A DNA stretch of 64,000 nucleotides from Ramlibacter sp. WS9 (GTDB lineage: Bacteria; Pseudomonadota; Gammaproteobacteria; Burkholderiales; Burkholderiaceae_C), in contig NZ_RKMB01000004.1 of the NCBI RefSeq assembly GCF_003797765.1, forward strand, positions 310,001 through 374,000, given 5' to 3'. Made by a program: the position numbers and the translations under genes. Shown here one piece after another: positions 1-64,000 of this stretch. How positions within the stretch are numbered: position 1 is the first letter of the stretch; each line of letters starts with the position of its first letter. The notes beneath the pieces are model-generated. The model saw only the letters and a program-made list of their open reading frames with translations, had not been told where the DNA came from and ran no database searches.

Positions 1-890
1 CCGCACAGGTAGGCGCGCCAACCGCTCAGGTCGCCCCAGTCCTTGGCGATGGCGTCGGTGACCAGGCCGTTGCGCTGGCCGGGCAGTTGGTCGCCGGCCG
101 TCACCACCACGTGCGGCTGCAGTTGCGGATAGCGCTCGCGCAGCTCGTGCAGCCACGGCAGGCCGTACACGTCGCGCGCCGACCGCACACCGAAGTACAG
201 GTGGATCGCGTTGCTCATGCCCGCCTGCGCGGCGCCGCGGATGATGGAGAGAATCGGTGCGAGCCCGGTGCCGCCGGCCACGCACAGAACGGGGCCCGTG
301 TGCTTGCGGCGCAGGTAGGCCGAGCCCATCGGGCCGCTGACGCGCACGCTGTCGCCGACCTTCAGGGTGTTGGCGATGTAGCCGGTGACGCGCCCACCGG
401 GCACCAGCCGCACGTGGAACTCGAGCAGCTCGTCGCTGCAGAGGCCCGCCATCGAATACGGACGGACATGTTCGGGCGTGAACTGCAGCTGCGCGTATTG
501 GCCGGGCGAGAACTCCAGCGGTTTGGCCGGCTTGAGTTGCAGGCGCTTGATGTCGTGCGTCATGCTCTCGATCGCCACGACAGTGGCCTTGAGGATGCGC
601 GCCGGGTGGACCACCACTTCGTCGGGTTCAGGAATCTCGATCGTGCAAGGCTCGGTGACGAAGGTCTGGCAGGCCAGCACGTAGCGCTCTTGCTGCACGC
701 CCTGCGGCCGGGCCGAGTCATGGCCCGATTCGAGAACCTCGCCTTCGATCACCTTGCACCGGCAGGTGCCGCAGCGGCCCGCGGTGCAGCTGTACGACAC
801 CGGCACCTGGTTCTCGCGCAGGGCTTCGAGCAAGTTCACTCCCGGCTTGACGGTCAGGGTGCGCTGCAGAGGCTGGACAAGGATTTCCAT
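1..890 (-). CDS. NagAa/NdoR-type ferredoxin--NAD(P)H reductase (3' end beyond window)
   Basis: Electron-transfer reductase of a Rieske-type aromatic ring hydroxylase: it takes electrons from NAD(P)H through FAD and a plant-type [2Fe-2S] centre to a ferredoxin. Visible: N-terminal ferredoxin domain with cysteines near residues 35, 40, 43 and 74 (motif CTAGRCGTC), FAD-binding RPYS near 143 and nucleotide-binding GGTGLAP near 206. The sequence and the ferredoxin-first domain order resemble NagAa/NdoR of naphthalene and salicylate 5-hydroxylase systems, opposite to PaaE later in this window. ATG at 890; about 297 residues are visible and the C-terminus runs off the edge. It diverges from a NahR-like regulator and has a NahR-like operator upstream. 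The hydroxylase it serves is probably encoded just outside the window; the substrate is unknown. Confidence 0.88.
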
Positions 891-934
891 TGGGTTACGG
901 TGAGGTGTTGACGGATGATCGGCCGCTTCGACCC

Positions 935-980
935 ATTCGCCAATAGAATCCGATGAATAGCGAACATCACTGCCATGAAT
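935..980 (-). promoter_or_regulatory. putative NahR/NagR-type operator, copy 1
   Basis: Read on the minus strand towards the reductase, the block begins ATTCATGGCAGTGAT (980-966). This resembles the published NahR/NagR box ATTCACGCT-N2-TGAT with three mismatches. It is followed by a conserved stretch ending at 935. About 37 of the 46 bases match a second block at 5079-5124. It lies about 90 bp before the reductase start and directly before the regulator start at 986, as expected for an activated promoter with autoregulation. Confidence 0.6.
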
Positions 981-985
981 AAACT

Positions 986-1897
986 ATGGAACTCGAAGAG
1001 ATCGACCTGAACCTGCTGGTGGTGTTCAAGCAATTGCTGGCGCAGCGCAGCGTCTCGCGCGCAGCCGAAGCTCTGGGCCTCTCGCAGCCTGCCGTGAGCA
1101 ATGCGCTGGCGCGCCTGCGCAAGCTGCTGGGCGATGAGCTGTTCCTGCGCACGCCGTCCGGCATGGAGCCCACGCCTTTCGCGGAGCAGCTGTCGGAGTC
1201 GATCAACTACGGCCTGGGCATGATCCACAGCGCGCTGAACCAACGGTCCAGCTTCGAGCCGGTGGCGAGCGATCGTTCTTTCGTCCTGGGCATGACGGAC
1301 ATCGGCGAAATCTACTTTCTGCCGAAACTCATGGAGCGGCTGCGCCGCGACGCGCCCGGCGTCACGGTGAGCACCGTGCGCAACACGGCGGCCAACCTGC
1401 GCGACGACATGGAAGCCGGCAAGGTCGACCTGGCGATCGGGCTGCTGCCGCAGCTGAAAGCCGGTTTCTTTCAGCGGCGGCTGTTTCGCCAGCGCTATGT
1501 GTGCATGTTCCGCAAAGGCCACAAGCTGGACAAGCGCAAGGTGTCACTCGCCGAGTTCGGTGCCGCCGAGCACCTGCTGATCGTCTCTGAGGGCACGGGC
1601 CACGGGAAAGTGGATGAAGTGCTCAAGCGCAGCGGCGTCGAGCGCCGCGTCAGCCTGACGGTGCCGCACTTCGTTGCCATCGGCCACATCCTGCAGGCAA
1701 CCGACATGGTGGCAACCGTGCCGGAACGCCTTGCCGAGCGCATGACGGAGCCTTTCGGCCTGGCCTACGTCACGCACCCGGCCACCCTGCCCGAGGTCGC
1801 CATCAACGTCTTCTGGCACGCGAAGTTCCACAAGGCGCCGGCGAACCAGTGGCTGCGCAGTCTGGTGTTCGATTTGTTCTCGGACCAGAAGGTCTAA
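986..1897 (+). CDS. LysR-type regulator, NahR/NagR-like
   Basis: A 303-residue LysR-type transcriptional regulator. The winged HTH (residues about 5-65, SVSRAAEALGLSQPAVSNAL) is followed by a substrate-binding-like effector domain. Similarity to NahR extends over the whole length as I recall that sequence, including the MTDIGEIYFLPKLM region and a C-terminal NVFWHAKFHK motif. NahR and NagR respond to salicylate; that this one does so is inferred. It diverges from the reductase gene across a 95-bp gap containing the NahR-like operator. Its stop overlaps the convergent esterase stop by 4 nt. Likely targets are the reductase operon and the binding-protein gene at 3869-5017. Confidence 0.88.
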   Translation: MELEEIDLNLLVVFKQLLAQRSVSRAAEALGLSQPAVSNALARLRKLLGDELFLRTPSGMEPTPFAEQLSESINYGLGMIHSALNQRSSFEPVASDRSFVLGMTDIGEIYFLPKLMERLRRDAPGVTVSTVRNTAANLRDDMEAGKVDLAIGLLPQLKAGFFQRRLFRQRYVCMFRKGHKLDKRKVSLAEFGAAEHLLIVSEGTGHGKVDEVLKRSGVERRVSLTVPHFVAIGHILQATDMVATVPERLAERMTEPFGLAYVTHPATLPEVAINVFWHAKFHKAPANQWLRSLVFDLFSDQKV

Positions 1898-2832
1898 GCC
1901 ACGGAAACCAGCGCGTCCACCAGCGCCGACGGATTCGACACGAACGGCGAATGGCTGGTCGCCAAGGTCTTTTGCACGAACGCATTGCCGGGTGTGAAAG
2001 CGTCCGCGTCCGCGATCATCTTGTCCTGCACCGCGATGGGAATCGCGCGGTCGCCGGTGCAGCGGATGAACGCGCGCGGAACACTGCCCCACCGCGCCGC
2101 AGTCGCGCCGACGGGTGTGGTGAACGCCTGGATCGGTTCATCGGGCGTGAGCAGGTTGGCGACGGCAGGGAAAGCCGCGTCGCTCACGTCGTGATAGAAC
2201 GCGCTCTTGTCGCGGGCCACGTAGCCGCCATCGGCCGAGTCGTGGTTGATGCGGGAAGCGCCGACGACGGTCGGGTCGGCCACGAACAAGGGCGGCACTT
2301 CCGAGCTGGCGAAGTTGGGCTGGAGCAGATATTCGATCACGGTCTGAAACGCCACGGGCACGAAGGCCGTGAGGTACACCAGGCGGCGAATCAATTGCGG
2401 AGCGGCCTCGGCCACCGCGCTCAGCGTCGCGCCGCCCAGGCTGTGCCCGACCAGGATGACCGGGCCGCTGCCGTCTTGCGTCAGTCCACGGATCACCTTC
2501 AGCACATGGTCGCGGTAGTCGTTGAGCGTCAACGCGGCGAGCGGCGACACCTCGGTGGACAAGGCGGCTGTGTTTTGCGGCTGCGCAAGGTACGACGCCG
2601 GAAACCTGGCCGTGATGCCGTGCCCAGGCAGGTCGAGCGCCAGCGCGGGATAGCCTTTTTCTGCCAGCAGGCGGACCGTTTCGGACCAGCACCATCCGCC
2701 GTGCCATGCGCCGTGGACGAACACGAACGTCGGCTTGCTTCCGGTGCCGCCCGCGTTGCCCCCGCCGCAAGCGGCCAGGCCCGCGCCGGCCACCCCGGCG
2801 GACATCTGGCTCATGAAATTTCTGCGTTGCAT
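1894..2832 (-). CDS. alpha/beta-fold esterase, predicted Tat lipoprotein
   Basis: A 312-residue alpha/beta hydrolase. The N-terminus has a twin-arginine motif (RRNFM) followed by a lipobox-like LAAC, so it is probably exported folded and lipid-anchored. Oxyanion region VHGAWHGGW near residue 40, nucleophile elbow GHSLGG near 128, and a candidate catalytic histidine in SHSPF near the C-terminus. The pattern resembles EstC-like and plant methylesterase-like enzymes that cleave small carboxylic esters. An AGGAGA ribosome-binding site precedes the ATG at 2832. The neighbourhood suggests hydrolysis of an aromatic ester to the acid sensed by the NahR-like regulator; that is inference. Confidence 0.8.
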   Translation of the reverse strand: MQRRNFMSQMSAGVAGAGLAACGGGNAGGTGSKPTFVFVHGAWHGGWCWSETVRLLAEKGYPALALDLPGHGITARFPASYLAQPQNTAALSTEVSPLAALTLNDYRDHVLKVIRGLTQDGSGPVILVGHSLGGATLSAVAEAAPQLIRRLVYLTAFVPVAFQTVIEYLLQPNFASSEVPPLFVADPTVVGASRINHDSADGGYVARDKSAFYHDVSDAAFPAVANLLTPDEPIQAFTTPVGATAARWGSVPRAFIRCTGDRAIPIAVQDKMIADADAFTPGNAFVQKTLATSHSPFVSNPSALVDALVSVA

Positions 2833-2918
2833 CGCTGTCTCCTTCGTTGAAATTCGGCACCGGACTGTCCGGAACCGTGGTTTTCAAGCGTAGGAACGAA
2901 GGCCTGGCCGTGCTGGCG

Positions 2919-3872
2919 TCAATGCGCCATGGGCATGGCCTGCCTGCGCCATCGCGCGGGCGTCATGCCCCAGGCTTGCCGGAATTCGCGGACGAAGTGC
3001 GACGGATCGGGAAAGCCGCAGCGCCGCCCCACTTCACCGATGGTCAGCCCGGCGAGCCGCGGCTGCACCAGCAGTTCCCGCGCCCGCTCCAGCCTCAGGC
3101 GGCGCAGCGTGCCGGCGAAGGTGATTTGCTCTGCAGCGAAGGCGCGGTGCAGCGTGCGTGGCGAAACGCCGAGAGCCTGCGCCAGCGTGTCGGCAACCAG
3201 ACCGAATTCACCAAGCCGCTCTTTCAGCGCTTGCTGTGCGCGCTCCACCAGTCCGCGGCTCGAGAATGTGCACGGCTGTTGGACGGGTTCCAGCGCGGCC
3301 GCCAGCATCGCGCCCAGGTGATCCGACAGCAGCGCGGACGGATAGCTCGCCGCCAGCAAAGGCTCGCGCGCGAATTGCATGCACAGGGCAGACAGCGCCT
3401 GGCCCCAGCCGCGTTCGCGCGCCACCGCGCGTGGCGCGGCACTGTCCACCTCGGCCAGCCAGCGCCCGACCCAGTGGCGGGGCAGCGCGATGGACATCAC
3501 GGTCAGCGATTCGGGGAAGTGCAGCTCGTAGGGCTGCGCGGAATCCACCAGCACGGCATCGCCCGCGCGCAGGTGGGCCGCATGCCCGTGCTGGCGGACG
3601 TGCCAGCCGCTGCCGTGCTGCGCGATCAGGTAGAAGGGGTGCTGGCCACCGCGGGCGATGGCCGCCGGTGTGCGATAGACGTCCTGGGTACTGGCGATCA
3701 CCTGGTTGAACGAAAGCACGTCGGCCGCGACGCTGGTGAGTGTCCCCTCGAACACCCGCGCCTGGCTCGAGCTGCAGTCCATCTCGAGGAAAGCCTCGCA
3801 GACGGCGCCGACCCAGTAGTCCAGGCGCTGTGCGCTGCCCACCGCATCGGTCGACCAGCGGCGCACGCTCAC
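2919..3872 (-). CDS. AraC-family regulator (AraC-binding-like plus HTH)
   Basis: Regulator of about 317 residues: an N-terminal AraC_binding_2-type sensory domain (AQVGS-like cupin half, roughly residues 20-190) and a C-terminal double HTH (RTLHRAFAAEQ and VGRRCGFPDPSHFVREFRQ). The chosen start is the GTG at 3872, which overlaps the stop of the upstream binding-protein gene as GTGA. A longer reading from an ATG at 3923 would overlap that gene by 55 nt. The overlap implies translational coupling to the binding protein, so the regulator probably senses the same compound. The ligand is unknown. Confidence 0.8.
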   Translation of the reverse strand: MSVRRWSTDAVGSAQRLDYWVGAVCEAFLEMDCSSSQARVFEGTLTSVAADVLSFNQVIASTQDVYRTPAAIARGGQHPFYLIAQHGSGWHVRQHGHAAHLRAGDAVLVDSAQPYELHFPESLTVMSIALPRHWVGRWLAEVDSAAPRAVARERGWGQALSALCMQFAREPLLAASYPSALLSDHLGAMLAAALEPVQQPCTFSSRGLVERAQQALKERLGEFGLVADTLAQALGVSPRTLHRAFAAEQITFAGTLRRLRLERARELLVQPRLAGLTIGEVGRRCGFPDPSHFVREFRQAWGMTPARWRRQAMPMAH

Positions 3873-5017
3873 TTGCGCAGGTCGCCGGCCGAGTTGATGA
3901 TGGTCAGCTCCACGCCGCCCCATCCCTTCTTTCGCTCGGGCGCGTAGCTCACGTACACGCCGCCCAGGTTGTATTCGCCCATGCTGCGCAACGAGGCCAG
4001 CAAGCGCTCCCTCGTCACCACGGCGCCGGAGCGGCGCACGGCTTCGGCCGCGATCCGCGCGCCCAGGTAGCCCTCCAGGCTCGAGAAGGACAGCGGTTCC
4101 GACGGCGCGTACTGCTTCATGGCCTTCTGGTATTCGCCGATGATGGGCGCGGCTTGCGTAAACGGATAGGGGATGACCTGGCTGAGCACGATGCCCCGCG
4201 CCTTGTCCGCGCCGATGGCCTTCACCAGCTCTTCGTGCAGCAGCACCGACAGGCCGTAGATCTGGGTTGTTCCGCCCGGCGCCGACCGCACGGCTCGGGT
4301 GAATTCAATCGCGGGTTTGCCGGCCGCGAGCAGGAAGATGGCTTTGGGTTGCGAGGCCGAAACAGCCCGCACGGCGGCGGCGACGCTGGCGGGCAGGTTG
4401 TCCGGGTTGGCGTCGAGCACCGAACGCGAAACGACCTTCAGGCCCATCTCTCCTGCACGGGCCTGCACCAGGTCGGCCAATCCAGGCCCGAACGCGACGT
4501 TCATGTTGACGACCGCGATCGTTTCCTTGCCCCAGTTCTTGGCCTCTTTCAGCAGCGCGTTGACTTCATCCGCGTAGCCGCTGCGCAGCGGAAAGACGTT
4601 GTCTGCATCGACGACATGCCGGTCGCCCTGCAGCGGGGCGATCAGGGCGACGCCGGCCTTGCCGAACGCGTTGTCCTTGGCCAATGCATTGATGCCGCCC
4701 GAGTTCAGGTAGCTCATGAGCCCGACGATGGACGGATCGCCCACCAACTCGCGTGTCAGTTCCACCATCTTGGGCGCCTGCAAGCCGTCGTCCCGCGTGT
4801 CGAGCCGGAGCTTGTGGCCGTTGACGCCGCCTTTGGCGTTGAGGGTCTCGAAACATGCCGAGATGCCCGCCACCAGTCCCTTGGCGTTGGAAGCGGAAGT
4901 GGGATTGGTGAGGGACGCCACCTGGCCGAACACGAGTTCGGCGGCTTGTGCAGCTTGCGCCGCCATGCCGAAAACCACCAACAGGAATGTGAGGCGAAAG
5001 CGTCGGGCGGTCTTCAT
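3869..5017 (-). CDS. orphan ABC-type substrate-binding protein, Leu/Ile/Val family
   Basis: A 382-residue periplasmic binding protein of the Peripla_BP_6 (LivJ-like) type. The signal peptide ends around AAQAAELVFG, followed by GQVASLTNPTSASNAKG and a two-lobed fold ending in VELTIINSAGDLRK. The start is the ATG at 5017, preceded by AGGAGAC; an upstream in-frame start at 5080 would lack the signal peptide at its N-terminus. No permease or ATPase gene is nearby. It lies downstream of OmpW and hydrolase genes and is coupled to an AraC regulator. A NahR-like operator sits about 60 bp upstream. A role in uptake or sensing of an aromatic acid is plausible but unproven. Confidence 0.85.
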   Translation of the reverse strand: MKTARRFRLTFLLVVFGMAAQAAQAAELVFGQVASLTNPTSASNAKGLVAGISACFETLNAKGGVNGHKLRLDTRDDGLQAPKMVELTRELVGDPSIVGLMSYLNSGGINALAKDNAFGKAGVALIAPLQGDRHVVDADNVFPLRSGYADEVNALLKEAKNWGKETIAVVNMNVAFGPGLADLVQARAGEMGLKVVSRSVLDANPDNLPASVAAAVRAVSASQPKAIFLLAAGKPAIEFTRAVRSAPGGTTQIYGLSVLLHEELVKAIGADKARGIVLSQVIPYPFTQAAPIIGEYQKAMKQYAPSEPLSFSSLEGYLGARIAAEAVRRSGAVVTRERLLASLRSMGEYNLGGVYVSYAPERKKGWGGVELTIINSAGDLRK

Positions 5018-5076
5018 TTCAGTCTCCTCTTTTTGAGAAACCCTGGCGATGTGGCCGAATATTCGACCTTGCCCCG

Positions 5077-5964
5077 TCATTCCTCAATAGAATTCGATGA
5101 ATAGACTGCATCACTCCCGTGAATACGCCCGCGCTGCCAGAACTCGAGCGCGGCCTGGTTGAAGCGCTGCGAACACTCGACCTGCGGGGCGTGCCCGCAG
5201 TGGTCCCATATCTGCACCTCCACGTTGGGCAGCCTTCGGCGCAGCACCTCGGCATGGGCGCAAGGCACGAACCGGTCGTCCCGTCCCCAAAGCACCAGGG
5301 TGGGCGCATGAATGCCCGGCAGTGCGGCATCGAGCTGCTCGACCAGCTCAGGTCGAAAGCCCCAAAAATCGAGAAAGCCGCGCAGCGTCTTGAGGAAGGC
5401 GGACTGGGCTTGCGGCAGGCGCGCGTACGCGACCTTCTGGGTGACCAGCGCTTCGGTGGCGAACGAAGGATCGGCAAATGCCTTGCGCCATAGCATCCTG
5501 GTGCCCAACCGGCTGGGCCGGGTGAACATCTCGCCCAGGACGGGCAGCGTGGCCAGGCGGAACTCGAAGAGCGTCTCGCGACGCGCCATGCCAGCCGGGT
5601 CCACCAGCAGGAGCGAGGCGACCTGCTGAGGCGCGATGGCCGCGCACTCCAGCGCCAGGCGCCCGCCCAGCGAGTTGCCGGCGAGATGGGCCTGCGTGAT
5701 GCCTTTCACCTTCATGAAGTCCAGGACGAACCGTGCGAGGCGGCGAAGGCTGTAGTCCTCATGGGCGGGCTTGTCCGTGAGGCCAAAGCCCAGCAGGTCG
5801 AGTGCGAACACGCGGTGCCGGGTGGCCAGCACTTCGATGTTGCTTTCCCATTCGTGCACCGAGCAGCCGATCCCGTGCAGCAGCAGCACGGCGGAGCCCG
5901 AGGTGCCGGCCTCCCAATAGCGCGTCCTGATCGAGTCGACCTCGATGAATTGGTCTTCGAGCAT
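5077..5964 (-). CDS. alpha/beta hydrolase, meta-cleavage-product hydrolase type
   Basis: A 295-residue alpha/beta hydrolase resembling the C-C hydrolases MhpC, XylF and DmpD. Visible: LLHGIGCSVHEWESN (oxyanion), GNSLGGRLAL nucleophile elbow near residue 96, DDRFVP (acid) near 232, and HCGHAPQVE with the catalytic histidine near 260. Such enzymes cleave ring-fission products of catechols, but some are plain esterases. It begins 10 bp after the OmpW gene and ends about 60 bp before the binding-protein gene. Its last 15 or so codons overlap a NahR-like operator, so the C-terminal tail (YSSNSIEE) is partly dictated by that site. Confidence 0.78.
   Translation of the reverse strand: MLEDQFIEVDSIRTRYWEAGTSGSAVLLLHGIGCSVHEWESNIEVLATRHRVFALDLLGFGLTDKPAHEDYSLRRLARFVLDFMKVKGITQAHLAGNSLGGRLALECAAIAPQQVASLLLVDPAGMARRETLFEFRLATLPVLGEMFTRPSRLGTRMLWRKAFADPSFATEALVTQKVAYARLPQAQSAFLKTLRGFLDFWGFRPELVEQLDAALPGIHAPTLVLWGRDDRFVPCAHAEVLRRRLPNVEVQIWDHCGHAPQVECSQRFNQAALEFWQRGRIHGSDAVYSSNSIEE
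5079..5124 (-). promoter_or_regulatory. putative NahR/NagR-type operator, copy 2
   Basis: On the minus strand the block begins ATTCACGGGAGTGAT (5124-5110), which matches the NahR/NagR box ATTCACGCT-N2-TGAT except for two bases. It then follows the same conserved course as copy 1 (935-980), about 37 of 46 identical. It lies 62-107 bp upstream of the binding-protein start at 5017 and inside the 3' end of the hydrolase gene. It therefore gives the binding protein and its AraC partner their own promoter within the operon. Confidence 0.65.
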
Positions 5965-5974
5965 CGGCGCAACG

Positions 5975-6646
5975 CTAGAAGTTGAAATACATGCCGGCGT
6001 GGACCAGCACCGGGTTGAGCGTGGTCTCTGCCTTGGCCGGAGCGCCCCCCGCGGCCGGCAGCACGCCTGTCGCCTTCGTCTTGAGGAAGATCTTCTTCAC
6101 GTCGAGAAAGAGGCCGTAGCGGTCGGACAGCGGGAACTCCGCGCCGGCCTGCAAGGCCGAGCCCCAGCCGTTCTTCACGTCGAGCTGCTGGAGCGCGCCG
6201 TCCTTCGACCGCGTCACGATGTAGTAGACGGCCCCGGCCCCGAGATAGGGACGGATGTACGGCGGGATCGCCGTTCCACTGAAGTGATACTGCGCTCCCA
6301 GCACCAGCGGACCGTACTGGACCTCGCCCACCTTGCCGAGCGGCGCCGCGGCGCCGGTACCCGTCACGGTGCTGGTGGGCGGAACGCCGAAGGTGGCGGA
6401 CGCGGACCACGCGGGCGTGAACCTGTAGCCCAGTTCGAACACCGCCGCGGTGTTGTCGGATGCCTTCGCGCCCGCGCCGGGGACCACGCTGCCCGCAATA
6501 CTCAGCGTCGAAGAGTCGTGGAAAGTGACTTGGCCCACGCCGGCATGCAACCACCATCCCGTCTCCGCCGGTTGGGCTGCCACGGCTGCCGCCGGTGCAA
6601 GGATGGCCGCAAGGGCGAGAACGCCGGTCCGGGCGCAAGGCTTCAT
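5975..6646 (-). CDS. OmpW-family outer membrane protein
   Basis: Outer membrane eight-stranded barrel protein of the OmpW/AlkL type, about 223 residues. A signal peptide ends near AAAVAAQ; it is followed by GWWLHAGVGQVTFHDSS, alternating beta strands and a C-terminal phenylalanine (HAGMYFNF) typical of the Bam signal. ATG at 6646 with AGGAGA upstream; an earlier ATG at 6685 lacks a ribosome-binding site. Family members (AlkL and OmpW-like proteins of naphthalene clusters) pass hydrophobic molecules across the outer membrane. First gene of the minus-strand OmpW-hydrolase-binding protein-AraC set. Confidence 0.85.
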   Translation of the reverse strand: MKPCARTGVLALAAILAPAAAVAAQPAETGWWLHAGVGQVTFHDSSTLSIAGSVVPGAGAKASDNTAAVFELGYRFTPAWSASATFGVPPTSTVTGTGAAAPLGKVGEVQYGPLVLGAQYHFSGTAIPPYIRPYLGAGAVYYIVTRSKDGALQQLDVKNGWGSALQAGAEFPLSDRYGLFLDVKKIFLKTKATGVLPAAGGAPAKAETTLNPVLVHAGMYFNF

Positions 6647-6840
6647 GAAATGTCTCCTGTCGAGGGAATTGGTAGATGAGTGCACAGGCCGCGATGCTCA
6701 GCCTTGGCCTCGTTTCGAACAATCGGCCCCGCGCAGCCGCTATCGGGATTGCGCAAGCCGCCGCCAGGGAAACCCCAATTGACGAGCCCTCAGGGTCGAT
6801 GAAACTGCAGCGTCCATTTCGCCCACTGCCCGTTCGACCC

Positions 6841-7848
6841 ATGAACACGTCCCCGGCTGCCTGGCCCGTCTTCGCCGGCATCGACTTCGAGCGTGGCCGC
6901 CTGTTCGAAACGCGGGATGCGGACGAAGCGCAATTCCTTTGCGGGCGCGTCTTCAGTCCACACCGGCTGCGCCTGCTCGCTCCCGGCGGTTCGCTGCATG
7001 CCCGGATGGATCACCTTGCCGTCGGCTCGCTCTCGCTCAGCCGCCTCACATGGCAGGCGCCGGTGTCCGTCGATCCCGGTGCGCTCGAGGGCTACTACCT
7101 GCTGTGCCTGCCGACGCGAGGCGAGATCGAGTACTGGCACGGCAATCAGTCGTACCGGGCGACGCCGGGGCAGCTTGCGCTCGTCGGAGGGGCGCAGCGA
7201 TTCCACTTCACGGCCGGCCAGGACTACGAGCAGATCGTGGTGAGGATCGAGAAAGCGGCCGTGGATGCCGCGTGGGTCGCGTTGACGGGAGTGCTGCCGC
7301 GCGATGAGATCTGCTTTCGCAGCGACGTGCCGACCGACTCTCCAACCTGGCCCGCGATCGAACCGGCCCTTGCGCTGATGGCACAGGCCGCGCGCGGCGA
7401 CCTGGACCTGGCCGCGCTGCCGCATCTCCATGCGCGGCTGGAAGAACAACTGCTCACGACCTTGCTGCTTCGCCAGCCCCACTCCCAATTGTTGCCACGG
7501 CTATCGGGTGCGGATGCAGCGTCGCCGACCCTCAGGAAGGCCAAGGCGTACATGATCGAGCGGCTCGAGGAGCCGCTGACGCTCACGGCACTGGCGCAAG
7601 GGATTGGTGTCCCGGCACGAACGATTCAATCCGCGTTCAACGCCGCTGAAGGGACGGGGCCCATGCAATGGCTGCGGACCCGGAGGCTTCATGCCGTCCG
7701 GCAGGCATTGCTGTCGGCCGGCGGGGATGCGCCACGCGTTGCCGACACCGCGCTGCGATTCGGCTTCTGGCACTTGGGGGAGTTTGCGCGGCATTACCGC
7801 CACGCGTTCAACGAAACGCCGAGCGCGACGCTGTCGCGGCGGCGTTGA
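6841..7848 (+). CDS. AraC-family regulator
   Basis: Regulator of about 335 residues with an N-terminal AraC_binding_2-type domain (GEIEYWHGNQSYRATPGQLA around residues 95-115) and a C-terminal HTH (LTALAQGIGVPARTIQSAF, then ADTALRFGFWHLGEFARHYR). The ATG at 6841 is preferred because homology begins just after it. An ATG at 6799 has a weak AGGG in front and cannot be excluded. It diverges from ompW, its likely target. Its last 41 bases overlap the convergent FAD oxidoreductase gene. Confidence 0.8.
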   Translation: MNTSPAAWPVFAGIDFERGRLFETRDADEAQFLCGRVFSPHRLRLLAPGGSLHARMDHLAVGSLSLSRLTWQAPVSVDPGALEGYYLLCLPTRGEIEYWHGNQSYRATPGQLALVGGAQRFHFTAGQDYEQIVVRIEKAAVDAAWVALTGVLPRDEICFRSDVPTDSPTWPAIEPALALMAQAARGDLDLAALPHLHARLEEQLLTTLLLRQPHSQLLPRLSGADAASPTLRKAKAYMIERLEEPLTLTALAQGIGVPARTIQSAFNAAEGTGPMQWLRTRRLHAVRQALLSAGGDAPRVADTALRFGFWHLGEFARHYRHAFNETPSATLSRRR

Positions 7849-9226
7849 CCGCGCGCCCGCCAAGGAAGGCACCTTGCTGGAGCAGCCGGTCCTGCAACTT
7901 CCGACGATCGAGGTCATGGAGTGAACGGCCGGCCTGCAGCGCCAGCGCGGCCGCGGTTCCCGCGGCCTGCCCCATCACGAAGCAAGCGCCTGACACGCGA
8001 GCCGCCGATTGGCCGTCGTGCGTCATCGAGGCGCAACGGCCGGCGACCAGCAGGTTTTCCACTCCGTTCGCACTTGAGCGACGCGGCAACATCATGCGAT
8101 ACGGCAACTGGTTGTACCCGCGGCAGTCGGGGATCGGAGGCCACATCCACTGCACATCACCCGCAACATGCTTCTCGAGCGGCCAGCCATTGACGCCAAT
8201 GCTGTCCTCGAAATCCACGCACTGCAGAACGTCCTCGGCGGTCAGCATGTATTCGCCGACCAGGCGCCGCGTTTCGCGGATGCCGAGTTGCGGCGCGATG
8301 TCCAACGCATAGGCTTGCTCGAAGCCGGGGACCTTCGCGCGCAGGAAGCGTATGTAGTCGACGATCTGCCGGCGCCCTTCGATCTCGCCTTCGCTGAGCG
8401 AACGCGCATCCGTGCCGTCGGTAGCCGAACCGTCCGGCTTCTTCAACTGGGTCACGTTGACGCGCCATTCATAGGCCCGCTTCATAGGCCGCACGATGGC
8501 GCCACGGCGCGGAAACTGGAACTCGCCCGACGCCTCTGCCTCATCCATCAGCTTGGGGATCGTCTTCCAGGCTTCGCCGGCGAGCTCCGCATCCACTTCT
8601 CCCACGCGGAACATCAACGTCGGATACAGCATGTGGCCGGACTCGTCGCCCTTCTCCGTCGGCACACCCGCCCAGTGCGCCAGATCCGCATCACCCGAAC
8701 AATCGATGAAGGTTCGGCCGCGCACGGCCACGCGGCCGGACTTGGTCTCGAGCAGGACGGCGTCGATCTTGCCGTCTTCCGTCTTGAGCATGCCGGCGGC
8801 CAGCGCATGAAACAGCAGGTGGACGCCATCTGCTGCGAGCAGCCCGTCGGCCGCGCACTTGAACGCCGACATGTCGTAGGCCTGGGCCAACGTCTTTCGC
8901 ATGATCATGTGCGGTTCGCTCAGGCCGTCCAAGGCACGCATCCGCTCGAGCAGGTCGGAGGCGACGCCATGAACGACTTGGCGAATGTCGCCGAACACGT
9001 TCGCGTGCAGGCCGCAGAAGTTGGTCACGCCGGCCGCTGTGCCCATGCCGCCCAGGAATCCGTAGCGTTCGGCCAGCAAAACACTGGCCCCGTTGCGGGC
9101 CGCGGCACTCGCCGCGGCGATGCCCGCCGGCCCACCGCCGAGCACGACGACATCGAACTCCCCGAAGAGCGGAACGCTGCGGGCCGGTTCGGAAACGTCG
9201 GCCAGATGGGAATTCGTGGAAGTCAT
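7808..9226 (-). CDS. FAD-dependent oxidoreductase (FAD_oxidored family)
   Basis: A 472-residue flavoprotein. An N-terminal Rossmann motif GGGPAGIAAASAAARNG (near residue 31) and LGGMGTAAGVTNF are typical of the PF12831 family. A second FAD contact, GRCASMTHDGQSAARV, lies near residue 405, and IDCSGDADLAHWAG near 187. Substrates of most members are unknown. It starts 16 bp after the Bug-type binding-protein gene with GGAGAA upstream, so the two are almost certainly co-transcribed. The 3' end overlaps the convergent AraC gene by 41 bp. Confidence 0.82.
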   Translation of the reverse strand: MTSTNSHLADVSEPARSVPLFGEFDVVVLGGGPAGIAAASAAARNGASVLLAERYGFLGGMGTAAGVTNFCGLHANVFGDIRQVVHGVASDLLERMRALDGLSEPHMIMRKTLAQAYDMSAFKCAADGLLAADGVHLLFHALAAGMLKTEDGKIDAVLLETKSGRVAVRGRTFIDCSGDADLAHWAGVPTEKGDESGHMLYPTLMFRVGEVDAELAGEAWKTIPKLMDEAEASGEFQFPRRGAIVRPMKRAYEWRVNVTQLKKPDGSATDGTDARSLSEGEIEGRRQIVDYIRFLRAKVPGFEQAYALDIAPQLGIRETRRLVGEYMLTAEDVLQCVDFEDSIGVNGWPLEKHVAGDVQWMWPPIPDCRGYNQLPYRMMLPRRSSANGVENLLVAGRCASMTHDGQSAARVSGACFVMGQAAGTAAALALQAGRSLHDLDRRKLQDRLLQQGAFLGGRAVNAAATASRSAFR

Positions 9227-9242
9227 GAAGTTCTCCGGGGGG

Positions 9243-10217
9243 TCAGTCCAATTGAATGTTGTGCTTCTGGATCACGGGCTTCCAGCGCGCCACGTCCGCC
9301 GCCAGCAATGCACGGAACTCGGCCGGCGTGTTGCCCACCACATCCATGTACTGCGAGCGCAGCTTGTCCTTGACGGCCGGCTCGGCCAGGGCTTGCGTGA
9401 TCTGCTCGTGAAGCCTCTTCACGATCGCCGCCGGCGTCTTCGCGGGCGCGATGAAGCCGATCCATGCATCGGCCTGGACATCCGGAAGCCCGCTCTCTGC
9501 CAGCGTCGGCAGATCCGGGAGCGAGGGAGAGCGCTTGGCCGAAGCCACGGCCAAAGCTCGTATCTTTCCCGCTTTCACGTGCGGCATGACGGCAGCCGCG
9601 GGCAGCAGGGCCATGTCAACTTCGCCCGCCAGCACCGCGGTCACCGCGGCGCCCGAGCCCCGGTAGGGCACATGAACCACATCAACCCCGGCCCCGCCCG
9701 CAAGCGTCTCCATCGCGAGGTGGGAAACAGACCCGGCCCCGATCGACGCGAAGATGAAATTGGCCCGCCCCCCTTTGATGAGGTTGAGCAACTCCTTCGG
9801 ACTGTTGACTGCGTGCTTGTTCGCAACGACGAGAACCGCCGGCTGGGAAACTGCCACGGTCAGCAACTCGAGGTCCCGAGCCGGGTCGTACGGCATCCGC
9901 CTGAAGAGCAGAGGGTTCACCGCCAGCGGGCCGGCGATGCTGACGCCGATGGTCTGCCCATCAGGAGCCGCTTTCGCCACAGCGTCGGTGCCGATGTTCC
10001 CGGCAGCGCCGCTCTTGTTCTCGACGACCATGGGCTGCCCCAGACGCGCCGCCAACTTGTCCGAGACGACGCGAGCCACCTGGTCGGGCGTCGAACCCGC
10101 GTCGAAGGGCACGACCACCCGAACGGGGCCCTTGGGCCAGCCCTGTGCCGAGGCGATGGTTGCTGTCGTCATCAGGGCAGCACCCAGCAGCCGCAAGAGA
10201 AGTCCGGGGCAGTTCAT
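9243..10217 (-). CDS. Bug/TctC-type tripartite tricarboxylate transporter binding protein
   Basis: A 324-residue periplasmic binding protein of the Bug (TctC) family. It has a signal peptide ending near ASAQGWP, the family signature VRVVVPFDAGSTPDQVAR, and ENKSGAAGNIGTDAVAKAAPDG. The ATG at 10217 follows GGAGAC. Bug proteins bind carboxylates, amino acids or aromatic acids and are hugely expanded in Burkholderiales, often without TctA/TctB partners; none is present here. It is followed by the FAD oxidoreductase and is divergent from a LysR regulator, suggesting uptake and oxidation of one unidentified organic acid. Confidence 0.9.
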   Translation of the reverse strand: MNCPGLLLRLLGAALMTTATIASAQGWPKGPVRVVVPFDAGSTPDQVARVVSDKLAARLGQPMVVENKSGAAGNIGTDAVAKAAPDGQTIGVSIAGPLAVNPLLFRRMPYDPARDLELLTVAVSQPAVLVVANKHAVNSPKELLNLIKGGRANFIFASIGAGSVSHLAMETLAGGAGVDVVHVPYRGSGAAVTAVLAGEVDMALLPAAAVMPHVKAGKIRALAVASAKRSPSLPDLPTLAESGLPDVQADAWIGFIAPAKTPAAIVKRLHEQITQALAEPAVKDKLRSQYMDVVGNTPAEFRALLAADVARWKPVIQKHNIQLD

Positions 10218-10307
10218 GAATGTCTCCAGAAGTTGCCCGAAGATTACGCAGCAGGCATCATTACGTCCATGCAGTCGGGTTAATACTTTCCAGCGGGAAT
10301 TTGAATA

Positions 10308-11195
10308 ATGGACATGAAGCTTCTTGCGGTGTTCGATGAGATCTACAAGACGCGGAGCGTTTCGCGTGCTGGAGAGAATCTCGAGCTCGCCCAGACCTCG
10401 GTCAGCCTGGCACTCGCGCGCCTGCGCCGGCAGTTCAATGACCCGCTCTTCGTACGGACGGGCGCCGGAATGATGCCGACCCCACACGCGATAGCACTGG
10501 TGCAGCCGCTTCGCCAAGCACTTGAACTGCTTCGCGAGGCCACGCAGCAGCGGGTGGTGTTCGATCCGGCTTCGTCCTCGAGGCACTTTCACATCGCGAT
10601 GACCGACATCAGCCACCTGGAGTTCCTGCCGGCGCTGATCAACAAGGTCGGCAAGGTTGCCCCGGGCGTTCGCGTCGATGTGCTTCGAATCACCGCTGAA
10701 ACCCCGAAACTGCTTGAATCCGGAGAAGCCGACCTGGCCATTGGATTCATGCCGGAACTGGAGGCAGGCTTTTACCAGCAAAAACTGTTCGACCAGACGT
10801 TTGCCTGTGTGGTCCGGCGAGAGCATCCACGCATACAGCAGCGCTTGACCGAGAACCTCTTCAAGCGCGAGAAGCACGTGGTCATCACGGCACCCGGCAC
10901 CGGCCATGAACTGGTCGAACAGGCCCTCGCGCGGCAGCGTCTTGTGCGGAAGGTGGCTTTGTCCCTACCCACGCTGCCGGGTGTGGGCAACCTGCTTGCG
11001 AACACGGACCTTGTGGCGACCGTGCCGGAGCGGGTCGCTCAAATGCTTGTGCGGATCGCGAAAGTGAAAGCAGTGCCCCCGCCCTTCAAGTTTCCGTCCT
11101 TCTCGATCAAGCAGCACTGGCACGAGCGGTACCAGCAGGATCCAGCCAACAAGTGGCTCCGTTCAACGGTCGCGGAATTGTTTCTCGAGGAGTGA
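10308..11195 (+). CDS. LysR-type regulator (NahR-like subgroup)
   Basis: A 295-residue LysR regulator with HTH SVSRAGENLELAQTSVSLAL. Its effector domain parallels the NahR-like protein at 986-1897 (HIAMTDISHLEFLPALIN; C-terminal KQHWHERYQQDPANKWLRS). A second in-frame ATG lies at 10314. It diverges from the Bug-FAD oxidoreductase pair over a 90-bp gap and is presumably its regulator. I see no copy of the NahR-like operator of 935-980 in that gap, so its binding site differs. Confidence 0.88.
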   Translation: MDMKLLAVFDEIYKTRSVSRAGENLELAQTSVSLALARLRRQFNDPLFVRTGAGMMPTPHAIALVQPLRQALELLREATQQRVVFDPASSSRHFHIAMTDISHLEFLPALINKVGKVAPGVRVDVLRITAETPKLLESGEADLAIGFMPELEAGFYQQKLFDQTFACVVRREHPRIQQRLTENLFKREKHVVITAPGTGHELVEQALARQRLVRKVALSLPTLPGVGNLLANTDLVATVPERVAQMLVRIAKVKAVPPPFKFPSFSIKQHWHERYQQDPANKWLRSTVAELFLEE

Positions 11196-11220
11196 ACGTG
11201 TCTCGTGGTCACCCGCCAGA

Positions 11221-12147
11221 TCAAGCGGCCTCGACGCGCCATTGCACGTTGAGGCTGCATGACTCGCCCTCGCGCAACACGCGAAGGCCGGGCGAGCCGG
11301 GCAGATGGAATGCATCGATCGGCTGCGTGATCGGCTCGAAGCAGAAAGCGGGCCCTTGCGGCGGCCGGTAGACCAGGCAGTAGTGCTGATCTATGCCACC
11401 GTCGCGCTCGAAGTCGGGCATCGTTGCCGAGAGTTTCAGTCCCAGCTCGGGCCAGGAGATCTGGGCCGTGCCGCCCCAACCGGTGAAGCCGTTGTCGATC
11501 AGCGGGCCTTGCGCCCGCACGCCTTCGTTGAGGTCCCAACCGTCGGGAAATTCTTGCGTGTGTGCGGTCGGCAACGGGTCTTCGCCGCACAACCACACGC
11601 CTCGCACCGGCGCGGCGATGCGTGTGTTGGGCGTGCGCGGAAACCAGGGATGCAGGCCCAGGCCATAAGGCAAAGGCTCGCGCCCCAGATGCCGCACGCT
11701 CAGCTGCTGGTCGAGCCCGCCTTCGACCAGGCGAAACGTTTGCACCGCTTCGTACTCGTAGGGGTTGCCGTCGAAACGCCGCGACACGAGCGTCATGGCC
11801 AGCGTGTCGGCGGCGGATTGCGAGAGCTGCCACGGCTGCAGCCAACCGTCGCCATGAATCGGATAGGGTTCGCCCGCGCGATTGGGCCGCATCGGGTGAA
11901 GCGTGCCGCCGTGAGTGAAGCCGCCGCCGCTGATGCGGTTGGACCACGGCACCATCGCGAACGACGCCAGTTGATAGAGGTCGGGTGTTTCACCGTCCCA
12001 GGGCCGCCACAGATCGAGTACGCCCTGCGGGCGTTCCAGTTGCCAGGCGGCGACCGAGCCGCCGAGTGAAGGGACCAGCCCCAGCCGCTGGCCCGCGTGC
12101 TGCAGCCAGGTCACGGGATGCGCGGGCGATGTGGTGGCAGTGGTCAT
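11221..12147 (-). CDS. aldose 1-epimerase family protein
   Basis: A 308-residue galactose mutarotase-like beta-sandwich protein. Visible: PWSNRISGGGF (substrate-loop arginine), PIHGDGW with the conserved histidine near residue 98, and LGLHPWFPR near 164 with the second histidine. It interconverts alpha and beta anomers of aldoses. It lies 27 bp downstream of the lactonase gene in the same operon, so its likely job is to supply the anomer used by the SDR sugar dehydrogenase encoded next door. Confidence 0.88.
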   Translation of the reverse strand: MTTATTSPAHPVTWLQHAGQRLGLVPSLGGSVAAWQLERPQGVLDLWRPWDGETPDLYQLASFAMVPWSNRISGGGFTHGGTLHPMRPNRAGEPYPIHGDGWLQPWQLSQSAADTLAMTLVSRRFDGNPYEYEAVQTFRLVEGGLDQQLSVRHLGREPLPYGLGLHPWFPRTPNTRIAAPVRGVWLCGEDPLPTAHTQEFPDGWDLNEGVRAQGPLIDNGFTGWGGTAQISWPELGLKLSATMPDFERDGGIDQHYCLVYRPPQGPAFCFEPITQPIDAFHLPGSPGLRVLREGESCSLNVQWRVEAA

Positions 12148-12174
12148 GTGGGGTCGGTGGATCGTGGTGCGGTG

Positions 12175-13092
12175 TCATCCGCCGAAGAGGTGTGCGGGAA
12201 CGCCGGGGCCGTCGACCTGGGCGGAGAACAGGCTGCCGGCGAGCGGTTGCGCGTCGAGTTGCGCGGGCGAAAGTCCCGTGCGCGCCGTGGTGATGAAGAG
12301 CGTGCGGAGATCCGGCCCGCCGAAAGCGCAGTTGGTGACGTTGGACACGGGCAGTTCCACCCGGCAGAGCTCTTTCGCGGAGAGCGGGTCATGGCAGCTC
12401 ACGCACGCGCCGCCCCAATGCGCGAGCCAGATCCGCCCCGCGGCATCGGTGGTCATGCCGTCGGGCACACCGTCGCCCCGCGCAAGTTGCAGCCACAGCT
12501 GCTTGTTCGAGAGCGTTCCGGCTTCCGCATCGAAGTCGTAGGCGTGGATGCGCCCTTTGACGGTGTCGTTGAAGTACAGCGTGGCACCGTCGGCTGACCA
12601 GGTCGGGCCGTTGGTCACGGCGAAGCCGCTGTCGTGTTGCGTGCAACGGCCGTCCGGATCGAAGCGGTAGAGCGCCCCGGTGGGCGCCTCGCATGCGAAG
12701 TCCATGGTGCCGGCCCAGAAGCGGCCTCGGGCGTCGCACTTGCCGTCGTTGAAGCGGTTGTCCGGAAGGGACGCTTCGGGTCGATGCAGGTAATGCGGTT
12801 CGCCGCCAATCGCCGGGTCGAACAGGGCGAAGCCGCTTCGCATCGTGACGATCAAGCCGGGCGCCGAGGCTCGCTCGGCGACGGCGGAAATTTCTTCGGC
12901 GAAGGTCCATGTCGCGGTGTTGCCGGTCGCGGGGTCGAAGCGGTGCAAGTGGCGAGCGAGGATGTCGACCCAATACAGCCGTTGCGCCCGAACCGACCAC
13001 ACAGCGCCTTCGCCGAGGAGCGCGTCCGCGGGCAGCACGCATCGCGCAGGGATGGCCGCGAGGTGGGGGTTGGGGGCGGTCGGATCGGTCAT
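12175..13092 (-). CDS. SMP-30/gluconolactonase/LRE-family sugar lactonase
   Basis: A 305-residue six-bladed beta-propeller lactonase. Motifs: LLGEGAVWS with the metal-binding glutamate near residue 24, FNDGKCDARGRFWAGTMD near 105-122, and NGPTWSADGATLYFNDT near 150. It hydrolyses aldonolactones to aldonates, here probably L-arabino-1,4-lactone and/or galactonolactone. The ATG at 13092 is preferred because homology starts at PARCVLPADALLGEG. First gene of a minus-strand operon with the epimerase and divergent from the dehydrogenase. The pathway context strongly supports the role. Confidence 0.88.
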   Translation of the reverse strand: MTDPTAPNPHLAAIPARCVLPADALLGEGAVWSVRAQRLYWVDILARHLHRFDPATGNTATWTFAEEISAVAERASAPGLIVTMRSGFALFDPAIGGEPHYLHRPEASLPDNRFNDGKCDARGRFWAGTMDFACEAPTGALYRFDPDGRCTQHDSGFAVTNGPTWSADGATLYFNDTVKGRIHAYDFDAEAGTLSNKQLWLQLARGDGVPDGMTTDAAGRIWLAHWGGACVSCHDPLSAKELCRVELPVSNVTNCAFGGPDLRTLFITTARTGLSPAQLDAQPLAGSLFSAQVDGPGVPAHLFGG

Positions 13093-13136
13093 GTTGTGGG
13101 TATTGACGGCGCGAATCTTATCAAGGATAGTGACTG

Positions 13137-13184
13137 GCATATACGAATATATGCATTTCAAGATCAACTGATACCTATATTGCA
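13137..13184. promoter_or_regulatory. divergent promoter region: inverted repeat plus shared LysR-type site
   Basis: Contains a perfect inverted repeat, GCATATA-CGAA-TATATGC (13137-13154), and the block TGATACCTATATTGCA (13169-13184). The latter closely matches TGATATCTATTTTGCC at 14937-14952 in front of the LysR gene. It lies between the divergent lactonase (start 13092) and SDR (start 13185) genes. The shared block is the best candidate operator for the GbpR-like regulator encoded at 13950-14909. The inverted repeat could be a second operator or part of the same complex. Confidence 0.5.
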
Positions 13185-13949
13185 ATGACTCATTCTGTCT
13201 TCCCCAGCCTGAAGGGCCGGTCCGTCTTTGTCACCGGCGGGGGCAGCGGCATCGGCGCAGCCATCGTCACCGCATTTGCGCAACAAGGCGCACGTGTTGC
13301 ATTCATCGACGTCGTGAGCGAGGCCAGTGAAGCCCTTGCAACCCAGCTGGCCGGCGCGGGGCACGAGCGGCCCTGGTGGCGCCGATGCGATGTGCGCGAC
13401 GTTGCGGCGCTGCAATCGGCCGTCGCCGAAGCCGCCGCCGCGCTGGGCGACTTCTCGGTGCTGGTGAACAACGTCGCCAGCGACGACCGCCACACGCTGG
13501 AGTCGGTGACGCCGGACTACTACGACGAGCGCATGGCGATCAACGAGCGGCCGGCCTTTTTTGCCATCCAGTCGGTGGTGCCCGGCATGAAGCGGCTCGG
13601 TGGCGGCTCCATCGTCAACCTGGGTTCGACCGGTTGGCAGGGCAAGGGCGCGGGCTACCCGTGCTACGCCATCGCCAAGTCGTCGGTCAATGGCCTCACG
13701 CGCGGCCTGGCCAAGACGCTGGGCCAGGACCGTATCCGCATCAACACCGTGTCGCCGGGCTGGGTGATGACCGAGCGGCAGATCAAGCTCTGGCTCGATG
13801 CGCAGGGCGAAGAAGAGATCAAGCGCAACCAGTGCCTGCCCGACAAGCTGCAGCCGCACGACATCGCGCGCATGGTGCTGTTCCTCGCTTCCGATGACGC
13901 GGCGATGTGCACCGCGCAGGAATTCAAGGTCGACGCCGGCTGGGTCTGA
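13185..13949 (+). CDS. SDR-family sugar 1-dehydrogenase (L-arabinose/D-galactose type)
   Basis: A 254-residue short-chain dehydrogenase. NAD(P)-binding TGGGSGIGAA near residue 17, NNVAS near 93, catalytic Ser near 146 (LGSTGW) and YAIAK near 158-162. By context it oxidises L-arabinose (and possibly D-galactose) to the lactone, the first step of the non-phosphorylative route. Azospirillum uses a Gfo/Idh-type enzyme for this step, so SDR use here is a family substitution. The ATG directly abuts the putative operator and has no Shine-Dalgarno sequence. Its stop abuts the convergent LysR stop. Confidence 0.85.
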   Translation: MTHSVFPSLKGRSVFVTGGGSGIGAAIVTAFAQQGARVAFIDVVSEASEALATQLAGAGHERPWWRRCDVRDVAALQSAVAEAAAALGDFSVLVNNVASDDRHTLESVTPDYYDERMAINERPAFFAIQSVVPGMKRLGGGSIVNLGSTGWQGKGAGYPCYAIAKSSVNGLTRGLAKTLGQDRIRINTVSPGWVMTERQIKLWLDAQGEEEIKRNQCLPDKLQPHDIARMVLFLASDDAAMCTAQEFKVDAGWV

Positions 13950-14909
13950 TCAATCCGCCTCCAGCTTCCGGCCGTACAGCGTCAGGCTGGCGGCCTTCAA
14001 TGCGCGCATCATCACCTTGGCCGCGGGCGACGGCAGGCGGTCCGTGCGGGTGATGATGCCGAATGCGTCCATCTGGCAGGGCATCGCCAGCGGCAGCACG
14101 GAAACGATTCCGTGCGACGCGTAGTAGCGCGCGACGTCGGCGGCCAGCACGGCCAGCATGTCGCTTTGCTGCAGCATGCGCGTGATGAACAGCAGCGCGG
14201 CCGTCTCGATCACGTTGGCCGGCGGCGCGAGGCCATCGGCGCGGAACATCAGGTCGAACCGGTGCCGCAGCACGCTGCCCGCGGGCGGCACGAGCCAGCC
14301 GGCTGAAACGACATCGCGCAATGTCAGCCCGGTCATGCCCGCCAGCGGGTGACCGGGCCGCGCGACCGCGCACACCTGTTCCTCGACCAACGGCTCATAG
14401 CGAAGGTTGGACTTGTCGTGCTCGGCCATCACCCGTGCCACGAGGATGTCGAGCTTGCCCTGCTCCAGCCGCTCCACCAGCACGGGGCTGGTTTCGATGT
14501 CGAGCGAGATGCGCAGGCTGGGCTGCTCCCGCTTGACGATGGCCATCGCAGGCGGCAACAAGGCGAGCCCCGGCGAAGTGATCGCGCCGACGCCGACCTG
14601 CCCGAAGCGGCCGGCCTTCAGCGCGGTGAGCTCGTCGTTGGCCTGGTTCAAATTGGTCAGCACCATGCGGGCGTGGCGGATCATGCTCTCGCCGTACCAC
14701 GTGGGCTGCATGCCACGCGGCAACCGTTCGAACAGCTGCACCTCCAGCACGTCCTCCAGCTCCTTCAGCAGCTTGGACGCGGCAGGCTGCGTCATGTTCA
14801 GCACCTGCGCCGCTCGGTGGATGTTGCCCTCTTCGGCCAGCGCCACCAGCAGGAGCAATTGCCGGGTCTTCAGGCGGGCGCGGATGAACCAATGGTTGTA
14901 TGTCGTCAT
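13950..14909 (-). CDS. LysR-type regulator, GbpR-like (sugar regulon)
   Basis: A 319-residue LysR regulator with HTH NIHRAAQVLNMTQPAASKLL and the LFERLPRGMQPT hinge. It resembles GbpR, the regulator next to chvE in Agrobacterium that responds to galactose and arabinose; the adjacent ChvE-GguAB genes support this. It diverges from the aldehyde dehydrogenase across 105 bp and converges on the SDR gene. Candidate binding sites are at 14937-14952 (autoregulation and dehydrogenase promoter) and 13169-13184. Confidence 0.85.
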   Translation of the reverse strand: MTTYNHWFIRARLKTRQLLLLVALAEEGNIHRAAQVLNMTQPAASKLLKELEDVLEVQLFERLPRGMQPTWYGESMIRHARMVLTNLNQANDELTALKAGRFGQVGVGAITSPGLALLPPAMAIVKREQPSLRISLDIETSPVLVERLEQGKLDILVARVMAEHDKSNLRYEPLVEEQVCAVARPGHPLAGMTGLTLRDVVSAGWLVPPAGSVLRHRFDLMFRADGLAPPANVIETAALLFITRMLQQSDMLAVLAADVARYYASHGIVSVLPLAMPCQMDAFGIITRTDRLPSPAAKVMMRALKAASLTLYGRKLEAD

Positions 14910-14936
14910 GGCAGGGGTAATCCCCGATGTCTGGAT

Positions 14937-14952
14937 TGATATCTATTTTGCC
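14937..14952 (+). promoter_or_regulatory. putative GbpR-like operator
   Basis: TGATATCTATTTTGCC lies 28 bp upstream of the LysR start and about 62 bp upstream of the aldehyde dehydrogenase start at 15015. It agrees at 13 of 16 bases with 13169-13184. Placement between divergent genes suits a LysR site that represses its own gene and activates the transport-catabolism operon. Confidence 0.5.
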
Positions 14953-15014
14953 TAAAAAACCATTGGTGCGATTCCATTCCTGAAACTAGACTCCCGGCCC
15001 ATGACTACGAAGGT

Positions 15015-16472
15015 ATGGATTTGAAAGTCCACGAGCTGAAGCAGAACGCCCGGCAGTACATCAATGGCCGGTGGGAGACCAGCGGCACCACGGGCATCAG
15101 CCAGAACCCGTCGGACACGCGCGAAGCGGTGGCCGAGTACGCGCGGGCCGACCGCAGCCAGGCCGAGCTGGCCATCCGTGCTGCCGCCGAAGCCCTGCCC
15201 CAGTGGAGCCATAGCGGCCCGCAGCGCCGCGCCGATGCGCTCGACCAGATCGGCAGCGAGCTGCTGGCGCGCAGAGACGAACTGGGCAACCTGCTGGCGC
15301 GCGAAGAAGGCAAGACACTGCCCGAGGCCATCGGCGAAGTGGCACGCGCCGGCAACATCTTCAAGTTCTTCGCGGGCGAGGCCCTGCGCATCGCCGGCGA
15401 AACCATGGCCTCTGTGCGCCCGGGCATCCAGGTCGACGTGACGCGCGAGCCCATCGGCGTGGTCGGGTTGATCGCGCCCTGGAACTTTCCCTTCGCGATC
15501 CCCGCCTGGAAGATCGCGCCGGCGCTTGCCTACGGCAACACCGTCGTGTTCAAGCCGGCCGAGTCGGTGCCGATCTGCGGCTGGGCGCTGGCCGAGATCA
15601 TCAGCCGGTCGACGCTGCCGGCGGGCGTGTTCAACCTGGTGATGGGCAGCGGCCGCGAAGTGGGCCAGGCTTTCGTCGACAGCCCGCTGGTCGACGCGCT
15701 GAGCTTCACCGGCTCCGTCGCCACGGGCGAGCGAATCCTGCAGACCGCGTCGGCACGGCGCGCCAAGGTGCAGCTCGAGATGGGCGGCAAGAATCCGCTG
15801 GTGGTGTTGGCCGATGCCGACCTGGATCAGGCCGTCGAGTGCGCGGTGCAAGGGGCGTACTACTCCACGGGCCAACGTTGCACGGCATCGAGCCGGCTGA
15901 TCGTGGAAGCCTCGATCCATGACGCATTTGTCGCGCGCCTGCGCAACCGACTGGTTGCGCTCAAGGTCGGCCACGCATTGGATCGCGACACTCAGATGGG
16001 CCCTGTCGCCGATCGCGCGCAGCTCGAACAGAACCAGTCCTACCTGGAGATCGCGCGCAACGAGGGCGCCGAGCATGTGTGGGGTGGCGAGCTGCTGGAG
16101 CGGCCGACGCCCGGCCATTACATGAGCCCGGCGCTGTTCCTGGCGAAGCCCGAACACCGCATCGCAAGAGAAGAAGTCTTCGGGCCGGTGGCCTGTGTGC
16201 TGCGCGCCGACGATTACGAGCATGCGCTGGCGCTGGCCAACGACACCGAGTTCGGCCTGTGCGCGGGCATCTGCACCACGTCGCTCAAGCAAGCCACGCA
16301 TTTCAAGCGCCACGCGCAGGCCGGCATGGTGATGGTCAACCTGCCCACGGCGGGCGTGGACTACCACGTGCCCTTCGGCGGCCGCAAAGGGTCGAGCCAC
16401 GGCCCGCGCGAGCAGGGCCGCTACGCCGCCGAGTTCTACACCACGGTCAAGACCGGCTACACGCTGGCCTGA
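15015..16472 (+). CDS. 2-oxoglutarate semialdehyde dehydrogenase
   Basis: A 485-residue aldehyde dehydrogenase. PWNFP at 155-159, K180 in the cofactor site, general base E255 (LEMGGKNP) and nucleophile C289 (GQRCTASSR). By pathway context it converts 2-oxoglutarate semialdehyde, the product of the AraD-type dehydratase at 26688-27614, to 2-oxoglutarate (AraE role). The family alone would also allow other semialdehydes. First gene of the long plus-strand sugar operon, 50 bp before the ytfQ-like gene. Confidence 0.87.
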   Translation: MDLKVHELKQNARQYINGRWETSGTTGISQNPSDTREAVAEYARADRSQAELAIRAAAEALPQWSHSGPQRRADALDQIGSELLARRDELGNLLAREEGKTLPEAIGEVARAGNIFKFFAGEALRIAGETMASVRPGIQVDVTREPIGVVGLIAPWNFPFAIPAWKIAPALAYGNTVVFKPAESVPICGWALAEIISRSTLPAGVFNLVMGSGREVGQAFVDSPLVDALSFTGSVATGERILQTASARRAKVQLEMGGKNPLVVLADADLDQAVECAVQGAYYSTGQRCTASSRLIVEASIHDAFVARLRNRLVALKVGHALDRDTQMGPVADRAQLEQNQSYLEIARNEGAEHVWGGELLERPTPGHYMSPALFLAKPEHRIAREEVFGPVACVLRADDYEHALALANDTEFGLCAGICTTSLKQATHFKRHAQAGMVMVNLPTAGVDYHVPFGGRKGSSHGPREQGRYAAEFYTTVKTGYTLA

Positions 16473-16522
16473 CGGGCGTTCCCCAGAGTTTTTTTCAGTC
16501 AACCGCAACAGGAGACAAGCAA

Positions 16523-17488
16523 ATGAAGATGAACCGCAGAACCCTGGCAGCCGCACTGGCCGCCGTCTCGATGGCTGCCATGCTGCCCGGCACCGCACTG
16601 GCGCAGAAGAAGATCGTGGTGGGCTTCAGCCAGGTGGGCGCCGAAAGCGAATGGCGCACCGCCAACACCGAATCGATCAAGAGCGCCGCCAAGGACGCCG
16701 GCATCGAGTTGAAGTTCAGCGACGCGCAACAGAAGCAGGAAAACCAGATCAAGGCGATCCGCTCGTTCATCGCCCAGAAGGTCGACGTGATCGCGTTCTC
16801 GCCGGTCGTGGAGTCGGGCTGGGAAACTGTGCTGAAAGAGGCCAAGGCCGCCAAGATTCCCGTCGTGCTGACGGACCGCGCCGTGAACACCAAGGACACC
16901 TCACTGTACGTGTCGTTCATGGGCTCGGACTTCACCGAGGAAGGCCGCAAGGCCGGCCGCTGGCTGGTGGACAAGATGAAGGACACCAAGGGCGAAGTCA
17001 ACATCGTGGAGCTGCAGGGCACGGTGGGCTCCGCTCCGGCGATCGACCGCAAGAAGGGCTTCGAAGAAGTCATCAAGGCCGACCCGAAGTTCAAGATCAT
17101 CCGCTCGCAGACCGGTGACTTCACCCGCGCCAAGGGCAAGGAAGTGATGGAAGCCTTCCTGAAGGCCGAAGGCAAGAAGATCAACGTGCTGTACGCGCAC
17201 AACGACGATATGGCCATCGGCGCGATCCAGGCGATCGAGGAAGCCGGCATGAAGCCCGCCAAGGACATCACCATCATCTCGATCGACGCCGTCAAGGGCG
17301 CGTTCGAAGCCATGATCGCCGGCAAGCTGAACGTCTCGGTGGAGTGCAGCCCGCTGCTGGGCCCGCAGCTGATGACGGCCGTGAAGGACATCGTCGCCGG
17401 CAAGCCGGTGCAAAAGCGCATCGTGACGGAAGAAGGCATCTTCCCGATGGAAGTCGCCGCCAAAGAGTTCCCGAAACGCAAGTACTGA
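16523..17488 (+). CDS. ytfQ: YtfQ-like sugar ABC transporter binding protein
   Basis: A 321-residue periplasmic sugar-binding protein. Signal peptide to about ALAQKK. Body closely parallels E. coli YtfQ: VGFSQVGAESEWR, DAQQKQENQIKAIRSF, VELQGTVGSAPAIDRKKGF and YAHNDDMAIGAIQAI. YtfQ binds galactofuranose in E. coli; related proteins in Burkholderiales-type clusters serve L-arabinose or galactose, which fits here. ATG at 16523 with AGGAGAC. Its own ATPase and permeases (21363-24902) are separated from it by an entire second transporter. Confidence 0.92.
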   Translation: MKMNRRTLAAALAAVSMAAMLPGTALAQKKIVVGFSQVGAESEWRTANTESIKSAAKDAGIELKFSDAQQKQENQIKAIRSFIAQKVDVIAFSPVVESGWETVLKEAKAAKIPVVLTDRAVNTKDTSLYVSFMGSDFTEEGRKAGRWLVDKMKDTKGEVNIVELQGTVGSAPAIDRKKGFEEVIKADPKFKIIRSQTGDFTRAKGKEVMEAFLKAEGKKINVLYAHNDDMAIGAIQAIEEAGMKPAKDITIISIDAVKGAFEAMIAGKLNVSVECSPLLGPQLMTAVKDIVAGKPVQKRIVTEEGIFPMEVAAKEFPKRKY

Positions 17489-17512
17489 TCCCCCGAATCA
17501 AAGAGACATCAC

Positions 17513-18574
17513 ATGAAGCGCACATTTCTCAAGGCCGCATTGGCCGTTTGCATCGCCTCGCTGTTCGGCGCGGCGCAAGCCCAGGACAAGGGCACCATCG
17601 GCATCTCGATGCCCACCAAGTCGTCGGCCCGCTGGATCGCCGACGGCGACAACATGGTCAAGGTGCTCAAGGAGCGCGGCTACAAGACCGACCTGCAGTA
17701 CGCCGAGGACGACATCCCGAACCAGCTGGCGCAGATCGAGAACATGATCACCAAGGGCGCGAAGGTGCTGGTGATCGCGTCCATCGACGGCACCACGCTG
17801 TCCAAGGCGCTGCAGAACGCGGCCGACAAGGGCATCAAGGTCATCGCGTACGACCGGCTGATCAAGGGATCGAAGAACGTGGACTACTACGCCACCTTCG
17901 ACAACTTCCAGGTCGGCGTGCTGCAGGCTGGCTCCATCGTCGACAAGCTCGGGCTGAAGCAGGGCAAGGGCCCGTTCAACATCGAACTGTTCGGCGGCTC
18001 GCCCGACGACAACAACGCCTTCTTCTTCTACGACGGTGCGATGTCGGTGCTCAAGCCCTACATCGACAGCGGCAAGCTCGTGGTGCGCAGCAAGCAGATG
18101 GGCATGGAAAAGGTCGGCACGCTGCGCTGGGACGGCGCGGTGGCGCAGGCCCGCATGGACAACCTGCTGTCGGCCTTCTACGGCAAGGAGAAGGTGCACG
18201 CCGTGCTGTCGCCGTACGACGGCCTGTCGATCGGCATCCTCTCCTCCTTGAAGGGCGTGGGCTACTGCACGGCGCAGCAGCCCTGCCCCGTGGTGAGCGG
18301 CCAGGACGCCGAGATCCCGTCGGTCAAGTCCATCCTGCGCGGCGAGCAGTTCTCCACCGTGTTCAAGGACACGCGCGAGCTGGCCAAGGTCACGGCCAAC
18401 ATGGTGGACGCGACGCTGTCGGGCAAGCAGCCCGAGATCAACGACACCAAGACCTACAACAACGGCGTGAAGGTCGTGCCTTCGTACCTGCTGAAGCCCG
18501 TGGCGGTGGACTCGTCGAACTGGAACAAGGTGCTGGTCGGCAGCGGCTACTACAAGGAATCGCAGGTCAAGTAA
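17513..18574 (+). CDS. chvE: ChvE-like multiple-sugar binding protein
   Basis: A 353-residue periplasmic protein. Signal peptide to GAAQAQD, then [20 protein letters not shown] and [17 protein letters not shown], typical of ChvE/GbpA. ChvE-type proteins bind galactose, arabinose, glucose and xylose and deliver them to GguAB. In Agrobacterium ChvE also contacts the VirA sensor; nothing here suggests that role. Located 24 bp after ytfQ and 9 bp before gguA. Confidence 0.92.
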
Positions 18575-18583
18575 GAGCAGCCG

Positions 18584-20107
18584 GTGGAAACCCTCCTGGA
18601 GATGCGCGGCATCCGGAAAACCTTTCCGGGTGTCGTCGCGCTGGACAACGTCAACCTGCATGTGCGCGCCGGCGAGATCCACGCCATCGTCGGCGAGAAC
18701 GGCGCGGGCAAGTCGACGCTGATGAAGGTGCTGTCCGGCGTCTACCCGCATGGCTCGTACGACGGCGCCATCGTCTACCAAGGCGAGGAGCGCCGCCTTT
18801 CGGGCATCCACGACAGCGAGCAGTTGGGCATCATCATCATCCACCAGGAGCTGGCGCTGGTGCCCCTGCTGTCCATCGCCGAGAACATCTTCCTGGGCAA
18901 CGAAACCGCACAATTCGGCGTCATCGACTGGATGGCCGCGCACAAGCAGACGCGCGAACTGCTGCAGAAGGTCGGCCTGAAGGAATCCCCGACGACCCGC
19001 ATCACCGACCTGGGCGTGGGCAAGCAGCAACTCGTGGAGATCGCCAAGGCGCTGTCCAAGCGCGTGCAGCTGCTGATCCTGGACGAGCCCACCGCGAGCC
19101 TGAACGAGAACGACAGCCAGGCACTGCTGGACCTGCTGATCGAGCTGCGCGAACATGGCATCACCTGCATCCTGATTTCGCACAAGCTCAACGAGATTTC
19201 GCGGGTGGCCGATTCCATCACCATCCTGCGCGACGGCTCCACCGTCGAAACGCTGGACTGCAGAACGAAAGCGGTGAGCGAAGACCGCGTGATCCGTGGA
19301 ATGGTCGGGCGAGAGATGGCCGACCGCTATCCGAAGCGCGAGCCGAACATCGGCGATACGGCGTTCGAGATACGCGGATGGAGCGCGTATCACCCGCTGC
19401 ACAGCGACCGGCCTTTCATCCGCAAGGTGAACCTGGCGGTGCGGCGCGGCGAGATCGTCGGCATCGCCGGCCTGATGGGCGCGGGCCGCACCGAACTGGC
19501 GATGAGCGTGTTCGGGCATTCGTGGGGCCGGCGCATCAGTGGCCAAGTGCTGCTGAACGGCCGCGAGATCGACGTCAGCACGGTAGAAAAGGCCGTCAGC
19601 CACGGGCTGGCTTACGTCACCGAAGACCGCAAGGGCAACGGCCTGGTGCTGAACGAGGACATCCAGTTCAACATGTCGCTGGCGAACCTGCGCGCGGTGT
19701 CGAGCGCGGCCGTCATCGACAACGGCCGCGAATATGCGGTGGCGCAGGGCTACCGCGAGAAGCTGCGCATCCGCTGCTCCGGCATCGCCCAGAAGACGGT
19801 GAACCTGTCGGGCGGCAACCAGCAGAAGGTGGTGATCGGCAAGTGGCTGTTCACCAACCCGGAAGTGCTCATCCTCGACGAGCCGACGCGCGGCATCGAC
19901 GTCGGTGCCAAGTACGAGATCTACACCTTGATCGCCCAGCTGGCGGCCGAGGGGAAGTGCGTGATCGTGATCTCTTCGGAGATGCCGGAGTTGCTGGGCA
20001 TCACGGACCGCATCTACGTCATGAACGAAGGCGCGTTCGTCGCCGAGATGCCCACCGCGGAGGCTTCCCAGGAGAAGATCATGCGCGCCATCATGAAGGT
20101 AATATGA
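18584..20107 (+). CDS. gguA: GguA-like sugar ABC transporter ATPase (two NBDs)
   Basis: A 507-residue double-domain ATPase of the sugar CUT2 class. First domain: Walker [10 protein letters not shown] at 38-46, Walker [11 protein letters not shown] near 160. Second domain: degenerate P-loop [10 protein letters not shown], signature NLSGGNQQK and Walker [12 protein letters not shown], as usual in this class. Starts with GTG at 18584, 9 bp after chvE. Its stop overlaps the gguB start as ATGA. Confidence 0.92.
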
Positions 20108-21366
20108 CCCACCCCCGAAGCGCCTTCGGCGCCTCCCCCTCAAGGGGGCACCACCAGCGGCCCGGCGAAGCCGGTTCCGCGGTGGTTCCCGAACTGAACC
20201 CCGCAGGGCGGTCCGCACTGGACTTCCTGAAGCACAACTTCCGCGAGTACGGCATGCTGCTCTCGCTGGTGGCGATCATGATCTTCTTCCAGGTCATGAC
20301 CGACGGCACGCTGATGCAGCCGCTCAACGTCACCAACCTCGTGCTGCAGAACAGCTACATCGTCATCATGGCGCTGGGCATGCTGCTGGTGATCGTGGCG
20401 GGCCACATCGACCTGTCGGTCGGCTCGGTGTGCGGATTCATCGGCGCGCTGGCGGCGGTGCTGATGGTGCAATACGACTGGCACTTCGTGCCGGCAACGC
20501 TGGCCTGCCTGGCGTGCGGAGGCTTGATCGGCGGTGCGCAGGGCTGGTTCGTCGCCTACTTCCGCATCCCGTCGTTCATCGTCACGCTGGCGGGCATGTT
20601 GGTGTTCAAAGGCCTGGCACTGGCGCTGCTGCACGGGCAATCGGTGGGGCCGTTCCCCGAATCGTTCCAGATGCTCAGCTCCGGTTTCATCCCGGATTTC
20701 TCGGGCGCTGATGGACTGCGGATGGCCTCGCTGCTGCTTGGTGTGGGCATCGCGGTGGCACTGGCGGTGGCTGGGCTGCGTGCGCGCGCGAACCAGCACA
20801 AGCACGGCATGGAGGTCGAGCCGACAGCGCTCTTCGTCGCCAAGACCGCCGTGTTCGGCGGCATGCTCATCTACTTCAGCTATCTGATGGCGTCGTACAA
20901 GGGCCTGCCCAATGTGCTCGTCGTGATGGCCCTGCTGATCCTCGCGTTCGATTTCATCACCACGCGCACCACCATCGGCCGCCGCATCTACGCGCTGGGT
21001 GGCAACGAGAAGGCAGCACGCCTCTCCGGCATCAAGACCGAGCGCCTGACTTTCTATGCCTTCGTCAACATGGGTGTGCTGGCCGCGCTGGCGGGCCTGG
21101 TGTTCGCGGCGCGCCTGAACACGGCCACGCCGAAAGCCGGACTGGGCTTCGAGCTGGACGTGATCGCGGCGTGCTTCATCGGCGGGGCCTCGGCTTCCGG
21201 CGGCGTCGGCAGGGTGATGGGCGCCGTCATCGGCGCCTTCATCATGGGCGTGATGAACAACGGCATGTCGATCCTGGGTGTGGGCATCGACTACCAGCAG
21301 GTCATCAAGGGCCTCGTCTTGCTGGCGGCCGTGCTGGTCGACGTGTACAACAAGAACAAGGCATGA
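20104..21366 (+). CDS. gguB: GguB-like sugar ABC transporter permease with repeat-derived N-terminus
   Basis: A 420-residue membrane permease of the BPD_transp_2 family, with about ten hydrophobic segments and the signatures [13 protein letters not shown] and [14 protein letters not shown]. The ATG at 20104 overlaps the gguA stop. The first 26 or so codons lie inside a comamonad-type GC hairpin repeat, so the N-terminal tail ([17 protein letters not shown] and on) looks like translated repeat rather than permease. A GTG at 20182, at the repeat's end, is an alternative start. Homology begins about residue 34 ([17 protein letters not shown]). Confidence 0.9.
20108..20182. repeat. comamonad-type GC hairpin repeat inside the gguA-gguB junction
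   Basis: Three stem-loops in a row: GCGCC-TTC-GGCGC (20120-20132), CCCCCT-CA-AGGGGG (20135-20148) and CCGGC-GAA-GCCGG (20162-20174). The layout (CCCCCGAAGCGC, then a C-run/G-run hairpin, then CGGCCCGGCGAAGCCGG) is like dispersed intergenic repeats I know from Comamonadaceae. Here it is in frame and read through at the start of gguB. It could also damp transcription or stabilise the upstream message. Confidence 0.6.
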
Positions 21367-22889
21367 CAGCGGAAGGCGCCACCTCGGTGCTCGAACTTTC
21401 GGGCATTGGCAAGCAGTTTGCGGGCACGCAGGTGCTGCGCGACGTCAAGCTGCGCCTCTACCCGGGTGAGGTTCATGCCCTCATGGGGCAGAACGGCGCC
21501 GGCAAGTCGACACTGATCAAGGTGCTGACGGGCGTGATCGAACCGGACAGTGGCCAGATGCTGCTGGGCGGCCTGCCCGTCTGGCCGAAGTCACCGCTGG
21601 CGGCCCAGAAGCTCGGCATCAGCACCGTGTACCAGGAAGTCAACCTGTGCCCCAACCTCTCGGTGGCGGAGAACATCTTCGCGGGCCGCTACCCGCGCTG
21701 CGGCTGGACGCAAGGCCTTCGCATCGACTGGGCCGCGGTGCATCGCGGCGCGCGCGAAGTGCTGGCTCGCGTGGGCCTGGACATCGACGTCGAGCGACTG
21801 CTGTCCAGCTATCCGGTCGCGGTGCAGCAACTGGTGGCAATCGCGCGGGCGATCAGCATCGAATCGAAGGTGCTGATCCTCGACGAGCCGACCTCCAGCC
21901 TGGACGACGACGAGGTGCAGAAGCTGTTCGAGGTGCTGCGGCGCCTGCGCAGTGAGGGGCTGGCGGTCGTCTTCGTCACCCATTTCCTGAACCAGGTCTA
22001 TGCGGTATCCGACCGCATCACCGTGCTGCGCAACGGCGCCTGGGTGGGCGAATGGCGTGCCGCGGACCTCGGCCCGCAGGCGCTCATCGCCGCGATGCTG
22101 GGCCGGGAGTTGGCGGCGCAGTCCGCCGCACCGGCTGCCGCGCCGTCATTCGATCAAAGCGTACCGGCCCTGCTGGAAGCGCAGGGCCTCGGCCAGACGG
22201 GCCAGCTGCAACCACTGGACTTGCGGGTGCGCGCGGGCGAAGTCCTCGGCCTCGCGGGCCTGCTCGGGTCCGGCCGGACGGAACTGGCGCGCCTGCTGTT
22301 CGGCCTGGAAGCACCAGATCGCGGCGCGTTGAAGATCGACGGCGCGACCGTGACTTTCAAGAGCCCCGCCGATGCGATCGCGCAGGGCCTGGCGCTGTGC
22401 CCCGAAGAGCGCAAGACCGACGGCATCGTCGCCGAGCTATCTGTGCGCGAGAACATCGCCCTTGCCCTGCAGGCCCGCATGGGCGTGCGCAAGTTCCTTT
22501 CGCACGCCGAGCAAAGCGCGCTGGCCGAGCGCTTTGTCGCCGACCTGGGCATCAAGACCGCAAGCGTGGAGACGCCGATCGGTTTGCTCTCAGGCGGCAA
22601 CCAGCAGAAGGCCATGATCGCGCGCTGGCTGGCGACGCAGCCGCGCCTCCTGATCCTCGACGAGCCCACCCGTGGCATCGACGTCGCCGCCAAACAGGAA
22701 ATCATGGAGCAGATCCTGCGGCTTGCGCATGCGGGCATGGCCGTGATCTTCATCTCGTCAGAGATGAGTGAAGTGGTGCGCGTGGCACATCGCATCGTCG
22801 TGCTGCGCGACCGGCGCAAGGTCGGCGAGCTGCCGGCCGGCACCAGCGAAGACGCCGTCTACGAACTCATTGCAGCCGAACATGCCTGA
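21363..22889 (+). CDS. ytfR: YtfR-like sugar ABC transporter ATPase (two NBDs)
   Basis: A 508-residue double ATPase. Walker A GQNGAGKST at 42-50, Walker B LILDEPTSSLDDDE near 172-185. The second domain has [32 protein letters not shown] and [11 protein letters not shown]. The ATG at 21363 overlaps the gguB stop (ATGA); longer upstream readings are only open frame inside gguB. It should energise the YtfT and YjfF permeases encoded next, with YtfQ as binding protein. The EERKTDG-type region and overall pattern fit YtfR better than GguA. Confidence 0.9.
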   Translation: MTAEGATSVLELSGIGKQFAGTQVLRDVKLRLYPGEVHALMGQNGAGKSTLIKVLTGVIEPDSGQMLLGGLPVWPKSPLAAQKLGISTVYQEVNLCPNLSVAENIFAGRYPRCGWTQGLRIDWAAVHRGAREVLARVGLDIDVERLLSSYPVAVQQLVAIARAISIESKVLILDEPTSSLDDDEVQKLFEVLRRLRSEGLAVVFVTHFLNQVYAVSDRITVLRNGAWVGEWRAADLGPQALIAAMLGRELAAQSAAPAAAPSFDQSVPALLEAQGLGQTGQLQPLDLRVRAGEVLGLAGLLGSGRTELARLLFGLEAPDRGALKIDGATVTFKSPADAIAQGLALCPEERKTDGIVAELSVRENIALALQARMGVRKFLSHAEQSALAERFVADLGIKTASVETPIGLLSGGNQQKAMIARWLATQPRLLILDEPTRGIDVAAKQEIMEQILRLAHAGMAVIFISSEMSEVVRVAHRIVVLRDRRKVGELPAGTSEDAVYELIAAEHA

Positions 22890-23922
22890 AAAGCTCACCC
22901 CCGAATGGCTCCGGCACCGGCTGGTGTGGCCGCTAGTGACGCTCTTCCTGCTGCTGGCAGTCAACACTGCCTTTAACCCCAGTTTCCTGACGATCCAATG
23001 GCGAGACGGCCATCTCTATGGAAGCCTCATCGACATTCTGAACCGCGCTGCGCCGCTGGTGCTGGTGTCGCTCGGCATGACGCTGGTGATCGCCACGCGC
23101 GGCATTGACATCTCCGTCGGGGCCACGGTGGCCATCGCGGCCGCAGTTGCTGCCTGGATGATCGGCGGCTCCGTGGCCGGCAACGTCAGCCGCTTTCCGA
23201 TGCCGGTCGCGATTCTGGGCGCACTGGGCATCGCATTGGTGTGCGGCCTGTGGAACGGCGTGCTGGTCGCCAAGGTCGGCATGCAGCCGATCATCGCGAC
23301 GCTGATCCTCATGGTGGCGGGCCGCGGCATCGCGCAACTGATCACCGGCGGGCAGATCATCACCATCTACTACGCGCCCTTCTTCTTCCTCGGGGGCGGC
23401 TACCTGTTGGGCCTGCCGTTCTCGCTGTTCATCGTGGGCGCTGTGTTCGCCGTGTTGTACCTCGCGATGACGCGCACAGCGCTGGGCCTCTTCATCCAGG
23501 CCGTGGGCATCAACCCGACCGCCGCGCGCGTCGCCGGTGTCAAGGCGCGCAGCCTCATCGTCGGTGCCTACGCGTTCTGCGGCGTGTGCGCCGGCATTGC
23601 CGGACTCCTGATCTGCTCCAACGTCAAGAGCGCCGACGGCAACAACGCGGGCCAGCTGTTGGAGCTCGACGCGATCCTGGCGGTGACGCTGGGCGGGACT
23701 GCCCTCACCGGCGGCCGCTTCAGCCTCGTCGGCAGCGTGATCGGCGCACTGATCATCCAGACGCTGACGTACGCCATCTACTCGCTCGGCGTACCGCCCG
23801 AGATCAACCTCGTCGTCAAGGCCGTCGTCGTGTTCCTCGTGATGCTCCTTCAATCGCCGGAATTCCGGGCCGCCGTGGGCAAGGCCGTGCGCCGCCCCGC
23901 CTTGCAGGGAGGCCCATCTTGA
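22882..23922 (+). CDS. ytfT: YtfT-like sugar ABC transporter permease
   Basis: A 346-residue inner-membrane permease with multiple hydrophobic segments. Signatures: LVIATRGIDISVGATVAIAA, VAKVGMQPIIATLILMVAGR and LAVTLGGTALTGGRF. The ATG at 22882 lies 8 nt inside the end of ytfR. Pairs with YjfF to form the heteromeric channel of the YtfQ transporter. Confidence 0.9.
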   Translation: MPEKLTPEWLRHRLVWPLVTLFLLLAVNTAFNPSFLTIQWRDGHLYGSLIDILNRAAPLVLVSLGMTLVIATRGIDISVGATVAIAAAVAAWMIGGSVAGNVSRFPMPVAILGALGIALVCGLWNGVLVAKVGMQPIIATLILMVAGRGIAQLITGGQIITIYYAPFFFLGGGYLLGLPFSLFIVGAVFAVLYLAMTRTALGLFIQAVGINPTAARVAGVKARSLIVGAYAFCGVCAGIAGLLICSNVKSADGNNAGQLLELDAILAVTLGGTALTGGRFSLVGSVIGALIIQTLTYAIYSLGVPPEINLVVKAVVVFLVMLLQSPEFRAAVGKAVRRPALQGGPS

Positions 23923-24902
23923 ACGCGGTCATCGCCCGGCGCTTCAACGTCAAATACCTGCCGCTCGCCGCGACGGTTTCGCTCTTCGTCGCCATGGCGA
24001 CGCTGGGCTCGGTGGCCTACACCGGGTTCTTCTCGGGCCAGGTGTTCCTCAACCTGCTGATCGACAACGCGTTCCTGATCGTCGTCGCCGTGGGCATGAC
24101 GTTCGTCATTCTCTCCGGCGGCATCGACTTGTCCGTCGGTTCGGTGGTGGCGCTGACCACGATGGTGTCGGCGTCCCTCGTGGAGCACCACGGCTGGAGC
24201 ATCGCCACCGTGATTCCGCTGGTGCTGCTGATGGGCACGGCCTTCGGCGCCTTCATGGGCTTCCTCATCGAGCGTTTCCGCTTGCAGCCTTTCATCGTGA
24301 CGCTGGCCGGCATGTTCCTCGCACGCGGCCTGTGCTACCTGATCAGCATCGACTCGATCAGCATCGCCAACGATACTTACGCGCAGGTCTCGCAGATGCG
24401 CATCCCGCTGTGGGCCGATGCGTCCATCTCGGTCAGCGCCGCGATTGCCATGGCGGTATTGCTGGCGGCCATCTTCATCGCCCACTGCACTTCCTTCGGC
24501 CGCGCGGTGTACGCCATCGGCGGCAGCGAACAATCCGCCCTGCTGATGGGGCTGCCGGTGCGGGGCACGCTGATCGGCGTCTACACGCTCTCGGGTTTCT
24601 GCTCGGCCCTCGCCGGTGTCATCTTCACTTTCTACATGCTCTCGGGCTACGGCCTGCACGCGGTGGGCCTGGAACTCGACGCCATCGCCGCCGTGGTGAT
24701 CGGCGGCACGCTGCTCACCGGCGGCGTCGGCTACGTCGCTGGCACGCTGTTCGGCGTGCTGATGCTGGGGATCATCCAGACGCTGATCGCCTTCGACGGC
24801 ACGCTGAGTTCCTGGTGGACACGCATCGTGGTGGGCCTGCTGCTGCTCGCGTTCTGCCTGCTGCAGCGCCTGCTGACCCGGCGCACGCCCAGGGCCGCCT
24901 GA
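23919..24902 (+). CDS. yjfF: YjfF-like sugar ABC transporter permease
   Basis: A 327-residue permease. It begins with TTG at 23919, overlapping the ytfT stop as TTGA; no better start fits the conserved N-terminus (NAVIARRFNVKYLPLA). Signatures: [33 protein letters not shown] and VVIGGTLLTGGVGYVAGT. Second permease of the YtfQRT-YjfF transporter; 25 bp before the dehydratase gene. Confidence 0.9.
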   Translation: MNAVIARRFNVKYLPLAATVSLFVAMATLGSVAYTGFFSGQVFLNLLIDNAFLIVVAVGMTFVILSGGIDLSVGSVVALTTMVSASLVEHHGWSIATVIPLVLLMGTAFGAFMGFLIERFRLQPFIVTLAGMFLARGLCYLISIDSISIANDTYAQVSQMRIPLWADASISVSAAIAMAVLLAAIFIAHCTSFGRAVYAIGGSEQSALLMGLPVRGTLIGVYTLSGFCSALAGVIFTFYMLSGYGLHAVGLELDAIAAVVIGGTLLTGGVGYVAGTLFGVLMLGIIQTLIAFDGTLSSWWTRIVVGLLLLAFCLLQRLLTRRTPRAA

Positions 24903-24927
24903 CACCTTCAACACACAAGCATTACCG

Positions 24928-26667
24928 ATGACAGACAACACCAAGAGAAAGCTGCGCTCCACCGAGTGGTTCGGCACCGCCGACAAGAACGGCTTCATGT
25001 ACCGAAGCTGGATGAAGAATCAGGGCATCCCTGACCATGAATTCGACGGCCGGCCCATCGTCGGCATCTGCAACACCTGGTCGGAGCTGACGCCCTGCAA
25101 CGCGCACTTCCGCAAGATCGCCGAGCATGTGAAGCGCGGCATCTCCGAAGCCGGAGGCTTCCCGGTGGAGTTCCCCGTGTTCTCCAACGGCGAATCGAAC
25201 CTGCGCCCCACCGCCATGCTCACTCGCAACCTCGCCAGCATGGACGTGGAGGAGGCAATCCGCGGCAACCCCATCGACGCCGTCGTCCTGCTGGTGGGCT
25301 GCGACAAGACCACGCCCGCTTTGATGATGGGCGCGGCCAGTTGCGACATCCCGGCCATCGTGGTGTCGGGCGGCCCGATGCTCAACGGCAAGCTGGACGG
25401 CCGCGACATCGGCTCGGGCACGGCCGTGTGGCAACTGCATGAATCGCTCAAGGCCGGCGAGATCAATCTGCACCAGTTCCTCTCGGCCGAAGGCGGCATG
25501 TCGCGCTCGGCCGGCACCTGCAACACCATGGGCACGGCCTCGACCATGGCTTGCATGGCCGAAGCGCTGGGCACTTCGCTGCCGCACAACGCTGCCATCC
25601 CGGCCGTGGACGCGCGCCGCTACGTGCTCGCGCAGATGTCGGGCGCGCGCGCCGTGGCGATGGCGCGCGAGGGCCTGACGCTGTCGAAGATCCTGACGCG
25701 TGAAGCTTTCGAAAACGCGATCCGCGTCAACGCCGCCATCGGCGGCTCCACCAATGCCGTGATCCACCTCAAGGCCATCGCCGGGCGCATCGGCGTGCCG
25801 CTGGAACTGGAAGACTGGACGCGCATCGGCCGCAACGTGCCGACCATCGTGGACCTGATGCCCTCAGGCCGCTTCCTGATGGAAGAGTTCTATTACGCCG
25901 GCGGCTTGCCGGCCGTGATTCGCCGGCTGGGTGAGAACGGCCTGCTGCCGCACCCGGATGCGCTCACCGTCAACGGCCAGTCAATCTGGGACAACGTGCG
26001 CGAAGCGCCGAGCTACAACGACGAGGTGATCCGCCCGCTGGACAAGCCGCTGATCGCCGACGGCGGCATGTGCGTGCTGCGCGGCAACCTCGCGCCGCGC
26101 GGGGCGGTGCTCAAGCCTTCGGCCGCGTCGCCGGAACTGTTGAAGCACCGCGGCCGCGCCGTGGTGTTCGAGAACCTGGAACACTACAAGGAGCGGATCG
26201 TCGACGAGAACCTCGACATCGACGCCAGCTGCGTGATGGTATTGAAGAACTGCGGCCCGCGAGGCTATCCCGGCATGGCGGAGGTCGGCAACATGGGCCT
26301 GCCGCCCAAGCTGCTGCGCCAGGGCGTCAAGGACATGGTGCGTATTTCGGACGCTCGCATGAGCGGCACGGCGTACGGCACCGTGGTGCTACACGTCGCA
26401 CCGGAGGCCGCCGCGGGTGGGCCGCTGGCCGCGGTGCAAGATGGCGACTGGATCGAGCTGGACTGCGACGCAGGTCGCCTGCACCTGGACATCAGCGAAG
26501 CGGCGTTGGCCGACCGGCTGGCCGCGCTGCAAAGCGCTCCCGAACCCGCGCGAAACGGCGGCTACCAGCGCCTCTACATCGACCACGTGTTGCAAGCCGA
26601 CGAAGGTTGCGACTTTGACTTCCTGGTCGGCTGCCGCGGCTCCGAAGTGCCGCGCCACTCCCATTGA
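24928..26667 (+). CDS. L-arabonate dehydratase (IlvD/Edd family)
   Basis: A 579-residue [2Fe-2S] dehydratase. Cluster cysteines near 48 (GICNTW), 125 (GCDKTT, with the Mg-binding lysine at 127) and 198 (GTCNTMGT). C-terminal ISDARMSGTAYGT. Length and sequence place it with sugar-acid dehydratases of the L-arabinonate type rather than IlvD or Edd. It turns L-arabonate into L-2-keto-3-deoxyarabonate. The next gene is a dedicated L-KDA dehydratase, making the substrate call fairly firm; galactonate may be a side substrate. Confidence 0.9.
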   Translation: MTDNTKRKLRSTEWFGTADKNGFMYRSWMKNQGIPDHEFDGRPIVGICNTWSELTPCNAHFRKIAEHVKRGISEAGGFPVEFPVFSNGESNLRPTAMLTRNLASMDVEEAIRGNPIDAVVLLVGCDKTTPALMMGAASCDIPAIVVSGGPMLNGKLDGRDIGSGTAVWQLHESLKAGEINLHQFLSAEGGMSRSAGTCNTMGTASTMACMAEALGTSLPHNAAIPAVDARRYVLAQMSGARAVAMAREGLTLSKILTREAFENAIRVNAAIGGSTNAVIHLKAIAGRIGVPLELEDWTRIGRNVPTIVDLMPSGRFLMEEFYYAGGLPAVIRRLGENGLLPHPDALTVNGQSIWDNVREAPSYNDEVIRPLDKPLIADGGMCVLRGNLAPRGAVLKPSAASPELLKHRGRAVVFENLEHYKERIVDENLDIDASCVMVLKNCGPRGYPGMAEVGNMGLPPKLLRQGVKDMVRISDARMSGTAYGTVVLHVAPEAAAGGPLAAVQDGDWIELDCDAGRLHLDISEAALADRLAALQSAPEPARNGGYQRLYIDHVLQADEGCDFDFLVGCRGSEVPRHSH

Positions 26668-26687
26668 CTCTTCCAGAATCCATCACC

Positions 26688-27614
26688 ATGCCCATGCAAC
26701 GCGAGCCGCGCTACCGCGGCATCTTCCCCGTCGTTCCCACCACGTTCACTGAAACCGGCGAGCTCGACCTCGCCAGCCAGAAGCGTTGCGTCGATTTCAT
26801 GATAGCCGCCGGCTCCGACGGCCTGGCCATCCTGGCCAATTTCTCCGAGCAGTTCCTGCTGTCGGACGAGGAGCGCGAAGTCCTCACCCGGGAGATCCTC
26901 GAACACGTTGCGGGACGCGTGCCGGTGATCGTCACCACCACACACTTCAGCACGAAGATCTGCGCCGAGCGCAGCCGCCGCGCGCAGGACATGGGCGCGG
27001 CCATGCTGATGGTGATGCCGCCCTATCACGGTGCCACGTTCCGCGTGGGCGAGGCGCAGATTCACGAGTTCTACGCGCGACTCTCCGACGCGGTGAACAT
27101 CCCCATCATGATCCAGGACGCGCCGGCGGCCGGCACGCCGCTGTCGGCGCCTTTCCTCGCGCGCATGGCGCGCGAGATCGAGCACGTGGCGTACTTCAAG
27201 ATCGAGACCGCCGGCGCCGCCGCCAAGCTGCGCGAACTGATTCGCCTGGGCGGCGACGCCATCGAAGGCCCGTGGGATGGCGAGGAGGCGATCACGCTGT
27301 TCCCCGACCTCGAGGCAGGCGCGACCGGCTCCATGACGGGCGGTGGCTTTCCCGATGGCATCCGCCCGATCATCGAAGCGCACCGCACCGGCGACCGCGA
27401 CAAGGCATTTGCGCTGTACCAGCAGTGGCTGCCTCTCATCAACTACGAGAACCGGCAATGCGGGCTGCTCGCCGCCAAGAGCCTGATGAAGGAAGGCGGT
27501 GTGATCGCATGCGAGGCGCCACGCCATCCGCTGCCCGCGATGCATCCGGAGATACGAAGCGGCTTGATCGAGACCGCGCGCCGGCTCGACCCCCTGGTGT
27601 TGCGCTGGGCGTAG
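26688..27614 (+). CDS. L-2-keto-3-deoxyarabonate dehydratase (AraD type, DHDPS fold)
   Basis: A 308-residue TIM-barrel enzyme of the DHDPS/NAL family. Schiff-base lysine at residue 171 (VAYFKIET), MPPYHGATFRV near 110-120, and EGPWDGEEAITL. It follows the AraD protein of Azospirillum closely from GIFPVVPTTF to LDPLVLRWA as I recall that sequence. It removes water from L-KDA to give 2-oxoglutarate semialdehyde, the substrate of the dehydrogenase at 15015-16472. ATG at 26688; a TTG at 26664 and an ATG at 26694 are less likely starts. Last gene of the sugar operon. Confidence 0.9.
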   Translation: MPMQREPRYRGIFPVVPTTFTETGELDLASQKRCVDFMIAAGSDGLAILANFSEQFLLSDEEREVLTREILEHVAGRVPVIVTTTHFSTKICAERSRRAQDMGAAMLMVMPPYHGATFRVGEAQIHEFYARLSDAVNIPIMIQDAPAAGTPLSAPFLARMAREIEHVAYFKIETAGAAAKLRELIRLGGDAIEGPWDGEEAITLFPDLEAGATGSMTGGGFPDGIRPIIEAHRTGDRDKAFALYQQWLPLINYENRQCGLLAAKSLMKEGGVIACEAPRHPLPAMHPEIRSGLIETARRLDPLVLRWA

Positions 27615-27620
27615 GCGGGC

Positions 27621-27956
27621 TCAGCCCCCTGGCCGCGCAAACAGCGCGGGGACGCGGCGCGGCGGCATCTCCGGCCGCGCCGGCGCTTCACCGCGATGCA
27701 CGGTCTCGATCAACCCCAACGCCAGCAATGTGCGCAAAGAGTCTTCCAGCGAGCGCGGCGGCATGCATTGCTGCAGCTGTTCGAACCAGATGCCCGAGCC
27801 GCACAGCACCAGCACGTCGTGCAGGTAGCGAGAGAACGAGCCCACGGTCTGCCCTTCGGTCTCGACGACGTCCACGCAGGCGCGGCCCGTCGCGGTCAGG
27901 CGATAGCAACGCGCGTCCAGGCTTACCGGGGTATTTGTACGGATGGTCGAAGCCAT
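27621..27956 (-). CDS. hypothetical protein, possible winged-helix fold
   Basis: A 111-residue protein I do not recognise. The middle (FSRYLHDVLVLCGSGIWFEQ, then MPPRSLEDSLRTLLALGLIE) reads like a helix-rich domain followed by the recognition-wing pattern of a winged-helix protein. A proline/arginine-rich tail follows. The ATG at 27956 has GGAGAC upstream; a longer frame to 28070 lacks one. It lies 142 bp downstream of the binding-protein gene on the same strand and converges on the sugar operon. Confidence 0.6.
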   Translation of the reverse strand: MASTIRTNTPVSLDARCYRLTATGRACVDVVETEGQTVGSFSRYLHDVLVLCGSGIWFEQLQQCMPPRSLEDSLRTLLALGLIETVHRGEAPARPEMPPRRVPALFARPGG

Positions 27957-28098
27957 GCTTGTCTCCTTTGGCAACACCCGGTTCAATGGTGAAGCTGGAG
28001 GCATGGAACTGCTCTTGCCCCAGGTCAAGAAATTCGCGCCGGATCCGCCCCCGGGCTTGACCACGGTCAAGATTTTCCAAAGATGCCGGCCACCGGTC

Positions 28099-29262
28099 TT
28101 ACTTCGTGAACTTCTCGCCGGGGCCGATGATGGTCAACTCCACGAACTTCGAGCCCTGGTGCGAGTCCTTCGAGAACCCGACCTCGAAGCCGCCCAGGTT
28201 GAGCTGCTTCATGCCCTCCAGGGCGTTGATGAATTTCGCGCGGGTCAGGTCGCGGCCGGCGCGCCGCAGCCCTTCCGTCATGGCCTTGGCGTTGAGGTAG
28301 GACTCGAAGCCCATGAACGACAGGTTCTCGTAGCCCGCCTTCTGCATCGCCGCGCGGTACTCGCGAGCCGCCGGGTTCGCGCTCCACGGGAACGGAACGA
28401 CCGATGTCACGACGACACCGACGCCATCCGGCCCCAGCGCGCGCAGCGTGGACTGCGTGCCCATCACCGAAAGCGCATAGAACTGCGTGCCCTTGCGCAC
28501 CGCGTTGTACTTCTTGATGAAGTCGACGGTCGCCTTGCCGGTGGTGATCATGACGATGACTTCGGGCCGCGTGTCGTGCAGGGCCGTCACGGCCTTGCCC
28601 ACGTCCGATGCATCCTGCTGCACGGCCGCGCTGGAGTAAATCTTCAGCGAGCGCTTCTGCATGGCCTTTTCCATGCCGGCCAGCCCGTCCTTGCCGAAGC
28701 CGTTGTCCAGGTAGACCACCGAGATGCGCTTGATGCCCACGGTGGACAAGTGCTGGACGATCTTCTCGGCCTCGTCGCCATAGCTCGCGCGGATGTGGAA
28801 CACGCTCGGCATCAAGGGGTGGCGCAGGCTGTCGGCGCCGGTGATCGGGCCGAAGAGCGGCATCCTTTCCTTCTCGAGCATGGGAAGCACGGCCGCCACG
28901 TTGCCGGTGCCTGTCATGTTGAGGATGGCGAACGCCTGGTCCTCCTCGATCAACTGGCGCGCGGCCTTCACGCTGTTGGCCGGCACGTAGCCGTCGTCCA
29001 GGGTAGCGAGCCGGACTTTGCGGCCATGAACGCCGCCCTTTTCGTTCGCCGACGCGAACCAGGCCGCGGCGCCGTTCACGATGTCGGGGGTGATGCCCGC
29101 CAGCGGTCCGGTCAGGGCGATGATCTGCCCCACCACGATTTCCTTGTCGCTCACACCGGCTTCGGCGGCCCGCGCAAGGCCCGGCGCGAGGCAGGCCGCG
29201 AAGCCCGCCAGACAAAGCATCCGGCGCACCCGATCGTCCGCTTTACGTTGCAGCTCGGCCAT
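28099..29262 (-). CDS. orphan ABC-type substrate-binding protein, Leu/Ile/Val family
   Basis: A 387-residue Peripla_BP_6-type protein. Signal peptide to GLARAAEAG, then IVVGQIIALTGPLAGI, YLDNGFGKDGLAG and a C-terminal FVELTIIGPGEKFTK. Same family as 3869-5017 and with the same type of ending. No permease or ATPase gene is close. It starts 20 bp after the carboxylesterase stop, so the two form one minus-strand unit. Confidence 0.87.
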   Translation of the reverse strand: MAELQRKADDRVRRMLCLAGFAACLAPGLARAAEAGVSDKEIVVGQIIALTGPLAGITPDIVNGAAAWFASANEKGGVHGRKVRLATLDDGYVPANSVKAARQLIEEDQAFAILNMTGTGNVAAVLPMLEKERMPLFGPITGADSLRHPLMPSVFHIRASYGDEAEKIVQHLSTVGIKRISVVYLDNGFGKDGLAGMEKAMQKRSLKIYSSAAVQQDASDVGKAVTALHDTRPEVIVMITTGKATVDFIKKYNAVRKGTQFYALSVMGTQSTLRALGPDGVGVVVTSVVPFPWSANPAAREYRAAMQKAGYENLSFMGFESYLNAKAMTEGLRRAGRDLTRAKFINALEGMKQLNLGGFEVGFSKDSHQGSKFVELTIIGPGEKFTK

Positions 29263-29282
29263 GTTCTGTCTCCTCAACACGC

Positions 29283-30986
29283 TTATTGGGTCGTGATCGC
29301 CGCTGCCGTGGGTGTGGCGTCGAAAATCAGTTTCGACGGCCAGGGCTGCCATGTGGTGCCGAGGGTGGCGTTGTTTGGGTCGCCGTTGCGGGCGAACGCG
29401 CCGATGCTCGCCATCATGGCCGCGGAGAGCGCCAGCCGGCCCGGCTTGTTGGCTGTGCTCGCAATGGCGTTGGAGAACAGCGAAGGGCCGAAGTTGCCGA
29501 AGAGGAACGGCAGGTCGAACGCATGCGCCGAGCCATAGATGGTGTTCCACGGCGCGGGCTCCTGCGCCCACTTGAACTGGTAATACCAGACGTTGGACTG
29601 CTGCGTCTTCAGCGCATTGAGCGCGCTGTCGCGGCTGGGCACCATGAAGATGTTGCCCAGCAGCGTGGTCTTGGCCGTCCAGCCGGTCGTGGGCGCATTC
29701 GACGGCGTGTAGGCGGGATCGAGAATGTCGTTCTCGGTGATCGTGGCCGGCGCGTCCGGGTTGAAGTTCTGCATCATCGTGAAGCGCGCGGCATCGGTGA
29801 TCTTGAAACCGGGCGGGCCGCCGAGCAACGTGAGGAACGGCGCGAACAGCTTGCCCTCCTCGACCGTGTTGCCCGCGAGCACCGGCACCTTGTTGTAGTG
29901 GCCGGCTGCGATCGCGGAGATTGGATCGACCGGGATCACGGTCCCGTCGGGGATAGGCCCCGAACCGGACAGCCCGCCGGTGAGCAGCGTGGTGAGGATC
30001 GTGCCGCCGGACTTCGAACGCATGTAGTCGGCGATCTGCGCAGAGGTTTGCGTCGCGGCATAAGCCTGGGCCGTCGCCGTGTCAGTCGCTTTGCCGTCGG
30101 CGATCAACAGCTTCGCGAGCAAGTTGTTGCCCTGCGTCGCGTAAGTGGTCGCCGGATTGAGCGTCGGGATGTTGCCGGGCGGCAGGTTCGACGCGAGCGA
30201 GATGCCGCCGGACAGCGGCACGGCGCGGTGGAACAGGCCACTCGCGAGCGGCGACGTCATCAGCGCCCAGACGTTGATGGCGCCGGCGGACTGGCCCATC
30301 AGCGTCACGTTGCCGGCATTGCCGCCGAAAGCCGCGGCGTTGTTCTTGACGAACTTCAGCGCGGCGATGAGATCCAGCAGCGCGAAATTGCCCGAATCCT
30401 CGCTCGCATTGGTGCCGCTCTTGAGCTGCGCGAGATTGAAGAAGCCGAGCGGCCCGACGCGATAGTTGGCGGTGACCACGACCGCGTTGGCGGCTTTCGC
30501 CAGCGCGGCGCCGTCGTACATGGGGTCTGCCGTGTAGCCCGAAATATTGCTGCCGCCGTAGGCGAAGAAGATCACGGGCAGGCCCGACGAGTCGTCGGCC
30601 GGCCGCCACACGTTGAGGGTGAGGCAATCCTCGCTGCCCACGGGCGTGTTCAGCGTGGTCGCGATGGTGCCGTCGTAGGTATTGTTGGAACCCGGGCCGT
30701 AGATGCGCCCGTTCTGCAGACAGGCATTTCCGAATTTCGTCGCGTCGCGCGACGTGCTCCAGGCTTGCGGCTCGGCGGGCGCCTTCCAGCGCAGGCTGCC
30801 CACCGGCGGCTGGGCAAAGGGGATGCCCTTCCATGCGTAGGTCGAGGAAGGCGCCAGGGCGGCGCCCTGCACTTGGCCGTAGGTGGTGTTGCGCACCAAG
30901 GGGTCGTCCGACGACCCGCCGCATGCGAACAAAAGTGCGGCCATCGATGCTCCCAGCACCGGCATCAGCCTGGTGGTGAACTTCAT
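29283..30986 (-). CDS. type-B carboxylesterase, predicted lipoprotein
   Basis: A 567-residue carboxylesterase/lipase family enzyme. N-terminal signal with lipobox-like LFACGG; EDCLTLNVW family signature; nucleophile GQSAGA near residue 240; acid in GNTVEEGKLF; catalytic histidine in GSAHAFDLPFLFG. ATG at 30986 with AGGAGAC upstream. Hydrolyses carboxylic esters; the natural substrate is unknown. It is co-directional with an orphan binding protein and divergent from two AraC regulators across 169 bp, echoing the esterase-binding-protein-AraC grouping at 1.9-5 kb. Confidence 0.88.
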   Translation of the reverse strand: MKFTTRLMPVLGASMAALLFACGGSSDDPLVRNTTYGQVQGAALAPSSTYAWKGIPFAQPPVGSLRWKAPAEPQAWSTSRDATKFGNACLQNGRIYGPGSNNTYDGTIATTLNTPVGSEDCLTLNVWRPADDSSGLPVIFFAYGGSNISGYTADPMYDGAALAKAANAVVVTANYRVGPLGFFNLAQLKSGTNASEDSGNFALLDLIAALKFVKNNAAAFGGNAGNVTLMGQSAGAINVWALMTSPLASGLFHRAVPLSGGISLASNLPPGNIPTLNPATTYATQGNNLLAKLLIADGKATDTATAQAYAATQTSAQIADYMRSKSGGTILTTLLTGGLSGSGPIPDGTVIPVDPISAIAAGHYNKVPVLAGNTVEEGKLFAPFLTLLGGPPGFKITDAARFTMMQNFNPDAPATITENDILDPAYTPSNAPTTGWTAKTTLLGNIFMVPSRDSALNALKTQQSNVWYYQFKWAQEPAPWNTIYGSAHAFDLPFLFGNFGPSLFSNAIASTANKPGRLALSAAMMASIGAFARNGDPNNATLGTTWQPWPSKLIFDATPTAAAITTQ

Positions 30987-31155
30987 GTCTGTCTCCTCTT
31001 TGGGGGTAAGTCTCAACTTGTGCGCCGGCGCCAAATCCCATGAAATCCGTGGGACACGCCGATTGCCGGAACACGAGAAAAGTGTAGGGAGACCCCACGC
31101 AACCGGCGCTATCGCAACGCAGCCAATCTAGTGACTTCAGGACGCCAACCGGACC

Positions 31156-32181
31156 ATGCAACGCACCAGCTCATGCACCTGGACCAAGGGCATCCTTGAA
31201 ATGTTCGCCTCGCAGGGCGTCGATGTGCCACGCCTGGTCAAGACCGCCGGCCTGGACCCGGCGCGGCTGGAAAACCCGGCCGAGCGGTTCGGCGCCGACG
31301 AGGTGAGCCGCCTGTGGGACCTGGCCGTCGCCTGGTCTGGCAACACCGTGCTTGGCATGGACCGGGAGCTGACGTCGAAGTACGTGAACTTCGACGTGGT
31401 CGGCTACGCCATGCTCTCCAGCCCCGATCTGCGGGCCGGGCTGCTCAGCATGGCACGCTACATGGCCATCATCTCGGACGCCGCCACCTTCGAACTGTTG
31501 CCCGAAGGCGCGAACGGCTGGCTGGTGCTCGGTGGCTCGGGCTACGCGCTGCCCGTGCCCCGCCAGCGCTACGCGTACGGCATGCTCTCGATCCTCACGC
31601 TGTGCCAGTGGCTGACACGGCGCGACGTCCAGCCGCTGGCGGTGGAATTCAAGTTCCCGCAACCGCCGGAGATCGATCACTACCGCAGGGCCTTCGCCTG
31701 CCCCATCCGCTTCGAGCAGCCCGAGAATCGCATGCTGCTGGCGGGCGGCGATCTCAACGCGTCCATCCCATCGCGCAACCCCTCGATGCTCGCCATGCAC
31801 GAGCACGTGCTCCAGGAACGCCTCACGGCGCTGGGCAACGCACGCACCAGCTACCGCGTGAGCGAGGAGATCATCCGGCGGCTGCATCGCGGCGAGCCGC
31901 GCCGCGAAGAGATCGCCGCCAGCCTCGCGCTGGCGGACCGCACGCTGCAGCGGCGGCTGCACGCCGAGGAAACCTCGTTCCAGCAGCTCCTGGACGACGC
32001 GCGCCGCGAGCTGGCGCGCAAGTACCTGTCCGAAGAGCGCTATCCCCTCAACCAGGTCGCCGACATGCTGGGCTTCGTCGACCAGAGCAACTTCTTTCGC
32101 GCCTGCAAGCGCTGGTTCGGCGAGCCGCCCGGCCAGTACCGCCGCCGGCTCGCCGGGCCGCAGGAAGCGGCGAGCAGCTGA
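31156..32181 (+). CDS. AraC-family regulator (Arabinose_bd type), tandem copy 1
   Basis: A 341-residue regulator: N-terminal Arabinose_bd-type domain (PF12625 pattern, residues about 20-205, NFDVVGYAMLSSPDLR) and a C-terminal HTH_18 domain (IAASLALADRTLQRRLHAEE; VADMLGFVDQSNFFRACKRW). OruR/ArgR-like regulators of this type often control fatty-acid or ester catabolism. Divergent from the carboxylesterase. Its stop TGA overlaps the next start (TGATG), and the next protein is an obvious paralogue. Confidence 0.87.
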   Translation: MQRTSSCTWTKGILEMFASQGVDVPRLVKTAGLDPARLENPAERFGADEVSRLWDLAVAWSGNTVLGMDRELTSKYVNFDVVGYAMLSSPDLRAGLLSMARYMAIISDAATFELLPEGANGWLVLGGSGYALPVPRQRYAYGMLSILTLCQWLTRRDVQPLAVEFKFPQPPEIDHYRRAFACPIRFEQPENRMLLAGGDLNASIPSRNPSMLAMHEHVLQERLTALGNARTSYRVSEEIIRRLHRGEPRREEIAASLALADRTLQRRLHAEETSFQQLLDDARRELARKYLSEERYPLNQVADMLGFVDQSNFFRACKRWFGEPPGQYRRRLAGPQEAASS

Positions 32182-33191
32182 TGGAGCGCACCAGTTCCAG
32201 CACCTGGGTTCGCGGCCTGTGCGAGATGTTCGCCTCGCAGGGGATCGATACGCCTTCACTGCTGCAAGGCAGCGGGATTGACGCCGCGCGGCTGGACGAC
32301 CCGCGCGGGCGCTTCAGCCCCGATGAAGTCTCGCTGCTGTGGGAGCTTGCCGTCCGGCAATCCGGCGATCCCGTGCTCGGCGTGGACCGCGCATTGGCGG
32401 CGCTGCACATCAACTTCGATGTGGTGGGTTACGCCACGCTCTCCAGCGCCGACCTGCGTTCGGCGTTGCACGAGCTGGCCCGCTACCTCGCCCTGATCTC
32501 CAGCGCCACCAGCTTCGAGCTGCAGCCGCAGGGCGTGGATTGCTGGATCGTCATGGGGCACATGGGCTGCACCCGGCCCGTGCCGCCGCAGCGCTCGGCC
32601 TATTCGCTGCTCGCGCTGCTGACGCTGTGCCAGTGGGTGACGCGCCGCGAACTGCGGCCGCTGGCCGCGCGCTTCAGCTTTGCGCCTCCCGGCGATGCAC
32701 GGGTTTTCGAGCGCGCGTTCGGCTGCCCGGTGCTGTTCACGCAGCCCGACAACCAGCTGCTGCTGGCGGGGGCCGACCTGGCCATGGCCCTGCCTTCGCG
32801 CAACCCCGCACTGCTCGCATTGCACGAACAGGCGATGGACGAGCGCATGGCAACGCTCGGCAACGCAACGATGGCGCTGCGGGTGAGCGAAGAGATCATC
32901 CGCCGCCTGCACCGCGGCGAGCCGCGCCGGCAGGACGTCGCGGCAGCGCTGGCGCTGGCCGACCGCACGCTGCAACGGCGCCTGCGCGCCGAGGGCACGT
33001 CGTTCCAGCAACTGCTGGACAAGGCCCGCCGCGAGCTCGCGCAAAAGTACCTCTCCGATTCCCGCCATGCGCTGGGCGAGGTCGCGCACCTGCTCGGCTT
33101 TGCGGACCAGAGCAACTTCTTCCGTGCGTGCCGGCGCTGGTTCGGCACGGCGCCGGGCCGCTATCGCGAACAGGGCACGCAAGGACAATGA
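32181..33191 (+). CDS. AraC-family regulator (Arabinose_bd type), tandem copy 2
   Basis: A 336-residue paralogue of the preceding protein. The two align end to end from MERTSSSTWVRGLCEMFASQ, with NFDVVGYATLSSADLR matching NFDVVGYAMLSSPDLR and near-identical HTH regions (VAHLLGFADQSNFFRACRRW). It starts at the ATG overlapping the previous stop (TGATG). Tandem duplication of a regulator is the simplest explanation; divergence in the sensor half suggests different ligands. Confidence 0.87.
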   Translation: MERTSSSTWVRGLCEMFASQGIDTPSLLQGSGIDAARLDDPRGRFSPDEVSLLWELAVRQSGDPVLGVDRALAALHINFDVVGYATLSSADLRSALHELARYLALISSATSFELQPQGVDCWIVMGHMGCTRPVPPQRSAYSLLALLTLCQWVTRRELRPLAARFSFAPPGDARVFERAFGCPVLFTQPDNQLLLAGADLAMALPSRNPALLALHEQAMDERMATLGNATMALRVSEEIIRRLHRGEPRRQDVAAALALADRTLQRRLRAEGTSFQQLLDKARRELAQKYLSDSRHALGEVAHLLGFADQSNFFRACRRWFGTAPGRYREQGTQGQ

Positions 33192-33243
33192 AGTGGCGCG
33201 CCAGGCACTTGATGGCGCGCGGGCGGCCGCGAACAATCGGCGC

Positions 33244-33972
33244 ATGACAACCGCTCTTCGCTCGATGGACCGCTTCCAGGTCGCGCGCTTCCTGCGCATG
33301 CAGCCCTGGTTCACGCTGCTGGCGCCGGCGATGCAGGACGAGTTGCTGCGCTGTGCCTGCGCGGTGCATGCGCGCAAGGGCGAGGTCCTGCTGCAAGCCG
33401 GTGAAGCGGCGCGCGGCTGGTACGCGGTGCTCTGGGGCTTCGTCAAGCTGCAGAGCCCTTCGCACGACGAGCAGGCCTCGGCCTTCCTCGCATTGACCGG
33501 CGGCGAGTGGTTCGGCGAAGGCTCCGCCATGAAGGACGAACCCCGGCGGTACGAAGTGGTGGCGCTGCGCGACTCGGAGCTGCTGTGCCTGCCGGGGCCG
33601 CAATTCCGCGCGTTGCTGGCCACCAGCCTGCCGTTCAACCATGCGGTGATGCGGCACATGAACCTGCGGCTCGGGCAGGCGATGGCCATCATCGAGGCCA
33701 ACCGCACGGGTTCGCTCGAAGAGCGCCTGGCGCTGTACCTCAGCCGCCTGTTCTGGCACGGCCTGCGCAAGCTCAATCTCAGCCAGGAGGAACTCGGCTG
33801 CCTGGCCGGCATGTCGCGCCAGGCAGCCAACCGTGGGCTGGCGGGACTGGCGCGGCGCGGCCTGGTGGAACTCCGGTTCGGCCGCGTGGTGCAGGTCGAC
33901 CAGGACGCGCTGGGGCAATTCCTGGGTGCCGCCGCGCCCGCAGCGGAGCCGATGCGACAATATGGCCCATGA
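33244..33972 (+). CDS. Crp/Fnr-family transcription regulator
   Basis: A 242-residue protein. Cyclic-nucleotide-binding-type beta barrel at about 15-125 ([38 protein letters not shown]) and a C-terminal winged helix ([20 protein letters not shown]). It lacks the N-terminal cysteine cluster of Fnr, and the phosphate-binding pocket does not look like that of cAMP-binding Crp, so the signal is unknown. The ATG at 33244 has little ribosome-binding sequence. Its stop overlaps the ttcA start (ATGA). Confidence 0.87.
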
Positions 33973-34889
33973 GTGCCGTCTGGACCAACAGCGAAGTCGT
34001 CCCCATCGACCGTGAACAGAAGATCGAGCGTGAGACGCACAAGCTCGAGAAGCGGCTGTGCCGGCTCATGGGCCAGGCCATCACCGACTACAACATGATC
34101 GGCGAAGGCGACAAGGTCATGGTGTGCCTGTCGGGCGGCAAGGACAGCTACGCCATGCTCGACATCCTGTTGAAGATGAAGCAGCGCGCGCCGGTGGACT
34201 TCGAGCTGATCGCCGTCAACCTGGACCAGAAGCAGCCCGGCTTTCCGGCGCACGTGCTGCCCGAATACCTGAAAGGCATCGGCGTGCCCTTCCACATCGA
34301 GAACCAGGACACCTACTCGATCGTCAAGGACAAGATCCCCGAGGGCAAGACGATGTGCAGCCTGTGCTCGCGCCTGCGCCGGGGCATCCTGTACCGCGTG
34401 GCCGACGAGCTGGGCGCCACCAAGATCGCGCTGGGCCATCACCGCGACGACATCCTGCAGACCTTCTTCCTCAACATGTTCTTCGGCGGCAAGCTCAAAG
34501 GCATGCCCCCCAAGCTGGTGAGCGACGACGGCCGCCACATCGTGATTCGCCCCCTTGCTTATGTTGCCGAGAAGGACCTGATCCGCTGGGCCGAACACCG
34601 CCAGTTCCCCATCATCCCTTGCACGCTGTGCGGCAGCCAGGAGAACCTGCAGCGCAAACAGGTGGCCGCCATGCTGCGCGAGTGGGAACATAAGCACCCG
34701 GGCCGCGTCGATAACATGTTCACCGCGTTACAAAACGTTGTCCCTTCGCACCTGGCCGACGGAACACATTACGACTTCAAGGGTCTTACAGCCAATGGCG
34801 TGGCCCGTGACGACGGCGACAAGGCTTTCGATCCTGTCGAACTGCCGAGCGGGTTGTCGGCCCCCGGCCTTCAGGTGATCAGGATCTGA
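33969..34889 (+). CDS. ttcA: tRNA 2-thiocytidine(32) synthetase TtcA
   Basis: A 306-residue tRNA-modifying enzyme that thiolates C32 of certain tRNAs, using ATP and an Fe-S cluster. PP-loop SGGKDS near residue 55; cluster cysteines CSLC near 124-127 and C in CTLCG near 219. Overlaps the Crp-type regulator gene by 4 nt, so the two are translationally coupled. Well conserved over full length. Confidence 0.95.
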
Positions 34890-34903
34890 GGCGCATGCGC
34901 CTC
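34888..34903. repeat. 16-bp perfect palindrome between ttcA and the lipoprotein gene
   Basis: GAGGCGCATGCGCCTC starts within the ttcA stop codon and ends 15 bp before the lipoprotein ATG. It has no T-run after it, so it is not an obvious intrinsic terminator; it may act as an mRNA-processing or protein-binding site. Confidence 0.45.
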
Positions 34904-34918
34904 TCGGGAGGTGTGTCC

Positions 34919-35521
34919 ATGAAGCGTTTGGCGTATCGGCTGCTGTTCCTGCCTTTTGCGGCCGCGCTCTTGGTGTTGTCGGGCTGCGCTACAAGCTACA
35001 TCCTCGATAACAGCGTTCAGTCCTTCTCCAACCTGCCCGCCCTACCGGCCCAGCCGACCTACCGTTTCGAACGATTGCCTTCGCAGCAGGCGCCCGACCA
35101 GGCCCAGCTGGAGGCGATGGCGGACGCAGCCTTGCACAAAGCGGGCTTGAGGCGTGACGACGCGACCCCGCGGTACAGCGTGCAGGTTGGCGCGCGGCTC
35201 CAAGCCGTGTTGTCCCCCTGGGCCGATCCGTGGGACGGCTGGGGCGGCTTCGGCTTTCGGCGGCGCGGCTTCGGGTTTGGCATCGGCTCACGGCTCGGCA
35301 CCATGGAATCGCCCTGGTATCACCGCGAAGTAAGCGTTATCGTTCGAGATCTGTCGTCAAACAGGGTGGTTTATGAAACCAGGGCCAGCAATGACGGGCC
35401 GTGGTCGAGTAGCGCTTCGGTATTCCCCGCGATGTTCGAAGCCGCCATGCAGGGCTTCCCCACCCCGCCGGCCGGTCCGCGCTCGGTCCATATCCAAGTG
35501 GTACCTCCCGCGAACTCATAA
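34919..35521 (+). CDS. DUF4136-type lipoprotein
   Basis: A 200-residue predicted lipoprotein. Signal with lipobox LSGCAT near residue 22, then FSNLPALPAQPTYRFERLPS typical of the DUF4136 family, a Gly/Phe/Arg-rich loop (FGFRRRGFGFGIG) and VSVIVRDLSSNRVVYET. The ATG at 34919 gives the signal peptide directly; an upstream start at 34895 has no advantage. Function unknown. Confidence 0.82.
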   Translation: MKRLAYRLLFLPFAAALLVLSGCATSYILDNSVQSFSNLPALPAQPTYRFERLPSQQAPDQAQLEAMADAALHKAGLRRDDATPRYSVQVGARLQAVLSPWADPWDGWGGFGFRRRGFGFGIGSRLGTMESPWYHREVSVIVRDLSSNRVVYETRASNDGPWSSSASVFPAMFEAAMQGFPTPPAGPRSVHIQVVPPANS

Positions 35522-35578
35522 CACTTGGGTACGCCTTGCGGGTGGCGCTACGCCCACCTTGCCGCCTAGAATGAGGCG

Positions 35579-36223
35579 ATGGAAGCCACCCGCATCATTG
35601 CCGTGCGCCATGGCGAAACGGCCTGGAACGTCGACGCCCGCATCCAGGGGCAACTCGACATCGGCCTGAACGATACAGGGCGCTGGCAGGCGCGCCGCGT
35701 CGGCGAGGCGCTTGCGAGCGAGCCCATCACCGCCGTGTACTCGAGCGACCTCGGCCGCGCGCACGAAACCGCCCAGGCGGTGGCGGAAGTGGCCGGCATT
35801 CCGGTGGTCGCCGACGAGGGCCTGCGCGAACGCAGCTTCGGCATCTTCGAAGGCAAGACCTTCGACGAGATCCACGAAACCTGGCCCGACCACGCGCACA
35901 ACTGGCGCAAGCGCATCCCCGAGTGGCAGCCGCCCGAAGGCGGGGAATCGCTGCTGGAATTGCGCGAACGCGTCACGCGGACGATGCATGAACTGGCGGC
36001 CCGCCACCCCGGCGAACAGATCGTGGTGGTCGCCCATGGCGGCGTGCTGGACACGCTGTACCGCGTCGCGACCGGGCAGGAAGTCAATTCCCCCCGCACC
36101 TGGGAACTCCCCAACGGCGCCATCAACCGGCTGCTCTGGACACCCGAGGGCTTCACTCTGGTAGGCTGGTCAGATACTCAGCATCTGGACCATGAAGCCG
36201 CCGACGAAAACACCAGTTTCTAG
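35579..36223 (+). CDS. histidine phosphatase family protein
   Basis: A 214-residue phosphoglycerate-mutase-like phosphatase. RHGETAWN near residue 10 with the nucleophilic histidine, SSDLGRAHETA near 57, LRERSFGIFEG near 81-91, and AHGGVLD with the second histidine near 155. GpmB/CobC-like proteins of this size dephosphorylate small metabolites; substrate not determinable. Its last 32 bases overlap the start of the next gene. Confidence 0.87.
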   Translation: MEATRIIAVRHGETAWNVDARIQGQLDIGLNDTGRWQARRVGEALASEPITAVYSSDLGRAHETAQAVAEVAGIPVVADEGLRERSFGIFEGKTFDEIHETWPDHAHNWRKRIPEWQPPEGGESLLELRERVTRTMHELAARHPGEQIVVVAHGGVLDTLYRVATGQEVNSPRTWELPNGAINRLLWTPEGFTLVGWSDTQHLDHEAADENTSF

Positions 36224-37469
36224 CCTGCCCTCCACGCTGGGGGCCAAAGCCGCCGCATTGCCACCCGAAGTGGCGCTCGCCCCCGCAAGCAGCCCGGTGG
36301 CGCGCTACCTTGCCTCCCTGGTGGGCCAGAGCGTCAACGCCATCGACACGCCCTCCCTGGTCGTCGACCTGGACGCGATGCGGCGCAACCTCATGCGCAT
36401 GGGCGATTTCGCGCGCAAGCACAACGTCCGCTGGCGGCCCCACGCCAAGATGCACAAGAGCGTGTGGATTGCCGACATGGAGATCCGCGCGGGCGCAGTG
36501 GGCGTTTGCGTTCAGAAGACCGCGGAGGCCGAAGCGATGGCGGCCGGCGGCATCAGGAACATCTACATCAGCAACGAAGTGGTCGCCGGCACCAAGCTGG
36601 TCCGCGTCGCCATGCTCGCGCACCAGCTCGCGGCCGAAGGCGGCCAGCTCGCGATCGCGGTGGACAGCGTGGAAGGCATCAACCGCCTGGCGGTCACGAT
36701 GGCCGACGTCCGCGCGCAGTTCGCCACGCGCGCGGTGGTCGACGTGTTCGTCGAAATCGACGTCGGACAAGGCCGCTGCGGCGTGCCGCCCGGGCAGCAG
36801 GCCGTGGTCCTGGCGCAAGAGATCCGCAAGCACGCGCCGCTGCGCTTCGCCGGCCTGCAGGCCTACCACGGCAAAGCGCAGCACGTGCGCAGCGCACAGC
36901 AGCGCCGCGACATGATCGCCATCGTCGCCGACGACGTGAAGTACACGCGCAAGCTGATCGAGGCCGAAGGCATCGCGCCGGGCCTGGTCACCGGCGCGGG
37001 TACCGGCACCATGGTATGCGAGGCGGCGAGCGGCATCTTCGACGAGCTGCAGGCCGGCTCGTTCCTCTTCATGGACGCGGACTACGCGCAGAACGAGCGC
37101 GACCCGGCCCAGCCGGTCTTCGACCACGCCCTCTTCGTGAAGACGCAGGTGATCAGCTCGCGCGAAGACCACGCCGTATGCGACGCCGGCCACAAGAGCC
37201 ACGCGGTCGACTCCGGCCTGCCCACGGTCCACGTTTTCGACAAGGACAGCGAGCTGGTCTACGCCAACGGCGGCGACGAGCACGGCATCCTCCGCCCCGC
37301 GGGCGGCGGTACCCGGGTTCCGACCATCGGGAAGATGCTGTGGCTGATTCCGGGCCATTGCGATCCCACCGTCAACCTGCACGACTACATGATCGGCGTC
37401 AGCGGCGGCCTGCGCAACGGCGTGGTGGAACGGATCATCAGGGTTGACGCCAGAGGCGCGCTGACCTGA
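36192..37469 (+). CDS. DSD1-family PLP enzyme (D-threonine aldolase/D-serine dehydratase-like)
   Basis: A 425-residue fold-type III PLP enzyme. PLP-binding lysine in RPHAKMHKS near residue 80; C-terminal metal-site motif PGHCDPTVNLHD near 392-403, as in D-serine dehydratases and D-threonine aldolases. It acts on D-beta-hydroxy amino acids such as D-serine, D-threonine or hydroxyaspartate. The ATG at 36192 overlaps the phosphatase gene by 32 nt. The first 40 or so residues are low-complexity, so a later start is possible. Confidence 0.8.
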   Translation: MKPPTKTPVSSLPSTLGAKAAALPPEVALAPASSPVARYLASLVGQSVNAIDTPSLVVDLDAMRRNLMRMGDFARKHNVRWRPHAKMHKSVWIADMEIRAGAVGVCVQKTAEAEAMAAGGIRNIYISNEVVAGTKLVRVAMLAHQLAAEGGQLAIAVDSVEGINRLAVTMADVRAQFATRAVVDVFVEIDVGQGRCGVPPGQQAVVLAQEIRKHAPLRFAGLQAYHGKAQHVRSAQQRRDMIAIVADDVKYTRKLIEAEGIAPGLVTGAGTGTMVCEAASGIFDELQAGSFLFMDADYAQNERDPAQPVFDHALFVKTQVISSREDHAVCDAGHKSHAVDSGLPTVHVFDKDSELVYANGGDEHGILRPAGGGTRVPTIGKMLWLIPGHCDPTVNLHDYMIGVSGGLRNGVVERIIRVDARGALT

Positions 37470-37487
37470 TCGCGGGACAATCGGGGG

Positions 37488-39266
37488 ATGTCCCCGTCCC
37501 AGATCATCGTCCTCGCGACGCCGGTTTTCTTTTTTCTCATCGCGATCGAGTTCGCCTGGGGCTGGGCGCGCAAGCGCAACACGTACCGCCTGAACGATGC
37601 CGTCAACAGCATCAGCCTGGGCATGCTCAGCGAGATCACGAAGGTGTTCACGCGCCTGCTGCGCGTGGGCATTTACGGAGCCGTCTACACGACGGTGTCG
37701 TTGGTGCCCGTCGAGCAGGCGAAGGAATTCTGGATGACGTGGTACGGCTGGCTGCTCGCGCTGCTGTTCTACGACTTCTGCTACTACTGGCTGCACCGCG
37801 CCGGCCATGAGTGCGCGCTGTTCTGGGCGGCGCACGTCGTGCACCACCAGAGCCAGGACTACAACCTCTCCACAGCGTTGCGCCAGACCAGCTCGGGCGC
37901 GCTTTTCGGCTGGGTGTTCTACCTGCCCATGGCTCTTGCCGGTGTGCCGCCCCTGGTGTTTGGTGTGGTGGCTTTGATCGACCTGCTCTACCAATTCTGG
38001 GTGCACACCGAGCATGTGCCCAAACTGGGATGGTTCGACCGCTGGTTCTGTTCGCCGTCGAACCACCGGGTCCATCATGCGGTGAACGACGAGTACCTGG
38101 ACCGTAACTATGGCGGCGTGCTGGTCGTCTGGGACCGAATGTTCGGCAGCTTCAAGGAAGAAGACCTGAAGTGCGTCTATGGCACGCGCAGCCCCTTGAA
38201 CAGCTGGGACCCACTGTGGTCCAACTCCGAGGTCTATTGGTCTTTGGCACAGGATTCCTGGCATGCGCGCAACTGGCTCGACAAGGTGCGCGTGTGGTTC
38301 AAGCCGCCGGGCTGGCGCCCCGCCGACGTCGCGGCGCGCTTTCCGAAGCCGCCGTTCGATATGTCAAAAGTCGAGCGCTTTCACCCGCCGCTCACGCGCG
38401 GAGTGGCGTGGTTCGGCGGCATCCAGTTCGTGCTGCTGCTGCAATGCGTGGCACTGTTCCTTTGGCAAGCGGACACGATGCCGCTGTCGCAGTCGGGCGT
38501 TTGGCTGGCCGCGCTGGCGGCGGGCTTGTGGGCCGTGGGCGCGGTGCTGCAGGGTCGGCTCACGGTCATGGAAGTGCTGCTGGTGGAAGCGGCTGCGCTG
38601 GCCACGGCAACGGGCGCGGAAGGCATGGTGGAGTTGCACCGCGTGTTCAAGCCGCTGGCCATGCTTCTTGCCATCGTGTATGTCGCGGAGCGGCTGCAGC
38701 TGCGCACTGCGCCGAATCGCTTCGGCGTTCTGCTGGTGGCCGGCCTCGCGTTCTCGCTGGCAGGCGACTGCTTCCTCATGTTCCCGGGCTTCTTCATTCC
38801 CGGCCTGGTGTCGTTTCTCATCGCGCACCTGTTCTACATCGCGCTTTTCAAGCAGGGCATGGGTTGGTTCCCGAGCAGGCGGGCGCTGGTCATCACGCTG
38901 GGCTTCGGCGCAGCGATGTATGCGTTCCTGTTCAACGGCTTGAATCCCGTGCTGAAGGTCGCCGTGGCCGCTTACGTCGTCGTGATCGCATTGATGGCCG
39001 CTCAAGCCATCGGGCGTGCGACGGTGCAGCGCGATCGCGCTTCGATCTGCGTCGCATTTGGCGCCGGCTTCTTCATGCTGAGCGACTCGCTGCTGGCGAC
39101 CAACAGGTTCGCTTTCCCGTTGCCGATGGCGCAGTTCTGGGTGTTGGCGACGTACTACGTCGCGCAGATACTGATTGCGTGCAACGCCGTGCCTGTCGTT
39201 GCGGGCCTGGCGCGCAATCCATCGCACGTTGCGCCGTCGGATGTATTACCATACATTCACCGGTAA
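37488..39266 (+). CDS. fusion: AGMO-like fatty-acid hydroxylase plus YhhN/TMEM86 lysoplasmalogenase domain
   Basis: A 592-residue membrane protein with two domains. Residues about 1-290 are a sterol-desaturase/fatty-acid-hydroxylase domain with di-iron histidine motifs HRAGH, HVVHH, HTEH and HRVHH; the layout resembles alkylglycerol monooxygenase (AGMO/TMEM195). Residues about 370-580 are a YhhN/TMEM86-type domain: AFSLAGDCFLMFP, GLVSFLIAHLFYIALF, MLSDSLLA and YYVAQILIA. Known family activities are ether-bond oxidation of alkylglycerols and vinyl-ether hydrolysis of lysoplasmalogens. A single ether-lipid-degrading protein is therefore suggested, though neither activity is shown here. Confidence 0.85.
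   Translation: MSPSQIIVLATPVFFFLIAIEFAWGWARKRNTYRLNDAVNSISLGMLSEITKVFTRLLRVGIYGAVYTTVSLVPVEQAKEFWMTWYGWLLALLFYDFCYYWLHRAGHECALFWAAHVVHHQSQDYNLSTALRQTSSGALFGWVFYLPMALAGVPPLVFGVVALIDLLYQFWVHTEHVPKLGWFDRWFCSPSNHRVHHAVNDEYLDRNYGGVLVVWDRMFGSFKEEDLKCVYGTRSPLNSWDPLWSNSEVYWSLAQDSWHARNWLDKVRVWFKPPGWRPADVAARFPKPPFDMSKVERFHPPLTRGVAWFGGIQFVLLLQCVALFLWQADTMPLSQSGVWLAALAAGLWAVGAVLQGRLTVMEVLLVEAAALATATGAEGMVELHRVFKPLAMLLAIVYVAERLQLRTAPNRFGVLLVAGLAFSLAGDCFLMFPGFFIPGLVSFLIAHLFYIALFKQGMGWFPSRRALVITLGFGAAMYAFLFNGLNPVLKVAVAAYVVVIALMAAQAIGRATVQRDRASICVAFGAGFFMLSDSLLATNRFAFPLPMAQFWVLATYYVAQILIACNAVPVVAGLARNPSHVAPSDVLPYIHR
39242..39266 (+). promoter_or_regulatory. putative VapBC autoregulatory operator
   Basis: TGTAT-TACC-ATACA (39242-39255) overlaps a second inverted repeat, TTACC (39246-39250) with GGTAA (39262-39266). 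Both sit in the last codons of the upstream fusion gene, 18-42 bp before the antitoxin start. TA antitoxins of the AbrB fold bind such repeats to repress their own operon. A TGGAGG ribosome-binding site follows. Confidence 0.4.
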
Positions 39267-39283
39267 CACTTCTGGAGGCGCGT

Positions 39284-39532
39284 ATGCCCACCGCATTGAC
39301 CAGCAAGGGTCAGGTCACGATTCCCAAACACATCCGCGATGCCCTGCACCTTGTGCCGGGTACGCCCGTCGAGTTTTCGGTCGCCTCCAGCGGCGAAGTG
39401 GTGTTGCACGCGGCCGCCGCGCCCAAGGGCAAGCGCCGCGCGGGCACGGACCGCTTCGACGCCGTGCGGGGCCGAGCCGACGTCAAATGGCGCACCACTG
39501 ACCTGATGAAGCTTTTGCGCGCGGAAGATTGA
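39284..39532 (+). CDS. AbrB/MazE-fold antitoxin (VapB-type)
   Basis: An 82-residue protein. The N-terminal SpoVT/AbrB-type swapped-hairpin domain (TSKGQVTIPKHIRDAL, residues 5-20) binds DNA. A basic middle and the C-terminal DVKWRTTDLMKLLRAED tail, typical toxin-neutralising helices, follow. ATG at 39284. Its stop overlaps the toxin start (TGATG), a classic toxin-antitoxin arrangement. Confidence 0.88.
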   Translation: MPTALTSKGQVTIPKHIRDALHLVPGTPVEFSVASSGEVVLHAAAAPKGKRRAGTDRFDAVRGRADVKWRTTDLMKLLRAED

Positions 39533-39930
39533 TGTTGCTGGTCGACACCAACGTCCTGGTCGATGTGCTGCAGGACGAGCCGCAGTGGGCTGAGTGGTCG
39601 ATTGGCCAGTTGCGGGCCCAGGCGAAAGTCCATGAGTTGGCCATCAACCCGATCATCTATGCCGAGATGTCCTTGTCGTTCTCGACCATCGAAGGGCTTG
39701 ACGCCGTGGTGACCCAAATGGAGTTGACGGTGCGGGAGATCCCGAAACCGGCCTTGTTCCTGGCCGCCAAAGCCTTCGCTCAATATCGCAGGCGCGGGGG
39801 CAACAAGACACAGGTGTTGCCGGATTTCTTCATTGGGGCGCATGCGGCCGTTCAAGGATGGCCGTTGCTGACGCGTGACGCCAGTCGCTTCAGAACCTAC
39901 TTTCCGAGCTTGGAGGTACTGGCGCCCTGA
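39532..39930 (+). CDS. PIN-domain toxin (VapC-type)
   Basis: A 132-residue PIN-domain ribonuclease. Acidic catalytic residues in LVDTNVLVD (residues 3-11), YAEMS near 45, LPDFFIGAHA near 103 and TRDASRF near 120. VapC toxins cleave tRNA or rRNA when the antitoxin is degraded. Pairs with the AbrB-type antitoxin immediately upstream. Confidence 0.88.
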   Translation: MLLVDTNVLVDVLQDEPQWAEWSIGQLRAQAKVHELAINPIIYAEMSLSFSTIEGLDAVVTQMELTVREIPKPALFLAAKAFAQYRRRGGNKTQVLPDFFIGAHAAVQGWPLLTRDASRFRTYFPSLEVLAP

Positions 39931-39949
39931 GAGGGGCTGTAGCAGCGAC

Positions 39950-41008
39950 TCACTCGGTGAACAGCTCGCCCGCACTCTTTGGCGGTGCCACACCCAGGTG
40001 ACGGAACGCCGCCAGCGTGGCGATCCGGCCGCGCGGCGTGCGCTGCAGGTAGCCTTGCTGGATGAGGTACGGCTCGATCACGTCTTCGATGGTGTCTCGC
40101 TCTTCGCCGATGCTCGCAGCGATGTTGTCGAGGCCCACCGGCCCGCCGTCGAAGCGGTGGATCACGCATTCCAGCAGCTTGCGGTCCATGATGTCGAAGC
40201 CCTGCGGGTCGACGTCGAGCATCTTCAGCGCCCTCTGCGCGATGTCCTGCGTGATCTTGCCCGTGCCCTTCACGTCCGCGTAGTCGCGCACCCGGCGCAA
40301 CAGGCGGTTGGCGATGCGCGGCGTGCCGCGTGAGCGCTTTGCGATCTCGACACCGCCCTGCTCGTCCATCGGCGCCTTGAGCAGGCCCGCGCTGCGCGTG
40401 ACGATGCGCGCCAGTTCTTCCGCCGTGTAGAACTCCAGCCGCGCCACGATGCCGAAGCGGTCGCGCAGCGGATTGGTGAGCATGCCGGCGCGCGTCGTGG
40501 CACCGACCAGCGTGAACGGCTGCAAGTCCAGCTTGATCGAACGCGCCGCCGGGCCTTCGCCGATCATGATGTCGATCTGGTAGTCCTCCAGCGCGGGGTA
40601 GAGAATTTCCTCGACCACCGGCGACAGGCGATGGATCTCGTCGATGAAGAGCACGTCGTTCTTCTCGAGATTGGTCAGTAGCGCGGCCAAGTCCTTGGGC
40701 TTCTCGAGCACGGGGCCGGACGTCTGGCGCAGATTCACCCCCAGCTCGTGCGCAATGATGTGCGACAGCGTCGTCTTGCCCAGTCCAGGCGGGCCGAACA
40801 GCAGCACGTGGTCCATCGCCTCGCCGCGCATGCGGGCCGCGCCGATGAAGATTTCCAGCTGTTCGCGCGTCTTGGCCTGGCCGACATATTCGTCGAGCAG
40901 CTTGGGCCGCAACGCGCGCTCGATCGCTTCTTCGTTCGGCGACGCGGGCGCCGCCGACACCACACGCTCCGGTGGCGGCATGTCGAAGTCGTCGGTCTTG
41001 ATGCTCAT
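39950..41008 (-). CDS. ruvB: Holliday junction branch migration ATPase RuvB
   Basis: A 352-residue AAA+ motor that drives RuvA-bound Holliday junctions. Walker [10 protein letters not shown] near residue 64, Walker [10 protein letters not shown] near 112-120, sensor and arginine-finger region [18 protein letters not shown], and a C-terminal winged helix ending [16 protein letters not shown] at 41008. In most relatives ruvB directly follows ruvA; here 727 bp of repeated DNA separates them. Confidence 0.96.
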
Positions 41009-41042
41009 TTGTGGTTGTGCAGCTGCACTCTTTGACCTCGCG

Positions 41043-41297
41043 GCAACGCCGTGCACGGCCGGGCCGCGGCGCGATGGCTACGGCGTCCGGCATCGCTTGC
41101 GTTCGCAAGCTCCTGCCGGATACCCCGCGGTGAACGGTCTTGCGGCCCGCGCGGCATAACTCCCTGCGCTTCGCTCCGGTCAAACAGATGCCGCGAGCAT
41201 GAGACGGTCGCGTCGCAAGCGACGCTGGGCCGCAAGACCGTCCACCGCGGGCGCCTGGGCTTTATTCGCGCCGCGGCCCAGCCATGCACGGCGTTGC
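41043..41297 (+). repeat. structured 255-bp element, copy L (plus orientation)
   Basis: Bounded by a 32-bp terminal inverted repeat (41043-41074 with 41266-41297, 30 of 32 paired). Inside are a hairpin TCCGGCA/TGCCGGA (41086-41092 with 41114-41120) holding an inner GCTTGC/GCAAGC stem, a 24-bp stem 41125-41148 with 41227-41250 (23 paired), and a terminal hairpin GCGTCGC/GCGACGC (41210-41225). Unpaired stretches such as ACTCCCTGCGC and GCCTGGGCTTTATTCGCGCC are shared with copy R. It has no convincing reading frame and no transposase. It could be a structured RNA gene or a MITE-like element. Confidence 0.75.
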
Positions 41298-41391
41298 AGC
41301 GAGATGGTGGCGTGCCAGCGGTGGCGCGCCGATGTTGCAGCAGAAAGGTGAAGCGGTGGCCAACGACCGGTGGCGCGCCAACAAAGTCTCT

Positions 41392-41648
41392 GCAAAGCTG
41401 TGCGTGGGCGGGCTGCGGCGCGAATAAAGCCCAGGCGCTTGCGGCGGGTGACACCGCGACCCAGCACGGCTTCAGCCGTGCGACCGTTTCATGCTCGCGA
41501 AAATTGTCTGACCGGAGCGTAGCGCAGGGAGTTTTTTCGCGCGGGTCGCGGGGTCTCCCGGCGCAAGGGATTCGGCAGGAGCTTGCGATAGCAAGTGATG
41601 CCGAACGCCGTAGCCATCGCGCCGCAGCCCGCCCACGCACAGCTTTGC
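41392..41648 (-). repeat. structured 257-bp element, copy R (minus orientation)
   Basis: Inverted partner of copy L across a 94-bp centre. Its terminal inverted repeat is exact over 32 bp (41392-41423 with 41617-41648). Internal stems occupy the same positions as in copy L but with different bases: TTCGGCA/TGCCGAA (41571-41577 with 41599-41605), a 25-bp stem 41543-41567 with 41438-41462 (22 paired), and hairpin GCACGGCT/AGCCGTGC (41464-41481). Conserved loops and covarying stems suggest that structure is maintained. The 94-bp centre (41298-41391) contains GCGCGCC-type direct repeats and nothing recognisable as a gene. Confidence 0.75.
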
Positions 41649-41684
41649 CGCGCGGCCTACGAATACAAAGACAAGGAGTCATGG

Positions 41685-41705
41685 ATTGCGGATCAAGTCC
41701 GCAAT
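41685..41705. repeat. REP-like hairpin
   Basis: ATTGCGGA-TCAAG-TCCGCAAT, an 8-bp stem with a 5-nt loop, of the widespread proteobacterial form CATTGCGGNTTGANCCGCAAT. It lies just downstream of ruvA, between ruvA and structured copy R, and may act as a message-stabilising hairpin or weak terminator. Confidence 0.6.
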
Positions 41706-41735
41706 GACAGCCAGAAAGCAATTCGGCAACGAAGC

Positions 41736-42311
41736 TCATTTATTGAGCGCCTTCAACGCCAGCTTGATGCCTTCGGACACGCCCACGTCTTTCGGCAAAG
41801 CCTTCAACGAAGCCGCAGCCTCCTTGTCGCTGTAACCCAGCGCCACCAGGGCCTGCAGGATGTCGACCTGCGCATCGCTGCCCGCACTCATAGCCCCGCC
41901 ACTCAAATCAGCGCCGAACTTGCCCTTCAGTTCAAGCAGCAAGCGCTCGGCTGTCTTCTTGCCGATGCCCGGCACCTTGACCAGACGTCCGGCGTCCTGC
42001 GCCGTGACGGCCTGTGCGATGTCTGCCACGCTCATGCCGCTCAGCACCGACAGCGCCGTACGCGGCCCCACGCCGGAGATCTTGATCAACTGCCTGAACG
42101 CTTCGCGCTCGCCGGCGGATGCGAACCCGTACAGAAGCTGCGCGTCTTCACGCACGACCAGGTGCGTGAGCAGCACGACCTTCTCGCCCAGCCCCGGCAG
42201 GTTGTAGAACGTGCTCATGGGCACGTCGACTTCGTAGCCGACGCCGTTGCAGTCCACCAGCACCTGCGGAGGATTCTTGTCGGCCAAGAGGCCCTGGAGA
42301 CGTCCGATCAT
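41736..42311 (-). CDS. ruvA: Holliday junction branch migration protein RuvA
   Basis: A 191-residue protein that binds Holliday junctions as a tetramer and recruits RuvB. N-terminal OB-fold ([20 protein letters not shown]), two helix-hairpin-helix motifs ([37 protein letters not shown]), and a C-terminal RuvB-binding domain ([17 protein letters not shown]). ATG at 42311, only 19 bp after the response-regulator stop. The ruvB gene lies beyond the structured elements. Confidence 0.96.
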
Positions 42312-42330
42312 GAGGCGACCACAAAAGCTT

Positions 42331-42996
42331 TCACGGATTGACCAGCCCGCGGCGCGCGGCTTCCAACGCAGCCTCGGCGCGCGAGGACACATTGAGTTTG
42401 CGATACACCTGCTTGATGTAGTCAGCGACGGTATGGCGCGAAAGGCCGAACTGCTGGGCGATCTCGGGTAGCGTGTAGCCCTTGGCCACGCGCTGGAGAA
42501 CTTCTGTCTCGCGCGCGGTGAGGCTCACTTCCTCTTCGAGCTGCCGCACCGCGGCCTGCCGCCGTCCGCCCGCGCCGGCGAAGTGCGCCAGCACGCGCCG
42601 CGCGATCGGCGGCGACAACGGCGGCTCGCCCAGCGTCATGCGCAGCAGCTGGGCCACCAGCGCATCTTGTGGCTGCTCCTTGAGCAGGTAGCCGAAGGCG
42701 CCGGCCTGCAGCGCGGGGAACAGGTGCTCGTCGTCGTCATAGATGGTGACCACCACCGGCAGCGCCTTGGGCTGCTGGAAACGCAACGCACCCACCACGT
42801 CCAGGCCGGTGCCATCGGGCAAGCCCAGGTCGATGAGCGCGAGATCGAAAGTGTCGTGCAGCAGGCAACGCAGCGCTTCGTCGCGGCGGCCGACGCTGGT
42901 GACCCGCACCTGGGGAAACGCCGCCCGGGCGACGTCGCCCAGCCAGGCCCGGATTTCCGGCAGGTCTTCGACGATCAGCGCGTGGTCCATGGTCAC
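42331..42996 (-). CDS. NarL/LuxR-type response regulator
   Basis: A 221-residue two-component regulator. The receiver domain has phospho-acceptor Asp in [10 protein letters not shown] near residue 56 and a conserved Lys near 106 (GYLLKE). The LuxR-type HTH is at the C-terminus ([20 protein letters not shown], then [19 protein letters not shown]). A GTG at 42996 overlaps the kinase stop as GTGA; an ATG at 42990 is an alternative. Partner of the upstream sensor kinase; target genes unknown. Confidence 0.9.
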
Positions 42997-44837
42997 CCGA
43001 TGGTAGCGGATTCAGCCGTCGCCAACGGCACACAGACGCGCAGCAGAGCGCCGCCGCCTTCGGCCGGCAACAGGCCATGCGTACCCTGCAGGTTGCGCGC
43101 GCGACGCTCGATGTTCGGCAGGCCGTGGCCGCGCTGCGACGGGCGCGCTTCCGGCGGCCAGCCGCGCCCGTTGTCCTCGACTTCGAGCGTGAGGCCGCCG
43201 CCCGCGAAAGAGATGCGGACGCGGCAGCAGTTGCCTCCGCTGTGGCGGATCGCGTTCGACGTGGCCTCGCGCAGCACGCGCGTGAGCTGCACATGGGTCC
43301 GTGCGGGCAGGACCAGCCCCAGCGGCGGATCGGCGGCGTCCCACTCGGCCTGGAACCCGGCCGCCGACAGGCGTGAGACTGTTTCCGCCCGCCAGTCCGC
43401 CAGCACGTCGCCGGCCAAGGCGGCCTGGCCCGTGAGGCCCCGCACCGAGAGGCGCATTTCATCCAGTGCTTGCCGCGCGAGGCTGGCCACGCGGTCCGAT
43501 TCGCTCGCCTGGGCGATGGTCAACAGCTTGGCGCCCAGGTCGTCGTGCAAGTCGGACGCGATGCGCTGGCGCTCGCCATGGGCGGCCTGCTCGGCACGCA
43601 GCGTGGTGAGCTGTTCGTAGCTGCGTTCGATCTCGCGCGATTTTTCGGTGACCCGCGCCTCCAGTTCCTGGTTGACCGTCTCCGCGCGGTTCAGGGCCAG
43701 CACGAACAGGTTGACGAGGCGCGCACCGATCACCAGGAACACCAGCGGCATCGCGAAGTGGATGACGTGGATCTTGGGCAGCGGCAGCAGGTCGTTCTGC
43801 AGCGCGATCTCCACCGCGACCAGTACCACGGCCAGCAGAAGCACCGCCCCCATCAGCCAGAACTGGCGCCGGTGCGCCTTCCACGCCGCGACGAAGAAGT
43901 ACACCACCGAAGCGAGGAATTCCAGGGCCAGCAGGTTGTAGACCGCGCTCGCCGCGGCCAGGAGATTACTGGGAGCCGCTGCGGCGAGCACCAAGGGCAC
44001 CAGCGGCACTTGCGCCCACAGCACGGCATCGACCCAGCGGTGACGCCGGTGCACCAGCCGCATGAGGAAAAGAAATGCGCACGCGAGGACCGGCGCGAAT
44101 GCCGTGCAGATCAGGATCTCCGTGGCCATGTGCGAAAGCGGGACGTTTCGCACGAACAGGCGCGCGCTGAGGAGGGCCCAGCCGAGGGAGAAGAGACCGA
44201 AGTACAGCAGGTAGGTGTCCTTGCGACGCAAGGCGGCCAGCGCCAGCATCGACAGCCCGAGCACGGTGATGGTCGCCGCGATGATCTGCGCCATCGTGAT
44301 GTTCCAGAACAACTGCGTCTCGTGCATCGGCACCAGTGCGTCGCGCGGGCCCAGCACGACATCCGACAGGCCGGCCGCCCGCTGGCGCGCCGAAACCTCC
44401 CGCGCCGAAAAGCCCACGACGCGGACCAGCAGTTCGTTGCCCTGCGGCTTCAGCAAAGATCGGGGCGGCGTGAACAGTTGCGGGTAATAGCAATTGCGCG
44501 CGACCGGCCCCGTCATCAGGCCGCCGCTGCCGATCAACTCGCCATTGAGGTAGACCTCCAGGTTGGTGCAGGCGCGGCGGATATAGAGGCCCAGCAAACC
44601 CGCGTCGGCGGGCGTCTCGAAATGCAGCCGGTACCAGACGGCACCGCTGTGGCCGGGAAAGCCATCCTCCCAATCGTGCGGCAAGGCCACGGCCCGCCAG
44701 GGGCCAGGCTGGCCATCGGGCCGCGCAATGGCGGCCTCGGCCCGGCTCAACGTCACGATATCGGCCGCGATGGCACCCTGCCCCATGAGCACGAGGGAAA
44801 CGGCGACAATCCAGCGCAACCAGAGTTTCATTGCCAT
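42993..44837 (-). CDS. 7TMR-DISM sensor histidine kinase
   Basis: A 614-residue kinase. Signal peptide; periplasmic jelly-roll-like sensor (HDWEDGFPGHSGAVWYRL, residues about 55-175); seven hydrophobic segments at about 195-390; coiled coil; HisKA_3 phospho-acceptor RIASDLHDDLGAKLL near 430; HATPase with REATSNAIRHSGG, DNGRG and GHGLPNI. The sensor domain type is associated with carbohydrate-like ligands, but the ligand is unknown. The ATG at 44837 shares two bases with the start codon of the divergent phoH; an in-frame ATG at 44831 would avoid the overlap. Confidence 0.88.
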   Translation of the reverse strand: MAMKLWLRWIVAVSLVLMGQGAIAADIVTLSRAEAAIARPDGQPGPWRAVALPHDWEDGFPGHSGAVWYRLHFETPADAGLLGLYIRRACTNLEVYLNGELIGSGGLMTGPVARNCYYPQLFTPPRSLLKPQGNELLVRVVGFSAREVSARQRAAGLSDVVLGPRDALVPMHETQLFWNITMAQIIAATITVLGLSMLALAALRRKDTYLLYFGLFSLGWALLSARLFVRNVPLSHMATEILICTAFAPVLACAFLFLMRLVHRRHRWVDAVLWAQVPLVPLVLAAAAPSNLLAAASAVYNLLALEFLASVVYFFVAAWKAHRRQFWLMGAVLLLAVVLVAVEIALQNDLLPLPKIHVIHFAMPLVFLVIGARLVNLFVLALNRAETVNQELEARVTEKSREIERSYEQLTTLRAEQAAHGERQRIASDLHDDLGAKLLTIAQASESDRVASLARQALDEMRLSVRGLTGQAALAGDVLADWRAETVSRLSAAGFQAEWDAADPPLGLVLPARTHVQLTRVLREATSNAIRHSGGNCCRVRISFAGGGLTLEVEDNGRGWPPEARPSQRGHGLPNIERRARNLQGTHGLLPAEGGGALLRVCVPLATAESATIG

Positions 44838-45783
44838 GATTGTCCGACACAGTTTCTCCCCGCCAAGCAATGCCCGCCTGGCGCACCTCTGCGGCCCGAC
44901 CGACGAGCACCTTCGCACCGTCGAAATGGCGCTGCAGGTCAAGATCGCGCACCGGCACGAACAGTTCAAGATCGACGGCCCCAAGGCCAAGGCCCAGCGC
45001 GCCCTGGAAGTACTGCAGGCCCTGTACGAGATCGCCGGCCGCCCCATTTCCGCCGAGAAGGTGCACCTGGTGCTTGCGGACGATTCGCCGCTGTCGCAAG
45101 ACGAGGAAGGCGCCCAGGTTCTGCACACGCGCCGCACCGATTTGAAGGCGCGCACGCCGAACCAGGGTGTCTACCTGGAAAACATTGCCACCCATGACAT
45201 CACCTTCGGCATCGGCCCGGCCGGCACGGGCAAGACCTACCTGGCCGTCGCCTGCGCGGTCGACGCGCTGGAGCGCAGCGCGGTGCAGCGCATCGTGCTC
45301 ACGCGGCCCGCGGTGGAAGCGGGCGAGAAGCTCGGCTTCCTGCCGGGCGACTTGTCGCAGAAGGTGGATCCGTATCTGCGGCCGCTCTACGACGCGCTGT
45401 ACGACCTGATGGGATTCGAAAAGGTGACCAAGGCGTTCGAGCGCCAGGCGCTGGAGATCGCACCGCTGGCCTTCATGCGCGGCCGCACGCTGAACAACGC
45501 CTTCGTGATCCTGGACGAGGCGCAGAACACCACGCCGGAGCAGATGAAGATGTTCTTGACGCGCATCGGCTTCGGCGCCAAGGCCGTGGTAACGGGCGAC
45601 ATCAGCCAGATCGACCTGCCCAAGGGGAGCCTGTCGGGCCTGGTGGAGGCCGAACGCATCCTCAAGCGCGTGAAAGGCATCGCCCATACGCGTTTCACGA
45701 GCGCCGATGTCGTGCGGCACCCATTGGTCGCACGCATCGTCGACGCTTACGACGCGCAGCGCAAGCGCGAAGGCAAGGCCTGA
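44836..45783 (+). CDS. phoH: PhoH-like ATPase
   Basis: A 315-residue PhoH-family P-loop ATPase. Walker A GPAGTGKT at 127-134, Walker B FVILDEAQN near 222-230, and RTLNNAFVILDEAQNTTPEQ typical of the family. Often paired with ybeY in RNA quality control, as here. The ATG at 44836 has no clear ribosome-binding site and overlaps the divergent kinase start, so its promoter must lie within the kinase gene. Confidence 0.92.
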   Translation: MIVRHSFSPPSNARLAHLCGPTDEHLRTVEMALQVKIAHRHEQFKIDGPKAKAQRALEVLQALYEIAGRPISAEKVHLVLADDSPLSQDEEGAQVLHTRRTDLKARTPNQGVYLENIATHDITFGIGPAGTGKTYLAVACAVDALERSAVQRIVLTRPAVEAGEKLGFLPGDLSQKVDPYLRPLYDALYDLMGFEKVTKAFERQALEIAPLAFMRGRTLNNAFVILDEAQNTTPEQMKMFLTRIGFGAKAVVTGDISQIDLPKGSLSGLVEAERILKRVKGIAHTRFTSADVVRHPLVARIVDAYDAQRKREGKA

Positions 45784-45804
45784 CATGGCCCGTCGCCGAC
45801 TGCC

Positions 45805-46254
45805 ATGAACCTCAAACTCGACCTGGTCCTGCAATTCGGCCGCTTCCCGAACGCGGCGGCGCATCGCACCGTGCTGCGCAGAGCCCGCGTCGCATCGTGG
45901 ATCGAGCCGGCATTGCGACACCCCGGCGAGATCGCGGTGCGCATCGTCGGCGAGGACGAAGGCCGCGCCCTCAACCTGCAGTACCGCGGCAAGGACTACG
46001 CGACGAACGTGCTCACCTTCGAATACGCACACGATGCCTGGGTCGAAGCCGACCTGGTGCTGTGCGGGCCGGTGGTGGAACGCGAGGCGCGCGAGCAGGG
46101 CAAGGCGCTGGAGGAACATTACGCGCATTTGCTCGTGCACGGTGCCTTGCACGCGCAGGGCTACGACCACGAGACCAATGAGCGCGATGCGTTGGAGATG
46201 GAGACGCTGGAGATTCTCTTGCTGGGGTCGTTGGGTTTCAAGAATCCCTACTGA
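45805..46254 (+). CDS. ybeY: endoribonuclease YbeY
   Basis: A 149-residue metallo-endoribonuclease involved in 16S rRNA 3'-end maturation and ribosome quality control. Zinc-binding signature [11 protein letters not shown] near residues 112-122, preceded by TNVLTFEY. Located 21 bp after phoH, the usual partner. Length is normal for the family. Confidence 0.95.
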
Positions 46255-46257
46255 GGA

Positions 46258-46698
46258 TCAACGCACGGTGAGCGGGATCGTCACCGGCCCGTCGTTGACC
46301 AGGTGCACCTTCATGTCGGCAGCGAACTCACCGGTCTTCACATCGGGATGCGCGGCGCGGGCTTGCGCGACGAAGTAGTCGTACAAGCGCCGCCCGTCAT
46401 CGGGCGCGGCCGCGTTGGTGAAACTGGGCCGGTTGCCGCCCGACGTGTCGGCCGCCAGCGTGAACTGGCTGACCACCAGCAGGCCACCGCCGGTGTCCTG
46501 CACGCTGCGGTTCATCTTGCCGGCGTCGTCGCTGAAGATGCGCAGCTTCAGGATTTTGACCAACAGCTTGTCGGCCTGCGCTTCGGTGTCGCCACGTTCC
46601 GCGCACACCAGCACCAACAAACCGGGGCCGATCTCGCCGATGGTGAGGCCGGCCACGTCTACCCGCGCCTGGCTCACTCGCTGGATCAGGGAAATCAA
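46258..46698 (-). CDS. dtd: D-aminoacyl-tRNA deacylase
   Basis: A 146-residue proofreading enzyme that removes D-amino acids from tRNA. Signature [17 protein letters not shown] near residues 77-93 and NDGPVTIPL near 135, the latter corresponding to the Gly-cisPro region NxGPxT. It starts with TTG at 46698, overlapping the stop of the cation-efflux gene (TTGA). Convergent with ybeY across 3 bp. Confidence 0.95.
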
Positions 46699-47612
46699 AT
46701 CAGGTCCTTTTCATCGTCGAAGTGCGCTTCCACATCGCTGGGCAACAGTTGGATGGTCGCGCGCAGCCCCGGCACGGCGCTCATCAGGGCCTGTTCAACG
46801 GCGCCCCGCACGGCCGCCGCCCGCCCCAGCGTCCAGCTGGCCGGCATGTGCATGTGCAGGTCGACGAAGCGCCGCTGGCCGGAGCGCCGGCTCGAGAGGT
46901 GGTCGAAGCGGATGGTGTGGTGCTGGAAGCTCGCCAGGACCTTTTCGATCTCGGCCATCACTTCCGGCTCCAGCGCCTCGTCCATCAGGCCCTGCGAAGA
47001 CTTCCACATCAGCGCCGCGCCTTCGCGCAGGATGTTCAGGGCAACGCCGATGGCGACCGCCGGGTCCAGCCAGCCCCACCCGGTGAGCGCCACCAGCGTG
47101 ATGCCGACGACGACACCGGCCGAGGTCCACACGTCCGTGATGAGGTGGCGCGCATCGCCTTCCAGTGCGATGGAGCGATGCTTGCGCCCGGACTGCAGCA
47201 TCGCCCACGCCAGCGCGCCGTTGATCGCCGAGCTGAGCACCGACAGCGACAGTCCCCAACCCAGCTGGTCCAGCGGCTGCGGATGCAGCACGCGCTGCAC
47301 GGCGGCCCAGATGATGCCGAGTGCGGCGACGATGATGAGCAAGCCCTCGAAGCCGGAAGAGAAATACTCGGCCTTGTGATGGCCGTACGGATGGTCCGCA
47401 TCGGCGGGACGCCGGGCGATGGTGACCATCAGCAAAGCGAAGATCGCGCTGGCCAAGTTGACGAACGACTCCATCGCATCGGACAGCAGGCCGACCGAGT
47501 CGGTGATCCACCAGGCCAGTGTCTTGAGCGCGATGGTGAGGACCGCCACCGCGATCGATACGCGGAGCAGCAAAGTGGGACTGAGGGATCGCGCGGTGTC
47601 GGCGAGCGGCAT
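46695..47612 (-). CDS. cation diffusion facilitator (CDF) family transporter
   Basis: A 305-residue metal efflux protein. Six hydrophobic segments; metal-site motifs HD-type [10 protein letters not shown] near residue 44-53 and DVWTS near 160-164; [14 protein letters not shown] loop near 74; C-terminal cytoplasmic domain with [14 protein letters not shown]. Probably FieF-like for Zn, Fe or Mn in exchange for protons. ATG at 47612. Overlaps dtd by 4 nt, so the two are translationally coupled. Confidence 0.9.
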
Positions 47613-47628
47613 GAAAGCGATTGTCGCC

Positions 47629-48036
47629 CTAGTGCGGACGGCCCGGGTAGACCAGCAGCGCAGGCTCGATTTGCGCGAGCGCAAGAAAATCGCGGTCGTT
47701 GTGCACGAGCAGCGCGCCGTGTTCCAGCGCGATCGCGGCGATGAGGCAGTCGTTCGGCTTGCGGATGGTGAAGCCCTTGGCGCGAGCTCGCCGGTAAAGC
47801 TGCGCGGCAACTTCATAGGTGGAGATTTCGCGCGGCTCGAGGATCAGCGCGGACCACAGAAGCTGACGGACGTATTCATACTCCGCCTCGTCGCGAACGC
47901 CTTGCAGCACCTCCTGGAAGATGATGCCGGTCGTGGCAATCTCCTCGTGGTCCTCGCGCGTGTCGACATAGCGCGTACCGTCCGTCGCTCGGCCCTTGTA
48001 GGCGTCAATCCAGACGGACGAATCGAGCAGCAGCAT
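47629..48036 (-). CDS. vapC: PIN-domain toxin VapC
   Basis: A 135-residue PIN-domain ribonuclease. Acidic residues in LLLDSSVWID (residues 2-11), FQEVLQG near 45, KPNDCLIAA near 100 and HNDRDF near 118. The ATG at 48036 overlaps the antitoxin stop (TGATG). Second VapBC module in this window and of a different antitoxin class from the first. Confidence 0.9.
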   Translation of the reverse strand: MLLLDSSVWIDAYKGRATDGTRYVDTREDHEEIATTGIIFQEVLQGVRDEAEYEYVRQLLWSALILEPREISTYEVAAQLYRRARAKGFTIRKPNDCLIAAIALEHGALLVHNDRDFLALAQIEPALLVYPGRPH

Positions 48037-48332
48037 CAGCGCTTGCGCCGCGACTTGGCCGCGCCAGGAGCAGGAGGGGCAACCTTGTACGTCGCGACGC
48101 CCTGTTCGACGCGGTACTTGCCCGGCGGTTCTCCAGGCTCCGTCTTCGGGTCGTAGTCGGGCCAGAATGTGTCTTCCGTGGCTCGGCCCCACAGATCGCG
48201 GATGCGCGGGCGTTTGGCTCGCGCCACCATCTCGCGCAGGGCACGGTCCACCACTTCGCGCTTGGTGCGGGCACCTGACACCTTCATGGCCTCGGCCACG
48301 ATGGCTTCGTCAATATCGATGTTGGTGATCAT
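48036..48332 (-). CDS. vapB: VapB-type antitoxin (PF09957-like)
   Basis: A 98-residue antitoxin. The N-terminal ribbon-helix-helix (MITNIDIDEAIVAEAMKVSG) and TKREVVDRALREMV are typical of this VapB class. The C-terminal half is proline-rich and basic, probably the toxin-binding tail. ATG at 48332, downstream of a 19-bp palindromic operator. TGATG overlap with vapC. Confidence 0.9.
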   Translation of the reverse strand: MITNIDIDEAIVAEAMKVSGARTKREVVDRALREMVARAKRPRIRDLWGRATEDTFWPDYDPKTEPGEPPGKYRVEQGVATYKVAPPAPGAAKSRRKR

Positions 48333-48339
48333 GTTCCAT

Positions 48340-48367
48340 ATTGTACATAGCATGTACAAATCAGCAA
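48340..48367 (-). promoter_or_regulatory. vapBC promoter with 19-bp palindromic operator
   Basis: TTGTACAT-AGC-ATGTACAA (48341-48359) is a perfect inverted repeat with 8-bp arms. On the minus strand a -35-like TTGCTG (48367-48362) and a -10-like TACAAT (48345-48340) flank and overlap it at 16-bp spacing. Binding of VapB or VapBC would cover the -10 box. The -10 ends only 7 nt before the ATG, so the transcript may be nearly leaderless. Confidence 0.65.
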
Positions 48368-48478
48368 CATGACGTCGGAACAAAACACAGGCTCAAGGGT
48401 TGACCCCGACCCTCACCGGCGCGTCCGTCGCTAGCATGCGGGTGCGCGGCTTTGCGCGAACACCCACAAGGACTCCTC

Positions 48479-48913
48479 ATGAAGAAACCGGCGCAAACCC
48501 TGTCCCTGTCCCTGGCCCTTGGCTCCCTGCTCATCCTGGGCGCCTGCGCCATGCAAGCCCAAGCGCCCGCAGCGGCTCCCGCGCCGGGCGCGTCTGGCCT
48601 GTCCCGCACCCTGGTCGGCCGCGCCGACGTGTCCGTGCCGGGCCGCGAGGCGGTGATCGCGCGCGTCGAAGTGGCGCCGGGCGCCAAGGCCGGCCGCCAT
48701 ACACACCCCGGCGACGAGATCAGCTACGTGATGGAAGGCGAAGCCACGCTGCTGATCGATGGCCAGCCGCCGCGCAAGGTGAAGGCGGGCGAGTCGTTCG
48801 TCATCCCGGCCGGTGTGATCCACGACGCGCACAACGACTCGAAGGCACCGATCAAGCTGGTCGGCGTGTATGTCGTGGAGAAGGGCAAGCCGCTCGCTTC
48901 GCCGGCGCCCTGA
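48479..48913 (+). CDS. cupin-domain lipoprotein
   Basis: A 144-residue protein. Signal with lipobox LILGAC, then a single cupin barrel: HTHPGDEISYVMEGEATL near residues 74-91 with metal-ligand histidines and glutamate, and PAGVIHDAHN near 112 with a further histidine. Function unknown; such periplasmic cupins are often annotated as quercetin dioxygenase-like. ATG at 48479. Confidence 0.83.
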   Translation: MKKPAQTLSLSLALGSLLILGACAMQAQAPAAAPAPGASGLSRTLVGRADVSVPGREAVIARVEVAPGAKAGRHTHPGDEISYVMEGEATLLIDGQPPRKVKAGESFVIPAGVIHDAHNDSKAPIKLVGVYVVEKGKPLASPAP

Positions 48914-48921
48914 TCGCGCTC

Positions 48922-49002
48922 ATGTGCAGCCTGCCTGCTTATCGAAGCTACGCGCAATGCGCGGTGGCCAGCCTGGACAAGGTCAAGGAGTTGCTGAAGT
49001 GA
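48922..49002 (+). other. possible 26-residue short reading frame before the ankyrin gene
   Basis: MCSLPAYRSYAQCAVASLDK and six more residues, ending in TGA that overlaps the ankyrin GTG start (GTGA). It may be a leader peptide coupling translation or a gene remnant; there is no homology I recognise and no clear ribosome-binding site. Confidence 0.2.
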
Positions 49003-49697
49003 GAACGGCCCTGCGCGCACTGATCGCCCTGCTGCTGGCCATCGGTTCCGCGGCGAGCCTGCCGGTGCTGGCACAGGTGGGGCCGACGCCGGCCGAGGCA
49101 TCGAGCTACAAGGGCTTGCACGCCGCCGCGCACCGCGGCGACGCGGCCCAGGTCGCCGCCCTGGCGGCCGCCGGGGCCGACGTGAACGCACGCGACGGCA
49201 ACGGCCGAACGCCGTTGCACGTGGCCACATTCGCGCGGCAGCGAGATGCCATCCGTGCGCTGGTGAAGGCGCGCGCGAACATCGACCTGCTGGAAAGCGA
49301 CCGCTACGACGCGGTGACGATCGCGTCGGTCGCCGACGACGAAGAAACGCTGCGTGTGCTGCTCTCCCTGGACGCCAGCGCAAAGCAGGTCACCAGCCGC
49401 TACGACGGCACGGCGCTGATCGCCGCGGCGCACCTGGGGCATGACGGCGTGGTCCGGCAGCTGATCGCCGCCGGCGCGCCGCTGGACCACGTGAACAACC
49501 TGCACTGGACGGCCGTGATCGAAAGCATCGTGCTGGGCAACGGCGGCGCGCGCCACCAGGCGACGTTGAAGGCGCTGATCGACGCCGGCGCCAACCTGCA
49601 GCTGAAGGACCGGCAGGGCAACACGCCGCTGGCGCTGGCCCGCTCGCGCGGCTACACCGCGATGGTCGCGATGCTGGAGAAGGCCGGCGCGCGCTAG
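48999..49697 (+). CDS. secreted ankyrin-repeat protein
   Basis: A 232-residue protein. Signal peptide to LPVLAQVG, then about five ankyrin repeats (for example [20 protein letters not shown] and [20 protein letters not shown]). Periplasmic ankyrin proteins mediate protein-protein contacts, in some species with catalase; no partner is evident. GTG start at 48999 chosen because it gives the signal peptide. Its stop shares CTAG with the convergent tyrS stop. Confidence 0.83.
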
Positions 49698-50926
49698 GCC
49701 AGCGTGACGCGGGCGAACTTGCGCTTGCCCACCTGCACCACGTAGGTGCCGGCTTCCAACTTCAAGCCCTTGTCGCTGACGACAGCGGAATCGATCCGCA
49801 CGCCACCGCCGTCGATCAGGCGGTTGGCTTCGCTGCCCGATGGCGCCAGCCCGGCCTGCTTGAGCAAGGCTCCGATACCCAGCGGCGCGCCGCTCAACTG
49901 CATCTCGGGGATGTCGTCGGGCACTCCGCCCTTGCTGCGGTTGGTGAAGTCCTGCTCCGCCGCGTCGGCGGCCTGGGCGCTGTGGAAGCGTGCGGTGATC
50001 TCCTTGGCGAGCATCACCTTCGCGTCCTTGGGATTGCGGCCGCCTTCGATCTCTTTCTTCAGCCCGGCGATCTCCGCCTCACCGCGGAAGCTCAGCAGCG
50101 TGAACCAGCGCCACATCAGGTCGTCGGAGATCGACAGCACCTTGGCGAACATCGTGTTGGCGTCTTCGCTGACGCCGATGTAGTTGTTCTTGCTCTTGGA
50201 CATCTTCTCGACGCCGTCCAGGCCCTCGAGCAACGGCATGGTCAGGATGCACTGCGGCTCCTGGCCGTATTCCTGCTGCAGGTGGCGGCCCATCAGCAGG
50301 TTGAATTTCTGGTCCGTGCCCCCAAGTTCCAAGTCGCTCTTGAGCGCCACCGAGTCGTAGCCCTGCATCAGCGGGTAGAGGAACTCATGCACGCTGATCG
50401 AACTACCGGCCTTGAAGCGGTCGTGGAAGTCGTTGCGCTCCATCATCCGCGCCACGGTGTACTTGGCGGCCAGCTGGATCATGCCGCGAGCGCCCAGCGG
50501 ATCGCTCCATTCGCTGTTGTAGCGCAGTTCCGTCTTGCTCGGGTCCAGGATCTTGTCGGCCTGGGCGCGGTACGTTTCCGCATTGGCCTTGATCTGTTCG
50601 GCCGTGAGCGGCGGGCGGGTCGTATTGCGGCCCGACGGGTCGCCGATCATGGACGTGAAATCGCCGATCAGGAAGATGACGGTGTGGCCCAGGTCTTGCA
50701 GCTGCCGCATCTTGTTCAGGACCACGGTGTGTCCGATATGGATGTCAGGCGCTGTAGGATCAAGTCCGAGCTTGATGCGCAGCGGAACGCCCGTCGCGTC
50801 CGATTTCGCCAGTTTTTTCAGCCAATCTTCTTGCGGAATCAGCTCTTCCGTGCCGCGCAGCGAAACGGCCATGGCTTCGCGCACACGGTCGGTTACCGGA
50901 AATGTTGTAACAGAGGCTTGATTCAT
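49694..50926 (-). CDS. tyrS: tyrosyl-tRNA synthetase
   Basis: A 410-residue class I synthetase of the TyrZ/TyrRS-long type. HIGHTV near residue 63, KMSKSKNN near 233 (KMSKS loop) and a C-terminal S4 RNA-binding domain ([20 protein letters not shown]). ATG at 50926. Divergent from the M23 peptidase gene across 183 bp, where a TATAAC-like -10 is visible on the minus strand (near 50968-50973) without a strong -35. Confidence 0.95.
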
Positions 50927-51109
50927 AAGGACTTTTTCTGGATCGGCGGCGAGCGGGTCGTTATACTCGCGCCAGTTTTCGAAGGTTGCCGATTCTAGTT
51001 CCGGCAATTTTCCCGCTTTCACCCCGTCCGGGCCCCCAGGGTGTAACTGTCGGGAACCGCCTACACGGATGTAGGACAAACTCAATCCCCCATCGCGAGG
51101 ATCCTTCCA

Positions 51110-52474
51110 TTGAAAAACGGTTTTGTTGCCGCCGGTGAAAAGCTTTTGTCCCGTGCGGCCCACGCGCTGGAGCACCACCCCAAGCAAGTGACGGCATTGA
51201 TCGCCGCGCTGCTGTTGGGCGGCGGCGGCGGCGCGTTCGCCGTGGCGTCGCTCACACCCGAGACCCCGGACACCGTGACGGTGCGCCAGGTGCTGGAAGC
51301 CGTGACGCCGCTGCCGGTGCAGGACCAGCTGCAGGCACTGGACGTGCATCGCTTCAAGCTGTTCCGCTCGGACGTCTCGCGCGCCAGCGACACCGTGGAC
51401 GCGTTGCTATCCCGCCTGGGCATCGACGATTACCGCGCCGCCGCCTACCTGCGCGCTGACGCGGCGTTCCGCGCGAATGTGCTCGGCCGCTCCGGCCGTG
51501 GCATGACGGCCGAGGCCAGCGGCAACCAGTCGCTTGAAAAACTCAGCGCGCGCTGGGCGTCGCCCGACTATGACGGCACCTTCAAGCGCCTCGTGGTCGA
51601 GCGCCTGACGCACGGCGCGTTCGCATCCCGGATCGAAACCGCGCCGCTGGTCGCAGCCGCCCGCATGGGCAGCGCCACCGTCCGCACTTCGCTGTTCGCG
51701 GCCGCCGACGAGGCCGGTATCCCGGACGCGGTGGTGGGCCAGCTGATCCAGATTTTTTCCGGCGACATCGACTTCCACCGCTCCCTGAAGAACGGCGACC
51801 GCTTCAACGTGGTTTACGAAGCACTCGAAGCCGACGGCGAGGCGGTGCGCACCGGCCGCGTGCTGTCGGTCGAATTCGTGAACAACGGCAAGACGCACCA
51901 GGCCATGTGGTTCCAGCAGCCCGGCACCAAGGGCGCCTACTACACACTGGACGGCAAGTCGCTCGAGAGCTCCTACCTGGCGTCGCCGATGGAGTTTTCG
52001 CGCGTGACCAGCAACTTCGCGATGCGCTTCCACCCCGTCCTGCACAAGTGGAAGGCCCACCTGGGAACGGACTACGGCGCCGCCATGGGCACGCCGGTGC
52101 GCACCGTGGGCGACGGTGTGGTGCAGTTCGCCGGCGAACAGAACGGCTTCGGCAACGTGGTCATCGTCAAGCACAACAATACCGACGAAACCGTTTACGC
52201 CCACCTGAGCCGCATCGACGTGCGGCCCGGCCAGGCCGTGAACCAGGGCCAGAATATCGGCGCCGTCGGCATGACGGGCTGGGCGACCGGCCCGCACCTG
52301 CACTTCGAGCTGCGCGTGAACGGCGTGCACCAGAACCCGCGCGACATCGCCAAGCACAGCGACGCCGTGCCGCTCTCGGCCGCCGCCCGGCCCGAGTTCG
52401 ACCGCATCGCGCGCTCGATGCGCATGCAGCTCGCCGCGGCGGGCTCGTCTGCCATCGTCGCACGCGCCGACTGA
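51110..52474 (+). CDS. M23-family peptidoglycan endopeptidase
   Basis: A 454-residue membrane-anchored peptidase. N-terminal hydrophobic anchor ([20 protein letters not shown]), a central domain resembling the OapA/NlpD-type N-terminal region, and a C-terminal LytM domain with HLGTDYGA near residue 320 and HLHFEL near 400 supplying the zinc ligands. It starts with TTG at 51110, with GAGGATCC upstream. The tyrS-M23-anmK order is common in Burkholderiales, consistent with cell-wall remodelling and recycling. Confidence 0.88.
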
Positions 52475-52520
52475 GAGCCTCGTCGATGAGGCCGTCGAGC
52501 GGCTAACATCGCCGTAAATG

Positions 52521-52597
52521 GACCCCCGCGCTCGTCACTTCGTTCTGTCGCTGCCCCCCGAGGGCGCTTCAGCCGCCTTGAGGCGGCTCCGCGGAGG
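52521..52597. repeat. comamonad-type GC hairpin repeat upstream of anmK
   Basis: Starts GACCCCCGCGCTCGTCACTT and includes a CCCCCCGAGGG run and the hairpin AGCCGCCT-TG-AGGCGGCT (52571-52588). Its tail (GCGGAGG, 52591-52597) supplies the only visible ribosome-binding site of anmK. Same general class as the repeat at 20108-20182. Confidence 0.55.
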
Positions 52598-52601
52598 CTG
52601 A

Positions 52602-53711
52602 GTGCCCGAGCTTTACATCGGCCTCATGTCCGGCACGTCGCTCGACGGCGTCGACGGCGTGCTGGCCGATTTCTCGTCCAGCCAACCCCACGTCATCGCG
52701 CATGCCAGTGCGCCGATGCCCGACGCACTGGGCGCCGAACTGCTGGCGTTGAACAGCAGCGGTGCTGATGAGCTGCATCGCGCCGCGCTGGCGGGCAATG
52801 CGCTGATGCGCGTGTATGCGGCGGTGGCCGGTGAGTTGCTCGCCGGCAGCAGCACGCCACGCGAGGCTGTGCGCGCCGTCGGCGCCCACGGCCAGACCGT
52901 GCGCCATCGCCCGCAGGAATTCGACGGCACCGGCTACACCTTGCAGCTGTGCCAACCAGCCTTGCTGGCCGAACTCTGCGGCATCGACGTGGTGGCGGAC
53001 TTCCGCAGCCGCGACGTGGCCGCGGGCGGGCAAGGCGCGCCGCTCGCGCCCTTCTTCCACCGGGCCATGTTCGGACGCGCCGGCGAGACCGTGGGCGTGC
53101 TGAATCTGGGCGGCATCTCGAATATCACGCTGCTGCGTGCGGACGGTTCGCAGCTGGGCTTCGACTGCGGTCCTGCCAACGCCTTGATGGACGCCTGGTG
53201 CGCCGAACACAAAGGACAGCCCTATGACATGGACGGCGCCTGGGCCGCCTCAGGGAACGTTCTGCCGGCCTTGTTGGACGCGATGCTGGCCGACCCCTAT
53301 TTCACCAAGGCGCCGCCCAAGAGCACGGGGCGGGACCTGTTCAACCGGCGCTGGCTGGACGCGCACCTCGCGGCGATCGGGCCCGCCGCACCGGCCGATG
53401 TGCAGGCGACATTGGCGGATCTCACCGCGCGGGCTTGCAGCGCCGATGTGCTGCGCTACCAGCCCGACCTGCGGCGCCTGATCGTTTGCGGCGGCGGCGC
53501 CTTCAACCGCCACGTGATGGGGCGTCTCGCCGCCCTGTTGCCCGGCGCGCAGGTGGCGTCGAGCGGCGATTCGGGTTTGCCGCCGCTGCAAGTCGAGGCG
53601 ACGGCTTTCGCCTGGCTGGCGCGCAAGGCGGTGCTGCGCGAAAAGCTCCATCTCCAAAGCACAACGGGCGCCAGAGGCGCCCGTGTGCTGGGATGCATCT
53701 ACCCGGCTTAG
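52602..53711 (+). CDS. anmK: anhydro-N-acetylmuramic acid kinase
   Basis: A 369-residue sugar kinase that phosphorylates and opens 1,6-anhydro-MurNAc during cell-wall recycling. N-terminal [14 protein letters not shown] near residues 8-21, [11 protein letters not shown] near 92, GGISNITLL near 171 and CGGGAFN near 300. GTG start at 52602 with GGAGG four bases upstream. Convergent with erpA, overlapping by 4 nt. Confidence 0.94.
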
Positions 53712-54073
53712 GTCGAGAAGCTGGAGCCGCAGCCGCAGGTGCTGGTGGCGTTGGGGTTCTTGATGACGAACTGGGCGCCCTGCAGGTCTTCCTTGTAGTC
53801 GATCTCGGCGCCGACGAGGTACTGGTAGCTCATGGCGTCGATGAGCAGCGACACACCGTTCTTCGACATGATCGTGTCGTCTTCATTGGTGACTTCATCG
53901 AAGGTGAAGCCGTACTGGAAGCCCGAGCAGCCGCCGCCCTGCACGAACACGCGCAGCTTCAGCTCGGGGTTGCCTTCTTCGGCAATCAGGTCGGCCACCT
54001 TGGCCGCCGCGCTGTCGGTAAAGACCAGCGGTGCCGGCATTTCAGTCTGGACGTTTTCTGCAACTGCGCTCAT
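53708..54073 (-). CDS. erpA: iron-sulfur cluster insertion protein ErpA
   Basis: A 121-residue A-type carrier that delivers Fe-S clusters to apoproteins. Three cluster cysteines: [10 protein letters not shown] near 48 and TCGCGSS near 113-115. ATG at 54073; length normal. Upstream (54074-54135) no clear promoter is seen. Confidence 0.94.
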
Positions 54074-54135
54074 GGATGCTCCGAGGGATTGGGTATCTTG
54101 GCCCAATAGTACTGTAAATCGCTCGGGAATTGCGC

Positions 54136-54528
54136 TCAGTGGTTATTTGCCGCCAGCTTGAGTAAGGGCTTTTCGTCGGCGTCAATCGGCGCCAGCTGGC
54201 CGGTGATCATGGCGCCCTGGTGCATTTCGAGCGCCTTGTAGTGCACATCCCCTTCGATTCGCGCCTTGGGCTGTAGTTCCAACAACTCGCGCGCATAGAC
54301 CGGGCCGCGCACGGTGCCGTTGATGATGACGTGATCGGCGTGGATCTCGCCCTGCACCACCGCCGATTCGGAGATGACGAGGATGCTCGACTGCTCGGTA
54401 TTGGCGCGCGTGTTGCCGACCACTTCGCCGTCGATGCGCAGCCCTTCCGTGAACTGCAGATTGCCCTCGATGCGGCTGCCCTGAGCGATCAGGCTCTTGA
54501 TGGGCGGTTGTGCTTTCTTGCCAAACAT
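54136..54528 (-). CDS. bactofilin
   Basis: A 130-residue polymer-forming cytoskeletal protein. Short N-terminal tail ([10 protein letters not shown]) then a right-handed beta-helix core with repeated hydrophobic rungs ([50 protein letters not shown]). Bactofilins organise cell shape or polar complexes; the nearby M23 peptidase is the kind of enzyme they recruit. ATG at 54528 with GGAGGG upstream. Follows the membrane protein at 54558 in one operon. Confidence 0.9.
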
Positions 54529-54557
54529 GAATTTTCCCTCCTCAACGTACTTTGCTT

Positions 54558-55265
54558 TTACAGCTTGATGCTTTGTACGGCACGGGTGGCCGTGCCTTCC
54601 ACCACCTTGGCGGATACGTTTTTTACCACGGCCTGAGCCGGCAAGTCGACCATTCCCTCGATCCGCCGGTATTGGCGGAACTGCAGCGCCTGGGCCCCGC
54701 CGGGCAATTCCATCATCCAGGGCTTGCCGTTCAACGTTCCCGCAATGCTCACTTCGAGCTTGCCGCGGAACTCCGGTGCGTTCTTGACGGGCTGGATCAC
54801 CAGGATCTGCCACTTGAGCTGCGAGCCGCTCAACACTTCGGCCTGCAGGCCCCGAATGGCAACGCCTTCCGCTCCATGCGTGGGGATGAGCTTCTCGAAA
54901 AATCCCAGGTCGTCTCGCAGCGCACGGTTCTCGACCTCCAGCGCCTTGATCTGGGCAATCATGCGCTCCTGCGTGGCCTTCTCGGCCGTGATGAGGCTGG
55001 CGGACGTGTTGAAGACAGACTGGGCCTTGTCGCGCTCATCGCGCAGCTTGGACATTTCGCCTCGCAACTTCAACAGCTCTTCTTTGTTGCCCGATTCCAA
55101 CCCCGCGATGTCCTTGCCGAACTCGAAGGCCCACAGCGCGATGGCGGCGCAAAAGCCCAGCACGATGGCGGCACCGGCCCAGCGAAGGGGCCAGGGCATC
55201 GCGCTGCGAACAGCCATGCGGGGCGCGCTGATCGTCAAACGGCGGCGAAGCAGTCGAAAACGCAT
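54558..55265 (-). CDS. DUF6776-type membrane protein with coiled coil
   Basis: A 235-residue protein. One transmembrane helix near residues 28-48 (WAGAAIVLGFCAAIALWAFE), a heptad-rich coiled coil at about 52-120 (LLKLRGEMSKLRDERDKAQS), and a C-terminal beta domain (LKWQILVIQPVKNAPEFRGK). Conserved next to bactofilin genes in Burkholderiales; I recall the family as DUF6776. Function unknown. Co-directional with the bactofilin 29 bp downstream, suggesting a shared complex at the membrane. Confidence 0.8.
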   Translation of the reverse strand: MRFRLLRRRLTISAPRMAVRSAMPWPLRWAGAAIVLGFCAAIALWAFEFGKDIAGLESGNKEELLKLRGEMSKLRDERDKAQSVFNTSASLITAEKATQERMIAQIKALEVENRALRDDLGFFEKLIPTHGAEGVAIRGLQAEVLSGSQLKWQILVIQPVKNAPEFRGKLEVSIAGTLNGKPWMMELPGGAQALQFRQYRRIEGMVDLPAQAVVKNVSAKVVEGTATRAVQSIKL

Positions 55266-55308
55266 TTTCTCTTTGTCTCCTCAACAGCTCGACCATACAG
55301 CCGGAAAA

Positions 55309-55339
55309 AAAGCCGCAACAAGCGAACTTGTGCGGCTTT
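55309..55339 (-). terminator. intrinsic terminator of rplM-rpsI
   Basis: Minus-strand stem AAAGCCGCA/TGCGGCTTT (55339-55331 with 55317-55309), extended inward by ACAAG/CTTGT, followed by a run of T residues (GGCTTTTTTTCC). It begins 30 bp after the rpsI stop. Confidence 0.85.
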
Positions 55340-55368
55340 GTTTCTGCGGTAACAGCAGCGTGATCTGA

Positions 55369-55761
55369 TTAACGCTTGCTGAACTGCTTGCGGCGGCGAG
55401 CGGAGTGCAGGCCGACCTTCTTACGTTCCACTTCGCGCGCGTCACGCGTCACGAAGCCGGCTTGCGACAGCGCGGGCTTGAGGGTCGCGTCGTAGTCGAT
55501 CAGAGCGCGGGTGATGCCGTGGCGTGCCGCACCGGCCTGGCCCGACTCACCGCCGCCATGGACGTTGATCTTGATGTCGAACGTTTCGACGTGGTTCGTC
55601 AAGAACAGGGGTTGCTTGACGATCATGATCGAGGTCTGGCGGCCGAAGAACTCTTGAATGTCCTTGTCGTTGACCGTGATCTTGCCCGTGCCCTTTTTCA
55701 TGAACACGCGAGCCACGCTGGACTTGCGGCGGCCCGTGCCATTGTTCCATTCACCGATCAT
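55369..55761 (-). CDS. rpsI: 30S ribosomal protein S9
   Basis: A 130-residue ribosomal protein. [14 protein letters not shown] at the N-terminus and the conserved C-terminal tail RRRKQFSKR that reaches the P-site tRNA. ATG at 55761 overlaps the rplM stop (ATGA). Followed by an intrinsic terminator. Confidence 0.97.
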
Positions 55762-56213
55762 GCTCTGGCTCCCATTTGCGTCTCAGGAAGTTCCAGCACT
55801 TTGGGTTGCTGGGCGGTGTGGGGATGCTCTGCACCACCGTACACCTTCAGTTTCTTGATCATCGCGTAGCCGAGCGGGCCCTTGGGCAGCATGCCCTTGA
55901 CGGCCTTTTCCAGCGCGCGGCCGGGGTGCTTGGCTTGCATGTCGCGGAAGTTGGTGGCACTGATGCCGCCCGGGAAACCCGAGTGGCGGTAGTACACCTT
56001 GTCCATGTTCTTCGTGCCCGTCACGCGGAGCTGGGCAGCATTGATGATGACGATGAAGTCACCGGTATCGACGTGAGGCGTGTAAATGGCCTTGTGTTTG
56101 CCGCGCAAACGGAGAGCAACTTCGCTGGCTACTCGTCCGAGGACCTTGTCGGTCGCGTCAATCACAAACCACTCGTGCGTCACGTCAGCGGGTTTGGCGC
56201 TGAACGTTTTCAT
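55758..56213 (-). CDS. rplM: 50S ribosomal protein L13 with C-terminal extension
   Basis: A 151-residue ribosomal protein. Conserved [19 protein letters not shown] and [15 protein letters not shown]. The usual length is about 142, so the last nine or so residues (PETQMGARA region) are an extension that brings the stop into overlap with the rpsI start. ATG at 56213; an upstream start at 56252 is unlikely. Confidence 0.97.
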
Positions 56214-56367
56214 GAGTTCTCTTTCGAGTTGGTTTGGCGGGCCCTTTTCCACGGTCGGCGTTCCTCTGACGGGAATCTCTTAGGTGGGGTATAGACCGTA
56301 AACGCGATTCGCAACGTGTTTACTCTCTATCTCTGACGCGGGACCACAAGGCGCTGCAGAGCCCGGG

Positions 56368-56397
56368 ATTATACGAAGAATCAAGGACTTAGCACAA
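56368..56397 (-). promoter_or_regulatory. rplM-rpsI promoter
   Basis: Minus-strand TTGTGC (56397-56392), 18-bp spacer, TATAAT (56373-56368), giving a leader of about 150 nt before the rplM start. A second, weaker pair TTGCGA/TATACC is visible nearer the gene. The leader could carry autogenous control, but I cannot identify a known L13 motif. Confidence 0.65.
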
Positions 56398-56442
56398 GGC
56401 GAAGGCGGCAAAGGGCCCACCGGGCCGGGTTACCATCGCCGG

Positions 56443-57363
56443 ATGTTCAGCTACCGCCACGCCTTCCACGCAGGAAACCACGCCGATGTGCTGAAGCACA
56501 CCATGGTCATCGCCATGATGCGGCACCTGACGCAAAAAGACGCAGCTTTGGTGGCTGTCGACACCCATGCCGGGGCCGGCTTGTACCGGCTCGACGGCGA
56601 CTATGCCGGCACTTCGGGCGAATCGGCCGATGGCGTTGTGAAGCTGTTTGCAGCGCTGAAGCCCACCAAGCCTTCCGATGTCGCTATCAAAGACGTAGCG
56701 CCGATCCTCCAGGACTACCTGGACACGATCGCCGGCTTCAACACCGGCGTCCAGCTCAAGATCTATCCCGGCTCGCCCTTCATCATCCAGCGCCTGCTGC
56801 GGGAAGAAGCCCGCGACAAGCTGAAGCTGTTCGAGCTGCACCCCACCGACATCAAGGCCCTGGCTGGCAACATCGCCCAGCTCAAGGCCGGGCGGCAGGT
56901 CGCGGTGGCCCGGGAAGACGGCTTCGAGGGCCTGAAGGGGTTCATTCCCCCGCCGTCGCGCCGCGCCTTCGTGCTGATCGACCCGAGTTACGAGATCAAG
57001 AGCGATTACGCGAAAGTTAGTACCTGCATCCAGGACAGCCTGAAGCGTTTCGCCACCGGTACTTACGCCGTCTGGTACCCCATCATCCCCCGGCCCGAAG
57101 CCCACGACCTGCCGCGCCGGCTGAAAACCCTGGCCACCCAAGCCGGGAAACCGTGGCTGCACGCAACGCTGAACATCGGCCAGGCCGAAGAGCGCAACGT
57201 CCCCGGCGAGCCGGAGCGTGGGCAAGGCCTCACGGCCAGCGGCATGTTCGTCGTCAACCCACCGCACACCCTGAAGGCGGCTTTGGCGCTCGCGCTGCCT
57301 CAATTGGTCCAGGTGCTGGGCCGCGGGCGCGGGCAGGGACAGACGCTGGAAAGCGGCGGGTAA
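56443..57363 (+). CDS. rlmJ: 23S rRNA (adenine(2030)-N(6))-methyltransferase RlmJ
   Basis: A 306-residue SAM-dependent methyltransferase. N-terminal FSYRHAFHAGNHADVLKH is the family hallmark, VDTHAGAGLY near residue 39 binds SAM, and the catalytic motif IV reads DPSYE near 180 where E. coli has DPPYE. ATG at 56443. Its stop codon ends at the first base of the paaA operator palindrome. Confidence 0.92.
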   Translation: MFSYRHAFHAGNHADVLKHTMVIAMMRHLTQKDAALVAVDTHAGAGLYRLDGDYAGTSGESADGVVKLFAALKPTKPSDVAIKDVAPILQDYLDTIAGFNTGVQLKIYPGSPFIIQRLLREEARDKLKLFELHPTDIKALAGNIAQLKAGRQVAVAREDGFEGLKGFIPPPSRRAFVLIDPSYEIKSDYAKVSTCIQDSLKRFATGTYAVWYPIIPRPEAHDLPRRLKTLATQAGKPWLHATLNIGQAEERNVPGEPERGQGLTASGMFVVNPPHTLKAALALALPQLVQVLGRGRGQGQTLESGG

Positions 57364-57396
57364 TCCATTAGCCGACCGCTCGGTCGGCTAATGGAT
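57363..57396. promoter_or_regulatory. 34-bp perfect palindrome: probable TetR-type (PaaR-like) operator of paaABCDE
   Basis: Arms ATCCATTAGCCGACCG and CGGTCGGCTAATGGAT (16 bp each) around a CT centre. The core CCGACCG-N2-CGGTCGG looks like a TetR-family operator, and PaaR of Burkholderia is a TetR-type repressor of paa genes. A -10-like TATACT (57396-57401) overlaps the right edge, six bases before the paaA ATG. The palindrome could double as a terminator for rlmJ, but it has no T-run. Confidence 0.7.
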
Positions 57397-57407
57397 ATAC
57401 TTGCGGC

Positions 57408-58424
57408 ATGTACACGCAAGCCCTGGACCTTCCCGACCCCCAGCGCAATCTGCAGGCCGTGGCGCCGCCCGCCACCGCGCAGCAGGAACAGCTGGAGGCG
57501 CAGTTCAACGCCAAGATCGACGCCGACCGCAAAATCGAGCCGCAGGACTGGATGCTCGAGGCCTACCGCAAGACGCTGGTGCGCCAGATCAGCCAGCATG
57601 CGCACAGCGAAATCATCGGCATGCAGCCCGAAGGCAACTGGATCTCGCGCGCGCCTTCCCTGAAACGCAAGGCCATCCTGCTGGCCAAGGTGCAGGACGA
57701 AGGCGGCCATGGCCTCTATCTGTATTCCGCCGCCGAAACATTGGGCGTCACGCGTGACCAGATGCTCGACGGCCTGCACACCGGCAAGGCCAAGTACAGC
57801 TCCATCTTCAACTACCCCACCCTCACCTGGGCCGACGTCGGCACCATCGGCTGGCTCGTGGACGGCGCGGCGATCATGAACCAGGTGCCGATCTGCCGCT
57901 GCTCTTACGGCCCTTATGCCCGCGCGATGATCCGCATCTGCAAGGAAGAGAGCTTCCACCAGCGCCAGGGCTTCGAAAGCCTGATGACGCAGATGAAGGG
58001 CACGCAAGCCCAGCGCGACATGGTTCAGGAGTCGGTCAACCGCTGGTGGTGGCCGGTGCTCGCGATGTTCGGCCCGCCGGACGCCGACAGCCCCAACAGC
58101 GCGCAAGGCATGCGCTGGGGCATCAAGCGCATCAGCAACGACGACCTGCGTCAGAAGTTCGTCGACGCCACCGTGCCGCAGGCGAAGATCCTCGGCGTCA
58201 CCCTGCCCGACCCGGACTTGAAGTGGAACGAGGAGCGCGGCCGTCACGACTACGGCGCGATCGACTGGGACGACTTTTGGGCCGTGGTCAACGGCAACGG
58301 CCCGTGCAACAAGGAACGCCTGGCCACGCGCGTGAAGGCGCATGAAGACGGCCAATGGGTGCGCGACGCGGCCCTCGCGCATGCGCGCAAGCAGCAAGCC
58401 CGGCAGATGAAGGAAGCAGCATGA
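57408..58424 (+). CDS. paaA: phenylacetyl-CoA epoxidase subunit PaaA
   Basis: A 338-residue catalytic di-iron subunit of the ring-1,2-phenylacetyl-CoA epoxidase. Ligand motifs HAHSEIIG near residue 64, VQDEGGHG near 95 and [10 protein letters not shown] near 183. It inserts one oxygen atom into the CoA-activated ring, with electrons from PaaE. First gene of the operon; no clear ribosome-binding site between the operator and the ATG. Confidence 0.97.
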
Positions 58425-58714
58425 GCGATGTCAAGAATGAATGGCCCTTGTGGGAAGTGTTCGTCCGGTCCAAGCAGGGCCTGGAGCACAAGCATTGCGG
58501 CAGCCTGCACGCCGCCGACGCGCAGCAGGCCTTGCAGATGGCGCGCGATGTCTACACACGCCGCATGGAAGGCGTGAGCATCTGGGTCGTGCCGTCGGCG
58601 ACGATCACGGCCAGTGAGCCGGAAGACAAGGCCGAGTTCTTCGAGCCGGCGAGCGACAAGATCTACCGGCACCCGACGTTCTACGAGATCCCCGACGAAG
58701 TGGGGCACATGTGA
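58421..58714 (+). CDS. paaB: phenylacetyl-CoA epoxidase subunit PaaB
   Basis: A 97-residue structural subunit. [20 protein letters not shown] at the N-terminus is characteristic. Bridges PaaAC units in the epoxidase. Overlaps paaA by 4 nt (ATGA). Confidence 0.96.
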
Positions 58715-59517
58715 TGGAAGACAACAAGGCCCCTGCGCTAGCGCCCGTGGACTACCTCCTGCACCTCGCCGACAACGCCCTGGTGCTCGGCCAACGCAAC
58801 GCCGAGTGGTGTGGCCATGGCCCGGTGCTGGAGGAAGACATCGCCATGGCCAACATCGGCCTCGACCTGATCGGCCAGGCGCGCATGCTGTACCAGCACG
58901 CGGCCACGCTGATCGGCGGCGACGCGACGGAAGACCGGCTCGCCTACTTCCGCGACGCCGCCGAGTTCCGCAACTACACGCTGCTCGAGCTTCCTCATCA
59001 CGGACCCTTGGCCGGCACCGCCGCCTCGGACCGCGACTACGCCACCACCATCACCCGCAATTTCTTCTACAGCACGCTGATGCTGCTGCTGTGGGAAGCG
59101 CTGCAGCAGTCGAAGGACCCGCAGCTGGCGGCCATAGCGGGTAAGGCGCTGAAGGAAATGCGCTATCACGTCCGCCACTCGCGCGACTGGCTGGTGCGCC
59201 TGGGCGACGGGACGGATGAATCGCATCGCCGGATGCAGGCGGCGGTCGATCACCTTCTCCCCTACACGCAAGAGTTCTGGGGCCCGTCGCCGGTGGAAGC
59301 GCGCGCAGTGGCTTCGGGTACCGGCGTCGATACGCGCCTGCTGCGCGAGTCGTGGGACCGCACGGTTGACGACGCACTCGCGGAGGCTACGCTGCGCAAG
59401 CCGGCTGCGGGCGGCTACCTCACGCGCGGCAAAGATGGCCAGCATTCGGAACACCTGAGCTACCTGCTCGCCGAAATTCAGGGCCTCGCTCGCCAACACC
59501 CCGAAGCGACGTGGTGA
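58714..59517 (+). CDS. paaC: phenylacetyl-CoA epoxidase subunit PaaC
   Basis: A 267-residue structural ferritin-like subunit with degenerate metal site. NAEWCGHGPVLEEDIAMANI near residues 29-48 and MRYHVRHSRDWLVRLGDG near 150. The ATG at 58714 overlaps the paaB stop (TGATG). Confidence 0.96.
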   Translation: MEDNKAPALAPVDYLLHLADNALVLGQRNAEWCGHGPVLEEDIAMANIGLDLIGQARMLYQHAATLIGGDATEDRLAYFRDAAEFRNYTLLELPHHGPLAGTAASDRDYATTITRNFFYSTLMLLLWEALQQSKDPQLAAIAGKALKEMRYHVRHSRDWLVRLGDGTDESHRRMQAAVDHLLPYTQEFWGPSPVEARAVASGTGVDTRLLRESWDRTVDDALAEATLRKPAAGGYLTRGKDGQHSEHLSYLLAEIQGLARQHPEATW

Positions 59518-59522
59518 ACGTG

Positions 59523-60020
59523 ATGACCCGCACGCAGCAGGCCTGGGAGCTGCTGGAGTCGATCCCGGATCCGGAAATCCCGGTGGTCTCGATTCGAGAG
59601 CTGGGCATCCTGCGCGAAGTGACCGAGCACGACGGCATGCTCGAAATCGTCATCACCCCCACCTACAGTGGCTGCCCGGCGATGGGCCAGATCGAGGACG
59701 ACGTGCGTGCCGCTCTCGCAGCCAACGGCATCGAGGCCCGCGTCGTGACGCGCTTGGCGCCGGCCTGGACAACGGACTGGATCACGCCGGAAGCCAGGGA
59801 GAAGCTGCGCGCGTTCGGCATCGCGCCGCCCCATACGGCCGTGGCCGACAACGTGGTGCGTTTCGCACGCCGCACAGAACAAGCGCACGCCCAAGTTGTG
59901 TGCCCTCGTTGCGGCTCCGCCAACACCACGGAAACCTCGCACTTCAGTTCCACCGCTTGCAAGGCGCTCTACAAGTGCCTGGACTGCCTGGAACCATTCG
60001 ACCACTTCAAGCCCTACTGA
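59523..60020 (+). CDS. paaD: PaaD, Fe-S/metal maturation factor for the epoxidase
   Basis: A 165-residue MIP18/DUF59-type protein (IPDPEIPVVSIRELGIL; TPTYSGCPAM) with a C-terminal CPRC...KCLDC metal-binding pair. Needed for maturation of the PaaABCE system in other bacteria. ATG at 59523; a GTG at 59514 overlapping the paaC stop is an alternative start. Confidence 0.95.
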   Translation: MTRTQQAWELLESIPDPEIPVVSIRELGILREVTEHDGMLEIVITPTYSGCPAMGQIEDDVRAALAANGIEARVVTRLAPAWTTDWITPEAREKLRAFGIAPPHTAVADNVVRFARRTEQAHAQVVCPRCGSANTTETSHFSSTACKALYKCLDCLEPFDHFKPY

Positions 60021-61108
60021 TGGCCCTGCACTTCCACCCTCTCACCGTCAAGCGCGTCACCCCCGATGCGGCGGGCTCGGCTGCGATCACGTTCCAGGTT
60101 CCGCCGGGCCTGACCGATGAATTTGCCTTTCGCCCTGGACAGTTCCTGACTTTGCGCGCGACCGTCGATGGTCAGGATCTGCGCCGCAATTACTCCATCT
60201 GCAGTCCCGCGCAGCGCTACGCCGCGACGTGCGAGATCGACGTCGGCATCAAGCCGGTGGAAGGCGGCCTGTTTTCGCGCTGGGCCGTGCAGTCGCTGAA
60301 GCCGGGCAGCATCGTCGACGTGATGGCGCCTGACGGCCGCTTCAGCCCGCGTGCCGAGGGTGCACGCCATCGCGTCGGCTTCGCCGCGGGCTCCGGCATC
60401 ACGCCCATCCTGTCGATCATGGCAACGACGCTCGCAGGCGAGCCGCATTCGCGATTCACCCTGGTCTACTGCAACCAGCGCGCCAACACCATCATGTTCA
60501 ACGAGGCACTGCAGGACCTCAAGGACAAATACCCCGCGCGCGTCGCACTGCTCCACCTGCTGTCGCGCCAGCCGCAGGAGGTGGCCCTGTTGCATGGGCG
60601 GCTCGATGAAGCCAAGGTCCGGGAACTGCTCGAGTCTCTGCTGCCGGCATCGGATATCGACGAGGCTTTCATCTGCGGGCCGGAGTCGATGATCGAGGGC
60701 ACCGAGCGGGCGTTGAAGGCAGCGGGTGTCGCGGCGGATCGCATTCATGCGGAACGCTTCGTCCCGCCGGGCGGCGCCGCGCCGGTGCGGCCGCGCGCGC
60801 CGGCGGCGGCGAGGCTGGCCACGGGCCACGCGCACCAATTGGACATCGTGCTCGACGGCAAGACCCATCATCTCTCGATGGCGGCAGACGACCGTGTGCT
60901 CGACGCGGCGCTCGACGCGGGGCTGGATCTGCCGTACTCGTGCAAAGGCGGCGTCTGCTGCACCTGCCGCGCGCGCGTGCTCGAAGGCCAGGTCGAAATG
61001 GAAAAGAATTTCACGCTCGAGAAATGGGAGATGGACAAGGGCTTCGTGCTCACTTGCCAGTCCCGCCCGCTCACCGCCAAGGTCGTGGTGAGCTACGACG
61101 AGCGATAA
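60020..61108 (+). CDS. paaE: PaaE, phenylacetyl-CoA epoxidase reductase
   Basis: A 362-residue flavin reductase. FAD/NAD(P) domains first (RRNYSICSP near residue 54; GSGITPILSI near 122) and a C-terminal [2Fe-2S] ferredoxin domain (YSCKGGVCCTCRARV near 312-326). Passes NADPH electrons to PaaA. The ATG at 60020 overlaps the paaD stop (TGATG). Last gene of the operon. Confidence 0.96.
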   Translation: MALHFHPLTVKRVTPDAAGSAAITFQVPPGLTDEFAFRPGQFLTLRATVDGQDLRRNYSICSPAQRYAATCEIDVGIKPVEGGLFSRWAVQSLKPGSIVDVMAPDGRFSPRAEGARHRVGFAAGSGITPILSIMATTLAGEPHSRFTLVYCNQRANTIMFNEALQDLKDKYPARVALLHLLSRQPQEVALLHGRLDEAKVRELLESLLPASDIDEAFICGPESMIEGTERALKAAGVAADRIHAERFVPPGGAAPVRPRAPAAARLATGHAHQLDIVLDGKTHHLSMAADDRVLDAALDAGLDLPYSCKGGVCCTCRARVLEGQVEMEKNFTLEKWEMDKGFVLTCQSRPLTAKVVVSYDER

Positions 61109-61311
61109 GCGGCGACGCATCACCTCGCGTGACAAATTCACGCAGGTTCCGCAACGAGCCGTAATTTCTGACGCACGTTTTCGGGCTGCCAACTCATCAG
61201 TTGTAAGCTCAGCATTCACACGCTTACGTTACAACGGATGAGGTGCCCCTGAACTCATCCTTGAGCCCCTAACATCGCGGCGAGTCTACGAGCGGCGCCC
61301 CGCTCTTCCGT

Positions 61312-61331
61312 CCGCGGGCCGCAGCCCGCGG
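61312..61331 (+). other. strong hairpin in the leader of the subtilase gene
   Basis: CCGCGGGC-CGCA-GCCCGCGG, a perfect 8-bp GC stem with a tetraloop, 26 bp before the ATG. A second stem GGATGAG/CTCATCC (61236-61242 with 61254-61260) lies upstream. No T-run follows either, so these look like leader structures rather than terminators; the upstream one could end paaE transcription weakly. The rest of 61109-61357 shows nothing else recognisable. Confidence 0.45.
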
Positions 61332-61357
61332 CTCCGTCCGATCCGTTCGAGGCCCTC

Positions 61358-62899
61358 ATGAAACGTCCTTTTCCTTTGCTCGTCCGCGCGCTGGCGCTCA
61401 CCGCATCCGCAGCAATCCTCGCATTCGCGCAACCGGCATCGGCACAGTCGGCCAACGCGCCGGCAACCTACCCTTACACAGCATCGCGCGCGATACCGGG
61501 ACGCTACATCGTCGTCTTCAAGAACGATGTGACAGACCCCGCCGCATCGGCCGCGACCCTCGTTCGGGGCGTCGGCGGGCAGTTGCACCACACCTACAAG
61601 GGAGCGCTCAAGGGATTCGCCGCCGCGATCCCCGATGCGGCCCTGCAGGGGCTTCGGAACAATCCGCACGTGAGCTACATCGAGCAGGACCAGACAGTGT
61701 CGCTGCAGCAGGTGAGCTCGCCGCAGAACCAGGCCACCTGGGGCCTGGACCGCATCGACCAGGCCGATCGGCCGCTGGACACGCAATACCATTTCAGCGC
61801 TAGTGGATCGGGCGTGAACGCGTTTGTCATCGACACCGGCATCCGGGCCGACCATGTGGAGTTCACCGGCCGCCTGCGGCCCGGCTACGACGCAGTAGCC
61901 GACGGCAACGGCACGAACGACTGCCACGGCCACGGAACCCACGTCGCGGGAACGATAGCGGGCACGACCTGGGGCGTGGCAAAGGCAGCGTCGATCATTC
62001 CCGTGCGCGTTTTCGGCTGCACCGGCTCCGGTTCGTGGAGCGCAGTGATTGCTGGCGTGGACTGGGTGGCCAACAGCCCCTTGCGCCCCGCTGTGGCCAA
62101 CATGTCGCTCAGCGGAGGCGCGTCCGCGGCGGTCGATGCCGCTGTCGCGGGCGCTGTCGGCAAGGGAGTCACCATCGTGGTCGCGGCGGGCAACAGCAAC
62201 GTCGATGCCTGCGGCACCTCCCCGGCGCGCGAACCCAGCGCCATCACCGTGGGCGCCAGCACCAGCAGCGATACGCGTTCGTTCTATTCCAACCTGGGCG
62301 CCTGTCTGGACCTGTTCGCACCGGGCACGGCGATCACATCGGCCTGGTACACCGGCGCGACAGCGTCGAACACCATCAGCGGCACGTCCATGGCATCCGC
62401 TCATGTCTCTGGGGCCGCCGTGCTGACACTGCAAGCCAATCCCACGGCTTCGCCCGCCACCGTGGCGGCTTACCTGAATTCCACAGCCACACCCAACCGC
62501 CTGACATCGATCGGCACGGGTTCACCGAATCTGCTGCTTTATGCGCTGGGTAACGGTGCCACCGCGCCGGCGCCCACGACACAGACAGTCGCGCTCAAGT
62601 CCATGGTCGGGAACGCGACCAAGAGCGGCGGCAACTGGAAGGCTTCCGCCGTGGTCACCGTGCGCGACGTCAACAGCGGCGCAATGGTCGCCAATGCCGC
62701 AGTCGCGGGGACTTTCTCACCGGGGGGCTCTGCCAGCTGCGTCACCGGAAGCAATGGAAGTTGCTCGCTGAGCAGCTCGATGATGAAGTCGAGTGCGTCC
62801 GCGAGCAGCACCCTCAGCGCGACCGGCATTTCCGGAACGCTCATGAACTACGACGCGAGCCAGAACGCGGTCAGCCAGATCATCATCAGCAAGCCTTGA
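61358..62899 (+). CDS. secreted subtilisin-like serine protease (S8, proteinase K type)
   Basis: A 513-residue extracellular protease. Signal peptide to PASAQSA; I9-type propeptide at about 48-105 (GRYIVVFKNDV; VSYIEQDQTV); catalytic triad in VIDTGIR (Asp near 167), HGHGTHVAG (His near 192) and GTSMASAHVSG (Ser near 345). C-terminal beta domain (about 410-513) with a Cys pair resembles a bacterial Ig-like module. Probably secreted by Sec and then type II. ATG at 61358 with weak GAGG. Confidence 0.92.
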   Translation: MKRPFPLLVRALALTASAAILAFAQPASAQSANAPATYPYTASRAIPGRYIVVFKNDVTDPAASAATLVRGVGGQLHHTYKGALKGFAAAIPDAALQGLRNNPHVSYIEQDQTVSLQQVSSPQNQATWGLDRIDQADRPLDTQYHFSASGSGVNAFVIDTGIRADHVEFTGRLRPGYDAVADGNGTNDCHGHGTHVAGTIAGTTWGVAKAASIIPVRVFGCTGSGSWSAVIAGVDWVANSPLRPAVANMSLSGGASAAVDAAVAGAVGKGVTIVVAAGNSNVDACGTSPAREPSAITVGASTSSDTRSFYSNLGACLDLFAPGTAITSAWYTGATASNTISGTSMASAHVSGAAVLTLQANPTASPATVAAYLNSTATPNRLTSIGTGSPNLLLYALGNGATAPAPTTQTVALKSMVGNATKSGGNWKASAVVTVRDVNSGAMVANAAVAGTFSPGGSASCVTGSNGSCSLSSSMMKSSASASSTLSATGISGTLMNYDASQNAVSQIIISKP

Positions 62900-62964
62900 A
62901 GGCTTCTGCCCCGTACTCGCCCGATCCGTAATTTTCGCAGCCAGCGCAACGATCAAACAGTCGC

Positions 62965-64000
62965 TCAGATCTCGATTTTCGACCCCAGTTCCACCACGGC
63001 ATTGTTCGGCAGATAGAGAAAGTCGGCGGCCGCGCTGGCGTTGTGGTGCATCTGCGCGAAGAGCTTCTCGCGCCAGGGCGCCATGCCGCCGCCGATGCTG
63101 GGAATCACGGTGTCGCGCGAGAGGAAATAGCTGGTGCTCATGGCGTCCAGCGCGCAGCCGCGCTCTTTCAGCGCTTGCAGGGCGGAAGGAACATCGGGAT
63201 CGTCCATGAAGCCGAAGTTCAGGATCACCTGCCAGCAGTTGTTGCCGAGATCGTCGGCGACGAGGCGCTCACCCGCGGGAGTGCGCGGCACCTCCTGGGC
63301 GCGCACGGTCACGAACACATTGTGTTCGTGCAGCACCTTGTTGTGCTTCAGGTTATGCAGCAGCGCATTGGGCACCATTCCGCGCTCCACCGTGAGGAAC
63401 ACCGCCGTTCCGCCGACCTTGTGCGGCGGGTCTAGAAACACCGTATGAAGAAAACTCTTCAGGTCGAGCGCATCCTCGCGCGCCTTCTCCGAAAGAAGGG
63501 CCCGGCCTTCCTTCCAGGTCGAGAGCACAACGTAAAGGCCGATCGCCATGGTAAGAGGGAACCAGCCGCCCTGCATGATCTTGAGGGAGTTGGAGGCGAA
63601 GAACGCGATGTCGACCAGGAAGAAGAAACCGGTCGCCGCGATGCAAAGCGGCAACGGATAGCCCCAGCCGTAGCGGATCACGAAGAACGTCAATATGGTC
63701 GTCATCACCATGACGAGGCTGACTGAAATGCCATAGGCCGCGGCCAGCGCCGTTGACGATCCGAAGAGCAGGACAGCGATGATGACGCCCGCCAGCAGCA
63801 GCCAGTTCACGGCCGGAATGTAGATCTGGCCCGTGTCGTGCTCAGAGGTGTGGATGATCGTCAATCGCGGCAGGTAGCCCATCTGGATGGTTTGCTTGGT
63901 CGCCGAGAAGGCACCGGAGATCAGCGCCTGCGAAGCAATGACCGTCGCTGCCGTGGCCAGCCCCACCATCGGCAGCAGCGCCCACTCGGGAGTCATCAGG
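62965..64000 (-). CDS. kup: Kup-type low-affinity potassium transporter (5' end beyond window)
   Basis: C-terminal 345 or so residues of a KUP/HAK potassium-proton symporter. Visible: [39 protein letters not shown], several hydrophobic segments, then the cytoplasmic domain ([36 protein letters not shown]) ending [18 protein letters not shown]. The reading continues through the window edge, so the start is not seen. Convergent with the subtilase across 65 bp containing no obvious terminator. Confidence 0.93.

Follow-up and report, generated by a model that had tools for sequence, protein, structure and literature searches.

What occupies the gap between ruvB and ruvA in Ramlibacter sp. WS9, and does it act as a structured RNA, as a mobile element or as both? 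In the 64,000-nucleotide stretch of this genome that we analysed (the window), ruvA and ruvB lie 723 bp apart with AAATGAGC duplicated, and between them stands a composite of about 615 bp in which two inverted, self-folding units (the L and R halves) surround a spacer. The first-pass annotation had described two inverted copies, at 41043-41297 and 41392-41648, each with its own paired stems; both copies are present there, and every stem that it named is found in the sequence at the position given. The features of the locus are listed below, R1 being a covariance model of the element core.

41003-41010: first copy of an 8-bp direct repeat, GCTCATTT (AAATGAGC on the gene strand), at the ruvB start (from sequence and empty sites)
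41011-41733: segment inserted between ruvA and ruvB, 723 bp, comprising the composite and flanking end sequences (by eye; in the nearest relatives ruvA and ruvB overlap or are a few bp apart)
41043-41297, minus strand (outward-reading, wobble-compatible): L half; R1 match at 41123-41270, minus strand, 170 bits
41043-41074: outer arm of L helix P1, partner 41266-41297 (self-comparison of the window)
41124-41148: first arm of L helix P2, partner 41227-41251 (self-comparison)
41227-41251: second arm of L helix P2 (self-comparison of the window)
41266-41297: inner arm of L helix P1 (self-comparison of the window)
41298-41391: central spacer, 94 bp, with GGTGGCGYGCC-type repeats (from sequence)
41392-41648, plus strand (outward-reading, wobble-compatible): R half; R1 match at 41419-41568, plus strand, 172 bits
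41392-41423: inner arm of R helix P1, partner 41617-41648, 32 of 32 paired (self-comparison)
41429-41462: first arm of the R helix P2 region, partner 41543-41576 (self-comparison)
41543-41576: second arm of the R helix P2 region (self-comparison of the window)
41617-41648: outer arm of R helix P1 (self-comparison of the window)
41685-41705: ATTGCGGATCAAGTCCGCAAT palindrome (TTGCGGATCAAGTCCGCAA type), a separate short repeat inside the inserted segment, which also borders a number of other copies of the element (from sequence)
41734-41741: second copy of the 8-bp direct repeat, at the ruvA stop (from sequence and empty sites)

The two halves resemble each other in inverted orientation (79% over 188 nt and 76% over 86 nt). 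Within each half the terminal repeats pair with one another, at 92% over 38 nt in L and 100% over 32 nt in R, and the long inner stem is paired at 96% of 25 positions in L and 79% of 34 in R. Both halves fold far better than dinucleotide shuffles (z of -10.5 for L and -9.4 for R), with 0 of 100 shuffles as good. Frames for an AbrB-like antitoxin and a PIN-domain-like toxin, recognised from sequence only, adjoin ruvB at about 39280-39930 of the window.

Is it the fold that is maintained? A structure alignment of 48 halves, some from the own genome and some from relatives, gave 84 consensus pairs, of which 44 show double changes, in nine helices per unit of about 255 nt. Among these helices are P1 (32 bp), P2 (23 counted pairs) and the hairpins P3, P4 and P5, while the conserved joins include GAAUAAAGCCCAGG, CAUGCUCGC, UGUUUGA and GAGUU. 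Of the cells, 98.4% are paired, whereas shuffles give 89.2% and slid controls 33-46%, and the 44 double-change pairs compare with 24.7 in shuffles and 4-10 in slid controls; reconstruction on a tree puts the double-change events at 96, or at 94 when strand-neutral pairs are used. At least two Watson-Crick types occur at 11 pairs in the own L halves, at 12 in the own R halves and at 40 among 12 sequences of other genomes, and thus the double changes reflect more than the split between L and R. Covariation, which the first-pass annotation had proposed to check, exceeds every shuffle and every slid control and is present in L halves, in R halves and in other genomes; in its covariation above controls, the element behaves like a structured RNA. 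A protein reading was rejected, as the two long overlapping frames have no Pfam match and the stems covary. The original idea that a fold is kept, with compensatory change preserving the stems, was well founded. The same annotation had also considered that the stems might derive from arm-to-arm gene conversion with no conserved loops; what we found instead is strong conservation of the unpaired blocks, both from copy to copy and in relatives. It needs to be mentioned that an L-type P3 sits in the R half of copy L014 and that some hairpin modules seem to have changed places between halves and copies; such module exchange may account for part of the variation within the genome.

On which strand is the fold selected? 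Where stem pairs mismatch, they remain wobble-compatible chiefly on one strand, which in both halves is the one running outward from the spacer. On this outward strand we counted 58 G-U against 16 A-C events on the tree (p about 1e-6), a bias that stayed unchanged when the structure was derived from the opposite strand. When only pairs common to the folds of both strands are taken, G-U and A-C cells number 20 versus 3 in own L halves, 16 versus 2 in own R halves and 25 versus 12 in the 12 other sequences; the bias is weaker, at 90 versus 42 cells, in 63 matches from other genera that were oriented by the covariance model. Single-sequence energy favours the outward strand in all 37 of the R halves, in 37 of 39 L halves and in 54 of the 63 matches from other genera, the opposite strand being better in 9 of the 63. 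A wobble bias on one strand speaks against arm-to-arm copying being the sole cause and favours selection of a single folded strand, although single-stranded DNA would likewise tolerate G-T better than A-C.

The outward twin arrangement is found again in other genera. All 31 two-hit loci face outward, as do 16 of 16 among those of the L173-L200 loci that were given to the model, a set not chosen for being pairs. Among the matches listed, with own-genome rows left out, 22 of 25 neighbouring R1 pairs face outward, none inward, and three are same-strand repeats (by eye). The gap between halves exceeds 1 kb in 2 of the 31 outward pairs. One outward pair with 1.0 kb between its halves (L208:1513-2532) encloses a RelE match below the Pfam cut-off, another with 1.7 kb (L209:1544-3255) encloses a LysR-type gene, and both enclosed regions are possibly passengers. 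At L214:463-1845 one minus match is followed by three plus matches at a spacing of about 475 bp, which is a tandem array of one half.

The L unit matches many contigs of the own genome, and among the matches listed we examined 40 loci with composites or remnants (L001-L030 and L061-L070). Both outer ends were measured at 30 of them, and at least 20 of these 30 are composites of about 610-650 bp, the rest having one half shortened or being solo halves; a measured end is missing at the other 10 loci, 4 of them at contig ends, and contigs end in the element at L002, L008, L064 and L065. The two copies originally taken as the unit are thus both real, but the true unit is the composite of L, spacer and R that recurs at about 40 loci; likewise, the positions given for the core hold, but a conserved end sequence reaches about 20 bp past the core on both sides. 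Together, 42 own loci (the 40 with L129 and L132) yielded 31 full-length halves of each kind, L and R. Another short palindromic repeat, of the CGCAATCCATG type, stands at 16 of 72 element ends (by eye). Solo forms of about 262-266 bp were set aside as the mobile unit because L029 and L061 carry both outer ends; these two look like deletions between direct repeats.

One own copy, L127, holds an IS110-family transposase (PF02371, PF01548) at 1657-2913, in the J1/2 loop of its R half. The earlier statement that no transposase is present is thus correct for the copy between ruvA and ruvB but does not extend to L127, which an IS110-family insertion sequence interrupts. The end motif of this insertion sequence, GGAGGCGTCCATACCATC, is also found at the matching place in L084 of genome G033. 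According to the 2024 accounts cited here, IS110/IS1111 elements choose their targets by guide RNAs (PMC11187229, PMC11208160). With an insertion sequence of this family in the J1/2 loop of L127, our element resembles the repeats that IS110/IS1111 elements target; the insertion sequence uses the element as a landing site, and nothing points to its moving the element.

Did the composite enter the ruvA-ruvB junction by insertion? A ruvA match was obtained in 37 same-genus relatives, and 29 of the ruvA loci were fetched. None of the 29 contained an R1 match with E <= 0.01, and the orthologous junction, suggested at first pass as a place to look for empty sites, is element-free in all of them; two weak R1 matches (E about 0.08; L102 and L117) lie outside it. 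Both genes were found in 27 of the 29 loci, with a gap of 0-60 bp between BLAST alignment ends in 24 of the 27 and a longer one, filled with other sequence, in three (L104, L110 and L117). In the relatives inspected by eye, the ruvA stop and the ruvB start overlap or nearly touch. The 8-bp repeat flanks the segment at ruvA-ruvB as in transposition; however, a duplication covering at least the 4-bp start/stop overlap would be needed there anyway for both genes to be kept. No clear terminal inverted repeat delimits the inserted segment at this junction.

Three further sites were compared in genomes G033, G035 and G003, in which both flanks were found. The site of copy L012 has no element in any of the three. 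That of L063 is empty in G035 and G003, while G033 has a related element (a partial R1 match of 28.9 bits), and that of L025 is empty in G003, while G035 has a relative of diverged sequence that shares the twin architecture (83 and 68 bits). The 8-bp target duplication is seen at ruvA-ruvB only, the flanks of the other sites being too diverged. Judged by empty orthologous sites, the element behaves as a non-autonomous mobile one, with a related element in one relative each at two of the compared sites. These related elements, together with one locus shared by three genera, fit long retention as well as mobility.

How far does the family extend? The covariance-model search that had been proposed was carried out with R1, which matches many genera of the family. 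With the own genome counted in every tally, there were matches in 42 of 59 same-genus genomes, in 96 of 250 genomes within the family (54 of 126 genera), in 13 of 300 across the order (8 of them outside the family) and in 6 of 299 across the phylum, all six in the same order; the large searches ran with stricter filters, and absences in these counts are not firm. In the phylum draw, kinship names were given for 26 of the 299 genomes, all of the same order. The model was calibrated on little sequence and trained mostly on the own genome and G035, and its E-values are rough. Copies number up to dozens per genome. An exact pattern occurs on five contigs of a Ramlibacter MAG and on one contig of a MAG labelled Stagnimonas. 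A plasmid search with the element of the window gave no match, while L211, from a relative in another genus, had matches in 5 plasmid records (3 from Variovorax, 1 from Comamonas and 1 from Cupriavidus; named hosts Comamonas odontotermitis, Variovorax paradoxus and Cupriavidus sp.) over 7-57% of the query, with no annotated feature; a phage search with L211 gave no match. The repeat also stands between two genes in three genera (L188, L191 and L197) and beside one gene in two genera; from their sequence we take these neighbours to be RND-efflux genes and rsmG, respectively. The RND-efflux locus shared by three genera may reflect long retention or repeated insertion at one place.

At gathering score Rfam gave no match in the window or in 20 loci of relatives, and under permissive thresholds the only matches fell well short of the gathering scores, none of them credible. 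We found no description of the element in the open-licence literature, and it looks like a large structured repeat family absent from the RNA-family catalogue.

The first-pass annotation had offered two readings, a structured RNA not yet described or a non-autonomous mobile element that is recognised by its structure; covariation and empty sites both support this proposal. We lean, with a confidence slightly above even, towards reading the locus as one copy of a non-autonomous multi-copy mobile element that is selected as a folded outward strand, most simply as RNA. Such an element would consist of two diverged copies of one folded unit of about 255 nt in opposite orientation, with the active strands directed outward from the spacer. 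Selection would act on the outward strand in a folded, single-stranded form, most simply as RNA, and we hypothesize that an enzyme supplied in trans recognises this form. Since the halves are inverted, a transcript from either direction would hold one active-sense half at its downstream end, and therefore either orientation would work. Because the L and R stems have diverged, each half would continue to pair within itself and the whole would not collapse into one long unstable palindrome. The element sits mostly downstream of stop codons, where the least harm is expected. No dedicated transposase or reverse transcriptase was found among the best neighbouring frames of 42 loci, in which no family recurred beyond two or three, and no related full-length transposon was seen near these loci. 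The exact matches inspected in an end-motif search were, among those listed, composites, remnants or the IS110-interrupted copy. A more specific scenario, which we consider rather unlikely, is a bacterial SINE-like twin whose folded RNAs ride host read-through transcripts in either orientation and are copied back by a borrowed enzyme; selection would then act on the RNA fold, and in some genomes the halves would flank passenger genes (L208, L209).

The likelihoods that we attach to the rival readings overlap and need not sum to one. It is possible, though we doubt it, that the element serves the host at gene ends like a very large BIME, as a transcript-end RNA that terminates transcription or shields mRNA; this role overlaps with our preferred reading, as an element can be mobile and do this as well. 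Gene context, read from long open frames and not from gene calls, speaks in its favour: the 40 own loci comprise 19 convergent, 12 tandem, 1 divergent and 8 not classified, which places 19 of the 32 classifiable ones between convergent genes, and of the 29 frames on the left that read toward the element, 22 stop 28-76 bp away from its core. The positions at the RND-efflux locus in three genera and beside rsmG in two agree with such a role, and the sense-strand wobble bias points to RNA. At 42 loci of other genomes (41 distinct, as L178 equals L215; five same-genus) the context is tandem in 25, convergent in 13, divergent in 3 and unclassified in 1, so that an excess of convergent sites shows most clearly in the own genome; 78 of 91 rows of matches were used, after 12 weaker antisense matches overlapping stronger ones and the partial L141 were dropped. 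However, patchy presence (96 of 250 genomes) and empty sites have the look of spread by mobility, the half closest to a gene lies antisense to the transcript of that gene, which is the wrong way for a 3' shield, and a consensus scan of 40950-41780 found no intrinsic terminator. That scan found no sigma-70-like promoter either, which tells against two divergent small RNA genes with promoters in the spacer, as does the spacer itself, being GC-rich and more variable between copies than most of the halves; although outward active strands in both halves and in the lineages seen would suit such a pair, we judge it quite improbable.

Outward single-stranded DNA might, on the other hand, be folded and then cleaved by an enzyme of the Y1 or tyrosine-recombinase type, as in REP/RAYT, IS200/IS605 or integron attC systems. 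Strong self-folding and mismatches that are wobble-compatible mainly on one strand agree with this, REPs have been described, in the account cited, with alternating orientation and preserved palindromes (PMC2817692), and the own genome has one Y1 transposase match. We nevertheless regard this DNA hairpin as unlikely, because no copy of the element flanks the Y1 gene (R1 finds nothing in L225, and the best BLAST piece there has 29 nt), Y1 is not enriched in carriers (66 of 96, versus 123 of 154 non-carriers), and conserved internal loops over about 250 nt exceed what a cleavage hairpin needs. As for the absence of any structural selection, with template switching or gene conversion between the arms of a quasi-palindrome producing the pairing, the apparent exchange of hairpin modules between halves and copies speaks for it; but it would give no strand preference, against the 58 G-U and 16 A-C events counted, and the unpaired blocks are conserved among copies and relatives, so that we consider it very improbable indeed.

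Among known repeats, REP/BIME sequences share with the element many extragenic copies, palindromic units in opposite orientation, kept complementarity and a non-autonomous nature, and in its opposite-orientation, extragenic, multi-copy units the element does agree with them. It differs in having a unit of about 255 nt with several helices, conserved loops and one preferred strand. REPs are given as 20-40 bp in the account cited (PMC3733652), and a unit of about 255 nt with nine helices falls, on size, outside a group marked by a 20-40 bp palindromic unit with a GTAG- or CGTC-type tag. A link to a cognate RAYT is not supported: the single Y1 match in the own genome has no copy of the element at its flanks, and there is no positive association in the 250 genomes. 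The Beta-proteobacterial repeat element (BRE), about 90 bp long and reported from Bordetella and from Comamonadaceae such as Polaromonas and Delftia (PMC3110155, Hot et al. 2011), is alike in being multi-copy, mostly intergenic and endowed with mobile features, as that source describes it. Compared by description only, BRE is unlike our element in its length of about 90 bp, in being tandem at some loci and in that the cited description contains no twin outward design; a distant relation is possible. The element is MITE-like in being short, non-coding and multi-copy, with inverted ends and a direct repeat at one insertion, whereas its internal structure, in contrast to MITEs, is conserved in detail by covariation, and no related full-length transposon was seen near the 42 loci.

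What emerges looks like a large structured repeat family, present in 54 of 126 sampled genera of one bacterial family, with no member reaching an Rfam threshold. The element ends contigs, creates spurious reading frames and hosts an IS110-type insertion, and it may shape the transcript ends of many genes. Its outward symmetry and one-strand bias pose the question whether a bacterial repeat can be selected and can spread as a folded single strand without a protein of its own.
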